This document shows positions 1 through 64,000 of a stretch of 64,000 nucleotides of DNA, piece by piece. The stretch is taken from positions 62,001 to 126,000 of the forward strand of contig JAEUIH010000003.1 of assembly GCA_016795105.1 (NCBI GenBank). Reading direction: 5' to 3'. Position numbers and translations under genes: made by a program. This DNA comes from Planctomyces sp. GTDB lineage: Bacteria; Planctomycetota; Planctomycetia; Planctomycetales; Planctomycetaceae. The notes below the pieces were generated by a model. That model was not told the DNA's origin. It saw only the letters and a program-made list of their open reading frames with translations, and made no database searches. Position 1 is the stretch's first letter, and every line of letters starts with the position of its first letter.

Positions 1-1008
1 GGGAATAGTCTTCCTGTGGCTCGACTCGGATTTCCGGCCGTGAAGATTCTTGAAGTTCGATCGGCAGATGGCCGGCAGCGATTTTCCGAAGGTCGACATT
101 ATCGAGTTTCAGAAGATCGACTCTCGCTGATCTTCATGGATTCCGGGAAGACTCCTGTCATTGCTGAATCCGACTTGTTTGTCCCGCGAGATTCACCAAA
201 CAGCTATCGTCACCGGACATCGAATCCGGAGCAGAATCTGCTTTATGCACCTGGTCGGTGGTTTCACGACCGCAATATTGAGATTACCTATGAGCGAGCG
301 GATGTCGCAGATCAGTCGACGGAAACACCGTCAGAGCCTGGTGTGTATGGCAGCCTTGAGCGAATCAGGCAGAGACTCAAAAGCGGACAACGCATTCGAC
401 TTGGTGTCAGTGGTGACAGCATCTCAACGGGACTAGATGCCTCAGCGTTGACCTATGCGTGGCCAAATCAACCCGGATATCCGGACCTGGTTGCGGCGGA
501 ACTTCAGGCGGTGTCCGGAGCCGGAATTGATGTAACAAACCGAGCAGTGGCTGGCTGGAGCGTAGCGAACGGGGTTCAGGACCTGGATGCTCTGCTTCAG
601 AGTGAACCACATCTTGTCATCATTGCGTACGGGATGAATGATGTCGGGCGAAAGGATCCAAAGTGGTTTCGCGAGCAGACTCAACTCATGATCGAGCGAA
701 TCCAGAAGCAGCTTCCACAGACAGACATCGCACTGGTCTCACCAATGCTGGGGAATTCAGAGTGGGTCCACACACCTCGGGAAATGTTTGCACTCTATCG
801 GAATGAGCTGAAGTCTCTGTGTGGTCCCGGAGTCGCCATGGCCGATGTGACGGCTGTCTGGTCCATGATGCTCGAGCACAAGCATGATCACGACCTGACC
901 GGAAACGGACTCAATCACCCAAATGACTATGGGCATCGATTGTATGCGATGACCATTCTCGAATTGTTCAAAGACATAAAGGTGTCAGATGGAGCTGGGG
1001 CTCAGTAA
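1..1008 (+). CDS. SGNH/GDSL-family hydrolase (5' end cut by window)
   Basis: Likely esterase or lipase-like hydrolase of the SGNH superfamily. The frame is open to base 1; the first possible start inside the window is GTG at 16, so the true N-terminus probably lies upstream. Counting from that GTG, block I is SGDSISTG (Ser135), the oxyanion Gly is in AVAGWS (Gly180), block III is YGMNDV (Asn208) and block V is LNHPND (His301), so all four signature residues are present. Residues 1-100 form an N-terminal region rich in beta-strand-like sequence, typical of carbohydrate-esterase-like SGNH proteins with an extra domain. Its end overlaps the next gene by 20 bp, suggesting co-transcription. Substrate unknown. 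Confidence 0.85.
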   Translation, partial: GNSLPVARLGFPAVKILEVRSADGRQRFSEGRHYRVSEDRLSLIFMDSGKTPVIAESDLFVPRDSPNSYRHRTSNPEQNLLYAPGRWFHDRNIEITYERADVADQSTETPSEPGVYGSLERIRQRLKSGQRIRLGVSGDSISTGLDASALTYAWPNQPGYPDLVAAELQAVSGAGIDVTNRAVAGWSVANGVQDLDALLQSEPHLVIIAYGMNDVGRKDPKWFREQTQLMIERIQKQLPQTDIALVSPMLGNSEWVHTPREMFALYRNELKSLCGPGVAMADVTAVWSMMLEHKHDHDLTGNGLNHPNDYGHRLYAMTILELFKDIKVSDGAGAQ

Positions 1009-1771
1009 TCGCGTGGCCGTCGTAACCGGGGGCGGCAGCGGGATCGGACAAGCGACCGCGGATATGCTGTTGGCCGAGGGTTGTCGAGTTGCCGTTTGGG
1101 ATCTGAACGTGTCAGAACCTTCGAAGGCATCTCAGATCAGTGTTCGTTGCGATGTCACGAACAGAACGACACTCGAGGATGCACTTCGGGAAACCGAATT
1201 ACAGCTTGGGTCGGTTGACATCGTCGTTCACGCCGCCGCAATTGGATCGGGCTATTTTGGATTTCCGTTTACTCGAGTACCACCGGAAGCCTGGCAAAGA
1301 GTTCTTGAGGTCAACGTCATGGGCATGGTTAATATTGCTCACCTGTTTGCCCCTCGAATGCTTGAACGTAAGCAGGGATGTTTTGCGTTTCTGGCCAGCG
1401 TCGCGGGGCAGATGGGATCTCAGACAGATCCGCCGTATAGTGCCAGCAAAGCAGCGAACATCAATTTTGCTCAGTGTCTGGCAAAGGACCTGGCTCCGAG
1501 TGGAATTCGCGTGAATACAGTGTGCCCAGGAATGGTCAAAACACCGCTGAATGAGTCTGTCTGGAAGGCGTGGGTTGAACAGCAGCCTGTCGGAGACCAG
1601 CGGACCTACGAACAATGGGCCTCGGAGAAGATAGGGAGTGTGATCCCTTTGAAGCGATGGCAGACGGCCGATGATGTTGCCGCGATGCTCGTTTTCCTGT
1701 GCAGCGATCGTTGTCGGGAAGTCACCGGTCAGACCATCAATGTCGATGGTGGTTGCGTGATGCACTGGTGA
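989..1771 (+). CDS. Short-chain dehydrogenase/reductase (SDR)
   Basis: Classical NAD(P)-dependent SDR oxidoreductase of 260 residues, the usual family length. The cofactor-binding TGGGSGIG motif is at residues 13-20, the HAAA equivalent of NAG follows strand 4, and the catalytic pair YxxxK reads YSASK at 150-154. The C-terminal INVDGG signature is typical of FabG-like and alcohol-dehydrogenase-like members. It begins inside the last 20 bp of the SGNH hydrolase gene, so the two are probably co-translated and may act on the same substrate class. The substrate cannot be read from the sequence. Confidence 0.9.
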   Translation: MELGLSNRVAVVTGGGSGIGQATADMLLAEGCRVAVWDLNVSEPSKASQISVRCDVTNRTTLEDALRETELQLGSVDIVVHAAAIGSGYFGFPFTRVPPEAWQRVLEVNVMGMVNIAHLFAPRMLERKQGCFAFLASVAGQMGSQTDPPYSASKAANINFAQCLAKDLAPSGIRVNTVCPGMVKTPLNESVWKAWVEQQPVGDQRTYEQWASEKIGSVIPLKRWQTADDVAAMLVFLCSDRCREVTGQTINVDGGCVMHW

Positions 1772-1802
1772 AGGACTGTGGGAATTTAGGATTGGCAGAA
1801 AC

Positions 1803-2024
1803 ATGGGAGTTTCATTCATCCTGCTGGCCGGGATTGTCGTTTCTTTGGTCATTGGTTTCCTGATCGTCTGGATAGCCGCCCATTTTTCGACTCGTGAAGG
1901 GCAAAAACATCGAGCCGCGATTCTCCTTCCGGGTGTCCTGTTTGCATTGATGGTCAATTCGTGGTGGGTTTTCCTGACACTGATGGTGTTTTTCCAACTT
2001 TTTGTACTTCGTCGGGATCCGTAG
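1803..2024 (+). CDS. Small two-helix membrane protein, unknown function
   Basis: A 73-residue protein with two hydrophobic helices (about residues 5-26 and 40-66) separated by a basic loop containing STREGQKHR, and ending in LRRDP. The ATG lies 31 bp after the SDR stop, in the same direction, so it may be the third gene of that operon. I do not recognise the family. The coherent membrane topology and basic loop argue that it is real. Confidence 0.55.
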   Translation: MGVSFILLAGIVVSLVIGFLIVWIAAHFSTREGQKHRAAILLPGVLFALMVNSWWVFLTLMVFFQLFVLRRDP

Positions 2025-2131
2025 CCGATTTCGTGCTCGTATCATGAATCTCCAGCCGTAAAATGGATTCATTGAAGACGCATACTTCAGGTGCGTGAAA
2101 CTGGAAAGCAACTAGAAGACTGGTTTGAGCA

Positions 2132-3118
2132 ATGTCACTTCCTGTCATTCAAAATCCCGCTGTCGTTGAAGAAGATCCTCTGGATCTCATGGACGAAATT
2201 GAATCGCTCAAGAAAGAAAAAGACGCGTCGATTCTTGCTCACTATTACGTGGATGGCGAAATTCAGGATATTGCGGACTTTACGGGAGACAGCCTGAAGC
2301 TGGCCCGCGACGCAACGAAAGTAACTACGTCAACGATCGTATTCGCGGGCGTCCATTTTATGGGCGAGTCCGCAAAGATTATGAACCCGGAAAAGCGTGT
2401 TCTGATCCCGGATCTGCATGCCGGTTGTTCGTTGGCCGAGAGTTGTCCGCCGGACCAGTTGGCTGCATTTCAGGAGCAGCTTCGAGCGAATGGGCGAGAC
2501 TTTCACACCGTCGCCTACATCAATACATCAGCTGCTGTGAAGAGTCTGGTTGACTGGATTGTGACCAGCGGGAATGCTCGCGAGATCATCGATCGTGTTC
2601 CAAAAGAGAAAGAGATTCTGTTTGTCCCGGACCAGCATCTCGGTCGTTACCTGATGGAAGTGACCGGCCGAAAGATGATACTCTGGCCAGGCTCATGCAT
2701 GGTTCACGAGGTCTTCAGTATTCAGGATCTACTCCGAGCAAAACGCAATAACCCTGGCAGCGTTGTGATGGCGCATCCGGAATGTCCGCAGAACATTCTG
2801 GAGCTGACAGATGTGATCGGTGGTACAGAAAAGATGCGACGTCATGTGATGGCGACAGAGACGCCAACCACATTCCTCGTGGCCACTGAAGCAGCCATGA
2901 TTCATCCGCTGCAGAAGGCGGCTCCTCAGCATACGTACATTCCTGTGCCCGGGATTATGGCATCAACGGGAGAAACCTGTGCCTGCAACCGATGTCCTCA
3001 CATGTCGCTGAATACACTCCAGAAAGTGCGAGATTGTCTGCGAAACGGTGGCCCGGAGATCGTTTGGCGGGACTACTATGCAAAGGCTCGCGAAGTTCTG
3101 GATCGCAGTCTGCTTTAA
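2132..3118 (+). CDS. nadA: Quinolinate synthase A
   Basis: Condenses iminoaspartate with dihydroxyacetone phosphate to quinolinate in de novo NAD synthesis, using a [4Fe-4S] cluster. At 328 residues it has the usual length. Diagnostic stretches are [16 protein letters not shown] (36-51), the first cluster cysteine in [12 protein letters not shown] (Cys99), AHPECPQNI in the middle and [11 protein letters not shown] near the C-terminus; the last two carry the remaining cluster cysteines. No nadB or nadC is next to it; the following genes are unrelated, so it is probably transcribed alone. Confidence 0.96.
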
Positions 3119-3252
3119 GTTCGTCCTGGTTTGTGTTGCGAGGACTCTGTCAGCGGAGGTTGCGACGAGTTCGCGATCAGCTGCGAAAATGAAACGTCCT
3201 TTTTCAGCGGCGGTGATAAAACATCCGCCTTCAGCGGAATGGGAGAGCCGGG

Positions 3253-4596
3253 ATGTCATTGCTGAAATGTGTTGGTGGTTTGTGGGTTGTCGTTTTGAGT
3301 GTATTTGTTTGTCCCGGCGATGCAGATGCTGCGTTTCGCGCGGGTTTTGCGAAGGCAGACATTACACCTCAGAAGCCGGTACCGATGTGGGGCTATGGGG
3401 ACCGGCATGCGGCGTTGTCAAAAGGCGTACTGGACCCGCTGTATGCGAAAGCAGTTGTGATCGAAGCGGGAGGAGAGCGGCTGGCGATCGTGGGCCTGGA
3501 TCTTGGTCGATCACCCCGAGCCGATCAGATGGTTCGGATTCGTCAGGCCGTTCAGCAACAGTCAGGTGTAGGCCACCTGTTAATATCGGGTTCTCATACG
3601 CATCACGGCCCCGTCATTGAATTGCTCGACGAAGAAGGCAAAGGGCGAGGGACCTTTGATGATGCTGTCGCATACGCGAACGAGCTTGAATCAAGACTGA
3701 TTGCGGTCATTAACGCCGCCGCCGCATCGCTGGAGGATGCTCAGATTGGCTGGGGTACGACCGCGATCGACATGAATCGAAATCGTCATTCAGGAATTGA
3801 GCCGAAGCCGCGCGACACGGAGCTGGGTGTCATACGGATTGATCATCTCAGCGGCAAGCCGCTTGTCGTCATCGCGAATTTTGCGGCGCATCCAACGATG
3901 GTCAAAGGTGAAGATCTGAGGTTCTCAGCCGACTGGCCTGGGCAGATGATGAATGCAGTGGAAGCCGGGTTGGGCACCAACTGCATTTTCATGCAGGGTG
4001 CCGCGGGCGATCTGTCGACAAAAACAACAGAAGAAACTCGTGGTCATGAGCTGTTTGGTCGGGCGATTGCTGTCCATGTTCAGAGCGTTGCGAGTTCGAT
4101 CAGTACGTCCCGACCAGAGAAACCTTCGATTGCGAGTCGCAGTGACATCTTTGAGTTTCCTACGAGGCTTCCGTTTTCCAGCCCTCTGATTCAGGCAATG
4201 TTCTCCGCGGCCTTCTTTCCCGAACTGGCTCAGGCATCGCTGAACGACGACTTGAAATCCAACATCATTCATCCGGAGCTGACAACGGTCCTGCTGAATG
4301 GGCAGTTGGCGCTCGTCGGAGGATCGGGTGAGTTTTTCTGCAGTCATTCAGTTCGACTCAAGGAACGATCGCGAGCAGACGAGACCTTCTTCTTTGGTTA
4401 CTGCAATGGGCACCATATGTATCTGCCGACAATCGAGGGTGCGGCTGAGGGTGGCTATGGTGCCGATTCAACAGTGAGTTGGGTGAGTCTGGGTGCGGGT
4501 GAAGAGATGATGGATCAGGCGCTGATCAACATCTATTCACTGCTTGGAAAGTTTCCCGAGAATTCACTCACCAACACTGATGCCGAGACAGAATGA
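3253..4596 (+). CDS. Neutral/alkaline non-lysosomal ceramidase-like secreted protein
   Basis: Exported protein of 447 residues with a Sec signal peptide (hydrophobic 8-20, cleavage near ADA-AF). The mature start GFAKADITPQ is the hallmark of the ceramidase-like family that is common and multi-copy in planctomycetes. Candidate metal ligands are in SHTHHGP and ANFAAHPTM. It is much shorter than true ceramidases (about 650 residues or more) and lacks their C-terminal immunoglobulin-like domain, so the real substrate may be another amide or ester. Its TGA overlaps the ATG of the next gene (ATGA), so the two are translationally coupled. Confidence 0.85.
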   Translation: MSLLKCVGGLWVVVLSVFVCPGDADAAFRAGFAKADITPQKPVPMWGYGDRHAALSKGVLDPLYAKAVVIEAGGERLAIVGLDLGRSPRADQMVRIRQAVQQQSGVGHLLISGSHTHHGPVIELLDEEGKGRGTFDDAVAYANELESRLIAVINAAAASLEDAQIGWGTTAIDMNRNRHSGIEPKPRDTELGVIRIDHLSGKPLVVIANFAAHPTMVKGEDLRFSADWPGQMMNAVEAGLGTNCIFMQGAAGDLSTKTTEETRGHELFGRAIAVHVQSVASSISTSRPEKPSIASRSDIFEFPTRLPFSSPLIQAMFSAAFFPELAQASLNDDLKSNIIHPELTTVLLNGQLALVGGSGEFFCSHSVRLKERSRADETFFFGYCNGHHMYLPTIEGAAEGGYGADSTVSWVSLGAGEEMMDQALINIYSLLGKFPENSLTNTDAETE

Positions 4597-5519
4597 GCCA
4601 GCTGCCCCGCCACGACTCCGTGCTTTCTTTGATTGGTAACACGCCTCTGATCCCATTGCCGTTTCCGGAAGAGGAAATCACGCTGCTTTGCAAATGTGAG
4701 TTCCTGAATCCCAGCGGCAGCATCAAGGACCGGTTTGCTCAGTGTGTGGTTGCGGATGCGGAACGCCGAGGTCTGTTGCGGCCGGGTTCTGTAATTCTGG
4801 AATGCACCAGTGGCAACACCGGAATAGCGCTTGCCATGGTTGGAGCCGCACGCGGATATGCGGTCACAATTCTGATGAGTGAAGGTGCCAGTGTTGAGCG
4901 TCGGCATTTACTACAGAGACTTGGTGCCGAAATTGTTTTGATACCGGCCGGTCAGTCATACCAATCCGGAATCGAACTCACTCGGGAAATGGCAGCCAGA
5001 GATTCGAAGTACTTCCTGCCTCGACAGTTTGAGAACCCCCTGAACGTGGAAGACCATGAGCAGACAACAGGGCCTGAGATCATTGCACAAGTGGGGCGTC
5101 CCGTGGACGCATTTGTTGCCGGTTACGGGACAGGCGGGTCGCTTGGGGGTTGTGGGCGAGCGATCAAGGCCCGGTATCCTCAGGCGCTGATTGCTGCGAT
5201 GGAGCCTGCTGAAGCTGAGCTTCAGGCTGCTGAATGTCGTTGTTGTTTCTGCATTGAAGGAGTAGCAGGGAAGGGGTTTGTTCCGCCACTGCTGCGAGAA
5301 GCTCCGTTGGATCGCGTAGTAAAGATTACTGCCGAGCGAGCGATGGAAGTGACTCGGATGCTGCACCGTCGATTTGGGTTGCTGGTCGGCACAAGTTCCG
5401 GCGCCAATGTTGCGGCATCAATCGAAGTTGGGCGAACATTGCCCCGCGGAGCCACGATCGTCACGCTTTTGTGTGATCGAGCTGAGCGATACTTCAGTAC
5501 TCCACTGTTTCTGCGTTAG
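4593..5519 (+). CDS. Cysteine synthase / PLP-dependent beta-synthase family enzyme
   Basis: Fold type II PLP enzyme of 308 residues. The PLP lysine is Lys45 in NPSGSIKDR; the substrate-binding loop is TSGNTG; the phosphate-binding loop is GTGGSLGG; the C-terminal Ser motif reads VGTSSGAN. These match O-acetylserine sulfhydrylases (CysK/CysM). Unusually, the region that normally reads HKIxGIGxGFxP is replaced by a cysteine-rich stretch CRCCFCIEGVAGKGFVP, so substrate preference may differ. The ATG overlaps the upstream stop by 4 bp. Its stop overlaps tail-to-tail with the stop of the minus-strand transporter gene. Confidence 0.85.
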   Translation: MSQLPRHDSVLSLIGNTPLIPLPFPEEEITLLCKCEFLNPSGSIKDRFAQCVVADAERRGLLRPGSVILECTSGNTGIALAMVGAARGYAVTILMSEGASVERRHLLQRLGAEIVLIPAGQSYQSGIELTREMAARDSKYFLPRQFENPLNVEDHEQTTGPEIIAQVGRPVDAFVAGYGTGGSLGGCGRAIKARYPQALIAAMEPAEAELQAAECRCCFCIEGVAGKGFVPPLLREAPLDRVVKITAERAMEVTRMLHRRFGLLVGTSSGANVAASIEVGRTLPRGATIVTLLCDRAERYFSTPLFLR

Positions 5520-6415
5520 CGACCAATCGCCGTAATTACTGCGGCAGTGAGCAGGACAGCGCCGATGAGTCTCATCAGCATTGTTGTGGGGGCAAGAAAC
5601 GCTTCGTTGGCACCGAACCATCGCGCAAGAATCCAGGAAAGCGAAACACCCCACAGGCCTCGGAGCGAATACACAATATTGACGCGAGTTGCATCGCCCC
5701 AGGTGCCGAGTGCGTATGACATACTCATGGCCTGAACCGCCATCATGAAAGTTCCGATCAGCATCCATCCCAGAATTCCTTTTCGGTACAGGACGGTCGG
5801 GCGATCCACCCAGGGTATCAGGAGGAGAGAAAATCCAGCGGTCGCAGCGAAGACAACAGGGAGGAATTCGCGGCTGTTCCAGCGAGTTCCCCACATCTGA
5901 AGGAGAATATCGAAAAGTGAGAGTGCTATGCCCGAGAGAAGCACCATTCCTATGGTCAGACCGCGTCGATCGGCAGATGTTTTGTCGCCCAGACCAGTTC
6001 TGCGACCCGTGAACTGAACGAATGCCACACCGCCGGCGGCCAGGCAGGCAGCGATCCAGATGCGGTAAGGGATGGCTTCGCCTGCCATCAGGAGTCCGCA
6101 AAGGGCAACAATCAGCACCTTGACTCCAAAGACGGGAGTGGCAACGGAGACATCTCCGTACTGAAAAGCGAGATAAGTAAAAATCTGTCCAAGAACGAAC
6201 AGGCCACCGATGACAGCCGCCTGTCCCCATGCAGCGGTTGGAGCGATCTGCCAGTTCAGAATCGCAGGGACTCCCCACAAGAGAGCCAGCCAGAGATTGG
6301 CGAACACTGTTCCGGTCCATGGACTGGCCCCCTGCATCGTGGCGAGTTTCACCAGCATCATCGCGAGTACGAAGACGATGCTGGAGAACAGCGGCAACAA
6401 CAGATGAACAGGCAC
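5516..6415 (-). CDS. EamA-like (DMT superfamily) transporter
   Basis: Integral membrane protein of 299 residues with about ten hydrophobic helices arranged as two EamA repeats, the standard DMT architecture. The first repeat contains the typical FQYGDVSVATPVFGVKVL and the second FMMAVQAMSMSYALGTWGDA. Substrate unknown; family members export amino acids, nucleotide sugars or metabolites. Translation probably starts at GTG 6415, directly followed by the first helix. It lies 22 bp downstream of the SNF2 helicase gene on the same strand, so it may be its operon partner, though no functional link is evident. Confidence 0.85.
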   Translation of the reverse strand: MPVHLLLPLFSSIVFVLAMMLVKLATMQGASPWTGTVFANLWLALLWGVPAILNWQIAPTAAWGQAAVIGGLFVLGQIFTYLAFQYGDVSVATPVFGVKVLIVALCGLLMAGEAIPYRIWIAACLAAGGVAFVQFTGRRTGLGDKTSADRRGLTIGMVLLSGIALSLFDILLQMWGTRWNSREFLPVVFAATAGFSLLLIPWVDRPTVLYRKGILGWMLIGTFMMAVQAMSMSYALGTWGDATRVNIVYSLRGLWGVSLSWILARWFGANEAFLAPTTMLMRLIGAVLLTAAVITAIGR

Positions 6416-6437
6416 GAATCAGATCTATCTGAGAGAA

Positions 6438-9749
<3,312 letters not shown>

Positions 9750-10079
9750 AAATTCCGGTCAGATCGATCAATGATGAAGAAAGGCATTCCGCCCTTCGGA
9801 TTCCGTTTACAAAAGACCGCTTCCAGGCGGTTGATCACTCTTCCCCTGCACGCCCTCGGCGCAGCGGATCGGGAAGGGTAACCGAAAGGTGGGGTCCCTG
9901 GCCAGAACAGCCTGGCGAATTCGCAAAGACTGAGTAAATTCAGGGAAATTTCCCGGTTTGGTGAAAACCAGTCGGGAATGACCCATTGAAATTGTATTTT
10001 TTTCACAATGTATTCTCCCTAAAAACAACCGGCAAAACCAAACATCATCGACACTGCACCACCGAGAATCGTTGCTGTT

Positions 10080-10138
10080 CTGCAAGTGTCTGTCCCCCGC
10101 TCTGCAGGTGTCTGCCCCTGCTGAGTCCCTGCTGAGTC
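10080..10138. repeat. Direct repeats upstream of RAYT transposase
   Basis: Two copies of a CTGCARGTGTCTGYCCC motif lie at 10080-10096 and 10102-10118, followed by two copies of CTGCTGAGTC at 10118-10127 and 10129-10138. GTGTCTGTCCC-type sequences are a known companion of REP-associated transposase genes; here no matching inverted copy was found downstream of the gene. Confidence 0.6.
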
Positions 10139-10180
10139 AAACCTGAACCGTCCCTCCCGAATTCCGGGATTCGAACTTGC

Positions 10181-10208
10181 TTGACAGAACTAGTGGGATA
10201 GCTAATAT
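10181..10208 (+). promoter_or_regulatory. Sigma70-like promoter of RAYT gene
   Basis: A perfect -35 box TTGACA at 10181-10186, a 16-bp spacer, and a -10 box TAATAT at 10203-10208, about 100 bp upstream of the transposase ATG. It is the best consensus promoter seen in the window. Confidence 0.6.
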
Positions 10209-10308
10209 TCACACCTAGTGAAAAATTCCGTATTGGGTGTGGGACGCCCTTCAGTGCCGCAGAGCTTTGCGATGGACGCAGAGCATTCGGCTGGAGGAGG
10301 AAGTTCTC

Positions 10309-11469
10309 ATGGCTCGACGAAGACGTTCGGATGTGTTTGTTGCAGACGAAACCGCAGTTGTCCACGTGATGAATCGCACGGTTCGAGGCCTGTTTCTTCT
10401 TGGTGAGGAACCCGTTAGCAGGAAGAACTTCGATTATCGGAAAGAGTGGATGGAGCAGCGACTCCAGTTACAGGCATCCTGTTTCGCGATTGATCTTCTG
10501 GGCTTTTCAATACTCAGCAATCACTTCCATCAGGTTTTGCGTTCCAGACCGGATATTTCAGAAAGCTGGAGCAACGAAGAAGTTGCACGACGCTGGTTGA
10601 TGCTCTGTCCTGAGAAGCGCGACGAAAAAGGAATCCCGTTCGACCCAACAGACGAAGACATTGCAAATCTGTGCCGCCAGAAAAAGAAGATCAAAGAATA
10701 CAGAAAGCGTCTGACCGACATTTCTTGGTGGATGAGGCTCTTCAATCAGACGATTGCTCAGCGGGCCAATCGTGAAGACAAGAAGACCGGAAGTTTTTGG
10801 CAGGGGCGATTCAAGGCCGTTCGTCTGTTGGATGAAGCATCTTTGCTGGCGTGCATGGCTTATGTGGATCTAAATCCCGTTCGAGCAGCTCTGGCTGAAA
10901 CCCTGGAAGAAAGCCGATTTACATCTGCGTGGCATCGACTTCAGGAAATTCGTGGCGACCAGCGAGATTCCTGTTCCGAAAGTTCCATTCAAGCCAGTGA
11001 TCCTGCTGAACGGTCCAGGCATGTCGAAGAGATGTGCACGGGGAACAGACTATCTGATCCTGAGCATCATAAGAGCGACGAGCCTGGCGCTATGCTGCCT
11101 TACCTCGCACCAGTACTTCTCGCCCCCGAAGAAAAGGACGTGGCCCCATGCAATCGGGAGAGTCAACGTCGATGCAGCAATAAGGGGTTTCTGCCGATGA
11201 CGACAGCAGAGTATCTAAATCTGCTCGACTGGACAGCGAGGCAGCCGCGGCAGGGTGCTGTGGGGAAGACACCGTCCGCGTTTGCGGCACTGTTTGAACG
11301 CCTCCAGATCAGCACTGAAGTGTGGCTGCAGCTGGTTCGAAACTTCCGCCGATATTTTGGAGCAGTTGCAGGAAAGCCTGCTCAGGTAGAGGCTCACGTG
11401 ACCGCAACGTCGAAGACCAGGTTTCGTCTTCCTAAAGCGACAAAGGAACTCCTGACCACGCATGCCTGA
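10309..11469 (+). CDS. REP-associated tyrosine transposase (RAYT, Y1/HUH type)
   Basis: HUH single-strand transposase related to IS200/IS605 TnpA, of the long planctomycete type (386 residues). The start is set at ATG 10309 because GGAGGAGGAAG lies just before it. The N-terminal half has HVMNRT, the HUH equivalent NHFH in LSNHFHQVL, FWQGRFKAVRL and YVDLNPVRA with the candidate catalytic Tyr. About 150 further residues follow the catalytic domain and end in a basic segment. An insertion between the HUH motif and FWQGRF (LCPEKRDEKG and the KKKIKEYRKR region) makes it longer than classical RAYTs. The HUH motif looks intact, so it may be active. Confidence 0.88.
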   Translation: MARRRRSDVFVADETAVVHVMNRTVRGLFLLGEEPVSRKNFDYRKEWMEQRLQLQASCFAIDLLGFSILSNHFHQVLRSRPDISESWSNEEVARRWLMLCPEKRDEKGIPFDPTDEDIANLCRQKKKIKEYRKRLTDISWWMRLFNQTIAQRANREDKKTGSFWQGRFKAVRLLDEASLLACMAYVDLNPVRAALAETLEESRFTSAWHRLQEIRGDQRDSCSESSIQASDPAERSRHVEEMCTGNRLSDPEHHKSDEPGAMLPYLAPVLLAPEEKDVAPCNRESQRRCSNKGFLPMTTAEYLNLLDWTARQPRQGAVGKTPSAFAALFERLQISTEVWLQLVRNFRRYFGAVAGKPAQVEAHVTATSKTRFRLPKATKELLTTHA

Positions 11470-11858
11470 CTGGGACATCCTGCTGGGCACGAAGTTCTCA
11501 CAACCTCTGTGTCGGAAACCTGCTGACACGAATCAATACACCGCATGAGGATCATTGTCGGTTTCTACCAAAACGACGATTGGATCCTCCGCATATGCGT
11601 GCGCGCATTGCTCGGCCGATTGAGCTTCTAAAGGTCGTCCGTTGGCAGATTTGAGGCTGAATAGCCTGTGTCTGTCAAACATTTCACCGGTGCTCATGGC
11701 GTTTCATCCAACGATCGCACCTGACCTCCCTTCCCAGCCGCCGAACCACAGCATCGCTCCAACCAGCCAGCAATTTCCCCGTCCGTCAGACTCGCTCCCA
11801 TCGACGCAAGTCCCACCGCTCAAATTCTTTACGCGTATAGAAAAACTCTCTGTCCCCG
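11470..11858. other. Intergenic region between RAYT and bioA
   Basis: About 390 bp between the ends of two convergent genes. A proline-rich open frame at 11642-11884 has no recognisable features and is probably chance. No terminator hairpin or downstream copy of the RAYT-associated repeats could be recognised. Confidence 0.4.
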
Positions 11859-13271
11859 TTAGATTGAGGATGTTGCGTGGTTGATGGATTCGAATACGAT
11901 GTCGCACAGGTGGGATACGAGGTGCGGTGGCATTGCGGGGGCGGGCATCAGGACCACAACATCTCCGAGGGGCCGGATGATCAGGCCGCGCTGACGCGCG
12001 GCTAAGGTGACCAGATGTCCCGTTCGGCGGCTTGGCTCAAACGGTTCCAGACGGTCCCGATCGCGCATGAGCTCAATTCCAACCATTACTCCTTTCTGAC
12101 GAACATCGGCAACATGTGGATGGTTGCGGATCTCGTCCAGTCGCTGCTGGAGCAGGCTGGCGTTTCGAGCGACGTTTGCGAGGACCTCATTGCGGTCCAT
12201 GAGTTCCAGTGAAGCCAGTCCGGCGGCACAGCCCAGCGCGTTCCCGGTATAGGTATGGCCATGGTAGAAGGTTCTGCCCTCGATTGGTTCCCCAAGAAAC
12301 TCATCGAAGATCTCGTCGGTTGCCAGTGTTGCGGCGAGAGGCAAGTAGCCGCCACTGATCCCCTTGGCCAGGCAAAGCAGATCCGGGCACACGTGTTCCT
12401 GTTCACACGCAAACATTGTGCCGGTTCGTCCAAAACCGACGGCCACTTCATCGGCAATTAAAGGAATTCCATACTGCGTGCACAGATTGCGCACGTGTTT
12501 TAAGAACCCATGCGGATGAACAAGAATTCCGGCCGCACCCTGAACAAGCGGCTCCATTACGAATCCCGCAGCGCGGTGAGCGTTCTCGCGGATACAGCGT
12601 TCCGCTTCGTCAAAACAATGCTGCAGCCAGCCTTCAGGTGTCCAACCCTGCGGTGCATGGAATGCGGAAGGTGATGGTACTGTCAGCGTTTCAAACAGCA
12701 GATGTTTGTAGCAGCGATGAAACAAATCGATGCCGCCAACACTCACCGATCCAATCGTATCTCCGTGGTACGCATTGCCGACACAGATGAACAGATCACG
12801 TTCTTCGGGCTGATGTCGTCTTTGCCGGAAATACTGGTACGCCATCTTGAGTGCAACTTCGACACTTGTCGCGCCGCTGTCAGAGTAGAACACCTTTGTC
12901 AGGCCTGAAGGAGCTCGTTCAATCAGTGCTCGAGCAAGCCGAATCGAAGGTTCGCCTGCCAGTCCAAGCAGGGTGGAATGAGCAATCATGTCGATTTGCT
13001 GGTGCAGAGCCTGATTGATTTCCGGAACGTTGTGCCCATGAACGTTACACCAGAGTGAAGAGATCCCATCCAGATATCGGTGTCCCTCGACATCGATCAG
13101 GTCAAATCCTTCACCACGAGCAATAACAGGGACGTTCTCCTGGCGAAATGCTGTCATCGGCGCAAACGGGTGCCAGACATGCGCGTTGTCCCAGGCTCGC
13201 AAAGTTTGTGACGATACCCGCTCAAAGGGAGATTCTGATGGAGAACTGTTCGAAGACGATCCGTCCGACAT
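11859..13271 (-). CDS. bioA: Adenosylmethionine-8-amino-7-oxononanoate aminotransferase
   Basis: PLP aminotransferase converting KAPA to DAPA in biotin synthesis. The frame opens at 13355, but ATG 13271 ([10 protein letters not shown]) is preferred because the homologous part begins only at [14 protein letters not shown]. Recognisable are [55 protein letters not shown] and the PLP lysine in LAKGISGG (Lys303). HPFAPMT with SLWCNVHGH is characteristic of BioA rather than other class III aminotransferases. No other bio genes are adjacent, but birA lies at 44987. It is divergent from the sulfatase. Confidence 0.93.
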
Positions 13272-13387
13272 GAACGATGAACCTGTGCGAAGTGATTGGA
13301 ATCCAAAAGCCCATGTTTTTATGCTCACCTGACGTTCGTTGCAATCGGCTCCCAATAGAGCCGTTCATCATTTCGGAGGACGCCCTT

Positions 13388-14959
13388 GTGATTTGCCTGG
13401 TTCGTTTCACAATCCCTCGCTTGTTCCTTTGCTGTTTCCTGTTCAGCCGCCTTTTTCAGATCGATCCGGCTTTCGGGCAAACTACGGTCGTCGGGGCAAC
13501 GCCAGTGTTCACCACTGAAGCTGTCTCGACGAAACAGCCGAATTATCCGATGCGCCCGCCGAACATCATCTTCATTCTCGCTGATGATCTCGGATATCGA
13601 GAACTTGGCTGCTTTGGTCAAAAAAAGATCCGCACACCTCACCTCGATCAGCTTGCAGCAGAAGGTATCCGGCTGACTCAGCACTATTCAGGCAATGCCG
13701 TTTGCGCTCCTTCGCGTTGTGTATTGATGACCGGGAAAGATCCCGGTCATGCCTGGGTACGAAATAACAGTGAAATGCAGCCTGAAGGGCAAAAGCCGAT
13801 CCCTGCCTCCGAGGTGACCATCGCAGAAATTCTGCAGAAGCATGGTTACGCGACCGGTGGATTTGGAAAGTGGGGGCTCGGAGGACCAGGCACCGATGGA
13901 GAACCACTGGCTCAGGGATTTGATACGTTCTTTGGGTACAACTGTCAGAGGCATGCTCACAGCTACTACCCCGACTACCTGTGGAATGACCGAAGTCGAT
14001 TTCCTCTGAAGAACACACCTCCGATCCCGGGGCATGCAAAGCTTCCAGCCGGCGCGGATCCATCAAATCCTCGCAGCTATGATCAGTTCAAAGGCACTGA
14101 CTACGCGCCTGATCGAATTCACGAACATGCAATCAGGTTTATTCACGACCACAGGGAGAAGCCGTTCTTCCTCTACTATCCCACAGTGATTCCTCACGTC
14201 GCACTCCACGTTCCTGATTCAGAGCTTCAGCCCTATCTTGAACTCGGTTGGAACGACCCGCCTTTTACTGCTGAAAAGGGCGGATACACGCCTCACTTTA
14301 CACCTCGAGCTGCCTATGCTGCGATGATCACTCATATGGATCGACACGTCGGAGAAGTCGTTGATTTGCTCAATACACTCGGGCTTCGAGAGAATACCAT
14401 CATCGTGTTTAGCGCAGATAACGGAACAACTCATCTCCATGAAGAAGTCGACTACAACTTCTTCGAAAGTGTCGGTGAATTGAAAGGACTCAAAGGTTCC
14501 CTTTACGAAGGTGGCATTCGAGTACCAACAATTGTGAGCTGGCCAGGTCATATTGAAGCCGGGTCAAGCAGTGATTGCATCAGTGGATTTGAAGACTGGA
14601 TGCCGACATTCGCTGAGGTCGCTGGAGTGAAGGCAGATCTTCCCGGAAGTCTGAGCGGCGTCAGCCTGCTTCCGACTCTGACCGGGCAGAGTCAATCTCA
14701 ACGACCAGGGCTCTATCGTGAATTCCCGGCCTACGGCGGTCAGCAATCGATTCGAGTCGGACAATGGAAGGCGATACGGCAAAATATGTCTCGCGGAAAT
14801 CTGGCCGTGGAACTCTACGATATTTCCACCGACCCTGGTGAAACAAACAACGTTGCTGCTGAACATCCCGAAATCACTGAACAACTCACAAAGCAAATGG
14901 AATCCTGCCGGACGCCTTCAGAACTATATCCACTCAGACCCCTCGATCCAGTTCGCTGA
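13388..14959 (+). CDS. Secreted arylsulfatase (formylglycine sulfatase)
   Basis: Type I sulfatase of 523 residues. The start is set at GTG 13388 because GGAGGA at 13375-13380 sits 7 bp before it and the protein then begins with a clean signal peptide ending near PAFGQ; a longer frame begins at 13277. NIIFILADDLGYRELG carries two metal-binding aspartates. The CAPSR motif (Cys about 106) is the site converted to formylglycine by FGE. GFGKWGLGG supplies the usual Lys, and FSADNGTTHLHE further metal ligands. The C-terminus has the typical ELYDISTDPGE block. Probably acts on sulfated polysaccharide outside the cytoplasm. Confidence 0.94.
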   Translation: MICLVRFTIPRLFLCCFLFSRLFQIDPAFGQTTVVGATPVFTTEAVSTKQPNYPMRPPNIIFILADDLGYRELGCFGQKKIRTPHLDQLAAEGIRLTQHYSGNAVCAPSRCVLMTGKDPGHAWVRNNSEMQPEGQKPIPASEVTIAEILQKHGYATGGFGKWGLGGPGTDGEPLAQGFDTFFGYNCQRHAHSYYPDYLWNDRSRFPLKNTPPIPGHAKLPAGADPSNPRSYDQFKGTDYAPDRIHEHAIRFIHDHREKPFFLYYPTVIPHVALHVPDSELQPYLELGWNDPPFTAEKGGYTPHFTPRAAYAAMITHMDRHVGEVVDLLNTLGLRENTIIVFSADNGTTHLHEEVDYNFFESVGELKGLKGSLYEGGIRVPTIVSWPGHIEAGSSSDCISGFEDWMPTFAEVAGVKADLPGSLSGVSLLPTLTGQSQSQRPGLYREFPAYGGQQSIRVGQWKAIRQNMSRGNLAVELYDISTDPGETNNVAAEHPEITEQLTKQMESCRTPSELYPLRPLDPVR

Positions 14960-15123
14960 AAATCTGACTTGCTCGAAATAGATTTCTGGTTTCGCGTTCG
15001 GCTAAAAGCGATTTGCCTGCAGTCATCAAATCCGTGATACTCAACGCCAAATCCCACCATTTGATGCACGTGCCTGCCTGCAACGAAGTTCCAACCTCCG
15101 CCAATATCATCAGGAAACGCACT

Positions 15124-16467
15124 ATGACTCCCAGTCGGCCTGCCGGATCTCAACAGGTTGCTTCCGATGTTCGGTCAAGTACCGATCACTTTGCTGTGCC
15201 GTTGCACAGCAGTTCCTTGTCACGTCGCGACTGCCTGCGTTTTGGGTTAGGCGCATTTCTGGCAGGAGTAAGTGGTTCCAGTGCTCTGGCAGCAAACAGT
15301 TTGCTCTCTGCGGCCACCTCGGAACCTAAGTCCGTCGCAGCGATCATCACTGTTTACTTCCATAACTCTCATGCGGATGTGCTTCTCACGAAGATTCTTG
15401 AGGGCTGGAAGCACGATGGTGGGCCTGGTCCGGCGCTGAAACTTGCTTCGATTTATATTGATCAACCCGAAGGCAGCGAGTTTGGTTTACCAATTCTTGA
15501 AAAACACGGCATTCGACGCTTTAACTCGATCGAGGAAGCACTAACCGTTGGAGGTCAGTCAATTCCTGTCGACGGCGTGCTAAGTATCGGTGAACATGGT
15601 CAGTATCCTGTCAACGAGCTTGGACAGCAGTTGTATCCTCGCAAACGGTTCTTTCAGGAGATCACGGATACCTTCCGGAAGTATGATCGAGTCGTTCCTG
15701 TGTTCAATGATAAGCATATCAGTACCGTCTGGGAGGATGCAAAGTGGATGTACGACCGTGCTGTTGAAATGAAGGTGCCGTTCATGTCAGCGTCTTCACT
15801 GCCTGTGACATATCGGACGCAGCCACTTGATCTTCCACATGGCAGTGAAATCGAATCTGCAGTCGGCATTGGGTACAGCGGTCTGGATATCTATGGATTC
15901 CATGCACTCGAATGCTACCAGACGATTGTTGAGCGTCGCAGGAATGCAGAACGAGGTGTGAAGTGGGTTCGTTGCCTCGAAGGGAAGGATGTTTGGGATG
16001 CCGTCGATGGTGGCTGGGTCGATCCCGAAGTTCTGGAGGCTGTGTACAACGTGATTCCAAAGTCGAAACCCAACATTCGCGATGATGAAGGCACTGTCCT
16101 GTTCCAGTTCGAGTATACAGATGGCTTTCGGGGTGCTCAGTTCATGGTCCCCACTGCCGGTTTGACTGGTGTCGCAGTGAAAGTCAAAGGTCAAAAGCCG
16201 ATCGCAACGGGCTTTGAAGAACGTCCGGAACCTCGCTATCCGCACTTCGCTTATCTGTTGAAGGCCATCGAAAGGATGATCCACACAGGCCAGGCAACGT
16301 ATCCCGTTGAAAGGACTCTCCTGACTGGAGGAATACTTGACCGAGCATTGCATTCAAAGTTCGAAAATGGCCGGAAACTCTTAACGCCCGAACTGCAGAT
16401 TTCTTATACACCGGTTGATTATCCTCACGCTCCGATGCCGGATCTGTTGAGGGCGCCGGGGGAATAA
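15124..16467 (+). CDS. Tat-exported protein of unknown function
   Basis: 447 residues from ATG 15124, chosen because AGGAAA lies 6 bp upstream; the frame is open from 15013. The N-terminus carries a twin-arginine signal (SRRDCLRFGLGAFLAG, then SSALAA). The mature part begins AAIITVYFHNSHADV and reads like an alpha/beta Rossmann-like domain, with GVLSIGEHGQYPVNELGQ in the middle. I do not recognise a catalytic family; similar Tat proteins occur in planctomycetes near sulfatases and Gfo/Idh proteins. It follows the sulfatase on the same strand after 164 bp and may belong to the same catabolic set. Confidence 0.7.
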   Translation: MTPSRPAGSQQVASDVRSSTDHFAVPLHSSSLSRRDCLRFGLGAFLAGVSGSSALAANSLLSAATSEPKSVAAIITVYFHNSHADVLLTKILEGWKHDGGPGPALKLASIYIDQPEGSEFGLPILEKHGIRRFNSIEEALTVGGQSIPVDGVLSIGEHGQYPVNELGQQLYPRKRFFQEITDTFRKYDRVVPVFNDKHISTVWEDAKWMYDRAVEMKVPFMSASSLPVTYRTQPLDLPHGSEIESAVGIGYSGLDIYGFHALECYQTIVERRRNAERGVKWVRCLEGKDVWDAVDGGWVDPEVLEAVYNVIPKSKPNIRDDEGTVLFQFEYTDGFRGAQFMVPTAGLTGVAVKVKGQKPIATGFEERPEPRYPHFAYLLKAIERMIHTGQATYPVERTLLTGGILDRALHSKFENGRKLLTPELQISYTPVDYPHAPMPDLLRAPGE

Positions 16468-16497
16468 TAAGACGTTGAGCGGCGGGAGAGCGGCGTT

Positions 16498-16514
16498 GGA
16501 TCGCGGAGCGATCC
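16498..16514. terminator. Small bidirectional terminator-like hairpin
   Basis: A perfect 7-bp stem GGATCGC/GCGATCC with a 3-nt loop lies between the stops of two convergent genes (16467 and 16522). There is no U-tract, so intrinsic termination is uncertain. Confidence 0.4.
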
Positions 16515-16521
16515 ACGACGA

Positions 16522-17721
16522 TTATGGGAGTGTTACATCCCAGATTCGGGTATGTTTTGCTTGTCCGGACGGGCCTTCCACCTGAAGAGTAATGATGAAT
16601 TCTCCGGGCTCTTTGAACTGATGGATGGGGTGTTGTTCCGACGATGTTGTGCCGTCTCCGAAATCCCATTTCCATTTGGTGATTTGTCCAAATGATCGAT
16701 CTCGAAATGCGACCGTTCGGTCTGCCTGGCCGACGACAACAAATGACCAATTCGCCTCGATGGGCTTGCGAAGTGACGATTCAACCGGCATCAGTCGAAA
16801 TGTAACCAGATCGGATGCATTGCCGTACATCGTTGTTTTGTGCGACAGATTCCAGAACCCCGCGTAACTGGCTGATTGTTCGTCGTCATAGTCCAACACG
16901 GCCCATGACAGCCCAAGGATGTTGCTTTCTTCCAGCTTCGACGGAATTGCTCGGTTGGGGTCGGGTGGCGCATAGTCAAACGGAGTAATGAAGAACTCCA
17001 GGACCAGTCGTCCGCTTTCGCCAGGCTTGAAGTTGTACTTGTATGCGGCATTGGCGTGTGGCAGGTCTTTGATCCATGGTTGCGATCCCCAGACCATTGC
17101 CCAGTCCTTGTCACGAGCCGGCGTAAAGATGTGATAGTTTTGCGAGTGAACTCCGTGATACAAAGCATGAGTTCCGAGTTTGTCGCGGAGCTTGCGATTG
17201 GGGTGCATCTGACGGATGAGTGGTCCGCCTGAGAGGTCTCCGTCCACGACAACTTCAAAGATGTCGTTGTGCAGGTCGTTTCGAGCGAAGTCCCAGTAGT
17301 TATCGTGGGCCTCATAAAGAAAATAGAGGTGGTTCTGGCCATTCACCCATCCGACGCGGACTCGCACGTCAAGGTTTCGAGAATCCTGCCTGTCGCCCCT
17401 TCCATTGACCGTTTCTCGCAGTTCATCCTGGCCGATCACATACGATTCAGGAACCATGGACCAGTCGGATTCATCGCCATCAATGCGAGGAATCCTGTCC
17501 GCCGGAAACTGAAAAATCCGGAATTCCGTATCCGGTCTGGCAATACCCTGATCTGTCTGATCTGTCTGATCCGACTGATCCGACTGATCCGACTGATCCG
17601 GCGGCCCGGCAGGAAGCCCAGGGGCTTCGGGCGCTTGCCAGATCATTGTGCAAAGGCAGGCGCAGTTCAGAATGATCTTCAGCTTCAACGAATTTGATCG
17701 AGGGGCGATCTGGAAACGCAT
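16522..17721 (-). CDS. Exported PKD-domain protein
   Basis: 399 residues. A weak signal-like segment (KLKIILNCACLCTMIW) is followed by a low-complexity stretch of DQS/DQT triplets (about residues 42-59), a central beta-rich domain (FPADRIPRIDGDESDWSMVP onward) resembling carbohydrate-binding family 9/DOMON-like sequences, and a C-terminal PKD domain with WDFGDGTTSSEQHPIHQF. The central IDGxxxDW start is typical of CBM9-like domains. Likely a periplasmic or surface binding protein. It lies 60 bp downstream of the amidohydrolase gene on the same strand. Confidence 0.7.
   Translation of the reverse strand: MRFQIAPRSNSLKLKIILNCACLCTMIWQAPEAPGLPAGPPDQSDQSDQSDQTDQTDQGIARPDTEFRIFQFPADRIPRIDGDESDWSMVPESYVIGQDELRETVNGRGDRQDSRNLDVRVRVGWVNGQNHLYFLYEAHDNYWDFARNDLHNDIFEVVVDGDLSGGPLIRQMHPNRKLRDKLGTHALYHGVHSQNYHIFTPARDKDWAMVWGSQPWIKDLPHANAAYKYNFKPGESGRLVLEFFITPFDYAPPDPNRAIPSKLEESNILGLSWAVLDYDDEQSASYAGFWNLSHKTTMYGNASDLVTFRLMPVESSLRKPIEANWSFVVVGQADRTVAFRDRSFGQITKWKWDFGDGTTSSEQHPIHQFKEPGEFIITLQVEGPSGQAKHTRIWDVTLP
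17548..17599. repeat. 9-bp tandem repeat coding DQS/DQT triplets
   Basis: Five to six units of a 9-bp repeat (plus strand GATCTGTCT, then GATCCGACT) inside the PKD-domain gene. Unit length is a multiple of three, so copy-number change keeps the frame. Two sub-types encode DQT and DQS. Confidence 0.85.
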
Positions 17722-17781
17722 GACGGGAGCCTCATTAAGGAAATTTACAGGACGTCATTTGCCAGAGGCCTTGTGGCCTTC

Positions 17782-18774
17782 TTACACACGCCCAGGTCGT
17801 TCGACCCATTTGTAGATTTGTTTCGCATTCACTGAGCAGAACTTACGAGTGACCTCTGCTCCTTTTGCCAGAGCGTACTCCATCACGATACGTTGTTGTG
17901 TTTCGTAGTCGGCTGCTCCTTCCGCCGCGGGCCAGTCACTGCCGTAGATTACACGATCATCACCAAAGGCATTCCAGACGATGTCAATATAGGGCCGGTA
18001 GAAGTCGAGAACGTCGGGAGTCTTTTTTCCTTCCTGAGTTGCGGCGGAGCACAGTGCTGAAATCTTGCAGGAGATGTTGCTGTGTTTGGCAGCAGCCCGG
18101 ATTCCCGCGGCCCAGTCATCCGGTGGCGGATCAGAATTGATCCGCACGTTACCGATATGATTCAACACAATCCGGAGGTCGGGCAGACGCTGTGCAAGTC
18201 GTGCCAGTTCCGCGGGAGTTTCAGGGCCTCCATTCACATCGAGTGCCAGGTCACGGTCAGCAAATCGTTTCAGATCAGCAAGGTCGTTCTGATCCAGCAG
18301 TTTGCGTAATAGTTCAGTTGAAATCCGAATTCCACGATAAAGAGGATCTTCTGCAAATCGCTGAAGATGGGCTGGAAAGTCTGGCGAACCGGGTTGCAGG
18401 TGACCAACGATGCCGACCACAAATGGGTCATCCTTTGCCAGTCCCAGCAGCCACGCGTTGTCTTCGAGGCGGTCACTGGCTTCGACGATTACCGTTCCGG
18501 TCACGCGCTGGAAGTGTTTGAGCGCTCGCAGATGTTGCGGCAAGACAGTGCGATAAATTGGTGAGCCTTTTGGAGGCCAGGGAATTCCCTCCGGACGGGT
18601 TGGGTCGTAGAAATGAGTATGGCAGTCGATGATATCAAAGTCAGCCGGATCGGAACTGGCGGTGGGTTGATGATTCGTCGAAGGCTGCACAGCAAGCAAT
18701 GGCGCACTTTTGAAAGCAGCGAAACTACCAAGTCCGACGACAAGTGCCTCACGTCGAGAAATTTCTGGCGGCAT
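17782..18774 (-). CDS. Tat-exported amidohydrolase (amidohydrolase-2 family)
   Basis: 330 residues with a twin-arginine leader (SRREALVVGLGSFAAF) and a metal-dependent TIM-barrel of the amidohydrolase-2 type. The metal-binding HxH is His52/His54 in DCHTHFYDP; later ligands are in LNHIGN and YGSDWP. This family includes lactone hydrolases (for example fuconolactone type) and decarboxylases; the exact reaction is unknown. A small AGGCC/GGCCT hairpin (17766-17779) lies just beyond its stop before the PKD gene. Divergent from the NAGPA-like gene, with about 200 bp between them. Confidence 0.85.
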   Translation of the reverse strand: MPPEISRREALVVGLGSFAAFKSAPLLAVQPSTNHQPTASSDPADFDIIDCHTHFYDPTRPEGIPWPPKGSPIYRTVLPQHLRALKHFQRVTGTVIVEASDRLEDNAWLLGLAKDDPFVVGIVGHLQPGSPDFPAHLQRFAEDPLYRGIRISTELLRKLLDQNDLADLKRFADRDLALDVNGGPETPAELARLAQRLPDLRIVLNHIGNVRINSDPPPDDWAAGIRAAAKHSNISCKISALCSAATQEGKKTPDVLDFYRPYIDIVWNAFGDDRVIYGSDWPAAEGAADYETQQRIVMEYALAKGAEVTRKFCSVNAKQIYKWVERPGRV

Positions 18775-18975
18775 GGAGACTGCTCCGACTCTGAATCACA
18801 ATGGGTAAGAATCGCAATGACTCAAATTGTATCGACAGAGAATGTGAAAATGGTAGCCGATGTGAATGATCGGAGGTTCGGTTATTATGAGAAACTGCGA
18901 TCAGGTGACGGATCGTTGGCGGTGGGGCGTTTTTTAGTCCGGGATCGGCTTCGATTTGTCGAAAGGTTTCACACG

Positions 18976-19938
18976 ATGATTTCCAGAACTCGGACATACT
19001 CTCCGCCGGTGGCCAGAATCCTGGAATTGGCAGCTGTCGTGCTGATGGCATCTGTTCAGTTGTTATGTGCTCAGGATGCGAACCCACCTAAAGAGACCCG
19101 CTATGACTGGAGTCACGGTCAGGAGCTGCAGAACGGAATTCATTTTGTTCGGATCGAGAAGACCGAGCCTCGAAGGATGGTGATTCACGCGGTGCGGGTT
19201 GATTCATCGACCCCCGGACTTCGGCTCCACACGACGTCACGCCGGGGAGAATGGGTGGAAGGAAAGACCGAAACAGACCGACAGACAACTCGGGAATTTC
19301 TGAGAAAGTCAAGATCTCAGGGGCTGAATATGATTCTGGCCGTGAATGCAGATGCATTTTCGCCGTGGCCTGCACCATACAATCAGAGTACACCGACTGA
19401 TCTTGCCGGGTTAGCAATCTCAGACGGCGTTCTTGTCTCACGAGGATCAGGTTCTCCGTCATTGATGAGATCCAAATCGGGCAAGCTGCAGATTGCTCGT
19501 ACGACACCTGAAACCGACATTTCAGACATTGAGTTGGCCGTCAGCGGATTTGCCTTATGTCTGAATAACGGCAGACCCGTGATGGGAGAAGACATTCTGC
19601 ATCCTCGCACCGGACTTGGCGTGTCTGAGGACAATCGGTATCTGTTGATCGTTGTCATCGATGGACGACAACCTGCCAGCCTCGGCGCAACGACAGGTGA
19701 ACTGGGCGATTGGCTGTTTCATTTCGGCGCGTATCGCGGCATCAACATGGACGGCGGTGGGTCAACCTCACTGGCATGGTGGGATGCAACGTCCGAAGAT
19801 GCAGACAAATGCAGACTTCTGAATCGACCTGTTGGCAACGGGATCAAAGCCGAACAACTTCCGGAACTGCTGTTCGTGTCAACCGAACGCCACAATGGCA
19901 ACAATCTTGGGGTGTCGCTTGAAGGTCAGCAGAAATGA
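18976..19938 (+). CDS. Secreted phosphodiester glycosidase (NAGPA domain) protein
   Basis: 320 residues from ATG 18976 (GAAAGG upstream); the open frame extends upstream to 18613 but the earlier part overlaps the divergent amidohydrolase and is not credible. A signal peptide ends near LLCAQ. Family features are LNMILAVNADAFSP, the block DLAGLAISDGVLVS, HPRTGLGVSEDNRYLLIVVIDGRQ and the signature NMDGGGSTSLAW. NAGPA-type enzymes cleave phosphodiester-linked sugars; bacterial members also process exopolysaccharide. Precise substrate unknown. Confidence 0.88.
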   Translation: MISRTRTYSPPVARILELAAVVLMASVQLLCAQDANPPKETRYDWSHGQELQNGIHFVRIEKTEPRRMVIHAVRVDSSTPGLRLHTTSRRGEWVEGKTETDRQTTREFLRKSRSQGLNMILAVNADAFSPWPAPYNQSTPTDLAGLAISDGVLVSRGSGSPSLMRSKSGKLQIARTTPETDISDIELAVSGFALCLNNGRPVMGEDILHPRTGLGVSEDNRYLLIVVIDGRQPASLGATTGELGDWLFHFGAYRGINMDGGGSTSLAWWDATSEDADKCRLLNRPVGNGIKAEQLPELLFVSTERHNGNNLGVSLEGQQK

Positions 19939-19989
19939 GATCCCGCTGCCTGACCCGGTGATGTAGTATTCGCTGTGAATCAAAACGCT

Positions 19990-20017
19990 GTGGCAGCGAT
20001 GATGTGGCAGCGATGAT
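19990..20017. repeat. 14-bp tandem duplication
   Basis: GTGGCAGCGATGAT is repeated exactly twice, head to tail, in the gap between the NAGPA-like gene and the next gene. Confidence 0.8.
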
Positions 20018-20123
20018 ATCGAGAGAGTTTTCAGCATTTGCCCTGTGAAAGCGAGCGACAGAAATGGCAGCATGCACTCGAAGCGGTTGGTTTGTCGTGA
20101 ATTGGTGGGCGGGCATCGAGTCC

Positions 20124-21083
20124 ATGCGGGCCTTGAATCGTGCAGTTCTGAATCTCGTGTCCGGGTTGTTGGTATTCATCGTGGTTGCGACGTGTGAATA
20201 CAGCGAGGCGCAAATTCGCGGCGAAATTCTCCCGGTATCGAAGAGTGATTTGCCATCAGGGCCGGGGCTGGCATCAGACATTCATGGCTCTAAAGAGCCT
20301 GAACGTCATCCATCTGTGATTTTTACAGACGATTTCGAAACTGGTGAACCTGGTGAGAAGTGGGACGAGACCAACAATCATGATGGGAAGTCACTGACAA
20401 TTGTTGACGAGTCTGCCACAGCTCCCGGGTTGGGAAAGCGATCCCTGCAAGTAACTGCTCGGCTGAAGAGCAGCACTGGTGGAGGATTCACAAAGTGGTT
20501 TGAATCTTCGGACCGACTTCATATTCGCTTCTACACGAAGTTTCACAAAGACTGCGACTACGTTCACCACTTCTGTACATTGCGCGCCAACAAGTCACTA
20601 CAGGGAGGTGATCGCTGGAGCGGTTTTGGAGGAGCAGGCGAGTTGCCGGATGGAAAGGCTCGCTTTTCCACAGCCGTTGAACCATGGGGGAACTGGGGGA
20701 AGTGGAATCCACCTGGTCAGTGGAATTTCTATAGTTACTGGCATGAGATGCAGGCGAGCCCGGACGGCAAGTACTGGGGAAATGGATTTCGGCCTGAGAC
20801 GCAATCGAATATTGTTCGAGACAAGTGGATTTGTGTAGAGTTAATGCTGGTACACAACACGCCGGGAAAGCATGACGGCGAGCAGGCTTACTGGATCGAT
20901 GGAGAACTTCGCGGTCATTGGCGTGGGTATAACTGGCGAACGAGTCCTGAGTTGTTTGCCAACGCGTTCACGCTTGAAAGCTATGTCACAGACCGCTGGA
21001 CAAAGCAACCTGTTAATATCGTCTATTTTGATAACGTTGTGATCGCCAAAGAATACATCGGTCCAGTGTCCGAATCAAAATAA
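20124..21083 (+). CDS. Exported lectin/lyase-fold protein (concanavalin-A-like)
   Basis: 319 residues from ATG 20124, preferred over ATG 20064 because it begins a signal peptide (LVSGLLVFIVVATC, cleavage near SEA-Q). The mature part opens with IFTDDFETGEPGEKWDE, typical of jelly-roll polysaccharide-lyase or laminarinase-like domains, and continues with LHIRFYTKF, WICVELMLVHNTPGKHDGEQAYWIDGEL and a closing VNIVYFDNVVIA. These fit a single concanavalin-A-like beta-sandwich that binds or cleaves a glycan. Catalytic residues cannot be assigned. Same strand and 185 bp after the NAGPA-like gene. Confidence 0.65.
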   Translation: MRALNRAVLNLVSGLLVFIVVATCEYSEAQIRGEILPVSKSDLPSGPGLASDIHGSKEPERHPSVIFTDDFETGEPGEKWDETNNHDGKSLTIVDESATAPGLGKRSLQVTARLKSSTGGGFTKWFESSDRLHIRFYTKFHKDCDYVHHFCTLRANKSLQGGDRWSGFGGAGELPDGKARFSTAVEPWGNWGKWNPPGQWNFYSYWHEMQASPDGKYWGNGFRPETQSNIVRDKWICVELMLVHNTPGKHDGEQAYWIDGELRGHWRGYNWRTSPELFANAFTLESYVTDRWTKQPVNIVYFDNVVIAKEYIGPVSESK

Positions 21084-21100
21084 ACGACACGCGCAGTGTG

Positions 21101-22717
21101 CTACTTCACCTGACCGTCTTGTGTCGGGAGCGGTTGAACGACGTTGAGCACGGGGAACTCAGAGCCGTTGCTGATTCGGTCGTCGAAGAAGTTCCATGTC
21201 ACGAGTCCATCAGAAGATTCCGGTTCAAGCAGCCATGCGGCAAGTCGACCCAGAGGTTGTGCCGTGCGGACGACAATTGTGTTTGCGGGGAGTTCTCGAA
21301 TCTCTCGAGTTTCGGCTGTTTCGAGCTTAACGAGATTGTGCTTCTGGAATGGACGAGGGCTCTGGGTCAGCGATTCGATTGTTCGAACAGAGACCTCTGT
21401 CCGAAGAGGTTTGTTGAGGACTTCCAGTTGCAATCCATGATTCTTCAGGTTCTGCACGACCTGTTCACTGGGGTTGGGAATTGCATAAGCAAACGGGAGC
21501 TGGACTTCCCTGGTTGGCTGATAGTCGCCCCAGTACTCGACCTCATAGTCTTTTGGTTCTTCAGAATCGGGAGCTCGACCAAGCACTGTAACGCTGTGAT
21601 GGAAGGGTCTCATCACTGCGTTGAGTGCGAGAGTTTGAGCGGAGGGAGTCTCTCCGGATTTCATTGATCGAGACTCGATCGACATCAGGAGCTCTTTGAT
21701 TCTCCCGGAATGAGCGATCGTGGATTCGAGGCACTGTCGGACAAATTCCTTTGAGACGGTGACGCGCGTCCTGTAGTCGGCGTAGCTGTACGATTCTGCG
21801 AGAATTCCAATTCGCCCTCGAAGTCCCAGATATTCGGTGCTATATCGTGGTTCAAAGCCGTAGGACTCCCATCGTTTGTGATCTTTCGAGAAATTGCCGT
21901 AGTAAAACGTGTCAAAGCCAGCTGTCGTCATGCGTGATGTGACATCCGGAATCATTTGCTGTCGGAGGAAGTCACGAAGTTCCGGCGGGCTGGCGGGGTT
22001 ATGGGGGATGTCGTAAGTCAGCGGATATCGATGAATTGATCCGTTGGTCGTATGACAATCGATCAGTACTTCAGGGTTCCAGTGATTGATCAGCGAGACC
22101 AGAGCTCGAGACTCCGGTGACTCAAGCTTGATGAAGTCTCGATTCAGATCAAAGCCCTGTGCCGTTTCGCGTCGCCCCATTCCTCGAATTGGGCCGATCT
22201 GACCCGGGCGATTGTCTTCCGACATCTGGTCATTGCCATCAGCGTTGTAGTTGGGCACGATGATGACCACGAGTTCTTTCAGCCATGGGTGGTCTGTTGT
22301 CAGTGTGAGTTCTCGTGCGAGCATCAGCAACGCTTCTTTGCCATCGCACTCTCCGCTGTGAATATTGCCCAGCAGGAGCACTGTCAGGCGATCATCGTTT
22401 GGTCGGTCCGAGACGGGAGGATTCGCGCACAGAATCGCGGACATGGGCTGATCGAGCGATGTTCGGCCAAATTCGAAATGTTGAACATGATCTGCTCGCC
22501 CATCACATTCAATCAGAAATCGATGAACGTCGGCCGATGTGCATGTTGCTTCGTAGTTGCTGGCCTCAGCCACGGTGAGAAGTTCGTTAGGGATGAGGAT
22601 TGTGTCCTGAGCGCAGAGATCAGATGAGACCTGTGCAAACAGATGCCCGGTCAATAACCAGATGCACAAGCAGGAAGGAAACGAATGAGAGAGAAAAGGC
22701 CGAATGGGAGACTTCAT
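21101..22717 (-). CDS. Exported M14-family zinc carboxypeptidase
   Basis: 538 residues with an N-terminal signal (LCIWLLTGHLFAQ). Zinc ligands are His and Glu of HSGECDGKE (HxxE) and His of IDCHTTNGS; the catalytic Glu is in GILAESYSYA; the substrate-binding Arg is in FDLNRDF. These are the full M14 set. The C-terminal 200 residues carry an extra beta-rich region containing two RTEVSV/VVRTA-like strands. Probably a periplasmic peptidase, perhaps of peptidoglycan-like or dietary peptides. Divergent from the S9 peptidase, sharing a 217-bp promoter region. Confidence 0.88.
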   Translation of the reverse strand: MKSPIRPFLSHSFPSCLCIWLLTGHLFAQVSSDLCAQDTILIPNELLTVAEASNYEATCTSADVHRFLIECDGRADHVQHFEFGRTSLDQPMSAILCANPPVSDRPNDDRLTVLLLGNIHSGECDGKEALLMLARELTLTTDHPWLKELVVIIVPNYNADGNDQMSEDNRPGQIGPIRGMGRRETAQGFDLNRDFIKLESPESRALVSLINHWNPEVLIDCHTTNGSIHRYPLTYDIPHNPASPPELRDFLRQQMIPDVTSRMTTAGFDTFYYGNFSKDHKRWESYGFEPRYSTEYLGLRGRIGILAESYSYADYRTRVTVSKEFVRQCLESTIAHSGRIKELLMSIESRSMKSGETPSAQTLALNAVMRPFHHSVTVLGRAPDSEEPKDYEVEYWGDYQPTREVQLPFAYAIPNPSEQVVQNLKNHGLQLEVLNKPLRTEVSVRTIESLTQSPRPFQKHNLVKLETAETREIRELPANTIVVRTAQPLGRLAAWLLEPESSDGLVTWNFFDDRISNGSEFPVLNVVQPLPTQDGQVK

Positions 22718-22934
22718 CGGTTCCTCGAAACAAGAGCTACAGGGACGATAATTCGGTATTGGCAGGATTGTAGTACTGAGGCACCGGAATGGCAGTCGTG
22801 GGTGGAGGTGCGTTCAATTCATCGGGTTGTATGCGAGCGTGGGAGACGCTAAGTTGCATTCAGAGATCGGTCGCGCGACGTTGGTTCGCGTCGATTTCCT
22901 GGTACTGTCAATTTTCTGCCGGAGTTCGCTTCTC

Positions 22935-25127
22935 ATGTCAGATTTTCGTTTGTTCCTGAGTGGTCTCATGATTTTCGCGGTGATCACGGGCACCGGCAAC
23001 GCTCAGGTCAGGGTTCAGGTAGAGCAGGTTCAGATCAAGGCGAAAACAGCAGTGACAAAACGCGTCATGACGGTTGAAGATTTGTTTCGATTCCAGCGAG
23101 TTTCGGACCCGCAGGTGAGTCCTGATGGCAGGCACGTTGTTTACGCGGTTTCGGAGATTACTGACTCAAAGGCGAACAAGTCCGTTTCACGACTTTGGAT
23201 TGTTCCCTCTGATGGATCGGCGGCCCCCCGAATGCTGACCAATTCGGCCGCCAAAGACAATCACCCACGCTGGTCTCCGGATGGTCGCTGGATTTTGTTT
23301 GAATCGTCTCGATCGGGGAGTGGACAGCTCTGGGTGATCTCAACTGAAGGCGGGGAAGCTCAGCAACTGACTCGGATCAGCACTGATGCTTCATCTGGTA
23401 CCTGGTCACCGGATGGAAAGCACATTGCATTTGTGTCGGCTGTTTACCCGGAGTTTTCAGAGAAGCCGTTTGCGGAGAGTGATGCTGCCAATAAGAAGAA
23501 GGCCGAAGAGATTGCAGCGTCACCCATCAAGGCTAAGGTGTTTACGAAGCTCTTTTATCGGCACTGGGACAGTTATGTTGAAGACAAGCGTCAGCATTTG
23601 TTTGTCATTGATGTCGCGCCGGCACCTCAGGGTGGATTGACGGCGAGTGAACCGAGAGACGTAACTCCCGGCGATCGCGATGCAAATCCGACCTCATCGA
23701 CTTTCTCAGCCGGAGCCGACTTCAGCTTCTCACCAGACGGTACTCATCTGATCTTTACAGCAGTGCCCGCGGAAGCGGAAGCCTGGAGTACGAATCACGA
23801 CCTGTGTCGTGTTCCCATCAGTGGCGGAACGACTGAATGGGAAGCGTTGACGGGATCAAACCTGGCTGCCGACGGCCTTCCGGTTGTTTCGCCGGATGGA
23901 AAGATGCTTGCATGGAGAAGTCAGAGGAAGCCTGGATATGAGGCTGATCGCTGGGAAGTGATGCTTGGAAAGATCTCCCCGGACGGCAAGCTACTTAGTA
24001 TGCCGGTTTCACTGACCAGTGAGCTCGATCTGTCTTTTGATGAAATTGTCTGGCGTGGGACAGATCGCCTTTTGCTGTCAGCTGAATCCGAAGGCGGAAA
24101 GCCTGTTTATCAGCTTGCGGTTTCGAAGCCGAATGTCATTGAACAGGCGATGACGGTTGGAACCACATCATCAATGACTCTGTCGACTGACGGAAAAGTG
24201 CTGATCTGCGGTAATGCGAGGATGACGTACCCGACAGAGGTGTTTCGAATTACCCTGATGGACGAATTCACAAAGACACAGGCTCCTGGGCTGAACCTTT
24301 CGCACGCAAACGATGGGTTGCTTGCTGAACTGGATCTGCCACAACCTGAAAGTATCAAAGTTGAGGGTGCCGATGGCGATCCGATGCAAATGTGGATTTT
24401 GAAGCCACCCGGATTTGATGCAAATCAGAAGTGGGCACTGGGTTATCTTGTTCACGGTGGACCACAGGGTGCGTGGGCTGACAGCTGGAGTTTTCGCTGG
24501 AATCCTCAAATCTGGGCAGCTCAGGGTTACGTCGTTGCAGCGCCGAATCCTCGAGGCAGTACAGGATTTGGTCAGAAGTACACAGATCAGATCAGCGGTG
24601 ACTGGGGTGGTCGTTGCTATGAAGACCTGATGGCGGGACTTGCACACATGGAGAAGCAGCCATGGGTCGATACCGATCGGATGTTCTCCGCCGGTGCATC
24701 ATTCGGCGGCTATATGATGAACTGGTTCCAGGGCAAGACAACGAAGTTTAAAACACTTGTGACTCACTGCGGCGTGTATAACTTTGACAGTATGTACGCC
24801 ACAACGGAAGAGCTGTGGTTCGATGAGTACGAACACGGTGGTCCTCCGTGGGGACCAAACCGTGAATCGTATGAAAAGCATTCTCCACATCGACTGGCGG
24901 CCAGCTTCAAAACGCCGATGCTGATCATCCATAACGACCTTGACTTCCGAGTTCCGGTCAGTGAAGGGCATCAGCTGTTTACCACACTGCAGCGTCTGGG
25001 TGTGCCCAGCAGGTTTATCAATTTTCCGGATGAAGGTCACTGGGTCACAAAGCCAGCGAACAGTCGGTTCTGGCACAACGAAATCTTTACGTGGCTGCGC
25101 GAGTACTGTCCTCCCGGGACACGTTAA
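22935..25127 (+). CDS. S9-family prolyl oligopeptidase / acylaminoacyl peptidase, exported
   Basis: 730 residues from ATG 22935 (GGAG upstream and a signal peptide ending at GNAQ); the frame is open from 22827. An N-terminal beta-propeller with TolB/WD-like repeats (VSPDGRHVVY, WSPDGRWILF, WSPDGKHIAF, FSPDGTHLIF) precedes an alpha/beta hydrolase domain. The triad is Ser in GASFGGYMMNW, Asp in HNDLDFRVP and His in FPDEGHWV. Degrades oligopeptides, probably in the periplasm, and may work with the neighbouring M14 peptidase in peptide use. It ends 21 bp from the convergent PycTM-like gene. Confidence 0.93.
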   Translation: MSDFRLFLSGLMIFAVITGTGNAQVRVQVEQVQIKAKTAVTKRVMTVEDLFRFQRVSDPQVSPDGRHVVYAVSEITDSKANKSVSRLWIVPSDGSAAPRMLTNSAAKDNHPRWSPDGRWILFESSRSGSGQLWVISTEGGEAQQLTRISTDASSGTWSPDGKHIAFVSAVYPEFSEKPFAESDAANKKKAEEIAASPIKAKVFTKLFYRHWDSYVEDKRQHLFVIDVAPAPQGGLTASEPRDVTPGDRDANPTSSTFSAGADFSFSPDGTHLIFTAVPAEAEAWSTNHDLCRVPISGGTTEWEALTGSNLAADGLPVVSPDGKMLAWRSQRKPGYEADRWEVMLGKISPDGKLLSMPVSLTSELDLSFDEIVWRGTDRLLLSAESEGGKPVYQLAVSKPNVIEQAMTVGTTSSMTLSTDGKVLICGNARMTYPTEVFRITLMDEFTKTQAPGLNLSHANDGLLAELDLPQPESIKVEGADGDPMQMWILKPPGFDANQKWALGYLVHGGPQGAWADSWSFRWNPQIWAAQGYVVAAPNPRGSTGFGQKYTDQISGDWGGRCYEDLMAGLAHMEKQPWVDTDRMFSAGASFGGYMMNWFQGKTTKFKTLVTHCGVYNFDSMYATTEELWFDEYEHGGPPWGPNRESYEKHSPHRLAASFKTPMLIIHNDLDFRVPVSEGHQLFTTLQRLGVPSRFINFPDEGHWVTKPANSRFWHNEIFTWLREYCPPGTR

Positions 25128-25148
25128 CAGTATTCGATGTGCGATTGC

Positions 25149-25784
25149 TCAGAATTGGATGGCAACCAGGTACAGCAGAGCAACGAGTGCGCTGGCGCCC
25201 ATCAGTCGAATGGAAGTGGTGACGTGTCGATACTTCGAACCAGAGATGTGTGAATCGATGAGGAGACAGGCGGCCACTTCTTTACGAAGACCGCCATCTC
25301 CCATTCGTTCGACTTCGTCAATGAAGCGATCCGAGTCATTGAGCGAAAATTCAACGCAGATGGCAGCGGGGTGAAAGTGTGAGCTTTTCCCCAGCGCCGG
25401 ATGTTTGCCTTTCTGGCGAAACGGAAGAATGCACCGAAAGGCAAAGATTCCTGAAAGAACGACAAGCAGCAGCCAGACCGCGAACAGGGCAGAGACCATA
25501 ATCGTCCACCACTGTGTTGGGTGAATAGCAGGATCTTCGTCCAGGTAACTCTTCAGGGTCGGGATGACGAGACCAGCAACGGCACCACCAACTGTGAGTA
25601 CAACCGCTGCTTTTGCATCGGCAAAGCGAATCCATTCTGCGATGACGTGGTAGCCTTCAATCAGGTTCGCGGTTTCCAGATTTGACGCGACAACGCTGCT
25701 GGCTGGCGAAGTTTCCGCCGGCGATGATGTCGTCAACGTGGCCGGTGTTCGGTCGGCTGGACGCGGCTGCTGTTGATTCGTCAT
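25149..25784 (-). CDS. Pycsar-effector-like (PycTM/DUF5706) membrane protein
   Basis: About 211 residues; start uncertain (ATG 25784 or TTG 25802). A Pro/Thr/Ser-rich cytosolic tail is followed by the block AEWIRFADAKAAVVLTVGG, which matches the conserved N-terminal helix of Pycsar effector membrane proteins, then helices at about TVGGAVAGLVIPTL and WWTIMVSALFAVWLLLVVL, a cytosolic middle and a final helix LMGASALVALLYLVAIQF. Known PycTM effectors disrupt the inner membrane when a cyclic nucleotide made by a neighbouring PycC cyclase binds. No cyclase is adjacent here, so a housekeeping or unlinked role is possible. Family assignment is by motif memory. Confidence 0.65.
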   Translation of the reverse strand: MTNQQQPRPADRTPATLTTSSPAETSPASSVVASNLETANLIEGYHVIAEWIRFADAKAAVVLTVGGAVAGLVIPTLKSYLDEDPAIHPTQWWTIMVSALFAVWLLLVVLSGIFAFRCILPFRQKGKHPALGKSSHFHPAAICVEFSLNDSDRFIDEVERMGDGGLRKEVAACLLIDSHISGSKYRHVTTSIRLMGASALVALLYLVAIQF

Positions 25785-25986
25785 AACGAGGATACTCTTC
25801 AAAAGGGGGTTTCCGGAATCGCTGTGCGGGAAAGAAGATAGTCAAACTGAACGAATTCGGCCAGACTGTGTCAAAGTTACTGGTGTGGTATCGAGTTGAC
25901 CGTTTGGTCAATGTGGTGTCCAATTCGTGTACACCTGAAGCTCGACCCAATTTTTCGATTTTTAGACAGCTCACGAAATTACCTGC

Positions 25987-28056
25987 ATGACTCAGCGGCA
26001 AATCCTTGTCACTTCAGCACTTCCTTACGCGAATGGCCATATTCATATCGGTCATTTGGTGGAGTACATCCAGACGGACATTTGGGTGAGATTTCAGAAG
26101 CTCCGAGGACACAAATGTCTGTTCGTGTGTGCCGACGACACGCATGGAACAGCCATTATGATCCGTGCGAGGGCGGAGGGTCGTCCGGAGGAGGCGGTCA
26201 TCGCAGACATGAGGGAGGCCCATGTTCGTGACTTCGGGGCTTTCCAGATCGAATTTGATAACTACGGAAGCACGCACAGTCCGGAAAATCGGGCGCTTTG
26301 CCATACCATCTGGCGAGCGATTCGGGATGCAGGCCTCGTCCGGGAGAAAGACGTCCAGCAACTGTATGACCCGGTTGCCGGAACATTTCTGGCAGATCGA
26401 TTTGTGCGTGGAACGTGTCCGAAGTGTGGCGCAGAAGATCAGCCCGGGGACAATTGCAGCAAATGCGGAGCAACGTATTCTCCGTCGGACCTGATCAATC
26501 CGAAGAGTACACTGTCTGGTGCGGTGCCCGAAATCCGAAGTGCGCCGCATCTGTTTATTGAGCTTGAGCAGCTCCACGGGTTTCTGGAAGAATGGAGTCA
26601 GAGTGGCAGGCACCTTCAGCCGGAAGTTGCAAATTACCTGAAGGGCCATTTTTTGGGTGAAACCCTGCGTGACTGGGATGTTTCACGGCCGGCTCCGTAT
26701 TTTGGTTTTGAGATTCCGGACAGCCCCGGACATTATTGGTACGTCTGGTTCGACGCGCCTATTGGCTACATTGCGTCAACTCTGCAGTGGTGTGAGAAGA
26801 ACGGCGAATCACTGGATCATTGGTGGAAGAACCCATCATCAGAGATTCATCATTTTATTGGTAAGGACATCACGTATTTTCATACGCTGTTCTGGCCTGG
26901 TATGCTGAAGACCGCTGGATTCAGTCTGCCTGCGAAGGTTCATATTCATGGATTTCTCACGGTTGGTGGCGAAAAGATGTCGAAGTCCAAAGGGACGTTC
27001 GTCATGGCCTCGGCGTTTCTTCGGCATCTGAATCCTGCTGCCCTTCGCTACTACTATGCAACAAAGCTGGGATCGGGTCTGGATGATATCGATCTGAACC
27101 TCAGTGAGTTTGTAACAAAGGTCAACAGTGACCTTGTCGGCAAGGTTGTGAATCTTGCGTCAAGATGCGCAAGATTCCTCGAAAACAGCAGGTTGTCCGA
27201 ACAGTATCCGGATGACGGTGGGCTGTTTGCGTCGGCTGCAGGTCTTAGCGAGCAAATTGCTGCGTATTACGAAGAGGGCAACTATAACGCAGCGATGAGA
27301 GAGATCATGCTGCTGGCGGATAAAGCCAATCGTTATGTGGACGAAAAGCAGCCATGGGCTCTTCGCAAAGATCCGTCCAAAGGTGAAGAGCTTCGCGAGG
27401 TTTGTACCGTGACGCTTAACCTTTTCCGACAGCTGGTCGTCTACCTCGCACCGGTTCTTCCGGTACTGGCAGAACAAACTGGACAATTGCTTAACCGCCG
27501 AATCGCCCACTGGGATGAAGTTGGCACACCGCTGACAGGAACGACTGTCAGTCCGTTTCAGCACCTCATGCAAAGAATTGAAGAGAAGCAGGTTAATGCC
27601 ATGATTGAAGAGAGTCGTCCGCAGTCGTCAGAAGCAACTCCTGAGCCGGTTCCGGCGACCCCTGCGGGACATCCGGCAGATCGCTGGAATGACAGCGGAG
27701 AAGCGTTGGCGAAAGAGCCACTGGCAGCGGAGTGTACGATTGACGATTTTGTGAAAGTCGACTTACGGGTAGCTCGAATTCTGGAAGCCAACCATGTTCA
27801 GGGAGCTGACAAGCTGCTTCAGCTGACACTGTCTTTGGGTGGTGGAGAAGTTCGCAACGTCTTTGCGGGAATCAAAGCAGCATATGCACCCGAAAGTCTT
27901 GTTGGACGGCTGGTGATCTGCGTTGCAAATCTGAAGCCTCGACAAATGAAGTTTGGGCTCAGTCAGGGGATGGTCTGTGCAAGCGGCAGTGGCGGCAGCG
28001 AAGTCTTCCTGCTTTCACCGGACAGCGGCAGCGTTCCGGGTCAGCGAGTACATTAG
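25987..28056 (+). CDS. metG: Methionyl-tRNA synthetase
   Basis: Class I aminoacyl-tRNA synthetase of 689 residues charging tRNA-Met. The HIGH signature is in [12 protein letters not shown] (14-25); a zinc knuckle has the pairs CPKCG and CSKCG; the KMSKS loop is in [12 protein letters not shown]. The C-terminal EMAP/Trbp111-like tRNA-binding domain starts at [14 protein letters not shown] and ends the protein, as in dimeric MetG. Initiates at ATG 25987. Transcribed divergently from the PycTM-like gene across about 200 bp. Confidence 0.97.
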
Positions 28057-28155
28057 CTGGTTGATGAAGAAGAGATGGCAGAATGAAGCGTCTTCATCCT
28101 GTGGCGGCAATCTGAGTCTGAAATTTGAGTCATTTATCAGAGGCTCAGGAATGGT

Positions 28156-30840
28156 GTGGACTTGGCATTGAGTCAACAACAATCATGGCCGGGCCGAATG
28201 CTCTCGGCAGCGGTATTGATTGTATGCCTGGTGGTGATTCCTTCCGGAGTCAAAGGCAGCTTGTCTTTGGCTCAGGAACCCACCCGCAAGGCTTCCTCTG
28301 CGCCTCAGTCCGAACCCGCACCTGCGGCGAAGAAACCCGACGATGCGCTCATTGATGAGGCTCGGAATCACCTTCGTAACAATCTGCCGGCTGCAGCATC
28401 TCTGGCGAAACAGCGACTTGTTGCAGCGGAACCGCTGACTGCTGCTCAGAGGGCAGAACTGCTTTGGATCGCAGGCAGTGCGTTGTCTATCATGGGAGAT
28501 CATGTAGAAGCGCTGCAGCTGCTTGAAGAAGGTGTTCAGCTGGCAGAAGCTCCTGAACTGATCAAGCTGCGACGAAGGCTGTTGCGTTATGTGGCGGCTT
28601 CGGCTGGTGAAGTTGGGAAGGCTGAACGAGGTGCTGCTGCCGCTCGGGAAGCTCTGTTGATCTCAAAGAAGTTGAATGATTCATCTGACTACGTTGGGCT
28701 GCTTCACAACGAGCTCGCTGGCAATGAAAGTCGGATGGGGAATTTTCAGGTGGCAATCGAGGAGTATCACAAGGCCCTTGAGATCGTCCGTGAGACCGGC
28801 AACGTTCGTCAGAGGTCGATGATTCTGACAAATCTTGCCAATGTGTTTTCTGATCTGAAACAACACAATGAAGCGATCACTTTGCTGACTGAGGCACGCC
28901 AGATTGCTCTCGACAACAAGCTCAATCCTGTACTTGCCGCGTCGGAAGTCGCTCTTGGCAACAGTCATCTGGCCATGAAGAACGTGGTGTATGCCCGGCG
29001 ATTTTATGAGCTCGCCCGTGATCGCTGCGAGCAACCGGGACTGCAGAGTATGCTGGCTGCTGCGGAGGTGGGATTGGGCGATGCAGCCCTTCAACAAAAT
29101 CAGGTTGAAGAAGCGAGAATCCGATTTGAGCGTGCGAATGAGATCTACACGCAGGTTCAGGATCCTTCGGGCGTCATAACGGTTCAGAATCGTCTCGTTG
29201 CATTACGACAAAAGGAAACGGAGGTTTCAGAGGTTCTGAAATCTCTGGAGGAGTCATTGAAGAAAGCCGAAGAGATCGGGGATGTTCCGCTGATGCTGGA
29301 TACGAGCCGTCAGCTGGCGGCTGCATATCAGAATTCGGGAGACTTCAGGAATGCCAGCAGGATGCTGGAAAAGGCCATGGAGCTGCAGCAGGTCGCGTGG
29401 AGCCTTGGACATGCGGAGAAGCTGGCCGAGACGATGAAGCTCCTCGATATGGAGAAAATTGTCCGACTGCAGGACAACGCTCGAATTCAGCAGGAATCTA
29501 TTGCTCGTCAGCGCCAGCGCAATCTGTTTCTGCTGATCGGCCTGCTGGCCTCAATTCTTATGCTGCTGGTGTTGGTGAAAACACTGTCCGACAGAAAGCG
29601 GGCGATTCATCGTCTGCGGAATGCCGAGGCAGAGATTCGTCAGCAGAAGCAGCTTCAAATCGCGATGGAACGTCGTCTTGCAGAGCAGCAGCGGACAGAG
29701 AGTCTGGGGATCATGGCGGCGGGTATCGCCCACGACTTCAACAATCTTTTGACCGCGATTTCCGGGTTTGCGGAAGTTGGTTCAGTCTGTGCTGAAGACG
29801 AACGCACAAGCGATCTTTTTCGTCAGATTACGACTGTCACATTTCAGGCGGCCGATCTCACAACACAGCTTCGACAGTTCATGGGGAAGCCGAATGAAGA
29901 TCGGACAGGTCTCGACCTCAGGCAGGTTGTTGAATCGGCTCGAACTCTTCTGAATTCAGTTGCTCGTCCAAATGCAGTGATCGAGATTGCTGACGGTCAT
30001 GAAACGCTGATTGCTGCAATCGATGATGCCCAGTTTCGGCAGACACTACTGAACCTTGTCACAAATGCTGTTGATTCAGTTCCGGATGAGAATGGGCGCC
30101 TGACGGTTAAGCTCGCCAGCTGCACGTTGTCTGCCGAGGAACTTGAGTCCATGAAAGGGTCTGATCTGGCATCCCCGGGAGAATTCTGTTGTCTGGAAGT
30201 CACCGACAACGGGCCAGGAATTCAGGAAGATGTACTCAAGCGGATTTTCGACCCATATTTTTCCACCAAGGCGGTTGGTCGTGGACTCGGACTTGCCTCT
30301 GTACTTGGGATAACTCGCAGTTGCCGGGGTGCCTTGAAAGTGCTTTCAAAGGCCGGAGAAGGAACAACCTTCAGCGTCTATATTCCCCGAGTGACTCCAT
30401 CAGCAGTTGCTGCGGTCAGTCAGGCTGCATGCCCACCTGAACCATTGCGAAAGATGAACGAGATTCAAGGAGCGATGGTGCTTCTTGTTGATGATGAAGC
30501 ATTGATCCGAAACTCGATCAGCGAAGTTCTGACGGCGGCAGGATATGAGGTCGTGACTGCATCCGATTCATATTCAGCAATGGCCTTAATTCCCAAAATT
30601 GCTGATCGTCTGAATGTTGCGATCGTGGATTATTCTATGCCGGGTGAAACAGGAGTTCGACTTGCAGAGCGTCTGAACGAGCGAATTCCAGGACTTCCGG
30701 TCATCATCTGCAGTGGCTATGCAGCCGAATCAATTCCGACGGGCGAGATCATTCGGAGGTTCCTCCAAAAGCCCTATGTTCCTTCAGAGTTGCTCGACGA
30801 AGTCCGCCGGTGCGTCAATACAGCGACTTTTGCCGAATAA
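28156..30840 (+). CDS. TPR-sensor hybrid histidine kinase with receiver domain
   Basis: 894 residues, GTG start with AGGA upstream. A signal-like helix (residues 15-38) is followed by a long TPR-rich region (about 55-440), a coiled-coil-like stretch, one membrane helix (about 455-475, NLFLLIGLLASILMLLVLV), a HisKA box (GIAHDFNNLLTAISGFAEV, His526), a HATPase domain (NLVTNAVDSV, DNGPGIQED, GRGLGLASVLG) and a C-terminal receiver (VDDEALIRNS, phosphoacceptor Asp825 in VDYSMPG, KPYVPSE). The topology places the TPRs outside the cytoplasm as the sensing domain. No partner response regulator is adjacent; the receiver ends the chain without an output domain. Confidence 0.9.
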   Translation: MDLALSQQQSWPGRMLSAAVLIVCLVVIPSGVKGSLSLAQEPTRKASSAPQSEPAPAAKKPDDALIDEARNHLRNNLPAAASLAKQRLVAAEPLTAAQRAELLWIAGSALSIMGDHVEALQLLEEGVQLAEAPELIKLRRRLLRYVAASAGEVGKAERGAAAAREALLISKKLNDSSDYVGLLHNELAGNESRMGNFQVAIEEYHKALEIVRETGNVRQRSMILTNLANVFSDLKQHNEAITLLTEARQIALDNKLNPVLAASEVALGNSHLAMKNVVYARRFYELARDRCEQPGLQSMLAAAEVGLGDAALQQNQVEEARIRFERANEIYTQVQDPSGVITVQNRLVALRQKETEVSEVLKSLEESLKKAEEIGDVPLMLDTSRQLAAAYQNSGDFRNASRMLEKAMELQQVAWSLGHAEKLAETMKLLDMEKIVRLQDNARIQQESIARQRQRNLFLLIGLLASILMLLVLVKTLSDRKRAIHRLRNAEAEIRQQKQLQIAMERRLAEQQRTESLGIMAAGIAHDFNNLLTAISGFAEVGSVCAEDERTSDLFRQITTVTFQAADLTTQLRQFMGKPNEDRTGLDLRQVVESARTLLNSVARPNAVIEIADGHETLIAAIDDAQFRQTLLNLVTNAVDSVPDENGRLTVKLASCTLSAEELESMKGSDLASPGEFCCLEVTDNGPGIQEDVLKRIFDPYFSTKAVGRGLGLASVLGITRSCRGALKVLSKAGEGTTFSVYIPRVTPSAVAAVSQAACPPEPLRKMNEIQGAMVLLVDDEALIRNSISEVLTAAGYEVVTASDSYSAMALIPKIADRLNVAIVDYSMPGETGVRLAERLNERIPGLPVIICSGYAAESIPTGEIIRRFLQKPYVPSELLDEVRRCVNTATFAE

Positions 30841-30885
30841 AACCGAATCCTTCAGCCTCGATTCATGTTGACTTTGGAGAAGCTG

Positions 30886-32025
30886 ATGTCCTCTGGAAAG
30901 CGTTTGCAGATCATCCAGCTGCTTGTAGTGATGGGGGTGTTCATTGCTTCGCCGTATCTACACGGGGGTGTGAATTTCGATGGCAAGTTGACACCTGATG
31001 AACACCTCATTGATGGAGTGGATAAGGTAGTCCGTGAACAGATTGAAAAGCAGGGACTGGTTGGTGTCGCGGTCGGATTAGTCAAAGATGGACAAGTGGT
31101 GTGTGTACGAGGATTCGGTCTTGCTGATCGTGAAGCTTCCGTGCCCGTCTCCGAAAAGACCAGGTTTCGCTGGGCATCGGTGTCAAAGACCGTTACGGCA
31201 TTTGCCGCGATGTTGTTGGTACAGGAAGGAAAGCTGTCTCTCGATGATGATGTACGTAGATTTGTTCCCGAGTTTCCTGATCAGGGACACACGATCACTG
31301 TTCGTGACCTGATGTGTCACCAGAGCGGAATTGTTCATTACCGAAACGGCTCAGTGATTCGAACAGAACGAACGTACGAGTCCGCGAATCCATTTGAAAA
31401 TGTCGTCAATGCACTGGACACGTTCCGCGAATCGCCCCTGATTCACCCGCCTCGCGAAAAGAAGTCTTATTCAACTCATGGATACATACTGCTGAGTGCA
31501 GTTGTTGAGCGAGCCGGAAATGAACGGTTTGCTGATCAGGTGCACAGAAAGATCTGTGAACCTCTGAGATTGAAAAGTCTTCAGCCCGACTATCAATGGA
31601 TCGATCTTCCAGATCGTGCAAAGGGGTACCGCAGGGTTGGTCCAGCAGTGATTCCGTCATCAAACAGTGATGTGAGCTGGAAACTCGGAGGTGGGGGATA
31701 CATCTCAGACATCCGCGACCTTGCTGAATGGGCATCGGCGCTTTGCCGAAGACAACTCCTCGACGACGAGCACTACCAGATCATGTGGACGCCTCAGAAT
31801 CTGAAAGACGGGTCGTCCACAGACGCAGGACTGGGTTTCTTTGTAAAAGGCGACGGGAACGATCGGCTGATCAGCCATGATGGATCCCAGGAGAAATCGC
31901 GGACTCGACTCGTGATCAGCCCGAGCAGGAAATGCGGTGTCGTTGTGATGTGCAATTCGGAATACGCAAGTCCCGGCCCGATTGCGGCGGCTCTGATGAA
32001 GTTGCTGGAGTCTTCTGCGAGATGA
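30886..32025 (+). CDS. Serine hydrolase of the beta-lactamase / PBP fold
   Basis: About 379 residues from ATG 30886 (GGAGA 5 bp upstream); a longer start is ATG 30865. A signal-like helix (IIQLLVVMGVFIASPYLHGG) precedes a class C beta-lactamase-like domain. The SxxK nucleophile is in FRWASVSKTV. The second motif reads YSTHGYILL, with Thr where YxN members have Asn. The third motif is probably in LISHDGSQEK, giving HDG in place of KTG. Likely an esterase or peptidase rather than a resistance enzyme. Its stop overlaps the selB start (ATGA), so the two are coupled. Confidence 0.85.
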   Translation: MSSGKRLQIIQLLVVMGVFIASPYLHGGVNFDGKLTPDEHLIDGVDKVVREQIEKQGLVGVAVGLVKDGQVVCVRGFGLADREASVPVSEKTRFRWASVSKTVTAFAAMLLVQEGKLSLDDDVRRFVPEFPDQGHTITVRDLMCHQSGIVHYRNGSVIRTERTYESANPFENVVNALDTFRESPLIHPPREKKSYSTHGYILLSAVVERAGNERFADQVHRKICEPLRLKSLQPDYQWIDLPDRAKGYRRVGPAVIPSSNSDVSWKLGGGGYISDIRDLAEWASALCRRQLLDDEHYQIMWTPQNLKDGSSTDAGLGFFVKGDGNDRLISHDGSQEKSRTRLVISPSRKCGVVVMCNSEYASPGPIAAALMKLLESSAR

Positions 32026-34019
32026 CGATGGCACCACCAGAAGAAGGGGCCGGATTCGAATCCAGGGACCCCGATTCAAATTGCCATTCCGTGGATTCCG
32101 GCAGCAGTGCCAAATTCTCAGGCGGCCATTACAGCGTCATTGGCGTCACGGGTCATATCGATCATGGAAAGACGTCGCTGGTTCGAGCACTGTCGGGCAT
32201 TGACACGGATACTCACCCGGAAGAGAAGCGACGAGGAATCACGATAGACCTGGGATTCGCTTCTTTCAGAGAAGGAGATTGGCAGTTTGCTTTGATTGAT
32301 GCGCCCGGTCATCAGAAGTACATCGGGAATCTTCTGGCGGGTGTCTCGACAGTGGATCTTGGATTGCTGGTTGTCGCCTGCGATCAGGGGGTCCAGGAAC
32401 AGACTCTGGAACATGGCTTTATTCTGCGAATGCTGGGAGTCCAGCGGATCGTTGTGGCACTCTCCCGGTCGGATCTTGTCGATGAAGATCAGATCGCTGA
32501 TAGGCAAGCCGAAGTGGAACTTTTCCTGGAAGAGCTGGGTTACCCTCGAATCTCTGTGGTTGCAGTGTCATCGGTAACGGGTGCCGGGTTGAATGCACTG
32601 CGGCTGGAATTGTGTTCTCTGGCCATACAGGTTTCAGCAAAGCGTCAGGGCAAGTTGTTTCGGATGCCAGTTGATCGGATTCTCAGCATGCCTGGGCGCG
32701 GATGTGTACTCGCGGGAACAGTCTGGACGGGAACGATTCAGGCTGGTGATTCTCTCGAACTTGCTGCATCGCGAAAGCTGGTACGTGTCCGGGACATTCA
32801 GGTGCATGGGGCGGGAGTACAGAGTTCATCCAGTGGTTACCGCACTGCTCTGAATGTCGTTGGCGATACAGGCGATAGTCTGCATCGCGGTGATGAACTG
32901 CTTACGCCGAATGTGTTCCCGCAGGTCCGATGCATTGTTGCAGAACTTACGACCCGTGCCGGTCATTCGGAGCTTCGATGCCCGATTCAGCTGCAGATTC
33001 ATCTGGCAGCACAGTCCTGTGGAGCTCGAGTCCGCGGCGTGCCGTATCTAACTTCGAATCGGTCGGTTGTTGTGGTGGTAGAAACAGATCTGCCGGTTGT
33101 TGCCACATGGGAGCAGCGTTTTCTTCTCAGGCTCCCGTATCCGATCGGGACATTTGCAGGCGGCAGAACGCTTGCAGTTTTTGAGAACTCAAGGCAAAAG
33201 TCGCGTGAACTCTTGGCGCTTGGCAAGAGACTGCAGCAGTCAGGCATTCTCGAACGGCTCATCGCCTGGGTCGACTTTAGTGGAGTCCTCGCAGTTACTG
33301 CGGAATGGGCAGAGCTTCAATTAGGAATCTATGACGATGCAGAATTGAGGAATCTCGTTGATGAAAGCATCGCATCGGGAGCCTGTGTTTCAGCAGGCGA
33401 CGGGAACGAGTTGCTTTCGAATACGGAAGTGGATCGGGTCGGCGAACGACTTCGCAGTCTTTTCCGTGTTCAGACAGCCGAAACTGTCGGCAGCTGGCGA
33501 TTTGAAGATTCTGTTGTCAGTGAGCTGTCCGGAGAACACAGCGCGAAGATAATCCGCTGTGCACTGAACAGGCTGGTGGATGGTGGGCAGCTCATTCGTC
33601 TGAATCAAATGGTTGCTCCCGCCGCTGGCGCGGAGCAGATGTCTGCTAAACAAAGGATGAAACTGGAATCGATCCTCGCACTTTATGAAAACAGCCGAAC
33701 ACCGCCGACACTCAGCGAGGCATCGGCGGCTCTGCAGATTTCTGAAGATGCGGCTATGTCTCTGTGTCGGTTTGCGATTCAGTCCGGGATACTTGTGGAC
33801 GTTGGTGGCGGATTCTACTTTTGGTCGACAGTGTATCGGGACCTGCGCCAGGAATTGCAGGCCACATTTTCTGTGAGACCGGAACTCACGGTCGCGGAAA
33901 TCCGAGATGTCTGGTCGATCACTCGCAAACACGCAATTCCTTTGCTGGAGCACTTTGACCGGATTCGATTTACAGTTCGTCGCGAAAGTCTGCGACGGTT
34001 GGGGACAGTTCGGCCATGA
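32022..34019 (+). CDS. selB: Selenocysteine-specific elongation factor SelB
   Basis: GTPase that delivers selenocysteyl-tRNA to the ribosome at UGA codons with a SECIS element. ATG 32022 overlaps the upstream stop (ATGA) and gives 665 residues; the first about 35 are an extra tail. G1 is GHIDHGKTS, then RRGITIDLGF (G2), DAPGH (G3) and LSRSD at the G4 position, where NKxD is usual. EF-Tu-like beta domains follow (VLAGTVWTGTIQAGD), then C-terminal winged helices (about 450-665) for SECIS binding, ending RFTVRRESLRRLG. selA, selD and tRNA-Sec were not found in the window. Confidence 0.9.
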   Translation: MTMAPPEEGAGFESRDPDSNCHSVDSGSSAKFSGGHYSVIGVTGHIDHGKTSLVRALSGIDTDTHPEEKRRGITIDLGFASFREGDWQFALIDAPGHQKYIGNLLAGVSTVDLGLLVVACDQGVQEQTLEHGFILRMLGVQRIVVALSRSDLVDEDQIADRQAEVELFLEELGYPRISVVAVSSVTGAGLNALRLELCSLAIQVSAKRQGKLFRMPVDRILSMPGRGCVLAGTVWTGTIQAGDSLELAASRKLVRVRDIQVHGAGVQSSSSGYRTALNVVGDTGDSLHRGDELLTPNVFPQVRCIVAELTTRAGHSELRCPIQLQIHLAAQSCGARVRGVPYLTSNRSVVVVVETDLPVVATWEQRFLLRLPYPIGTFAGGRTLAVFENSRQKSRELLALGKRLQQSGILERLIAWVDFSGVLAVTAEWAELQLGIYDDAELRNLVDESIASGACVSAGDGNELLSNTEVDRVGERLRSLFRVQTAETVGSWRFEDSVVSELSGEHSAKIIRCALNRLVDGGQLIRLNQMVAPAAGAEQMSAKQRMKLESILALYENSRTPPTLSEASAALQISEDAAMSLCRFAIQSGILVDVGGGFYFWSTVYRDLRQELQATFSVRPELTVAEIRDVWSITRKHAIPLLEHFDRIRFTVRRESLRRLGTVRP

Positions 34020-34135
34020 ATCAGGAGAGTCATATTTGCATCGTCGGGTGTTCCCGCGTAACCTGACCTGATTCGGCAGAAAGTACTTCAGCAGCTTTGT
34101 GACTCTATATTTGGTGTTCATTCGGGGATGAGTCG

Positions 34136-35311
34136 ATGATTTTGCGCATCGCAGTGTATCTGTTGTGTGTTGTTGCAGTTGTGGCGGGCTTACCGGCAGA
34201 GGTGTCTGGTCAGGATTCGAAACCTGCGAATCCGCTGGAAGATGCTTTGGTAAAGGCCGGTGACAACCGAGTACAGCTCGAAGCCGCCCTGAAAGATTGC
34301 CCTGCAGAAGAAAAGCGGGGGATGGAATTCCTGATTGTCAACATGCCGGATGGCGATCTGACGACCCTTACCGCTGAGTTCCTTCTGGAGAATAGTCGTT
34401 ATTCTCATGAAGCGATTCACAAGGCGGCATGGGGAAAGGACATTCCTGAAGATGTGTTCCTGGACAGTATTCTGCCGTACGCGAATATCAATGAACGAAG
34501 AGATCGATGGAGAAAAGATTTTTTTGATCGATTTCAGCCGCTGGTTGCTGACGCGAAAACCCCATCTGAAGCTGCCGCAATTTTGAACCAAAAGGTCTTC
34601 CCGATCCTGAATGTGAAGTATTCGACTCAGCGGAAGAAGGCAGACCAGAGCCCACTTGAATCTATGGAATCCGGACTTGCATCATGCACTGGATTGTCCG
34701 TTCTTCTGGTCGATGTCTGCCGTGCAGTTGGCGTTCCTGCTCGAATAGTGGGAACTCCTTTGTGGTCTGATCGCAGCGGCAATCACACTTGGGTCGAGAT
34801 CTGGGACAATGGCTGGCATTTCACGGGAGCCTGTGAACCCACCGGCAATGCTCTGAATCAGGGTTGGTTTGTTGAGCGAGCGGCAACAGCTCAGCGAGAT
34901 CATCGATTGCATGCAATCTATGCAGTGACTTTCCGAAAAAATGGGCATCCATTTCCGATGGTCTGGGCCAGGAATGTGGATGACGTGTTTGCAGTGAATG
35001 TGACAGATCGATATACGGCAAAGGCACCCAGCATTCCCGAGAATCACTCTGTTGTTCGGTTCCGTGCGATTCAGTTGTCTTCAGGACATAGAGTTACAAC
35101 GGAGCTCACTGTTCGTGATGAAGCCGGACAGGAAGTTTTCTCTGGCAGTACGAACGACGAGCGGTTCGATTCCAACGATCACTTGACTGCCTATCTGCCG
35201 ACAGGATCCAAATTGACAGCAACAGCGATTGCGGCTGGATCGAAGTCGGAAAGCACGTTCGTCGTCGAGGCTGGTCAGCAACTGATTTCGATGGAAGTGA
35301 AGTCTCCATAG
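34136..35311 (+). CDS. Exported transglutaminase-like protein
   Basis: 391 residues with a Sec signal (IAVYLLCVVAVVAGLPAEVSGQ). The transglutaminase-like core has the Cys in GLASCTGLSVLLVDVCRAVG, with ARIVGTPLW, the His in NHTWVEIWDNGWHF and a following acidic residue in GACEPTG, giving a complete Cys-His-Asp/Glu triad. The C-terminal 100 residues resemble a carboxypeptidase-regulatory-like beta domain (TELTVRDEAGQEVFSGSTND). The function could be peptidase or transglutaminase. Alone on the plus strand with 116 bp upstream and 57 bp before the next gene. Confidence 0.85.
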   Translation: MILRIAVYLLCVVAVVAGLPAEVSGQDSKPANPLEDALVKAGDNRVQLEAALKDCPAEEKRGMEFLIVNMPDGDLTTLTAEFLLENSRYSHEAIHKAAWGKDIPEDVFLDSILPYANINERRDRWRKDFFDRFQPLVADAKTPSEAAAILNQKVFPILNVKYSTQRKKADQSPLESMESGLASCTGLSVLLVDVCRAVGVPARIVGTPLWSDRSGNHTWVEIWDNGWHFTGACEPTGNALNQGWFVERAATAQRDHRLHAIYAVTFRKNGHPFPMVWARNVDDVFAVNVTDRYTAKAPSIPENHSVVRFRAIQLSSGHRVTTELTVRDEAGQEVFSGSTNDERFDSNDHLTAYLPTGSKLTATAIAAGSKSESTFVVEAGQQLISMEVKSP

Positions 35312-35368
35312 AGAATCGTTCGACTCAGTAGATGCTGTGGGATCAGAATTCAGGATGGCGTGTACGTT

Positions 35369-36121
35369 ATGATTCAAATTGATCTGTCCGGAAAAGTGGC
35401 ACTCGTGACAGGGGGCGGACAGGGGCTCGGTAAAGCGACAGCCCTGCGGTTATTTGAGGCTGGAGCTGCAGTGGCCGTGAATTATCTTCCGGATTCGGAG
35501 GGGATCGGCCAACAACGAGCCGAAGAGACGGTTGCCGCAATGGGTGATCGAGGAATGGCGATTGCCGCGGACGTTCGTTCTCGTGAAGACATGCAGCGTG
35601 CAGGTAAGGCCATTCAGGATCGTTGGGGGCATCTTGATCTGCTGGTGAACAACGCTGCGATTCTGAGGGATCGGACGATGAAGAACCTCTCAGATACAGA
35701 GTGGGATGACGTGATCGACACCAACCTGTCCGCAGTGTTTCGCGTTTGTCAGACTTTGATGCCAATCATGCGGGATGGTGGTCGTATTGTGAACATGGCA
35801 TCGATTTCGGGTGTAATCGGGTTCTACGGGCAGGCGAACTACGCGAGTGCCAAAGCGGGGATTATTGGATTGACCAAAGTCCTGAGCAGGGAACTCGCGT
35901 CACGCCGGATTCAGGTCAATGCAGTTGCGCCAGGCGTGATTCTCACGGACATGGGGAAGTCAATTCCGGATGAAGCACGACAGCAGATGCTGACGCAGAT
36001 ACCTCTGAAACGATTTGGAGAACCGGATGAGATTGCGAGCGTGATTTTGTTTCTTTGCAGCCCGCTATCATCTTATATCACAGGACAGACACTGCATGTG
36101 AACGGAGGCTGGTGGGCATGA
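35369..36121 (+). CDS. SDR, FabG/PhaB-like 3-oxoacyl or acetoacetyl-CoA reductase
   Basis: About 250 residues; start ATG 35369 or GTG 35360. The NADP-binding motif TGGGQGLG follows LSGKVALV. The NNAA box, catalytic Ser in NMASISG and YASAK motif are all present, and the C-terminus ends [10 protein letters not shown], as in FabG-type reductases. Its stop overlaps the CoA-transferase start (ATGA), and a thiolase follows. In that company it most likely interconverts acetoacetyl-CoA and 3-hydroxybutyryl-CoA or acts on a related beta-keto acid. Confidence 0.88.
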
Positions 36122-37656
36122 CCAGCCCTGTTTCGGAACGATTGTGTTCAGCCGATGAAGCAGTTCATCTGATCCGTGACGAGATGACAGTGGTCTGCGG
36201 TGGATTTGTGGGCGCAGGACATCCGGAGGCGCTGACTACCGCAGTCGAGAAAAGATTTCTTGCTGAAGGACGACCACGAGGGCTGACTCTGGTCTACGCC
36301 GCAGGTCAGGGGGACGGGAAGTCTCGGGGGCTGAATCATTTTGCACATGAAGGTCTGATCCGGCGTGTGATTGGGGGCCATTGGGGTTTGTGCCCGCGAC
36401 TCGGGCAGATGGCTATGTCGGGGACGATTGAAGCTTACAATTTCCCGCAGGGCGTTATCTGTCAGCTCCTGCGGGATATTGCAGCGGGCAGGCCGGGTTG
36501 TCTGACACATGTCGGTCTGGGGACCTTTATCGATCCGGAGCTGGATGGTGGCCGCCTGAATGATCGTTCAAACGAGCGACTTGTGGAACGAGTTCATCTG
36601 CGAGGGAGAGACTGGTTACTGTATCACTCGTTTCCAGTGCACGTGGGCTTGATTCGTGCAACTGCGGCAGACCCCTTTGGCAACCTTGTCATGGATGACG
36701 AAGCGCTCATTGGCGATGTTCTGCCAATTGCGCAGGCTGCACACAATCACTCAGGAATCGTGATTGCCCAGGTGAAGAGACTTCTCGACCGTCCGGCAGC
36801 CCCTCAGAATGTTCGTGTTCCAGGTCGACTGGTTGATCGAGTGGTGGTTGCGGAAGAGCATGACCACTGGCAGACTTTTGGTGAATCCTTCAATCCGGCC
36901 TTCTGCACCGCGGCCGGAGGGCAGGGAGCGGAATTCGCAGCGACAGGACAGCAATGGCTGCCGGAGTTGGTTCGACGGCTGATTGCTTCGAGAGCATGTG
37001 ATGAACTTCGTGCGGGCGCGATTGCGAATCTTGGCATTGGTCTGCCGGAAGGAATTGCAGTCGTTGCAGCTGAGCGAGGAATCCTGAATGCTGTGACTCT
37101 GACAGTTGAGAGTGGTCCATTGGGAGGGCAGCCGGCAGGGGGATTGAGCTTCGGAGCCGCCGCTCATCCCGAAGCCATCATCGATCAGCCTTCTCAGTTT
37201 GACTTCTATGATGGAGGTGGGCTGGACTTTGCTGCGCTTGGAGCAGCGCAGGTGGATGCTCGAGGCAACGTCAACGTTTCCCGATTTGGAACTCGCTTTG
37301 CCGGAGTTGGTGGCTTCGTCAATATCTCGCAGACAGCCCGAAAGCTGGTGTTTTGCGGGACATTCACGACAGACGGGCTCGACATACAGTTCGAATCCGG
37401 GCGTTTGAAGATTCGGCACGAAGGTCGCGTTCGGAAGTTCGTTGACAGCGTTGAACAGATTTCGTTTTCCGGATCACACGCAGCCGCTTCAGGACGTGAG
37501 ATTATGTACGTTACAGAACGAGCCGTGTTTCGCCTGCGCCCGGAAGGACTGGAACTGACGGAGCTTGCACCCGGGGTTGATCTCGAAACCGATGTTCTGA
37601 ATCATATGGACTTCAGACCGCTGATTCGGGACGTGAAGCCGATGGTCGTAAAGTGA
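36118..37656 (+). CDS. Acyl-CoA:acetate/3-ketoacid CoA-transferase (fused alpha-beta)
   Basis: 512 residues from ATG 36118 (ATGA overlap with the SDR; GGAGG upstream). Both halves of a family I CoA-transferase are in one chain: the alpha half with [15 protein letters not shown] and [13 protein letters not shown], the beta half with [14 protein letters not shown] and the catalytic Glu331 in TVESGPLGG. The usual ENG reads ESG. The single-chain layout matches propionate/acetoacetate CoA-transferases (PCT or SCOT-like). The neighbouring thiolase and SDR suggest use of acetoacetate or short acyl-CoAs. Confidence 0.9.
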
Positions 37657-37699
37657 TGAGGGTAGTACAGGGTTTGCAAGAGGACCAGGTCGACTTCAG

Positions 37700-38929
37700 A
37701 TGAAAACATCTTCCAGACGTGTCGTCATCGTTGGTGCAAAAAGAACTCCGATTGGCCGATTCGGAGGACGATTGAGTTCAAGGTCACCGGCTCAATTAGG
37801 TCTGTATGCTGCGAGGGCCGCATTGGGGCTGATTGAAGCATCTTCAGTTCAGGCCGTAATCATCGGTCAGGTTCTGTCCGCCGGGCATGGAATGAACATC
37901 GCACGGCAGATTTCCGTCAAGGTCGGCGTGCCACTCGAGGTTCCGGCCTTCACAATCAACATGATGTGTGGATCCGGTCTGCATGCTGCATCTCAGGCCG
38001 CGTTGGCCATTCGCTCAGGAGAAGCAGACGTTGTGCTGTGTGGCGGGGTTGAATCGATGTCTCAAAGTCCGTTGCTTGTGACGCGTCCTCGAAAAGGGCA
38101 GACAACAGACTTCAGCTCAGCGTCGGATTCGATGCAGTCGGAGGGACTTCTGGACGCTTTTAGTGGTCAACATATGGGTATTACAGCTGAGCGGCTTGCT
38201 TCAGAATATTCCATCGATCGAAAACTGCAGGATCAGTTTGCTGAACGCAGTCAGCACCTGTATGCAGCTGCGAATGCAGCCGGCATTTTTGACGAAGAGC
38301 GGATTCAACTGGATGATGTGTTTCAGGATGAACACCCGCGACCCGAAGTGACGGCTGCATCTCTGGGAACGCTGACTCCGATCTTTCGCGAAGATGGAAC
38401 AGTGACAGCGGGGAACAGCTCCGGGATCAACGATGGAGCGGCGATGCTCGTTCTGTCTGATGCCGCAACGGCTCAGCGACGAGGATATCCCATTCTGGCC
38501 GAATGGGCTGCAGACAGTGCCATTGGGTGTGAACCCGAACGAATGGGACTGGGCCCTGTTCATGCGATTCAGAAGCTGCTTCAGAAAACGAACGTGGCCT
38601 GGTCCGAGATTGATCACGTTGAAGTGAATGAAGCGTTTGCCGCTCAGACGCTGGCCTGTGTTCGGGAACTGGAACGTCGAGGACTCCGGATGAGGCCGAT
38701 TGGGGCTGGCGACCCGGATCGCTCTGTGCCAGCATCCGAAGCATTGCCGGTCCTTAACCCTCACGGAGGAGCAATTGCACTGGGACATCCGTTAGCCGCC
38801 AGCGGCGCTAGGCTTGTCTGTCATGCTGCATCACAGATTCGGCAACAGCGAGCGGCCCAGGTCATTGTATCTCTGTGCGTTGGCGGTGGGATGGGGGTCG
38901 GTGCACTTTTGCGAGAATTCAGAGAATAG
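37700..38929 (+). CDS. Acetyl-CoA acetyltransferase (thiolase)
   Basis: 409 residues. The acyl-enzyme cysteine is Cys90 in NMMCGSGLHA; the other catalytic elements are NEAFAAQTL, the His in GGAIALGHPLAASG and the proton-exchanging Cys in CVGGGMG. All are intact. The family joins two acetyl-CoA into acetoacetyl-CoA or cleaves it. Third gene of an SDR / CoA-transferase / thiolase set, with 43 bp after the CoA-transferase. It ends 3 bp from the stop of the convergent nitrilase gene. Confidence 0.94.
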   Translation: MKTSSRRVVIVGAKRTPIGRFGGRLSSRSPAQLGLYAARAALGLIEASSVQAVIIGQVLSAGHGMNIARQISVKVGVPLEVPAFTINMMCGSGLHAASQAALAIRSGEADVVLCGGVESMSQSPLLVTRPRKGQTTDFSSASDSMQSEGLLDAFSGQHMGITAERLASEYSIDRKLQDQFAERSQHLYAAANAAGIFDEERIQLDDVFQDEHPRPEVTAASLGTLTPIFREDGTVTAGNSSGINDGAAMLVLSDAATAQRRGYPILAEWAADSAIGCEPERMGLGPVHAIQKLLQKTNVAWSEIDHVEVNEAFAAQTLACVRELERRGLRMRPIGAGDPDRSVPASEALPVLNPHGGAIALGHPLAASGARLVCHAASQIRQQRAAQVIVSLCVGGGMGVGALLREFRE

Positions 38930-38932
38930 CGT

Positions 38933-39910
38933 TCACTGGACTTCTTCATCTGGCTGCAGAACTCGTGTGGTTTCCGCATCGTAGACCACAGAATTCAGAG
39001 GTTCAGTTCGAATGTGAAGCTGAAAGATATCAGGACGTGAATAGTGGCCCGTCACATCCAGGTCCATTTTTCCTCGGAGGATTTGTCGGAGGTCACAGTC
39101 TGCAATTAAGGTTGTCTTGCGATCCCGGATGGGTTCGACCAGGAAGTCTCCGAGAGGGCCAACAATGCAGCTCCCGCCTCGAATCAGGGCAACGCTATTG
39201 TCGAGAGATTCATCGATTGGATAATCCGATGGGTAATCGGATCGCTCTGCATACTGGCACGCATTCAGAACGAAGCACCGGCCTTCCAGTGCGATATGCT
39301 GGATCGTTGAAGTCCAGACTGCCCGATCGTCGACCGTTGGTGTGCAATAGAGCTGGACATCCTGTGAATAAAGAGCCATGCGCAGGAGCGGCATGTAATT
39401 CTCCCAGCAGATGGCGGTTCCGATTCGACCAATTTCAGAGTTTGCGACAGACAAAGTCGAACCGTCGCCAGCTCCCCAGACGACACGTTCAAATGCCGTT
39501 GGCATCAATTTTCTGCGCCACGACAGGATTTCGCCTGAGGGACCAATTGTTGCTGCGGAACAGTAGAGGGTGCCTCCGGAGCGTTCAACCAGTCCGACTA
39601 CGCAGTGTACTCCGCACTTGCGGACTGTGGCCTGCACACGCTGAATCGCAGCACCATCACGAGTTACAGCGGATTCAGCATACCGAGCAAACCAGTCGCG
39701 ACCATCGCCGGAACGGCTGCCGATTCGAACTCCAAAGGTCATACCTTTTGGATAGCCGCCAAGAAATGCTTCAGGAAAAACAACAAGCGATGCGCCGCGT
39801 TCGGCGGCATCATGCAGGCGCTGGTCGGTCTTCTCAAGAGTGGCATTGAGATCGAATGCAACTGGCGCGTCCTGAACAACCGCAACACGGACAACTTCTG
39901 ATTTGCTCAC
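38933..39910 (-). CDS. Nitrilase
   Basis: 325 residues; GTG start 39910 with GGAG 11 bp upstream. The catalytic set is complete: Glu47 in FPEAFLGGYP, Lys134 in WRRKLMP and Cys168 in AICWENYMPLLR. ICWENYMPL and the FPEAFLGGYPKG block are characteristic of aliphatic or aryl nitrilases (nitrile to acid and ammonia), rather than amidases of the same superfamily. It stands alone on the minus strand; no nitrile hydratase or transporter is adjacent. Confidence 0.92.
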   Translation of the reverse strand: MSKSEVVRVAVVQDAPVAFDLNATLEKTDQRLHDAAERGASLVVFPEAFLGGYPKGMTFGVRIGSRSGDGRDWFARYAESAVTRDGAAIQRVQATVRKCGVHCVVGLVERSGGTLYCSAATIGPSGEILSWRRKLMPTAFERVVWGAGDGSTLSVANSEIGRIGTAICWENYMPLLRMALYSQDVQLYCTPTVDDRAVWTSTIQHIALEGRCFVLNACQYAERSDYPSDYPIDESLDNSVALIRGGSCIVGPLGDFLVEPIRDRKTTLIADCDLRQILRGKMDLDVTGHYSRPDIFQLHIRTEPLNSVVYDAETTRVLQPDEEVQ

Positions 39911-40340
39911 AGGCGTTTACTCCAGGACCAGCATCCGAACCCCGACGACACTCTGTGCATCGTAACATTCTCCCGCCCGATACCGACATCGATTTGATAC
40001 CCACATAGAACCCGACATCGAAAACAAACAACATTCAACATTGCGATCTGATGGATGATTGCCATATGGGTGTCGTCGTACACAGGACATTCACAAGTCC
40101 CGAGACCATTGACAATCAATTTGATCAGGAACAGTCAAATCACAGTCGGCGGTACCATACTTCGAATTGCCTGCTTGCTGATGAGTATTGTCGCGATTTG
40201 TGAATCCGGTGATGAGAACGTATCGTGATTCAGTGAATGGAGGCAGACCAGAAAAGCCTGTCAGCCCAGGTGGAGGTTGCAAAGTTCGGGGAGGAATCGT
40301 ACGTTGACGTCAGTTCGTACACCCTCAGGGAGAATGCGTG
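39911..40340. other. Intergenic region between divergent nitrilase and Gfo/Idh genes
   Basis: About 430 bp without a gene. The only structure noticed is a near-palindrome at 40299-40320 (GTACG and CGTAC arms around GACGTC), about 20 bp before the Gfo/Idh ATG, a possible operator. Confidence 0.4.
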
Positions 40341-41630
40341 ATGAGTTCACTGCCGAATCGACGACAGTTCTTTGGGGCAGCCCTTGCAGCTGCGGCGCCT
40401 ATGGTGATTCCGGCCCACGCTCCGGGATTAGGAGGAACAGTGGCTCCTTCGGAGAAGATTACTCTGGGAGTCATCGGCATTGGACCTCGGTGCACCTATG
40501 ACCTGCAGGCGATGCTCAAGCTGCCGGACGTGCAGTGTGTCGCAATTGCGGATGTGCAGGCCAGTCGTCGTGATGCAGGGAAGTTGCTTGTTGATCAATA
40601 CTATGAAAACAAAGATTGCCGGCTCTACCGTGACTTTCGTGAACTGCTCGATCGACCCGATATTGATGCCGTCCTGATCGCCACAGGAGATCGCTGGCAT
40701 GCGGCGGCCTCGATGCTGGCTGCTGAAGCGGGTAAGGATGTTTACAGCGAAAAGCCATGTGGGATTACGATCAATCTATGTAGACAGCTTGCTGAAACGA
40801 TGAAATCCAGAGACCGGATATTTCAGGCAGGAACACAGCGGCGCAGCGTTCCCAATTTTCAGCAGGCGGCAGCGATTGCACATTCAGGGAAGCTTGGAAA
40901 ACTTAAGACAATGTATGCGTCGGTCTACGTGCCCACGTTGGACAACAGCTGGCTTCCAGCTCAGCCTTCGCCGAATCGGGATGTTTGCGATTGGAATTTG
41001 TGGCTTGGGCCTGCGGCATGGCGACCGTATAACAGCGAGTACGTGGCCGGAAAGTGGCGAGGCTATTATGACTTTGATTCCGGAGCCCGGCTGCTGGACT
41101 GGGGAGCTCACACGGTGGACCTGTGTCAGTGGGCGAACCAGTCGGATGAAACGATGCCTGTCACATATGAACCATTTGCCAATGGCGTCAATTGTGAATA
41201 TCAGAATGGCGTTCGACTGGTACTCGACTTTCTTCCGAATCCATTCGGAGACCGTGGTCCAAACTGGATTACTCGACTGGGGACTTGCCCCGTCCGGTTT
41301 GTCGGAGAAGACGGCTGGCTGGAGACCGGTGACAGCGGAGAGACGGAAGTCTCTTCGGACGCACTGAAACGAGATCTGCAGGATGCTGCCGCAAAAGTAA
41401 AGGGCCTCGACGTTTCAGACCATGCTCGAAACTTCTTTGATTGCGTGAAATCTCGCGAGCAGACCGTTTCAAATCCAGAGGTGATGCGAAACTCGCATGT
41501 CACCTGTCATGCCGCTGCGCTGTCCTGGATCCTTCAGCGAAAGCTGACAATTGATCCGCAGACAATGGAGTTCGTGGGTGACGATGAGGCAAATCAGCTT
41601 CGATCGCGTCCGGAACGAGATTGGCACTGA
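40341..41630 (+). CDS. Tat-exported Gfo/Idh/MocA-family oxidoreductase
   Basis: 429 residues. ATG 40341 is preferred over GTG 40338 because AGGGAGA lies 7 bp before it. A twin-arginine leader (PNRRQFFGAALAAAAPMVIPAHA) is followed by an NAD-binding Rossmann fold (ITLGVIGIGPRCTYDLQAML) and the family signature EKPCGI. The sugar-binding half has LDWGAHTVDLCQWA. Planctomycetes carry many such exported Gfo/Idh proteins, thought to oxidise sugars or inositols in the periplasm. It is 14 bp upstream of the GNAT gene, so they are probably one operon. Confidence 0.9.
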   Translation: MSSLPNRRQFFGAALAAAAPMVIPAHAPGLGGTVAPSEKITLGVIGIGPRCTYDLQAMLKLPDVQCVAIADVQASRRDAGKLLVDQYYENKDCRLYRDFRELLDRPDIDAVLIATGDRWHAAASMLAAEAGKDVYSEKPCGITINLCRQLAETMKSRDRIFQAGTQRRSVPNFQQAAAIAHSGKLGKLKTMYASVYVPTLDNSWLPAQPSPNRDVCDWNLWLGPAAWRPYNSEYVAGKWRGYYDFDSGARLLDWGAHTVDLCQWANQSDETMPVTYEPFANGVNCEYQNGVRLVLDFLPNPFGDRGPNWITRLGTCPVRFVGEDGWLETGDSGETEVSSDALKRDLQDAAAKVKGLDVSDHARNFFDCVKSREQTVSNPEVMRNSHVTCHAAALSWILQRKLTIDPQTMEFVGDDEANQLRSRPERDWH

Positions 41631-41644
41631 TCGGGGAGCGAACG

Positions 41645-42946
41645 GTGAACGAGATACCTCCGAAAAGCAAAATACACCAAAGAATGAGTTCTCGCCTTCA
41701 GGCAGCGAAGGATGCTCATCGCAAGCGGCACTCAACGACCGGATTTGAATTTGCGATCGCAGATCGCATTGACTATCTCCCGACCAAATACTGGGACGCA
41801 GTGACCAAAGGGCAGTCATGGTTTTTGTCGAGTGAATATCTGAGAATCCTCGAACAGGCGATGCCGGAAGGACTCAGCGGAAGATATGCACTCCTGTTTG
41901 CCGATCGCCGTCCGGTAGCAGCAATCGCGGCTCAGGTATTGGAGATCAATGGGGCAAAGATTCTGGCGGAAACGACAGTTGATACTGCAGGTGAGCTCTC
42001 CGTTCCGAAGTCTGTTCGTGAGAAGCTGCGGGGAGTGGTCCGGAAAGCTGCATCCAATGTCAAGGGAAGGGCTGTTTCTCGCCTTCGCGGGCGGATCCTG
42101 GTTTGTGGAAACCTGTTGTCATGGGGCCAGCACGCGGTGGCGTTCGCTGATGGTTACTCTCGAGAAGCACTATGGGCAGGTGTTGCGGAGGCGCTGTATC
42201 GCATTCGCCGAGCTGAACGACTTGCCGGACAGACCGATCTGGTAATGATTAAGGATCTGACGGACGCTGAATCGGTGGGCGTGGCTGAACTGGACTCGTT
42301 CGATTACCGAACGGTTGAGACAGATCCCAACATGGTGCTCGAAGTGCCTCCACACTGGAAATCGTTTGATGATTATCTGAACGACCTTGCTTCAAAGTAC
42401 CGGAGTGGAGCCCGAAAAATCATCCGAGACACTGAAGCCTGTGGAATCCGGCTGGAAGTCGTCACCGACCTGAAGCCATATTGCCGTCAGATTTACAGGC
42501 TGTATGAGAACGTCCATCACAAGGCGGCGATTCGACCGATTTCGCTGAGTCCGGACTATCTGCCTGCACTTGCAGCACATGCCTGCGATGTGTTTCGATG
42601 TACGATCGCGAAGCTTGGTGATGAGATTGTTGGTTTTATCACCAGCATCAGGGACGGAGACACATCTGTTGGTTACTACATCGGGTTTGACTATTCGGTC
42701 AATGAACGGGCGCCTCTCTATTTCAGACTGCTTCAGATTTGCATTGATGACGCAATCGCCTTTGGATGTCGTCGTATCTCATATGGACGTACAGCACTCG
42801 ACCCGAAAGCAAGAATGGGCGCAAAACCTGAACCCATGCATATCCGCATTCGACATCGCCACCCGATTATCAACTGGCTGATCCGCGGTCTGCTGGAATC
42901 CATCCCTCACGACGAAGCCCCCATCAGAACCCCTTTCCGCCCCTGA
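41645..42946 (+). CDS. GNAT/FemAB-like N-acyltransferase
   Basis: 433 residues from GTG 41645, chosen for GGGGAG at 41633-41638. It looks like the BioF2/FemAB-like acetyltransferase group: a degenerate first half and a second GNAT half with HWKSFDDYLNDLASKYRS, YRLYENVHHKAAIRP and VGYYIGFDYSVNERAPLYFRLLQ (the latter near the acyl-CoA site). Such proteins transfer acyl or aminoacyl groups in polysaccharide or peptidoglycan synthesis. Specificity is unknown. It ends 9 bp before the left terminal repeat of the RAYT-like element. Confidence 0.75.
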   Translation: MNEIPPKSKIHQRMSSRLQAAKDAHRKRHSTTGFEFAIADRIDYLPTKYWDAVTKGQSWFLSSEYLRILEQAMPEGLSGRYALLFADRRPVAAIAAQVLEINGAKILAETTVDTAGELSVPKSVREKLRGVVRKAASNVKGRAVSRLRGRILVCGNLLSWGQHAVAFADGYSREALWAGVAEALYRIRRAERLAGQTDLVMIKDLTDAESVGVAELDSFDYRTVETDPNMVLEVPPHWKSFDDYLNDLASKYRSGARKIIRDTEACGIRLEVVTDLKPYCRQIYRLYENVHHKAAIRPISLSPDYLPALAAHACDVFRCTIAKLGDEIVGFITSIRDGDTSVGYYIGFDYSVNERAPLYFRLLQICIDDAIAFGCRRISYGRTALDPKARMGAKPEPMHIRIRHRHPIINWLIRGLLESIPHDEAPIRTPFRP

Positions 42947-42955
42947 CCCCCCATT

Positions 42956-42980
42956 AAAGGTGCCACGGACCGTTTTGGTA
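42956..42980 (+). repeat. Left terminal inverted repeat of RAYT-like element
   Basis: 25 bp, AAAGGTGCC then ACGGACCGTTTTGGTA. It begins 9 bp after the stop of the GNAT gene. Confidence 0.85.
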
Positions 42981-43072
42981 GAATGGGTTGACTTTGGTTG
43001 TGCGTGTGTGTCGTTCCTGTATGCTCATTGATCAAATTCCAGATCGAGTCATACCTGGTTGGAGCAGTCGAG

Positions 43073-43741
43073 ATGTCAAGGTTACCCCGAGCGGATGAGC
43101 AGGGAGCGATTTATCATGTGATGAATCGAGGGAACGCCTGTCAGCCTGTTTTCTACAAAGAGGCAGACTACGAAGCGTTTGAGAGAGTGATTGATGAAGG
43201 GCTCCAGAAGTTCTCAGTCCATTTGTTTGCATACCAATTGTTGCCGGATCGCTGGAACTTCGTCCTGTCTCCGCAGGAGGCCGGGTGTATGTCTGAGTTC
43301 ATGGGCTGGATCACATTGACGCATACCCAGAGGCATCACGCGCATCGGAAAACAACAGGTTATGGACATGTGTATCAAGGACCATACAAGAGCTTTCCAG
43401 TCGAAGCGGAGCATTACTTTCATTTGATCTGTCGGTACGTGGAGCGAGAATCGGTCAATGCCGGGTTTGCAGAGCGTGCAGAGGACTATCGATGGAGCAG
43501 TCTGCACAACTGGCTTCAAGGTTCATCGCCGGTCAAGCTTGCAAAGTGGCCATTGAAGCGATTGCAGGGCTGGGTTGAGAAAGTGAATCAGTCACTGACG
43601 CAGGAGGAGTCGGTCCGACTGCAAAACAGCATCTCCCGAAATCTTCCATATGGAACCAATGAATGGACCATCGCGACGGTTGAAAGACTGGGAATGGAAA
43701 GCAGTGTTCGTCCGAGGGGCAGGCCGCGAAAATTTACCTAA
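43073..43741 (+). CDS. RAYT-like protein with degenerate HUH motif
   Basis: 222 residues from ATG 43073 (GGAG 8 bp upstream). Family blocks are clear: IYHVMNRGNA at the N-terminus, FMGWITLTHTQRHHAH, GHVYQGPYKSFPVE and YRWSSLHNWLQG, ending in a basic PRGRPRKF tail. The HUH position, normally MPNHWHFVL, reads LPDRWNFVL, so both catalytic histidines are lost, and NPVRA after the catalytic Tyr reads ESVNA. The frame is intact, so it is either recently inactivated or kept for DNA binding. It sits between two 25-bp inverted repeats. Confidence 0.85.
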   Translation: MSRLPRADEQGAIYHVMNRGNACQPVFYKEADYEAFERVIDEGLQKFSVHLFAYQLLPDRWNFVLSPQEAGCMSEFMGWITLTHTQRHHAHRKTTGYGHVYQGPYKSFPVEAEHYFHLICRYVERESVNAGFAERAEDYRWSSLHNWLQGSSPVKLAKWPLKRLQGWVEKVNQSLTQEESVRLQNSISRNLPYGTNEWTIATVERLGMESSVRPRGRPRKFT

Positions 43742-43742
43742 A

Positions 43743-44900
43743 TTACCAAAACGGTCCGTGACACCTTTTTCGGGAGAGGAACTGGATGGGGAGGGGGGTG
43801 GAGTGGTGGAGGGTGAGGTCGGCGAGGGCCTGGCCGATGACGGACGTGAATTTGAACCCATGTCCGGAGAAGCCGGCGGCAATAACGACGGGGGCGTCAG
43901 GAAGGCGGTCGATCAGAAAGTGCCCGTCGGGGCTCATTGAATACATGCATACGGATGCTCGGGCCACTGACGGAGTGACACCGCTCAGACAATTCGAAAC
44001 ATAATTCAGGACTCCGATTGAATCGTCTTCGCTGATCAAACGATTGATGTTGTCAGCATTGTCGGACAGTTCTCCGCCTGAGTGTTCGGCAACTTTCACC
44101 GTATTTCGATCGACACTGGGAAAGCCATAGAACGTACCGCCGGGCAATTCCATCAGATGAATGGTTGATTGTCGTTCATCGTTCCAGCGAGCATCAGAAA
44201 TCGGCAGCCAGAAGAGCGTTTTTCGGCGGACCCTGATCAATTGAGAGTATTCGGGAAGCAACTGTACGCACCAAGCGCCTCCAGTGACGACGAGTGACGC
44301 AGCATGGTATTCATGTTTGGACGTTACGACGCGTACAGAGTCCGTTGCCAGATGGACTTCACAGACCTTCTCGTTGAACGCAAACTGAACACCAGCGGAT
44401 CGAGCAAGTTTCAGGTGTGCTTCCACGCATCGTTCGGCGTGCAGATATCCGGCGTCTGCTTCAAACACAATATCGAGGTCATCGGGGACTCTGATCAAAG
44501 GGAATCGCCCTCTGCAGTCTGTCTGTGAGAGGTTTTCGATGGGCAGTTGATAGAGTCTCGCAGATTCGCGAGCACCAGCGATGACTTCACCGGAAGCAGG
44601 TCCTGCGAGCAGCAATCCGCAGCGATTGAAAAGTGATTGTTGAGATTCCTGTTCCAGCTGCAGCCAGAGATCGTAGGCACGGTGGAGGAGGGGAACGTAG
44701 TCGGGATGTTCAAAGTATGCTTTTCGGATGACTCGGGTTTCCCCATGTGAGCTGCCCTGGTCATGAGGTGGCGAGAACTGGTCGATTCCCAAAACACGTA
44801 CTCCTCGTTGACCGAGGTGCCACGCGGCAGATGAACCAAAACCGCCACATCCAAGAACAATTACGTCGAACGAATTTCCCTGCACTCCCGATCTGACCAC
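43743..44900 (-). CDS. Monomeric sarcosine oxidase / N-methyltryptophan oxidase-like flavoenzyme
   Basis: 385 residues. FAD-binding motif VIVLGCGGFGSSAAWHLGQRG is followed by SSHGETRVIRKAYFEHPDYVPL, which is typical of MSOX/MTOX. The covalent-flavin cysteine is probably in SVCMYSMSPDGHFLID, and FSGHGFKFTSVIGQALADL closes the family region. Oxidises a secondary or N-methyl amine to aldehyde and H2O2. Its last eight residues (K-R-C-H-G-P-F-W) and stop are supplied by the terminal repeat of the neighbouring mobile element, so the natural C-terminus may have been lost or extended. Confidence 0.9.
   Translation of the reverse strand: MVRSGVQGNSFDVIVLGCGGFGSSAAWHLGQRGVRVLGIDQFSPPHDQGSSHGETRVIRKAYFEHPDYVPLLHRAYDLWLQLEQESQQSLFNRCGLLLAGPASGEVIAGARESARLYQLPIENLSQTDCRGRFPLIRVPDDLDIVFEADAGYLHAERCVEAHLKLARSAGVQFAFNEKVCEVHLATDSVRVVTSKHEYHAASLVVTGGAWCVQLLPEYSQLIRVRRKTLFWLPISDARWNDERQSTIHLMELPGGTFYGFPSVDRNTVKVAEHSGGELSDNADNINRLISEDDSIGVLNYVSNCLSGVTPSVARASVCMYSMSPDGHFLIDRLPDAPVVIAAGFSGHGFKFTSVIGQALADLTLHHSTPLPIQFLSRKRCHGPFW
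43744..43768 (-). repeat. Right terminal inverted repeat, overlapping oxidase C-terminus
   Basis: 25 bp, reverse complement of the left repeat with one mismatch. It lies inside the last codons and stop of the flavoenzyme gene on the minus strand and codes K-R-C-H-G-P-F-W. Confidence 0.85.
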
Positions 44901-44986
44901 GATGTTTGCCTTTCAGGCGATTGAGCTGAATCCTGGAGACATTTAAAAACGCTGGCGTTCAATTTGAATTGTTCTATGCTGTTTGC

Positions 44987-45829
44987 ATGAATCTCTCCAG
45001 CCACCCCGTCTTCGATATTCCTTTGCTTCTGAAATCCACGTTTCTAAACCATGTGGAATTTCACTCTGTTTTGTCGTCCACGAATCAGACGGCCGTTGAG
45101 TTGCTGGAGCCACTTCTTGAGAAGTCACCGTCCCTGGTTTTGACGGCCGAACAGACGGCGGGGCGTGGTCGAAAAGGGAATTCGTGGTGGTCATCCGGTG
45201 GAGCATTGACGTTTTCTGTGGTGATGAATGCTGCGAGTCTGGGACTGCCGGAGGATCGCAGGCCATTGATGTCCATAGTGACAGGGGTGGCGGTCAGGTC
45301 GGCTCTTGCTCAGTTTTGCGGCAATCAGACCGTATTGATGAAGTGGCCCAACGACGTCTATGTCGGGAATCGCAAGATTTGTGGTATTCTGGCAGAGCAG
45401 CACTTGGTTGGAAGTCGTTTCGGCAGCGAGGATTCTCGTCGTGACAACGCTGACATTCAGAAGACGGGCCTGATTCTGGGGATTGGCGTCAACGTCAATA
45501 ATTCGCTTCAGGGAGCACCGGCTGAAGTGCGTCAGAGGGCCGTGTCGTTGTTTGACCTCGAACATCAGGTGTTCGATTTGAATCAAATCCTTGTGACGAT
45601 TCTGATCAAGCTTCAGGAACTGATCGAGCAAGCCTCCAGTCAGCCTCGACGCTTTCTTGCGGATGCCAACTTCCATCATTTGCTGAACGGGAAGTCCGTG
45701 CTGGTACAGACGGGCGATTCGTTGATCGCGGGTAAGTGTGTTGGAATCGATGACACCGGGAACCTTGTTCTGCAGTCGGAAACTGAAATTCATCGCATCT
45801 GCAGCGGTATCGTTCAGCGGTGGAGTTAG
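44987..45829 (+). CDS. birA: Biotin--[acetyl-CoA-carboxylase] ligase
   Basis: 280 residues from ATG 44987; the frame also opens at TTG 44969 but ATG is more likely. The biotin-AMP loop is in TAGRGRKGNSW, followed by MKWPNDVYVGNRKICGILAEQ, ILGIGVNVNN and the C-terminal GIDDTGNLVLQSE. No DNA-binding helix-turn-helix precedes the catalytic domain, so it is a ligase only (class I), not a repressor. Attaches biotin to carboxylases. bioA is in the same window, but far away. Confidence 0.93.
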   Translation: MNLSSHPVFDIPLLLKSTFLNHVEFHSVLSSTNQTAVELLEPLLEKSPSLVLTAEQTAGRGRKGNSWWSSGGALTFSVVMNAASLGLPEDRRPLMSIVTGVAVRSALAQFCGNQTVLMKWPNDVYVGNRKICGILAEQHLVGSRFGSEDSRRDNADIQKTGLILGIGVNVNNSLQGAPAEVRQRAVSLFDLEHQVFDLNQILVTILIKLQELIEQASSQPRRFLADANFHHLLNGKSVLVQTGDSLIAGKCVGIDDTGNLVLQSETEIHRICSGIVQRWS

Positions 45830-46232
45830 GGTTCGGCAAAACGGTCCGAAACAGGCCCAGTAGTGGCATCAATTTGATGTCGTCTGTTGTCGAATTGACG
45901 GCACATGTAGATCTTGTACAAGGACGTTTGGCACGTAATCAAATTTTCATAAGGTGTTTTGCGTAAAACACTTATGGATCAATCGTGGCAGTTCTTCAGA
46001 GTTTGGAACGCGGGTCGCTCTACGTTGAAATGAAAACAATCTCAGACGGAGCTGAGTTCAACATACGAGAAAATTGTGACAATGCCCGGTCGAACATGCA
46101 GCAAGTGCGTATCAGGCCAACCACGGAGCAGAGAACTGGTCTGAATTCGGGGACAACGTCTTGCGATCGCTACAAGCGGCTGTTCGGCCGGGTTTGTATT
46201 CCCCCCAAACTCAGTGTTAGGAGCAGAGGACA
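45830..46232. other. Intergenic region upstream of Gly/Tyr-rich protein
   Basis: About 400 bp without a convincing gene. It holds AAAACGGTCCG at 45838-45848, matching the RAYT terminal-repeat core, a hairpin at 45948-45976, and a weaker one at 46041-46056 (CTCAG/CTGAG) that may extend through 46024-46062. Confidence 0.5.
45948..45976. other. Stem-loop near birA 3' side
   Basis: Left arm CATAAGGTGTTTT, loop GCGT, right arm AAAACACTTATG: 12 bp with one bulged G. No U-tract follows, so it could be a processing, terminator-like or operator element rather than a classical terminator. Confidence 0.5.
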
Positions 46233-46556
46233 ATGACAAGACTACTCATGATGGTGGTTGCGGCTGGTGCAGTGATGATGGCAAGTGCATCGGAATCGAG
46301 AGCGGATCACCGACATTACTCGAATCGTGGCGGATATTCGATTTCGTTTAACTATGGATCGGGATACGGCAACGGGATGAGTTTTGGATATAGCCGAGGC
46401 GGGATTGGCAATCCATATGGAGGCGGCTTTGGCGGCGGGTACCCAGGCTACGGACGTACTCGTGTCCAGTATGTTCCTGTGTATCCGTCCTATGGATATG
46501 GCGGTTATGGTGGCGGTCGTGGTGGATGGGGACGTCCTCATGGCCACTGTCGATAG
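46233..46556 (+). CDS. Gly/Tyr-rich small secreted protein
   Basis: 107 residues: signal peptide (MMVVAAGAVMMASASESRA), then a Gly/Tyr/Ser-rich repeat-like body (SGYGNGMSFGYSRGG, YGGGFGGGYPGYG, YGYGGYGGGRGGWG) ending in PHGHCR. A ribosome-binding site GGAGCAGAGGA precedes the ATG. Low-complexity Gly/Tyr-rich secreted proteins of this sort are common in planctomycetes; function unknown, perhaps a surface or adhesive protein. Followed by a perfect hairpin at 46607-46633. Confidence 0.8.
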   Translation: MTRLLMMVVAAGAVMMASASESRADHRHYSNRGGYSISFNYGSGYGNGMSFGYSRGGIGNPYGGGFGGGYPGYGRTRVQYVPVYPSYGYGGYGGGRGGWGRPHGHCR

Positions 46557-46606
46557 TTTGCCTGACGGCGGGCTGTCGGCGGAGACGGCTGACAAGTGGT
46601 AAAGAC

Positions 46607-46633
46607 TGAGCCGCGAGTGATCCTCGCGGCTCA
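46607..46633. terminator. Bidirectional terminator hairpin between convergent genes
   Basis: An 11-bp perfect stem TGAGCCGCGAG/CTCGCGGCTCA with a TGATC loop lies between the Gly/Tyr-rich gene and the nuclease gene. The trailing T-tract is short on both strands. Confidence 0.75.
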
Positions 46634-46667
46634 ATTCGTTTCAGGAAGTTCAGTCAGCATTGACTCG

Positions 46668-49600
46668 TCACTGCAAATCAGCCGACGAAGCGTCGTTTGA
46701 TGAGAGCCAGGGAATATTGCGGTCGATCACCGTTTCCTGGCAGATGGCGGCAAAGTCCGATGGCATAGCAGGATCGCCGGGTTCGACTCGATCGATTTTC
46801 AGATCGATAATGTCGGTTGCGATTTCACGGGAGAAGCGATCTGCTTCATCGAGTTCCTGATCTGTCCATTCGGCCATAGATGGGCCGACCTTTGAGAGAT
46901 CTCCTGGCAGATGAATATAGCCGAGTTGAAGCTTTCCGGTGATACCGGCTTCACGAACGAGAGTTCTATAGAGAGGAAGTTGAAGATCGATCCACTGTTC
47001 TCCCTGTTTGTGGGATTTGTGAGGTTCCTGAGGACTGTCACTGGTCTTATAGTCGAGAACTCGAAACAGCTCGGAGTCCTTCCATTGGTCGATTCGGTCG
47101 ATTCTTCCAACGAGCGCATATCTGCGTTTCTTAAGGTCACTCAGCCCATCGCAGCGGCCGTTGATTTCAATGCTGTGGATTCGCCAGCCTTCTGCTGAAG
47201 TTTCTGCCTGCCATTTTGAGAATTCGACGAGTCGGTCTTCTGCCATCTTTAACTGAACGGCGATTGTTGCTGACTGGAGATGTCCGAAATGTTTTGAGGC
47301 CTGAACCTCCAGTTCTTTGAGGAGATATGCCTCAATCTTTGAGGCAGAACTCGAGTCTCGATGTTTGGATTCTCCAAACGACTTCAGTACATCATGAATC
47401 AGATTTCCGAAGGCTGCCCCACTGAGTTCGCGAACCTGATTATCAACTGAACGGAGGCGGAGTTCTCGATTCAAAAAGTAGCGATAAGGGCAGTTGATAT
47501 ATTCGCGGAATGCCGTGACGGAGATTTCCACGGGAACTTTTCTGGGTCGGACAAGTTTAGGCTCAGGAACTGTGAATCCACTGAGTCGGCGGTGGCCTCG
47601 ACGGTTCAGGCTGTCGAGTGACGCAGCAGTTTCGGAGGTATCAGTGTCGATCGAAAACTCTTTGGAAGAATTCGAGCCATAGAACCTTCGGACACGTTCG
47701 GCGAGTGACTTTGGTTCTGCGGAAAACCAGAGTCGGCTTGGTGTTTGTGGGTTCCCTTTGACGTCGGTTTTTCCGGCAATCAGGACAACCTTTTTTCGGC
47801 TGTGTCGGATGGCGGTCATGGCGCAGATATCTCTGGCAAGTTTCCGATCATTATCTGTAAGTCCGAGAGAAGAGCGGAAGCTGTTTGGGAGGAACACGTC
47901 GGAGGTTGATGACTCCGGGATATTTCCTTCATTAAAGCCTGTCAGGATCAGCACAGGCGCGTCGTCCATAGTCAGATCGGACCAATGGAGAATATCGATT
48001 GCTTCAGGATCATCATCAGGCGGAACACTCTTCGATGCGATCTGACTAAGCACCAGTTGAATGGCCTGTGCCGCAGAGCATCGTGGAATAACCGGATCGG
48101 GTACTCGTCGAAGCGATTCCATGAGATCGAGAATACTTGTTATGCAGTGCTGAAGGCCTCGGTCCGGCAAAGAGTCCGGCTGAATTGGGCGACCATGATA
48201 GAGAGCAGACAGTACTCGTATGCAGCCCGACACCCATTGGCTGAGCGGACGTTTTTTCCCGAGTTGACCCACGAGCGAGAATGAGGCGTCGGATTCACCA
48301 TCGCCGAAGTTGAGCTGTTTTTGGCGGGCCGCTGCCGCTTTCGTTTTGTTCTTCGTCGGAGTCGTTTTTTCCGGAGCCATTTTTTCAGGAACGGCCAGGA
48401 GAGTTCCAGGCGGTAGCAGGAGTTCGAGCAACTGGTTCACGATGAATAGTACGTCAGTTACGGTCTTTTTGCGTGAGGGTTCACCGAGCATGATTCCGGG
48501 AGTCGTCTGCAGGTGATCTGACTGGTACAGGTCCAGTTCGGTGATCCAGTCCAGTCCGTTATAGTGAGGCGATATTCCGGCGAGTCGGATGGATATCCAG
48601 TCGACTGCATCGGGATGACGCACCAGATCAGCAAGTGAGTCGAAATCTCCGGGCAGCCCGTTGCGTGCAGAATTCAGATGCTGACAGATGGCATGAAGTA
48701 ACTTCCATGGTCGAGAGCGACTGACGGGCATTCCGATCTGCCATCTGCTTTTCACGCTGCCATCTTCGAGAGCCTGCTGGAGTGTCGAGATAAAGTCTTC
48801 GTCAGCGATTCCGAGTGTTATATCATCGGCTCGGAACTGACCATTGAGTGCAGCGAGTTCATGCAGCACATGTCGAGCCTGATCTGTCGGGTTGTCTGCG
48901 ATCCGAGTTTCTTCGAAGGGGATATTGAGAAGCTGGCTGGTCCAATGTTCGGGGATCATGCAGCCATATTCATCAAAGCGACTGGCTTCGGACAGTGGGG
49001 CATGGATCATCACGGTGACACGATCTGCGACCTGGACGATCATTTGCCGCACGATCTGATCAAGATCCATCGTACCAACAAGAATGATGTCCTCGTTTGT
49101 TCTGCATTCGGAATTCCGAACAGCGAACAATCGGGCGGCCTGTTTGTCCCAGAGATCGAGGGTATCCATATGATTCAGGTAAGATTTCTGAATCCGATTT
49201 AGCGCTTCCCAGCGGGCAGCTTCCGGAAGATTGCCAGCCTTGCTGAGTTTTTTGCTCAGGTCGTCAAAGTTCATCGATTCGGACGCTAGTTCATTGTGTT
49301 GACGTCGGAGGGTCTCGCAGAGAGCCATCCATGCAGGAACTGCTTCATCATCAGGGAGATGTGGCAGCGCATCTTTGAGAAATCGTGGCTGTATAGAAGT
49401 GAGAGCCTTGCGCCAGACGAGAAGTTGAGTGAGGTCGTCGGCAAGTTGTTTTTTTCGCGGATAGAGAACTTCGGGAAACTGCTGCTGAGTGCTGAATCGA
49501 GGTGGGATCAGTGAAGGCCACCTGGACTGAGCCTTCTGTACGAGGATCTCAAGCAGTCTTCGGGCGGCTCTTTGTCCATTGACCACCACACGTACATTCG

Positions 49601-49703
49601 ACATATCCAGTTGATTGCCGTTTGCATAACGCCTGATGAGGCTGTCAGCCGCAGCGGGAAGCAGCGGGGCGTTCCAGTCAACGAATTCACGCACAACAGG
49701 CAT
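46668..49703 (-). CDS. AddB/RexB-like PD-(D/E)XK nuclease
   Basis: About 1011 residues. ATG 49703 is preferred because GGAG lies 9 bp upstream; ATG 49721 gives six more residues. The protein is UvrD-fold-like in its first 600 residues, with remnants of helicase-type blocks (VVVNGQRAARRLLEIL; GFNEGNIPESS, like AddB), and ends in a PD-(D/E)XK nuclease: VSVTAFREYINCPYRYFLNR-like entry (here ISVTAFREYINCPYRYFL), GRIDRID and the VLDYKTSD core with the catalytic Asp-Lys. The AddB iron-sulfur cysteine set is not evident. No AddA partner is adjacent. It may act in double-strand break repair. Confidence 0.85.
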   Translation of the reverse strand: MPVVREFVDWNAPLLPAAADSLIRRYANGNQLDMSNVRVVVNGQRAARRLLEILVQKAQSRWPSLIPPRFSTQQQFPEVLYPRKKQLADDLTQLLVWRKALTSIQPRFLKDALPHLPDDEAVPAWMALCETLRRQHNELASESMNFDDLSKKLSKAGNLPEAARWEALNRIQKSYLNHMDTLDLWDKQAARLFAVRNSECRTNEDIILVGTMDLDQIVRQMIVQVADRVTVMIHAPLSEASRFDEYGCMIPEHWTSQLLNIPFEETRIADNPTDQARHVLHELAALNGQFRADDITLGIADEDFISTLQQALEDGSVKSRWQIGMPVSRSRPWKLLHAICQHLNSARNGLPGDFDSLADLVRHPDAVDWISIRLAGISPHYNGLDWITELDLYQSDHLQTTPGIMLGEPSRKKTVTDVLFIVNQLLELLLPPGTLLAVPEKMAPEKTTPTKNKTKAAAARQKQLNFGDGESDASFSLVGQLGKKRPLSQWVSGCIRVLSALYHGRPIQPDSLPDRGLQHCITSILDLMESLRRVPDPVIPRCSAAQAIQLVLSQIASKSVPPDDDPEAIDILHWSDLTMDDAPVLILTGFNEGNIPESSTSDVFLPNSFRSSLGLTDNDRKLARDICAMTAIRHSRKKVVLIAGKTDVKGNPQTPSRLWFSAEPKSLAERVRRFYGSNSSKEFSIDTDTSETAASLDSLNRRGHRRLSGFTVPEPKLVRPRKVPVEISVTAFREYINCPYRYFLNRELRLRSVDNQVRELSGAAFGNLIHDVLKSFGESKHRDSSSASKIEAYLLKELEVQASKHFGHLQSATIAVQLKMAEDRLVEFSKWQAETSAEGWRIHSIEINGRCDGLSDLKKRRYALVGRIDRIDQWKDSELFRVLDYKTSDSPQEPHKSHKQGEQWIDLQLPLYRTLVREAGITGKLQLGYIHLPGDLSKVGPSMAEWTDQELDEADRFSREIATDIIDLKIDRVEPGDPAMPSDFAAICQETVIDRNIPWLSSNDASSADLQ

Positions 49704-49817
49704 TACCGGATTCTCCGGCATCAGGAGGAGACCGGCGGACTGCCGTCTTTTTGAGGATCACCTGATGCTGGCTGAATCTTAGCGAATCAGAGCAGTCGTT
49801 CGAAACGTGATCGACGA

Positions 49818-52800
49818 TTACCAGGCGACATCGTTTCTGGCGTGAACTCGTTCTGAGATCTCGGCAACTCGAGGGCGATGGCTGGTCAGGGTTTCGAGAA
49901 TCCACGGAATCGGGATGGATTCGAGTTCGCAGTAGACAGAAACATCTGACGTTTGCATCGGCTGTGTAGCGACGCATGGACCAAATTCTGCTTCCAAGCG
50001 GGATTTCCACGCTGCCGGGTCTGTGGCTTTGGGCAGAATCGCGAGAACTCGGCGGCTGCCCCCCACATTGCGGATCACGGGATGAGCATTCGCGGGAAAC
50101 GATTGAGCGGCCGGCGTTGTGTTGTTTGCGGAGTCTGTCTGATCTTTGTCAAGAAGGAAGTTCATCGCATCAGCTGAGAGCGTCGCGATCGTCTGTTTGC
50201 CGGTTGACGGATTCTTCGTCAGTGTCGAGAGTTTGAAATGTCCATGTTGAGTAATCCACGATTCAAACGATTCGAGGGTTGCGTCCGGGATGACGACATC
50301 CGCGGGAATTTCGGTGCTGAGTCCGCTGACGAGATCTCGAAGCAGTTTTCGACAGTGTGCGAGTGTTTCTCGTTCATGTCGTTCGAGATGATCCTTCAGT
50401 GCCGTGAGATGTGCAATCACGCACTGCGCGACGGTCTGACAAAGCAGCAGCATGCAGTACTGTCGGGTGAAGGACCGAGCGACATTGAGATCTCTGATGT
50501 CGTGTTCAGAGTTGTCTTCGGAGCCGATTTCTCCGCAGATCCGGGAAAACGCTTCCTGGACATCTTCTTTTTGGTCCTGGCAGGCCACGAGTGCCTGCTC
50601 AACAGCCTGGCGACAGGTTGTGAGCGTAATAGTTGCGGAATACAGACGACCGTGATCGTCGAGATCAGCTGTGAGCTGGCGGCTCAGCAGAGACAGTGAA
50701 TTCTGAAGTCTGGCGGCAAGTTCCTGCCTCACGGACTGAGCGATTCTTGCAACAGATTCAACAGAAGTTCCCTGAGCCGATGCGTCAGCACTGATTGTGT
50801 TTGTGAGGAGTTCCATCAGCAGATCAAGATCATTGAATTGATCGGCATTCTTTGTGATCCGATTCCATAGATCGGCAGAGTATTGTTCGATTCGTCGCCC
50901 GGTATCACCACGGAGCATAGCCGGAATGAGTTCAGCAGTGCGAACTTCGGAAATGTGCATAGAGTCCAGAAGTACTCGAAGCGATTCCTCGGACTTGACC
51001 GGGAGCTTTGCGTTGGCGGACTGCAGCATATCCAGCCAGCGTTTGACGGTCCGGAAAGTGAGCGAATCAGCCTTCTGGATTGCATCGGCCCAGAGTTCTC
51101 CCTGAATTGCGGCGTGTCCGAAGGTGCGGATGGATGTCTCCGCGGGAGCTTCATCATTATCTTTCTGCAGTTTTCTCCATGTTTCAAATTGTCGGCGAAC
51201 TTCGGTTGCACACCACAGATGCAGATATTCAGCGACATCTTCAACTCGATGCGAATATGCTGAATTCGTCAGGTCATCTCCCAGATGAACAAACATTGTC
51301 GAATCAAACGGACCACAGGGTTGTCCGGGAACGGGCGCGGGAATTCCGGATGGCGTTGCGTTGCCGGGCAGCGAGTAATAAAGGAGTTCTTTGAGGAAGC
51401 TGGCGGCGTTTGCGTCGTGCGTATCTGAATGCTGTTGACCGACGCTGGTTGAATGGACCAGCATTGCTGAAACATTCATTCTGCGAAAGGAGGTGAATCC
51501 GGACAAGCCTCGAACTGTATACGCGATATCCATCAGGCATCCGCTTGAGGTACCACCAGAGACAGACCCAATCAGGCAGATGTCGAGGTTATCGTGAGAA
51601 ACCGGGCCGCCGATGACGGTTGTGGACGCTGCGATGGACTCCGGGAGCCCGATACGGGTCAGTACCGACTTTATGGAGCTGCGAATTTTCGCCTGGTGGT
51701 CAATGTACGCGAGGCGTCCGAGAGGCCGCATACCTTCAACGTGTCCATTGCGGGGAATGTTGAAGAGCCAGCGGCGACTGATCCATGAGAGATGCTCTGA
51801 AGCGGACTTGCGATAATCGTGAGTAGATCTGAGCGGGATCGGGACGGTCGTGACGGGCAGGGTTGCAGATGCCCCGGAATCTGATCGAAGAACAGCGTTG
51901 AGTGGATCCTTGTCGGAGTCAATATAGACGAAGCCGAAAGATGGAACATCGCTGGTTCCAAACTGTTCAGCAAGTTTTGAACGCAGTGCTTCGGCGATTC
52001 GAATACCCAGTCCACCGACGGCAACGAACAGAGTCGGACGGTATTCAGCAGCGATCAGGAGATCGGGAGGTGACAGCGGAGCCGCGTTGCGCACGTGCGG
52101 GACACCCGCATGGAGTGCCTGGTTTGGGCTCAATACCTGTGTCAGTCCGGAGGATTCCGAGTGACCCTTCTGAGTTCGTTTCGGGGTGTTTGAATGGACT
52201 GGACGTCTGCGGGACAGTTCATCAATAAACTGTCGGCATCCGGGAAATCGCGACGATGGATTTTTTGAAAGTGCTCTGGAAACGACCCCTCGTTCTGTAG
52301 GACTCAGAGGCGTCAGGTCAGGAGTGCTTTTGAGGTGTTGTGCAGTAAGTTGCGCGGCGGTTCTGCCACTGAACGGCGAGGTGCCGGTGAGCAGGATCTG
52401 ATAGACGATTGCCAGGCTGTATTGATCACTGGTGCGGGACGGATTGCCTTCAAACAGTTCGGGAGGCGAATAGAGAGGTGTAAATCCGCGAACGATGGAA
52501 GCGGCTGCAGTATTGCCAATGTGCTTTGCGAGCCCGAAGTCTCCGACTTTAACGTGGTTTCCCTGAATGAGCAGGTTTTCGGGCTTAATGTCGAGATGCT
52601 GAAGTCCATGATGTTGAGTCATGAAATCCAGGGCATCGGCAGCATCCCGAAGATATCCCAGCAGTTCATCGCGAGGAATGCCACGGGCTCCTGCCGCAAC
52701 ACACTGCTGAAAGCGTTTATCGAGGCTGCTGTCGGCAAGTTCGGTGACGACGATCAGCCGGTCCTCAATGATTTCGATACGTTCGATGCTCAGCAGGAAC

Positions 52801-53057
52801 GGGTGGCGAAGTTCTCGCATGTGCTGCAGAGACTTGAGTTCGGTTTCCGCCTGGGGTCCGTTCATGGCGCCGAACAGGATTTTGACAGCTTTACGAAATC
52901 CACCGGGGCCGATAGCGCTCCAGACTTCGCCGTATCCTCCAAGCCCCACACGTTCTACCAACTGGTAGCCCGCCACATCCTTGATGTGGTTCATGATCGA
53001 GGGCTGCGGAGCAGACTCGCCGATCACTGAGGTTGTGATAACTTCTGACTTGCTCAT
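49818..53057 (-). CDS. Ser/Thr protein kinase fused to tubulin-like (Tubulin_2) domain
   Basis: 1079 residues in one chain. The kinase (about 30-283) has a G-loop GLGGYGEVW (39-46), VAIK-type Lys59 in RKAVKIL, HLDIKPEN with Asp156, DFG at 173-175 and SPPE at 198-200; Leu replaces Arg of HRD. A linker of about 55 residues follows. From about 342 a tubulin/FtsZ-like domain starts: LFVAVGGLGIRIAEALR for the nucleotide end, FVYIDSD and the signature-like GSVSGGTSSG at 497-506. The remaining about 500 residues are helical and unassigned. It overlaps the AAA gene by ATGA. No transmembrane helix is seen. Family naming from motif recognition only. Confidence 0.85.
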   Translation of the reverse strand: MSKSEVITTSVIGESAPQPSIMNHIKDVAGYQLVERVGLGGYGEVWSAIGPGGFRKAVKILFGAMNGPQAETELKSLQHMRELRHPFLLSIERIEIIEDRLIVVTELADSSLDKRFQQCVAAGARGIPRDELLGYLRDAADALDFMTQHHGLQHLDIKPENLLIQGNHVKVGDFGLAKHIGNTAAASIVRGFTPLYSPPELFEGNPSRTSDQYSLAIVYQILLTGTSPFSGRTAAQLTAQHLKSTPDLTPLSPTERGVVSRALSKNPSSRFPGCRQFIDELSRRRPVHSNTPKRTQKGHSESSGLTQVLSPNQALHAGVPHVRNAAPLSPPDLLIAAEYRPTLFVAVGGLGIRIAEALRSKLAEQFGTSDVPSFGFVYIDSDKDPLNAVLRSDSGASATLPVTTVPIPLRSTHDYRKSASEHLSWISRRWLFNIPRNGHVEGMRPLGRLAYIDHQAKIRSSIKSVLTRIGLPESIAASTTVIGGPVSHDNLDICLIGSVSGGTSSGCLMDIAYTVRGLSGFTSFRRMNVSAMLVHSTSVGQQHSDTHDANAASFLKELLYYSLPGNATPSGIPAPVPGQPCGPFDSTMFVHLGDDLTNSAYSHRVEDVAEYLHLWCATEVRRQFETWRKLQKDNDEAPAETSIRTFGHAAIQGELWADAIQKADSLTFRTVKRWLDMLQSANAKLPVKSEESLRVLLDSMHISEVRTAELIPAMLRGDTGRRIEQYSADLWNRITKNADQFNDLDLLMELLTNTISADASAQGTSVESVARIAQSVRQELAARLQNSLSLLSRQLTADLDDHGRLYSATITLTTCRQAVEQALVACQDQKEDVQEAFSRICGEIGSEDNSEHDIRDLNVARSFTRQYCMLLLCQTVAQCVIAHLTALKDHLERHERETLAHCRKLLRDLVSGLSTEIPADVVIPDATLESFESWITQHGHFKLSTLTKNPSTGKQTIATLSADAMNFLLDKDQTDSANNTTPAAQSFPANAHPVIRNVGGSRRVLAILPKATDPAAWKSRLEAEFGPCVATQPMQTSDVSVYCELESIPIPWILETLTSHRPRVAEISERVHARNDVAW

Positions 53058-54385
53058 ACGTCGTCCTTTGTACGAACACGAGTAAAGAAACAGCCAGAGA
53101 TGGCGTCAAAATACTGGGGCAGCATTTCGAAGGGGAAATCGTGATAGGTGCAGTAGTTGCGGACTTGCAGGAGCAGGTCGCGAGCATGACAGCGTCGGAG
53201 TGCTCTTCCTGATGGTCGATAATAAGTGGCCAGCAGGTATTCAACGGATTCCGGATCATAGACGCAGCCGAGTCTTTCGGCCGCGATCTGGAACAGTCGC
53301 TGAAATTCTCGCTCGTCCGGATCTTTCACTTCAATTCGATAGGGAATTCGTCGCAGAAATGCTTCATCGACGAGTGCTGCGGGATCGAGGTTTGTTGAAA
53401 AGATGATCATCTGCTCAAACGGAACCTGAATTTTCTTTCCGGTTGAAAGCGTCAGAAAGTCATGTCGGTTTTCGAGCGGGATGATCCACCGGTTAAGGAG
53501 ATCTTCCGGAGAGATCCGCTGTCGACCGAAGTCGTCAATCAGCAGACATCCGCAGTTGCTCTTCATCTGAAGTGGCGCTTCGCTGAGATTGGTCACAGGA
53601 TCGTGGCGAATCTCGAGGTTGCTCATTGTCAGTTCACCGCCGACGACCACAGTCGGGCGACGGACTCGCACCCAGCGACGATCGAAAGTGCTGCCTTCAC
53701 CGGGCTGCTCTCCCTGCTGATGATATGCAGGATCGAACAGGGTGATAATTTCACGTCCATCCATGACTGCATAAGGCAGCCAGACTTCCTGGCCAAAACA
53801 GCTTGTGATTCGATGGGCCAGTGTTGATTTGCCGTTTCCGGGAGCTCCGTAGAGGAACATGCCGCTGCCGGAATTTACGGCGGGCCCGATCATATCGAAA
53901 AGGTCGTCGTTGACCGAAACATTATAAAAGGCGTCCTGCAGTTCTGTGCGGCGAATTGGTTCATCACCGATTGCCTGCGCTTCGACAGAAATGACATAGT
54001 CCATCAGCGGGACTGGAGCAGGGCCGGTATATGCACATTCACTGTGAAACGTTTGTGCCCGCTTGCGGCCTTCTTCTGTCAGGCCATAGACATAGTCGTT
54101 GAGACTTGCGCTTCCACAGTGGGTGACGAGTCTGCGAGCGCGGAGTCGCTCCATCAGAAGTTCCACTATACGGAACGAGATGCAGATTTCCGTCGCGAGT
54201 GATCGGCCCGTGAGATTGCCGGCCGAAAGCAGGATTCGGCAAAGTTGAGCTTCGAGGAACGGTTCTGAGAGCCCGAGTTCCTGAATGCTCTTAGGGTCCG
54301 ATGGCCAGAAGTTGTCCCCTGCCAGCAGCGCGTTCAGCAATGCGGCATCGGTGCCCTGCGATTGACCTTGACGTGCCAGTTGCAT
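53054..54385 (-). CDS. AAA ATPase with N-terminal winged-helix-like region
   Basis: 443 residues. The first about 120 look like a winged-helix domain (VELLMERLRARRLVTHCG, YGLTEEGRKRAQTF). An AAA core follows: Walker A GAPGNGKST (180-188), Walker B LLIDDFG (281-287, DD where DE is usual), sensor-1 IIFSTN (Asn332) and arginine-finger candidates in FLRRIPYR. The C-terminal lid is at 360-440. It lies 6 bp after the FHA-EAL gene and overlaps the kinase-tubulin gene by 4 bp, so all three are one transcript. Likely a remodelling or motor ATPase in that pathway. Confidence 0.88.
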   Translation of the reverse strand: MQLARQGQSQGTDAALLNALLAGDNFWPSDPKSIQELGLSEPFLEAQLCRILLSAGNLTGRSLATEICISFRIVELLMERLRARRLVTHCGSASLNDYVYGLTEEGRKRAQTFHSECAYTGPAPVPLMDYVISVEAQAIGDEPIRRTELQDAFYNVSVNDDLFDMIGPAVNSGSGMFLYGAPGNGKSTLAHRITSCFGQEVWLPYAVMDGREIITLFDPAYHQQGEQPGEGSTFDRRWVRVRRPTVVVGGELTMSNLEIRHDPVTNLSEAPLQMKSNCGCLLIDDFGRQRISPEDLLNRWIIPLENRHDFLTLSTGKKIQVPFEQMIIFSTNLDPAALVDEAFLRRIPYRIEVKDPDEREFQRLFQIAAERLGCVYDPESVEYLLATYYRPSGRALRRCHARDLLLQVRNYCTYHDFPFEMLPQYFDAISGCFFTRVRTKDDV

Positions 54386-54391
54386 GATAAA

Positions 54392-55546
54392 TCACTTTGT
54401 CTTGTCGTCGGCGGTCCAGTGTGAAACGGGTTCGGCACGACCGAAGAGGTAACCCTGCGCGAGCTCAAAGCCGAGCTCATGGCAGATTGCTGCCTCTTCT
54501 GCTGTCTCAACACCTTCGGCAAGAGGTGCGACATTCAGATCGCGGACCAGCCTTAACAGAGACTGGATGGTGTTTTTCTGCTGAACTGATGCGAACGTCA
54601 GTCCATTGATAAATTTCAGGTCGAATTTCAGGACATCCGGCGGAACATCAAACAGTTCCTTCAGGCGAGCCTGTCCGGAGCCAAAGTCATCATAGGCCAG
54701 TTCCATGCCAAGATCGGCGACGGCGGCCTTAAGCTCACTCAAATATGCAATCGAAGCCACGGCAGCTTCATGAACCTCGATTACGATCTGTGCCTGAGGG
54801 TATTCGCGGCGAAGATTCGCGAGCGATTTAATCAGCTGGAAATCCTGAAGTTCCACCGGATGTGTATTGAGATAGAACTTCATATCGAGGCCCAGTGCTT
54901 CACCAACTCTCAGGCCTTCAGAACGACAAACGCTGCTGAGTTCCGCCTCAGATGTTCGCTGTGCAGCGACCTTGAACATCCGTTCCGGCGTTTCAAGGCC
55001 AACCAGGAAGCTCCGTGACAGCACTTCGAAGCCAATTCGTGAATGATCATCAAGCCGTACAATTGGCTGAAAGAACGGGCGAAGCCCGGGGCGTTTGAGG
55101 AGTTTATCGAACTGCAGCTGGGCAATTGCTTCTGCAGATACATCGGCAGTGACCGTGGCTGTTGAACCAAATTCAGCGGCCCGATGCAGTGTGAACATCA
55201 CGCTGCCAATGTGAATAACATCGCCATTCTTGAGCCCAGTCAGATTCTGTATCCGACGACCGTTCAGAAGTGTTCCATTTGTGCTGTTTAAATCTCGAAT
55301 AAACAGATCCTGATTTACAAGCACAAGTTCCGCGTGTCGACCTGAAACCGTTGGATCTGCGACCGTCAAATGACTTGAAGGATGTCGGCCAATCAGAAAT
55401 GAAGGCGATGAAACGACTACACGCTTGAGGGAATCCGAATCACACGACTGTCGCATCAGTATCCATGCCTCAGGCATGTCTGTTGCTAAAGTCTCTGCGT
55501 TCGGTCCACCGGTTGCTGGTCGAAAGTTGGAATCAGCCACGGCCAT
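54392..55546 (-). CDS. FHA-domain and EAL-domain protein
   Basis: 384 residues. An FHA domain (about 45-120) carries GRHPSSHL, SGRHAEL and LNSTNGTLLNG, which bind phosphothreonine. An EAL domain (about 150-375) follows: ExLxR motif in FEVLSR (Glu174), Asn227 in LNTHP, Glu257, DDFGSG (286-291), Lys307, AEGVET (343-348) and Gln364. All metal and catalytic positions appear present, so c-di-GMP hydrolysis is plausible. First gene of the AAA/kinase-tubulin operon. The FHA domain suggests that it reads the phosphorylation state set by the kinase downstream. Confidence 0.9.
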   Translation of the reverse strand: MAVADSNFRPATGGPNAETLATDMPEAWILMRQSCDSDSLKRVVVSSPSFLIGRHPSSHLTVADPTVSGRHAELVLVNQDLFIRDLNSTNGTLLNGRRIQNLTGLKNGDVIHIGSVMFTLHRAAEFGSTATVTADVSAEAIAQLQFDKLLKRPGLRPFFQPIVRLDDHSRIGFEVLSRSFLVGLETPERMFKVAAQRTSEAELSSVCRSEGLRVGEALGLDMKFYLNTHPVELQDFQLIKSLANLRREYPQAQIVIEVHEAAVASIAYLSELKAAVADLGMELAYDDFGSGQARLKELFDVPPDVLKFDLKFINGLTFASVQQKNTIQSLLRLVRDLNVAPLAEGVETAEEAAICHELGFELAQGYLFGRAEPVSHWTADDKTK

Positions 55547-55943
55547 TCCGCATCATCTCCGATTCGTCTTCTTCAGAACTCCTGGGGAGCTCAATTGCTC
55601 CACCATGACTCACATCAGAAACGTAGTCCAAAAACCACACAGTCCGGGGAACATCCGGCAACTTCTGTTGCTGCACACAGCCCGGTCGTATGGGTTGAGC
55701 CGTTTTTGCATGGATGAGTCAGCAGGTTCTGCGTGATGTGCCTGATTTCCTGATGCCACGGATTTCGCCGACAGGCATTCTTTTCCCCAATGGGGGAAAG
55801 ACTCCAGGGTTACCGACACACTTAATCAACGAAAGCCGAGACCCGGTTTCGGCCGATAACGAATATGGATGTCTGACAAATCGAGTACTTCGCAGATGCG
55901 CTCGATGTTCTGTTCCGTCACCCTATGCTCCGAAGCAAAAGCT
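55547..55943. other. Divergent intergenic region between FHA-EAL operon and small acidic protein
   Basis: About 400 bp without a gene. It contains a C-rich/G-rich hairpin (TTTCCCC/GGGGAAA, 55782-55799) and a smaller GCCGA/TCGGC stem around 55840. The promoter of the three-gene operon must lie here; no consensus boxes were clear. Confidence 0.4.
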
Positions 55944-56141
55944 ATGACAGACCACGAAGAATACGAAGAAATCAGCAGCGAAGAAGTAGACCGTGTTGTG
56001 GAAGCTCTGGACCACCTGATCGAGCTGGTGCAGAGCGAAAATATCAAACACTACCTGGAAGAAGCAGCTTCCAGCATTTACTACCTCGTCTACGAAGACG
56101 AATCCGAAGACAGTGGTGCAACACTTGATCATGCCGCATAA
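55944..56141 (+). CDS. Small acidic protein, unknown function
   Basis: 65 residues from ATG 55944; the frame extends upstream to 55869 without good start. Very acidic at both ends (TDHEEYEEISSEEVDRV; YEDESEDSG), with a central helix HLIELVQSENIKHYLEEAASSIYYLVY. No family recognised, but composition, position before a strong terminator and absence of any competing frame make it a likely gene. It might be a small regulatory or chaperone-like protein. Confidence 0.6.
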   Translation: MTDHEEYEEISSEEVDRVVEALDHLIELVQSENIKHYLEEAASSIYYLVYEDESEDSGATLDHAA

Positions 56142-56195
56142 ACACCGGCTGCATCGCCAATTCAACTGTGCATAAGTACAGTTTTCGATAATCTC

Positions 56196-56238
56196 AAAAG
56201 CCTGAGTGATTGAATTTAGTTCGATTACTCAGGCTTTT
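56196..56238 (+). terminator. Rho-independent terminator
   Basis: Stem AAAAGCCTGAGTGAT / ATTACTCAGGCTTTT (one mismatch) with a 13-nt loop and the T-run TTTTT following. It lies 55 bp after the small acidic protein. Strong intrinsic terminator. Confidence 0.9.
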
Positions 56239-56404
56239 TCTGTTTTCGTAACTCTGCTGGTTGGAGGGACTTGAGGAGAATTTCCAATTTTGATGCTAAA
56301 TTTGCCAGATTGGTGTCCGGAATCCGGGACCTGCTGCGATTGAAACAAGTGGAGGGTTTTGAAGGGTCTCAGAATCAAAGAAATCCTCCTTTGACTGTCG
56401 GCTC

Positions 56405-56498
56405 ACGCGGCAACGTCAGAAGAATTTTGATTACTGTTGACTTCGCACCCTAAGGCAGACTTCAGCTTACAGTGTCAAATTCCTTCACGTTGCCGCGT
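56405..56498 (+). ncRNA. Candidate structured RNA / long hairpin ending in T-run
   Basis: Arms of about 30 bp: perfect base ACGCGGCAACGT (56405-56416) with ACGTTGCCGCGT (56487-56498), extended by AGAAGAATTTTGATTACTGT against ACAGTGTCAAATTCCTT with small bulges. The apical loop is about 30 nt. TTTTTATTT follows directly. It may be an sRNA, a processed hairpin or an attenuator; direction plus is inferred from the T-run. Confidence 0.5.
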
Positions 56499-56566
56499 TT
56501 TTATTTGTTGAAATCAAATGAGGAGGCCTGGAAGTCACCAAATTGAGGTGGCTGACCGACCTTTCT

Positions 56567-56594
56567 TTGCTGTTGACGGTCATCTCTCTATACT
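56567..56594 (+). promoter_or_regulatory. Candidate aspS promoter
   Basis: -35 TTGCTG at 56567-56572, 16-bp spacer, -10 TATACT at 56589-56594. Predicted transcription start near 56600 lies at the base of the 56596-56659 hairpin. Confidence 0.4.
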
Positions 56595-56595
56595 G

Positions 56596-56659
56596 CCCGC
56601 TCAACGGCGTTCTGTCTTTCGACGGAAGGCAAGTCGTTCGCCGTCGTTGAAACAGCGGG
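56596..56659 (+). promoter_or_regulatory. 5' leader hairpin of aspS
   Basis: Paired segments CCCGCT/AGCGGG, CAACG/CGTTG and GCG/CGC (56596-56609 with 56639-56659) with small bulges. It would form at the very 5' end of the aspS mRNA and may protect it or regulate translation. No known riboswitch class recognised. Confidence 0.4.
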
Positions 56660-56733
56660 TAGAGACCAATTCCAGGCGATTCCCGGCTGACTTATTTTGA
56701 CTTACAGGCAGCCTTCCGCGGACTTGAACACTC

Positions 56734-58512
56734 GTGCACAGAACTCATCACTGCGGTGAACTTCGACGATCCCATGTTGGTCAGGTTGTAACTCTCGGGG
56801 GCTGGGTCAACAGTTATCGGGACCATGGCGAGAATCTGGTTTTCATTGACCTCCGCGACCGCTACGGAAAAACTCAGATTGTCTTCAACACCGAAGACAG
56901 CAGTGAGATCGACAGCTTGGCGCGTCGGCTGCGGCGTGAGGACGTGGTCAAAGTGCGGGGCGAAGTTCGTTATCGCGGTGATGCGCTCGTCAATCCGAAG
57001 CTGGCGACGGGCGAGATCGAGGTTCGAGTACAGGGTCTGGAGATTCTGAGCAGGAGTAAGACGCCACCGTTTGAAGTCGAAGGCGGAGATTTGCCAAACG
57101 AAGAGCTTCGGCTGAAGTATCGGTTTGTGGATTTGCGGCGTCCTGAACTTCAGAAGAGCATCATACTTCGGCACCAGTTGACACAGGCAGTGCGGGAGTA
57201 CTTCAATGCTCGTGACTTCCTTGAAATTGAAACACCGATGCTGGGTCGAAGCACTCCTGAAGGTGCTCGTGACTACTTAGTTCCGAGTCGAGTTCACCCT
57301 GGCAGTTTTTACGCGTTGCCGCAGTCTCCGCAGATCTACAAACAGATCCTGATGGTGGCCGGTTTTGATCGATACTACCAGATCGCCCGTTGTTTCCGGG
57401 ATGAGGATTTGCGAGCGGACCGTCAGCCAGAATTTACTCAGATAGACGTCGAGATGGCGTTTGTTGAGCGAGACGACATTCTTAACATGATCGACGGGCT
57501 AGTAGCACATGTGATGAAATCGATCAGAAGTGTGGAAATTCCGTTGCCATTGCCGCGGTACACATATGCCGATGTGATGGAGCGTTTTGGCTCTGATAAA
57601 CCGGACTTGCGGTTCGGGATGGAGCTGATTGATATCGGAGCGATTGCTGCTGCCAGTGAATTCAGTGTATTCCGAAATGTTATCGGTTCCGGCGGGCGTG
57701 TACGCGGGATCAATGTGAAGGGGGCAGCGGAGAAGTACAGTCGTCGGCTGCTGGACGTGGACCTCAAGAATTTCGTCGGCGAATTCGGGGCGAAAGGTCT
57801 GGCGTATATGAAGGTTGCTGGTGGAAAGCTGGAGTCCACGATTGCTAAGTTCTTTAGTGATGAGCAGCAGCAGCAGATCATTCAGAAAATGAGTGGTGAA
57901 GACGGAGACCTGTTGTTGTTTGTTGCCGACCAGCCGAAGGTCACTTCAGCCGCGCTGTCTGCTCTTCGAAATCGCCTGGCGAAAGAGCTGAAACTTTACG
58001 ATCCATCCGACTTTCGGTGCCACTGGGTGATCGACTTCCCACTGGTGAACTGGAATCCTGAAGAGCAGCGATTTGATGCAGAACATCATCCGTTTTGTCA
58101 GCCGAATCCGGAAGATGTTTCGTACATGACGACGGACCCGGGTCGGGTGCGTGCAGATTCATATGACCTGGTTGTCAACGGATACGAAGCTGCGAGTGGC
58201 AGTGTGCGAATTCACGATTCGGCTGTTCAGCAGCAGGTGTTTGACCTGTTGAAGATCAACCCGGAGGAAGCCGAGCGTCGTTTCGGATTTCTGCTGGAAG
58301 CACTTCGATACGGAGCACCTCCGCACGGCGGGGTTGGGATGGGACTTGATCGCTGGGTGATGTTGTTGGCGGGTGACGACAACATTCGCGACGTCATCGC
58401 ATTCCCGAAGACGCAGAAAGCCGCCGACCTTCTGACCGGAGCTCCGTCCGGTGTCGATGATCGCCAGCTTCGTGATCTTCACATTCAGGTGCAGCTACCG
58501 GAAGAGAAGTAG
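56734..58512 (+). CDS. aspS: Aspartyl-tRNA synthetase
   Basis: Class II synthetase of 592 residues charging tRNA-Asp; the length is that of the bacterial type with a GAD insertion. GTG 56734 start. An OB-fold anticodon-binding domain ([25 protein letters not shown]) comes first. Motif 1 includes [25 protein letters not shown]; motif 2 is [20 protein letters not shown]; motif 3 is [11 protein letters not shown]. The specificity loop SPQIYKQ is present. The GAD insertion (about 290-410) is intact. Terminates at a strong hairpin (58522-58552). Confidence 0.97.
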
Positions 58513-58521
58513 ATTTTGAGC

Positions 58522-58552
58522 GAGATCTTCTTCCGTTGCGGAGGAAGATCTC
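58522..58552 (+). terminator. Terminator after aspS
   Basis: 13-bp stem GAGATCTTCTTCC / GGAGGAAGATCTC (one G-U) with loop GTTGC. It lies between convergent aspS and the next gene, followed by a short pyrimidine stretch. Likely functional in both directions. Confidence 0.7.
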
Positions 58553-58597
58553 TCTTGCTGCTCTTTGTTCACTGACCAGTTACCTGCGGCCGGAGCT

Positions 58598-59107
58598 TTA
58601 CTGGCCGACGGATTCTGCGAACAGGAAGAAGTCCATCTTGGTCACTTCCAGTGGCCCAGGAACCGGTCGATTGCCACGAGGCAGGCTGAACGAGTAAGCG
58701 ATGACAGCTCCGGAAGACAGTTCACCGATGTAGATGACACCGTTTGCCGGCTGATTCGTTCCGGTTGATCGCAGGTTCGCGGAAGCCGTCACGATTGCAA
58801 ACTTGGGTTCGGGAGTTGCGGCAGCGGTTTGAAAATCAGCTGCCACATTTCTAAGGTAGTGGTGAGTGAACGTTCCGGTTGAGTTATTGAGAGCAGCACC
58901 TCGAAGGACGCCGGTCAGGTGATTCAGAACAAAGACGGCTTCTGCTTCGCCGGGTGCTGCGAGCGGGACGGTAACCATCGTGAACTTGTCATTTCCGTGA
59001 GCGACCGCTGCTTTAGCGGTCTCCCGTGGCCAGTACTGGAAAATGGCGGCACCCACAATTGTGCCTACAACAAACGTCAAGATCGACTTCCGGAAGTTTA
59101 GTTTCAT
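58598..59107 (-). CDS. Membrane-anchored small protein of unknown function
   Basis: 169 residues from ATG 59107 (GGAG 9 bp upstream); a longer frame from 59167 is unlikely. An N-terminal uncleaved helix (SILTFVVGTIVGAAIFQYW) anchors it; the remainder is a soluble beta-rich domain with repeated xxAVFVLNHLTGVLRGAAL-like and GVIYIGELSSGAVIAYSF segments. I do not recognise the family. Such short anchored proteins are common in planctomycetes. Confidence 0.65.
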   Translation of the reverse strand: MKLNFRKSILTFVVGTIVGAAIFQYWPRETAKAAVAHGNDKFTMVTVPLAAPGEAEAVFVLNHLTGVLRGAALNNSTGTFTHHYLRNVAADFQTAAATPEPKFAIVTASANLRSTGTNQPANGVIYIGELSSGAVIAYSFSLPRGNRPVPGPLEVTKMDFFLFAESVGQ

Positions 59108-59302
59108 CGCGGATTCTCCAAGAACCGGCCTGAGATGCGAACGTCTGCACAGTAGCGACGTATACACAGCCTATCATAAGCGGCAACTTTCTCCGGGACC
59201 AGACTTCACCAGTTGCGAATCAGTGTGTACCGGTCACAATGCGGCAGAAATCTCCCTGTTTATCCAGTCTGACCAGAAATTTACTCGGGACGCCCGAATC
59301 CG

Positions 59303-60814
59303 ATGACGTCTTTTTCAGAAGCGCCGACATCCGTGAATTTGCTGACCAGTCCACGTTGTCATGCCTCAGAGCTGGGGCTGCCGATGCCTGATTCTCCGCA
59401 TGCGGTGTCGGCCTGCCTGCCCACCTGGGCCGACAATATTGCCTATGAAGAAGGTGCGGCTGCGGTCGTGGACCGGCTTCAGGCTGCGTATCCTCGCTTT
59501 TGTCTCCATCCGTTTGTCCGCCAGTTGGTTGATTCTCTGACAGCCGGTACAGGGAGAGCCGGGTTGGTGTTTCCATCCGAACGAGTTGCGGAGCGGGCGA
59601 TTGATTATGTGGCCCGGCGCGGTGGTGATTCCGCGAGATCCAGAATGCTGGGGGATGGCCGCTTAACATTGGTGACGGTTTCGCCGGATCACTATTCCAT
59701 TCTGAAAGAGTACTGGCAACATGCGGGAGAAGTGGTGTCATCTCGAGCTGCGGAAGCCTGTCTGAGCGGTCGTCCGGTGACATTTACAGAGACTCCCGGT
59801 CGTCAGTCGATTCGTCGGCGAATTTCGAGGCTTCAGGGTGTCGCCGAGTCGGACGTTTTTTTGGGTGCTTCGGGGATGTCATCGATTGCGTCTGCGTGGC
59901 GGGCGGTGCGGGAAATCTTTCCGGAATCTCCGACAGTGCAGTTTGGTTTCCCGTATGTGGATACCCTGAAGATTCAGCAGCGATTTCATCCGACGGACTA
60001 CACGTTTCTTCCGGCGGGGAATTCGGCTGAGCTTGATCGACTCGAATCACTTCTGAAATCTGCAAAGATCGCAGCCGTGTTTTGTGAAACTCCCACGAAT
60101 CCTTTGTTGACATGTCCGGATCTTGTTCGGCTTCGCAGGCTGGCAGATCAGCACGGGTTCATTCTGATTGTCGATGACACTCTGGGAGCCTGTCTGAATC
60201 TGAACGTCCTGCCATATGCGGATATGGTGGTGACCAGCCTGACAAAGTACTTCAGTGGCCGAGGCGATGTTCTGGCGGGGAGCCTGGTGATCAATCCTTC
60301 CGGGCGTCACGCGGACCGACTGAGAAAAGTCATCGTTGATGACTTTGAGGAACTGTTGTGTGACATGGACGCAGAAGTATTGCTGGAGAATTCGAACGAC
60401 CTTGAACAACGGGTGAAAATGACGAATTCCAGTGCTGAGCGACTGGCCTTGTTCCTTGCTGCACATCCCGCAGTGGAGCGAGTCTATCATCCTGCGGTCT
60501 GGCAGGAGCCCGAGTATCGTCAGATTCAGCGTGAGAATGGCGGAACCGGGGGCTTGATGTCGATCCTGCTGCGGAATTCGGCACAGACAACGCCCGGTGT
60601 ATTTGATCGGTTGCGGGTCTGTAAGGGGCCAAATCTCGGGACCATCTTTACGTTGTGTTGCCCTTACACGATCCTTGCACACTACAACGAGCTGGACTTT
60701 GTGGAAAGTTGTGGGGTCTCTCGCTGGTTGTTGCGAGTCAGTATTGGTAACGAGCCGTTCGAAGAGCTGCGAAGTCGATTTGAGTCAGCGCTGGCTCCGG
60801 CTGGCCGTGACTGA
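59303..60814 (+). CDS. Cystathionine gamma-synthase-like PLP enzyme with N-terminal extension
   Basis: 503 residues, longer than the usual 380-400. The C-terminal part (from about 185) is a trans-sulfuration PLP enzyme: VFLGASGMSSI, VFCETPTNPLL, LIVDDTLGACLN and the PLP lysine in TSLTKYFSGRGDVLAGSL. A distinct N-terminal region of about 180 residues (CLPTWADNIAYEEG, GLVFPSERVAERAI) matches the extension found in fungal-type cystathionine gamma-synthases. It probably takes part in methionine or cysteine metabolism. Its stop is 23 bp before the GH63 gene, with no functional link obvious. Confidence 0.85.
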   Translation: MTSFSEAPTSVNLLTSPRCHASELGLPMPDSPHAVSACLPTWADNIAYEEGAAAVVDRLQAAYPRFCLHPFVRQLVDSLTAGTGRAGLVFPSERVAERAIDYVARRGGDSARSRMLGDGRLTLVTVSPDHYSILKEYWQHAGEVVSSRAAEACLSGRPVTFTETPGRQSIRRRISRLQGVAESDVFLGASGMSSIASAWRAVREIFPESPTVQFGFPYVDTLKIQQRFHPTDYTFLPAGNSAELDRLESLLKSAKIAAVFCETPTNPLLTCPDLVRLRRLADQHGFILIVDDTLGACLNLNVLPYADMVVTSLTKYFSGRGDVLAGSLVINPSGRHADRLRKVIVDDFEELLCDMDAEVLLENSNDLEQRVKMTNSSAERLALFLAAHPAVERVYHPAVWQEPEYRQIQRENGGTGGLMSILLRNSAQTTPGVFDRLRVCKGPNLGTIFTLCCPYTILAHYNELDFVESCGVSRWLLRVSIGNEPFEELRSRFESALAPAGRD

Positions 60815-60837
60815 ATACCTTGAGGAGCGAGTTCTGC

Positions 60838-63564
60838 ATGAACCCGGATCAGTGTGCTGAACAGCTGCGGCTGGAGCAGGAAAATCGGCGTGAGAGCGGA
60901 GCCAACTGGAAACGCTGGGGACCTTATCTCGCCGAGCGTCAATGGGGTACAGTTCGCGAAGATTACTCCCATGACGGGAAGCCATGGTGGTCGTTCCCTC
61001 ACGACCATGCACGTGGTCGTGCCTATCGCTGGGGTGAAGATGGGCTGCTGGGAATTACCGATCGCCAGTGTCGGCTTTGTTTTGCAGTGGCAATGTGGAA
61101 TGGTAAGGATCCGATTCTGAAGGAGCGATTGTTCGGAGTGAACGGGGATGAGGGGAACCATGGAGAAGACGTGAAGGAAGAGTACTATTATCTCGACTCC
61201 ACTCCCACACACTCTTACATGAAAGCGTTGTACAAGTATCCTCAGACAGAGTATCCCTATGAGCGACTTGTGCATGATAATCAGCGGCGCAGCAGGAACG
61301 ACACGGAGCTCGAGCTGGTTGATACAGGCATTTTTGATCGCAATCGCTACTTTGACGTGCTTGTGGAATATGCGAAGGAATCGCCGAACAACATTCTGAT
61401 CAGGATCACGGTCGCGAATCGGGGACCGGCGCTTGCAACCATTCATCTGTTGCCCACGCTGTGGTTTCGCAATACCTGGACGTGGGGTTGTCAGCACGAA
61501 GGCTGCTGGCCGAAACCGCGAATGTCGCTTGGGGCGGATCAGCAGGTTCACATGGACCATTCGTCGCTGGGCAATTTTGTATTTGGAGCGGATGTCGGAC
61601 CGGATGGAAAGCTACCGAACTGGCTGTTCACCGAGAATGAATCGAACCCGAGGTATCTCCACGATCAGACTTTGGCTGGTCGATATTTCAAGGACGCATT
61701 TCACGAGTACATTGTAGGTCGAAAGAAGGACGCGGTTAACCCAGGCAACACCGGCACAAAGGCTGCGGCTGCCTATAAGATTGTGCTCAAGGCCGGCGAG
61801 GAGTCGGTGCTGCGTCTGCGTTTATGGGCAAAGTCTGAACCCGCGAATGAAAGCTTCGGAAAGAGTTTTGATCAGTTGTTTGCGGACAGAATTCAGGAGG
61901 GCAATGAATTTTACGATCGCAAGATACCAACTGACCTGGATGACAACCGTCGCAATCTGATGCGCCAGGCCTACGGCGGGCTGATGTGGAACAAGCAATT
62001 CTACCACTATGCCGTATATGACTGGCTGAAAGGCGACAGCAACATGCCGCCGCTGCCAAAGTCGCGAAAATCAATTCGGAACGGTGACTGGCCTCATTTG
62101 TTCAATCGAGACATCGTATCGATGCCTGACAAGTGGGAATATCCGTGGTATGCGGCCTGGGACCTCGCATTTCATATGGTGCCATTCGCCGATCTGGATA
62201 ACCACTTTGCTCGAGAGCAGCTGTTGTTGTTTCTTCGAGAGTGGTATATGCATCCGAACGGGCAGATTCCTGCCTACGAATGGAATTTCAGTGATGTCAA
62301 TCCGCCGGTTCATGCATGGGCATGCTGGCGAGTCTACAAAAAGACGGGGCCCCCTGGTCAGCGGGATCGGATGTTTCTGGCAAGGACATTTCAGAAACTG
62401 CTGTTGAATTTTACATGGTGGGTGAACCGCAAAGACCTGCTGGGAAAACACATCTTTGCCGGCGGATTTCTGGGGCTGGATAACATTGGTGTCTTTGATC
62501 GTTCAAAGCCGCTGCCCACCGGTGGCCACCTGCACCAGGCTGACGGTACAGCCTGGATGGCATTCTTCTGTGCTCGAATGCTGACCATGGCGCTGGAGCT
62601 TGCCAGCGAGAACCCGGCATACTCGGATATGGCTTCAAAGTTCTTTGAACACTATATCGAGATCGCCGATGCGATGAATTCTCTTGGAGATACCGGGCTC
62701 TGGGACGAGCAGGATGGATTCTACTATGACCATCTCTACAACAACGGCCAGCATATTCCCCTGCGAGTTCGTTCAATGGTGGGAGTGATTCCGCTGTTTA
62801 CTTCGGTATTGCTGGACGATGCAGTGATCGGGCGTCTGTCCGGGTTTCGCCGTCGAATGGAGTGGTTTGTTGAACATCGGCGCGACCAGATTCGCAATAT
62901 CACGTTTATGGAGCGGGGATGTAACTGGGAAGACGGGACAAGCAAACAGTTGCTGCTGGCGATCCCAACTCGCGAACGCATGGAACGTTTGTTGAAGTAT
63001 ATTCTTGATGAGAACGAATTCCTGTCACCACATGGTGTGCGCTCTCTTTCAAGGATTCACGCCGACAAACCATTCGTGTTCCACTCGAACGGGCAGGAAC
63101 ATCGCGTTGCTTATGTTCCCGGAGATTCAGATTCGTGGATGTTTGGAGGAAACAGCAATTGGCGAGGCCCCGTCTGGTTTCCTCTGAACTATCTGTTGAT
63201 TGAATCTCTTGAACGATACCATGAGTTCTACGGTGACTCATTTAAGGTGGAATGCCCCACTGGTTCCGGCGTCATGATGAACCTCGAAGAAGTCGCACAG
63301 GAGTTGATGCGTCGTCAGGTGTCTCTCTTTGTTCCGGATGCGAGCGGTGATCGTCCATGCCATGGAGGAGATAAGAGGTATCGAGACGATCCACACTGGA
63401 AGGATCTGATTCTGTTCTACGAGTATTTCCACGGCGAGAATGGTCGCGGGCTCGGTGCCAGCCATCAAACCGGGTGGACTGCTCTGGCCGCCAAGCTGAT
63501 CAAGAAGATGAAGAAACGCGGTGCGGAAAAGTCTCCGCGGGACAATGATGCGGTTCCAGGGTAG
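60838..63564 (+). CDS. GH63-type glucosidase (mannosyl-oligosaccharide glucosidase-like)
   Basis: 908 residues from ATG 60838, preceded by GAGGAG; an upstream TTG at 60820 is less likely. The N-terminal block RWGPYLAERQWGTVREDYS and WGEDGLLGITDRQCRLCF are family hallmarks, as are the barrel segments WEYPWYAAWDLAFHMVPFA, IPAYEWNFSDVNPPVHAWA and FLGLDNIGVFDRS. Catalytic Asp is expected in AAWDLAFH and Glu in the C-terminal part. No signal peptide is seen, so it likely acts in the cytoplasm on mannosylglycerate- or alpha-glucoside-like substrates. Confidence 0.9.
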   Translation: MNPDQCAEQLRLEQENRRESGANWKRWGPYLAERQWGTVREDYSHDGKPWWSFPHDHARGRAYRWGEDGLLGITDRQCRLCFAVAMWNGKDPILKERLFGVNGDEGNHGEDVKEEYYYLDSTPTHSYMKALYKYPQTEYPYERLVHDNQRRSRNDTELELVDTGIFDRNRYFDVLVEYAKESPNNILIRITVANRGPALATIHLLPTLWFRNTWTWGCQHEGCWPKPRMSLGADQQVHMDHSSLGNFVFGADVGPDGKLPNWLFTENESNPRYLHDQTLAGRYFKDAFHEYIVGRKKDAVNPGNTGTKAAAAYKIVLKAGEESVLRLRLWAKSEPANESFGKSFDQLFADRIQEGNEFYDRKIPTDLDDNRRNLMRQAYGGLMWNKQFYHYAVYDWLKGDSNMPPLPKSRKSIRNGDWPHLFNRDIVSMPDKWEYPWYAAWDLAFHMVPFADLDNHFAREQLLLFLREWYMHPNGQIPAYEWNFSDVNPPVHAWACWRVYKKTGPPGQRDRMFLARTFQKLLLNFTWWVNRKDLLGKHIFAGGFLGLDNIGVFDRSKPLPTGGHLHQADGTAWMAFFCARMLTMALELASENPAYSDMASKFFEHYIEIADAMNSLGDTGLWDEQDGFYYDHLYNNGQHIPLRVRSMVGVIPLFTSVLLDDAVIGRLSGFRRRMEWFVEHRRDQIRNITFMERGCNWEDGTSKQLLLAIPTRERMERLLKYILDENEFLSPHGVRSLSRIHADKPFVFHSNGQEHRVAYVPGDSDSWMFGGNSNWRGPVWFPLNYLLIESLERYHEFYGDSFKVECPTGSGVMMNLEEVAQELMRRQVSLFVPDASGDRPCHGGDKRYRDDPHWKDLILFYEYFHGENGRGLGASHQTGWTALAAKLIKKMKKRGAEKSPRDNDAVPG

Positions 63565-63586
63565 TTGGCTGAGTCCCTGAACAGCC

Positions 63587-64000
63587 TCAGGCAACTTCCC
63601 GGACAAGATAGATCAGACTTCCCATCAGCACGGTTTCTCCGATTCGCTGAATCATCCCACGGACGGATTTTTGTGGAAGCGCGGTCAAAGCCACAGCGGT
63701 GCCGAAGACCACAAGACCCGCCGGGCGGAAATATGAATGGATGGTTTCGCCGCACGAGAACAAAGCGGCAGCACCACCAAGATATTCAATCGCGCCACCC
63801 AGGTTATGCATATCCTGGCGCATCGTCCCTCGAACGGGTGACCCCACATCGCACGGGAAGAATGCGGCGACGAGATAGCCCGTTCCAATAGCCGCTGCCA
63901 GACCGGCGACTGATCGGGAGTGGTCGCTGAGCATAAAACTCAGCCCCACGAGAACCGCTCCCACGGGAAGAAAAACAGCAAACGCAGCAAGAGATTGGTC
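63587..64000 (-). CDS. DUF998-like membrane protein (5' end cut by window)
   Basis: The frame is open through the right edge: upstream of the first in-window GTG (63964) it continues with hydrophobic DQSLAAFAVFLPV, so the N-terminus lies beyond the window. The visible part has about four membrane helices and the motif VAAFFPCDVGSPVRGTMRQDMHNLGG, typical of DUF998 family proteins. Function unknown. Its stop lies 22 bp from the convergent GH63 gene. Confidence 0.75.
   Translation of the reverse strand, partial: DQSLAAFAVFLPVGAVLVGLSFMLSDHSRSVAGLAAAIGTGYLVAAFFPCDVGSPVRGTMRQDMHNLGGAIEYLGGAAALFSCGETIHSYFRPAGLVVFGTAVALTALPQKSVRGMIQRIGETVLMGSLIYLVREVA

Follow-up and report, generated by a model that had tools for sequence, protein, structure and literature searches.

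The FtsZl1 family has been assigned to a predicted membrane-remodelling system, and four planctomycete proteins of the family are reported to carry a kinase at the N terminus (Makarova and Koonin 2010, PMC2875224, in the sections available to us). In the review printed with that paper, a reviewer pointed to one EAL neighbour, in Pirellula staleyi; the authors set EAL-type neighbours aside because few genomes have them. A second precedent comes from Bdellovibrio, where the FHA domain of DgcB binds the phosphothreonine peptide pT-S-I-V (PMC6733907, in excerpt).

How does a planctomycete locus compare? We analysed a window, the whole stretch of 64,000 nucleotides studied here, from Planctomyces sp. 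(contig JAEUIH010000003.1). A first-pass annotation had singled out three packed genes joining FHA, EAL, AAA, kinase and tubulin-like domains, and read them as a filament-forming signalling device. It called the combination unfamiliar. The kinase-FtsZ-like fusion is in fact published, with one EAL neighbour in its reviews, but we found no description of the conserved gene set in the literature searched. The kinase-tubulin, AAA remodeller and FHA-EAL genes that stay together in some planctomycetes suggest a signalling system around a tubulin relative, and the earlier interpretation of the three genes is partly supported.

Three packed genes in the window

The open reading frames, the 6-bp gap and the ATGA overlap described earlier were confirmed (Table 1). 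So were four of the domains, each above its Pfam curated cut-off: FHA (71 bits), EAL (121 bits), Pkinase (99.1 bits) and Tubulin_2 (PF13809; 99.2 bits against a cut-off of 27), the last placing the fusion protein in the FtsZl1/Tubulin_2 family.

Table 1. Features of the three-gene locus (window coordinates)
Feature	Position	Strand	Details
FHA-EAL protein, 384 aa	54392..55546	minus	FHA residues 51-114, EAL residues 147-370
6-bp gap, FHA-EAL stop / AAA start	54386..54391	minus	
AAA ATPase, 443 aa	53054..54385	minus	Winged-helix-like N-terminal part, then the AAA core; Walker A at about residues 180-187 and Walker B at about 281-285
ATGA overlap (4 bp), AAA stop / kinase-tubulin start	53054..53057	minus	
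Kinase-Tubulin_2 fusion, 1079 aa	49818..53057	minus	Kinase 31-271, Tubulin_2 343-651
Linker motif TQVL (Thr306-Leu309) of kinase-tubulin, candidate phosphothreonine site for an FHA domain	52131..52142	minus	Candidate on statistical grounds only

A consensus scan of positions 46500-57000 returned 5 promoter-like sites (5.6 in shuffles) and 18 terminator-like sites (9.7 in shuffles, sd 3.0), none of them on the minus strand at a junction of the three genes. Minus-strand sites within the genes were one promoter-like (53748-53720) and two terminator-like (55088-55076 and 54014-53998), all intragenic. Rfam gave no match. An AddB-like gene (46668-49721) lies 96 bp downstream of kinase-tubulin; we rejected it as a module member on the grounds that no family of such length, kinase-tubulin itself excepted, recurs in at least 4 of the 80 loci described below.

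Conservation of the gene set

We collected 80 loci using nothing but the tubulin part. Of these, 72 have FHA-EAL close by, 50 have AAA and 46 have both. Among the 49 loci with full room (6 kb or more of flank upstream and 2.5 kb or more downstream), FHA-EAL is present in 49 and AAA, always together with it, in 37. Linkage is therefore far beyond chance. The genes had been expected to stay together in other genomes, failing which the reading was to be dropped, and they do.

The three-gene set is no local accident, and its order varies by lineage. With FE for FHA-EAL and KT for kinase-tubulin, the arrangements are FE>AAA>KT (16 loci), AAA>KT>FE (11), FE divergent from AAA>KT (10), AAA..FE>KT (8) and FE>KT, the locus having no AAA (25, 13 of them short-flanked); one locus, L102, has KT>AAA>FE. 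All 12 genomes whose full-room locus has no nearby AAA carry the AAA family elsewhere, 11 at 56-60% (one with an internal stop) and one as a 55% fragment.

The same association appears at the level of whole genomes. Across 248 genomes of the class, Tubulin_2 occurs in 44/44 with this AAA type and in 67/204 others, the Fisher tests of co-occurrence counting related genomes as independent. AAA proteins above 500 bits occur in 14/14 genomes with an RRW-type tubulin and 0/45 others, where the RRW motif was typed by a two-strand check that agrees with a hand-entered set at the loci inspected and leaves out third Tubulin_2 copies in G038, G043 and G056 and a second copy on contig C165 of G051. The FHA-EAL family also extends beyond the module: of 38 related genomes that lack Tubulin_2, 14 have relatives above 200 bits. 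Named carriers of the module include Blastopirellula marina DSM 3645, Lacipirellula limnantheis I41 and Adhaeretor mobilis HG15A2, which makes direct tests possible.

The kinase-tubulin protein

The catalytic residues of the kinase are the same in every row scored: K59 and E73 in 83/83, D156 and N161 in 84/84 and D173 in 85/85. By its catalytic Lys, Glu, Asp, Asn and DFG Asp, the domain classifies as a Hanks-type Ser/Thr kinase; its HRD motif reads HLD in 84/84.

Beyond the kinase lie a low-confidence linker (289-318), the Tubulin_2 part, long helices (about 653-975) and a C-terminal alpha/beta part (1001-1071). At the tail of the protein, R1070, R1074, D1076 and W1079 are conserved. The nucleotide-site loops of Tubulin_2 are mostly conserved (G348, G349, G501, G502, G506). 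FtsZ has a catalytic T7 loop. We would place its equivalent between helix 598-617 and strand 642-652, where the most conserved acidic position has D in 44/84 rows and E in 12/84. A profile of the Tubulin_2 part matched no tubulin and nothing relevant in the PDB, and the best 50 Foldseek matches listed for the model of the whole protein are all kinases, which leaves the tubulin fold unconfirmed by structure comparison. Canonical FtsZ/tubulin (PF00091) gave no match in the host genome at E 0.001; as a control, the same search found a match in 13/14 genomes.

The AAA protein

An AAA ATPase with a winged helix had been proposed. Pfam matches to AAA fall below the cut-offs (AAA_5, 18.8 bits against 22), but the AlphaFold2 model (mean pLDDT 86.1) fits the proposal: helices and then two strands precede the AAA core, an arrangement consistent with a winged helix. 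In the rows scored, G183, K186, D284, D285, N332, R345 and R346 do not vary. With its Walker A and Walker B motifs, its sensor Asn and its Arg residues, the protein is a predicted AAA+ ATPase.

Its best fold matches are Pyrococcus furiosus Q8U0N8 (PDB 8p49), Lon, BchI and RuvB, at TM-scores (query length) of about 0.33-0.50 and identities of 12-17%; no family-level match is among them. Spastin is the best PDB sequence match (E about 4e-7). We rejected a spastin-like identity as over-reading, since the match covers only residues 137-208 around Walker A and the fold matches differ.

FHA, EAL and GGDEF domains

We scored the FHA domain at the residues that we take to form its binding site, GR, S..H and N. 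In an alignment of 78 rows, G53, R54, S68 and H71 are kept in 74/74 ungapped rows and N90 in 75/75, as predicted for a phosphothreonine-binding domain.

The EAL domain is less constant. All eight positions that we take to be catalytic or metal-binding are kept in 41/78 rows. The window protein is one of these, and its EAL domain classifies on this basis as a putative c-di-GMP phosphodiesterase; its loop, DDFGSGQARL, presumably differs from the usual active form. A GGDEF-related gene, absent from the window, lies near 35/80 loci, mostly next to degenerate EALs, and is itself degenerate in 28 of the 35. With the partial locus L156 left out, it accompanies 28/32 degenerate-EAL loci versus 7/39 with an intact or nearly intact EAL, and all 28 of the former have a degenerate neighbour as well. 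The two sites, GGDEF and EAL, are intact or degenerate together. Our tree, built by a short search under a simpler (non-mixture) model, gives a single independent contrast, and we rejected the co-degeneration as replicated evidence.

The annotation had assigned c-di-GMP turnover or binding to the system. The eight residues of the window EAL agree with this; however, with those residues complete in only 41/78 rows and the GGDEF neighbour so often degenerate, turnover cannot be the invariant core.

A threonine motif in the linker

The pattern T.[VIL][FLMVI] occurs in 43/85 kinase-tubulin linkers against a shuffle mean of 12.9 (maximum 25), and below 60% identity in 39/73 against 11.8 (maximum 22); the motif was chosen after looking, and the shuffles ignore kinship. 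Ser and Ala versions show no enrichment in the linkers, and about half the linkers are without the Thr motif. A wide form occurs in 65/86 tubulin domains (shuffle mean 56.3; 11/300 shuffles as high) and nowhere in the window FHA-EAL protein. Two of nine non-RRW linkers contain TTSL[VL], though their loci, whose neighbours were sampled, lack these partners.

In its sequence the linker motif resembles FHA ligands: the DgcB peptide pT-S-I-V fits the pattern (PMC6733907, in excerpt). The earlier proposal that the kinase makes the site read by the FHA domain thus gains indirect support from this enrichment and from the invariant FHA and kinase residues; phosphorylation and docking themselves we infer.

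Discussion

We tentatively read the window genes, at a little short of an even chance, as a branch of a conserved signalling module of planctomycetes, centred on an FtsZl1-type (Tubulin_2) protein that carries a Ser/Thr kinase of its own. The kinase would phosphorylate the linker Thr, and possibly also a Thr just behind the FHA domain of its partner. Docking of FHA on the phosphorylated Thr would recruit EAL to the tubulin-like protein, along with a GGDEF partner in some lineages. There the local level or binding of c-di-GMP would be set, the tubulin-like part would couple its GTP state to it, and the AAA protein may load the assembly or take it apart.

Would the tubulin-like part form filaments at all? 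It could instead be a GTP-dependent switch or scaffold in a signalling hub, a serious possibility to which we give somewhat less weight. The long helices and C-terminal part, unlike FtsZ, point that way, as does the uneven presumed T7-loop column beside mostly conserved nucleotide-site loops; yet the coiled coil could support assembly, and members of the tubulin superfamily commonly polymerise. That the module belongs to the published membrane-remodelling system, to which certain lineages would have added FHA-EAL and AAA, is unlikely. The family is the same and the four kinase fusions are planctomycete, but 20 neighbour proteins (10 from around the window, the other 10 from five further loci) contain no vWA, OmpA or GTPase domain by Pfam, 7 of them having no Pfam match, and the authors themselves discounted EAL-type neighbours as rare (PMC2875224, available sections).

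Inherited gene order without shared function would also make these genes close neighbours in many lineages. It is very improbable here: the set is kept despite permuted order and orientation, AAA is retained outside the locus, and AAA and Tubulin_2 co-occur. An anti-phage or conflict role, by analogy with the GTPase-tubulin systems of PMC7159879 (in excerpt), seems just as remote. The kinase domain scores against the MAD6 and PD-T4-6 models and AAA weakly against IetA/IteA, but these PADLOC matches are limited to the kinase or the AAA domain, there is none for FHA-EAL, and the scanned neighbours include no recognised partner of such systems. We rejected defence on that domain-level pattern.

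The signalling-module reading can be taken further, into doubtful ground. Bacteria without detected FtsZ might use a kinase-bearing tubulin relative as an assembling platform, on which phosphothreonine docking gathers FHA-EAL, and in some lineages a diguanylate cyclase, for local c-di-GMP control of an AAA-remodelled cytoskeletal structure; in one lineage both c-di-GMP enzymes would be pseudoenzymes, yet retained. If true, Ser/Thr phosphorylation, c-di-GMP and a tubulin-family GTPase, three currencies of signalling, would meet in one module. The tubulin relative with its kinase sits in a host genome without detectable FtsZ. The conserved set also reopens the c-di-GMP link raised in the 2010 review and then set aside for rarity (PMC2875224, available sections).

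Known systems share parts of this design. The OdhI/GarA switches, as excerpted from PMC2784874, likewise have an FHA domain that binds a Thr phosphorylated by a Ser/Thr kinase, but involve neither a second messenger nor a cytoskeletal protein. DgcB joins a phosphothreonine-reading FHA domain to a c-di-GMP enzyme; it is an FHA-GGDEF protein that makes c-di-GMP and reads its own tail (PMC6733907, in excerpt), whereas the window FHA sits on an EAL protein encoded beside a kinase-tubulin gene. Closest is the FtsZl1 system, with its coiled-coil Tubulin_2 protein, kinase-fused members and EAL neighbour (PMC2875224, available sections). Its vWA, GTPase and OmpA partners were not found among the 20 neighbours scanned around the module, which has instead a conserved FHA-EAL and AAA pair, joined by GGDEF in some lineages.

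Results

Conservation of the gene set

Three genes occupy positions 49818-55546 of the window on the minus strand (see the table). The first-pass annotation was correct about their packing, with a 6-bp gap ahead of the AAA ATPase gene and an ATGA overlap at its junction with the kinase-tubulin gene, and the linkage of these genes elsewhere makes the observation stronger. AlphaFold2 models both the AAA ATPase (pLDDT 86.1, pTM 0.80) and the kinase-tubulin (pLDDT 87.8, pTM 0.67) with good confidence; in the latter a low-confidence linker, residues 289-318, joins the kinase to the tubulin part.

Features of the window and related tubulin and AAA genes
Feature	Position (strand)	Length	Remarks
FHA-EAL	(-)	384 aa	first gene; Pfam FHA and EAL
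AAA ATPase	(-)	443 aa	second gene, 6 bp after FHA-EAL; Pfam AAA-type matches, all below cut-off
Kinase-Tubulin_2	49818-53057 (-)	1079 aa	third gene; Pfam Pkinase and Tubulin_2
AddB-like PD-(D/E)XK gene	46668-49721 (-)		start 96 bp past kinase-tubulin stop
ORF	55869-56141	90 aa	no Pfam match
Terminator-like hairpin	56196-56238 (+)		long, 20 pairs, behind the 90-aa ORF
AAA paralogue, window's genome	L109:9326-10708 (-)		46% identical to the module AAA
Further Tubulin_2 protein, genome of same genus	L110:2412-5543 (-)	1044 aa	no kinase match

Are the three genes kept together in other genomes? We scanned 84,980 species, each represented by one genome, using the tubulin part as sole query and the pattern [SGD]RRW[LF][YF][NG]IP. 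The record titles were planctomycete, save one 'Nealsonbacteria' and two 'bacterium', and the best 80 of the 99 relatives formed our sample of loci. FHA-EAL is present in 72 of the 80, AAA in 50 and both in 46; where the flanks reach at least 6 kb upstream and 2.5 kb downstream, the counts are 49/49, 37/49 and 37/49, although the loci are not independent, overlapping with genomes of the 59 relatives described below and including two loci each from at least two MAGs. The gene set is kept together in some other planctomycete genomes.

The order of the genes varies. Among the 80 loci, 16 have FHA-EAL, AAA and kinase-tubulin in that order, 11 have AAA, kinase-tubulin and FHA-EAL, 10 have FHA-EAL divergent from AAA and kinase-tubulin, and 8 have AAA and another gene followed by FHA-EAL and kinase-tubulin. 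A further 25, 13 of them short-flanked, have FHA-EAL before kinase-tubulin and no AAA in the locus; the remaining arrangements are single cases. Locus L102 has the order kinase-tubulin, AAA, FHA-EAL. Retention of the set through rearrangement points to shared function more strongly than an unchanging order would. The 12 loci with ample flanks and no AAA come from 12 genomes, all of which have the AAA family: in 11 of them a 56-60% match lies away from the locus, in one case interrupted by an internal stop, and the twelfth has a 55% fragment where a contig begins. No family as long as the AddB-like gene, kinase-tubulin excepted, recurs in as many as four of the 80 loci by neighbour clustering.

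The same association appears across whole genomes. Of 59 related genomes, 21 have Tubulin_2 and 54 the AAA family. The close form of the AAA (>500 bits) is found in 14; with all Tubulin_2 copies but four, none of them from these 14, compared, a tubulin bearing the motif RRW..[NG][IL]P occurs in exactly the same genomes. Of 248 genomes of the class, 44 have the AAA with an E-value of at most 1e-145 and 111 have Tubulin_2; assuming that both surveys drew on the same 248, every one of the 44 also has Tubulin_2 (Fisher p about 1e-18, ignoring kinship and counting Tubulin_2 regardless of RRW). The wider AAA family of the 54 relatives is frequently distant from any Tubulin_2 gene. FHA-EAL relatives (>200 bits) occur in 14 of 38 related genomes without Tubulin_2, so FHA-EAL as a family extends beyond the module.

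The window's genome has a single Tubulin_2 match and none to the FtsZ/tubulin model PF00091, which as a control matched in 13 of 14 genomes. Among named records, a Fuerstiella MAG matches best. Elsewhere in the class, a genome may contain as many as four Tubulin_2 matches. A second kinase-Tubulin_2 subfamily, in which the RRW motif is absent, is found in loci L103-L108, L111 and L112, with a tandem pair in L104; neighbors include ScpA (L104), a ParA-like protein (L111) and PARG (L108). Neither FHA-EAL nor the window-type AAA was seen in these loci.

Active-site residues

Our FHA-EAL alignment has 78 rows, drawn from the window itself, 72 of the loci and 5 relatives. The FHA binding residues do not vary in ungapped rows, save G91 (74/75), and the EAL catalytic-type set is complete in 41 of 78. 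The catalytic residues of the kinase are invariant in the rows scored; its HRD motif is HLD in 84 of 84, a fixed non-RD feature. Non-RD kinases generally rely less on phosphorylation of the activation loop. The tubulin nucleotide loops are mostly conserved and the AAA Walker motifs almost wholly so. The kinase, the tubulin part and FHA make up the constant core, and the genome also encodes the AAA; c-di-GMP turnover is optional.

A GGDEF-related fourth gene

Neighbor clustering places a GGDEF-related family near 35 of the 80 loci. All three members scanned contain GGDEF, two as REC-GGDEF-CBS and one, shorter, as GGDEF alone; in a related protein at locus L099, CBS is the sole domain over the cut-off. 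At six Fuerstiella-type loci the gene shares the strand of FHA-EAL and is located upstream of it. It is absent locally from the window, and the best match in that genome (37% identical) is on another contig.

With the truncated L156 left out, the gene accompanies 28 of the 32 loci whose EAL is degenerate, against 7 of the 39 whose EAL is intact or nearly so. The motif states also match: intact GGDEF motifs pair with intact EAL in 6 of 6 cases, and degenerate ones (L099 and L100 included) with an EAL retaining at most 5 of 8 residues in 30 of 30. This tally omits two GGDEF genes that are not direct neighbors, a second copy at L153 (intact beside degenerate EAL) and one 3.2 kb downstream at L152 (intact beside intact EAL), as well as L098, where GGDEF is degenerate and EAL has no score. 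On the tree the EAL state switches four times and the GGDEF state once; the match amounts to one independent pair and is suggestive but unreplicated.

A threonine motif in the linker

The linker between kinase and tubulin parts is highly variable in length and sequence, yet a threonine motif, picked after the sequences had been inspected, is frequent in it. The wide form, T.[VIL][FLMVI], occurs in 43 of 85 linkers (shuffle mean 12.9, maximum 25 in 300 shuffles), and the narrow form, T[QE]V[FLM], in 13 of them (mean 0.2). Among linkers below 60% identity the wide form is found in 39 of 73 (mean 11.8, maximum 22 in 1000 shuffles); neither the serine version (11/73) nor the alanine version (7/73) exceeds shuffles in this set. 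The wide form shows no excess in the kinase domain (20/86 versus a mean of 39.0) or the coiled coil (39/86 versus 48.7) and a mild one in the tubulin domain (65/86 versus 56.3, a count reached by 11 of 300 shuffles). Behind the FHA domain, T[QE][VI][MLFVI] occurs in 18 of 73 segments (mean 1.1). The window's linker reads TQVL at Thr306; the window's FHA-EAL has no match to the motif. Among nine linkers of non-RRW kinase-tubulins none has the T[QE] form and two have TTSL[VL]. The FHA ligand of DgcB, pT-S-I-V (PMC6733907), agrees with the wide pattern. The linker motif is a candidate phospho-link.

Discussion

The first-pass annotation proposed that the operon is a filament-forming signaling device in which the kinase makes the phosphosite that FHA-EAL reads and c-di-GMP sets its state. 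This is plausible in outline: signaling from kinase to FHA has indirect support and the c-di-GMP element partial support, while filament formation and the part played by the AAA protein are inferred. A fuller version would make the kinase-tubulin an assembling platform that gathers FHA-EAL by phosphothreonine docking, giving local c-di-GMP control of a cytoskeletal structure remodeled by AAA. We regard this version as rather unlikely, and the uneven spread of the GGDEF gene makes it slightly more so; our odds for other readings are unaffected.

How does the module compare with known systems? Among the matches listed in a literature search of the main text of open-access journal papers, no title concerned the FHA-EAL/AAA/kinase-tubulin set. 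The kinase domain is also mentioned in a 2023 study (PMC9871819), and FtsZl1 in a Gemmata massiliana paper (PMC4672568). Makarova and Koonin (2010) described an N-terminal kinase on four Planctomycete FtsZ-like proteins and predicted a membrane-remodeling system with vWA, GTPase and OmpA (PMC2875224). In contrast to that predicted FtsZl1 system, none of these three was matched among 20 module neighbors scanned, 7 of which lacked any match. In the reviews printed with that paper, a reviewer pointed out that a c-di-GMP phosphodiesterase adjoins FtsZl1 in Pirellula staleyi, and the authors replied that such genes were confined to one or few related organisms (PMC2875224). Our loci show that the link between EAL and FtsZl1 is general within the RRW branch.
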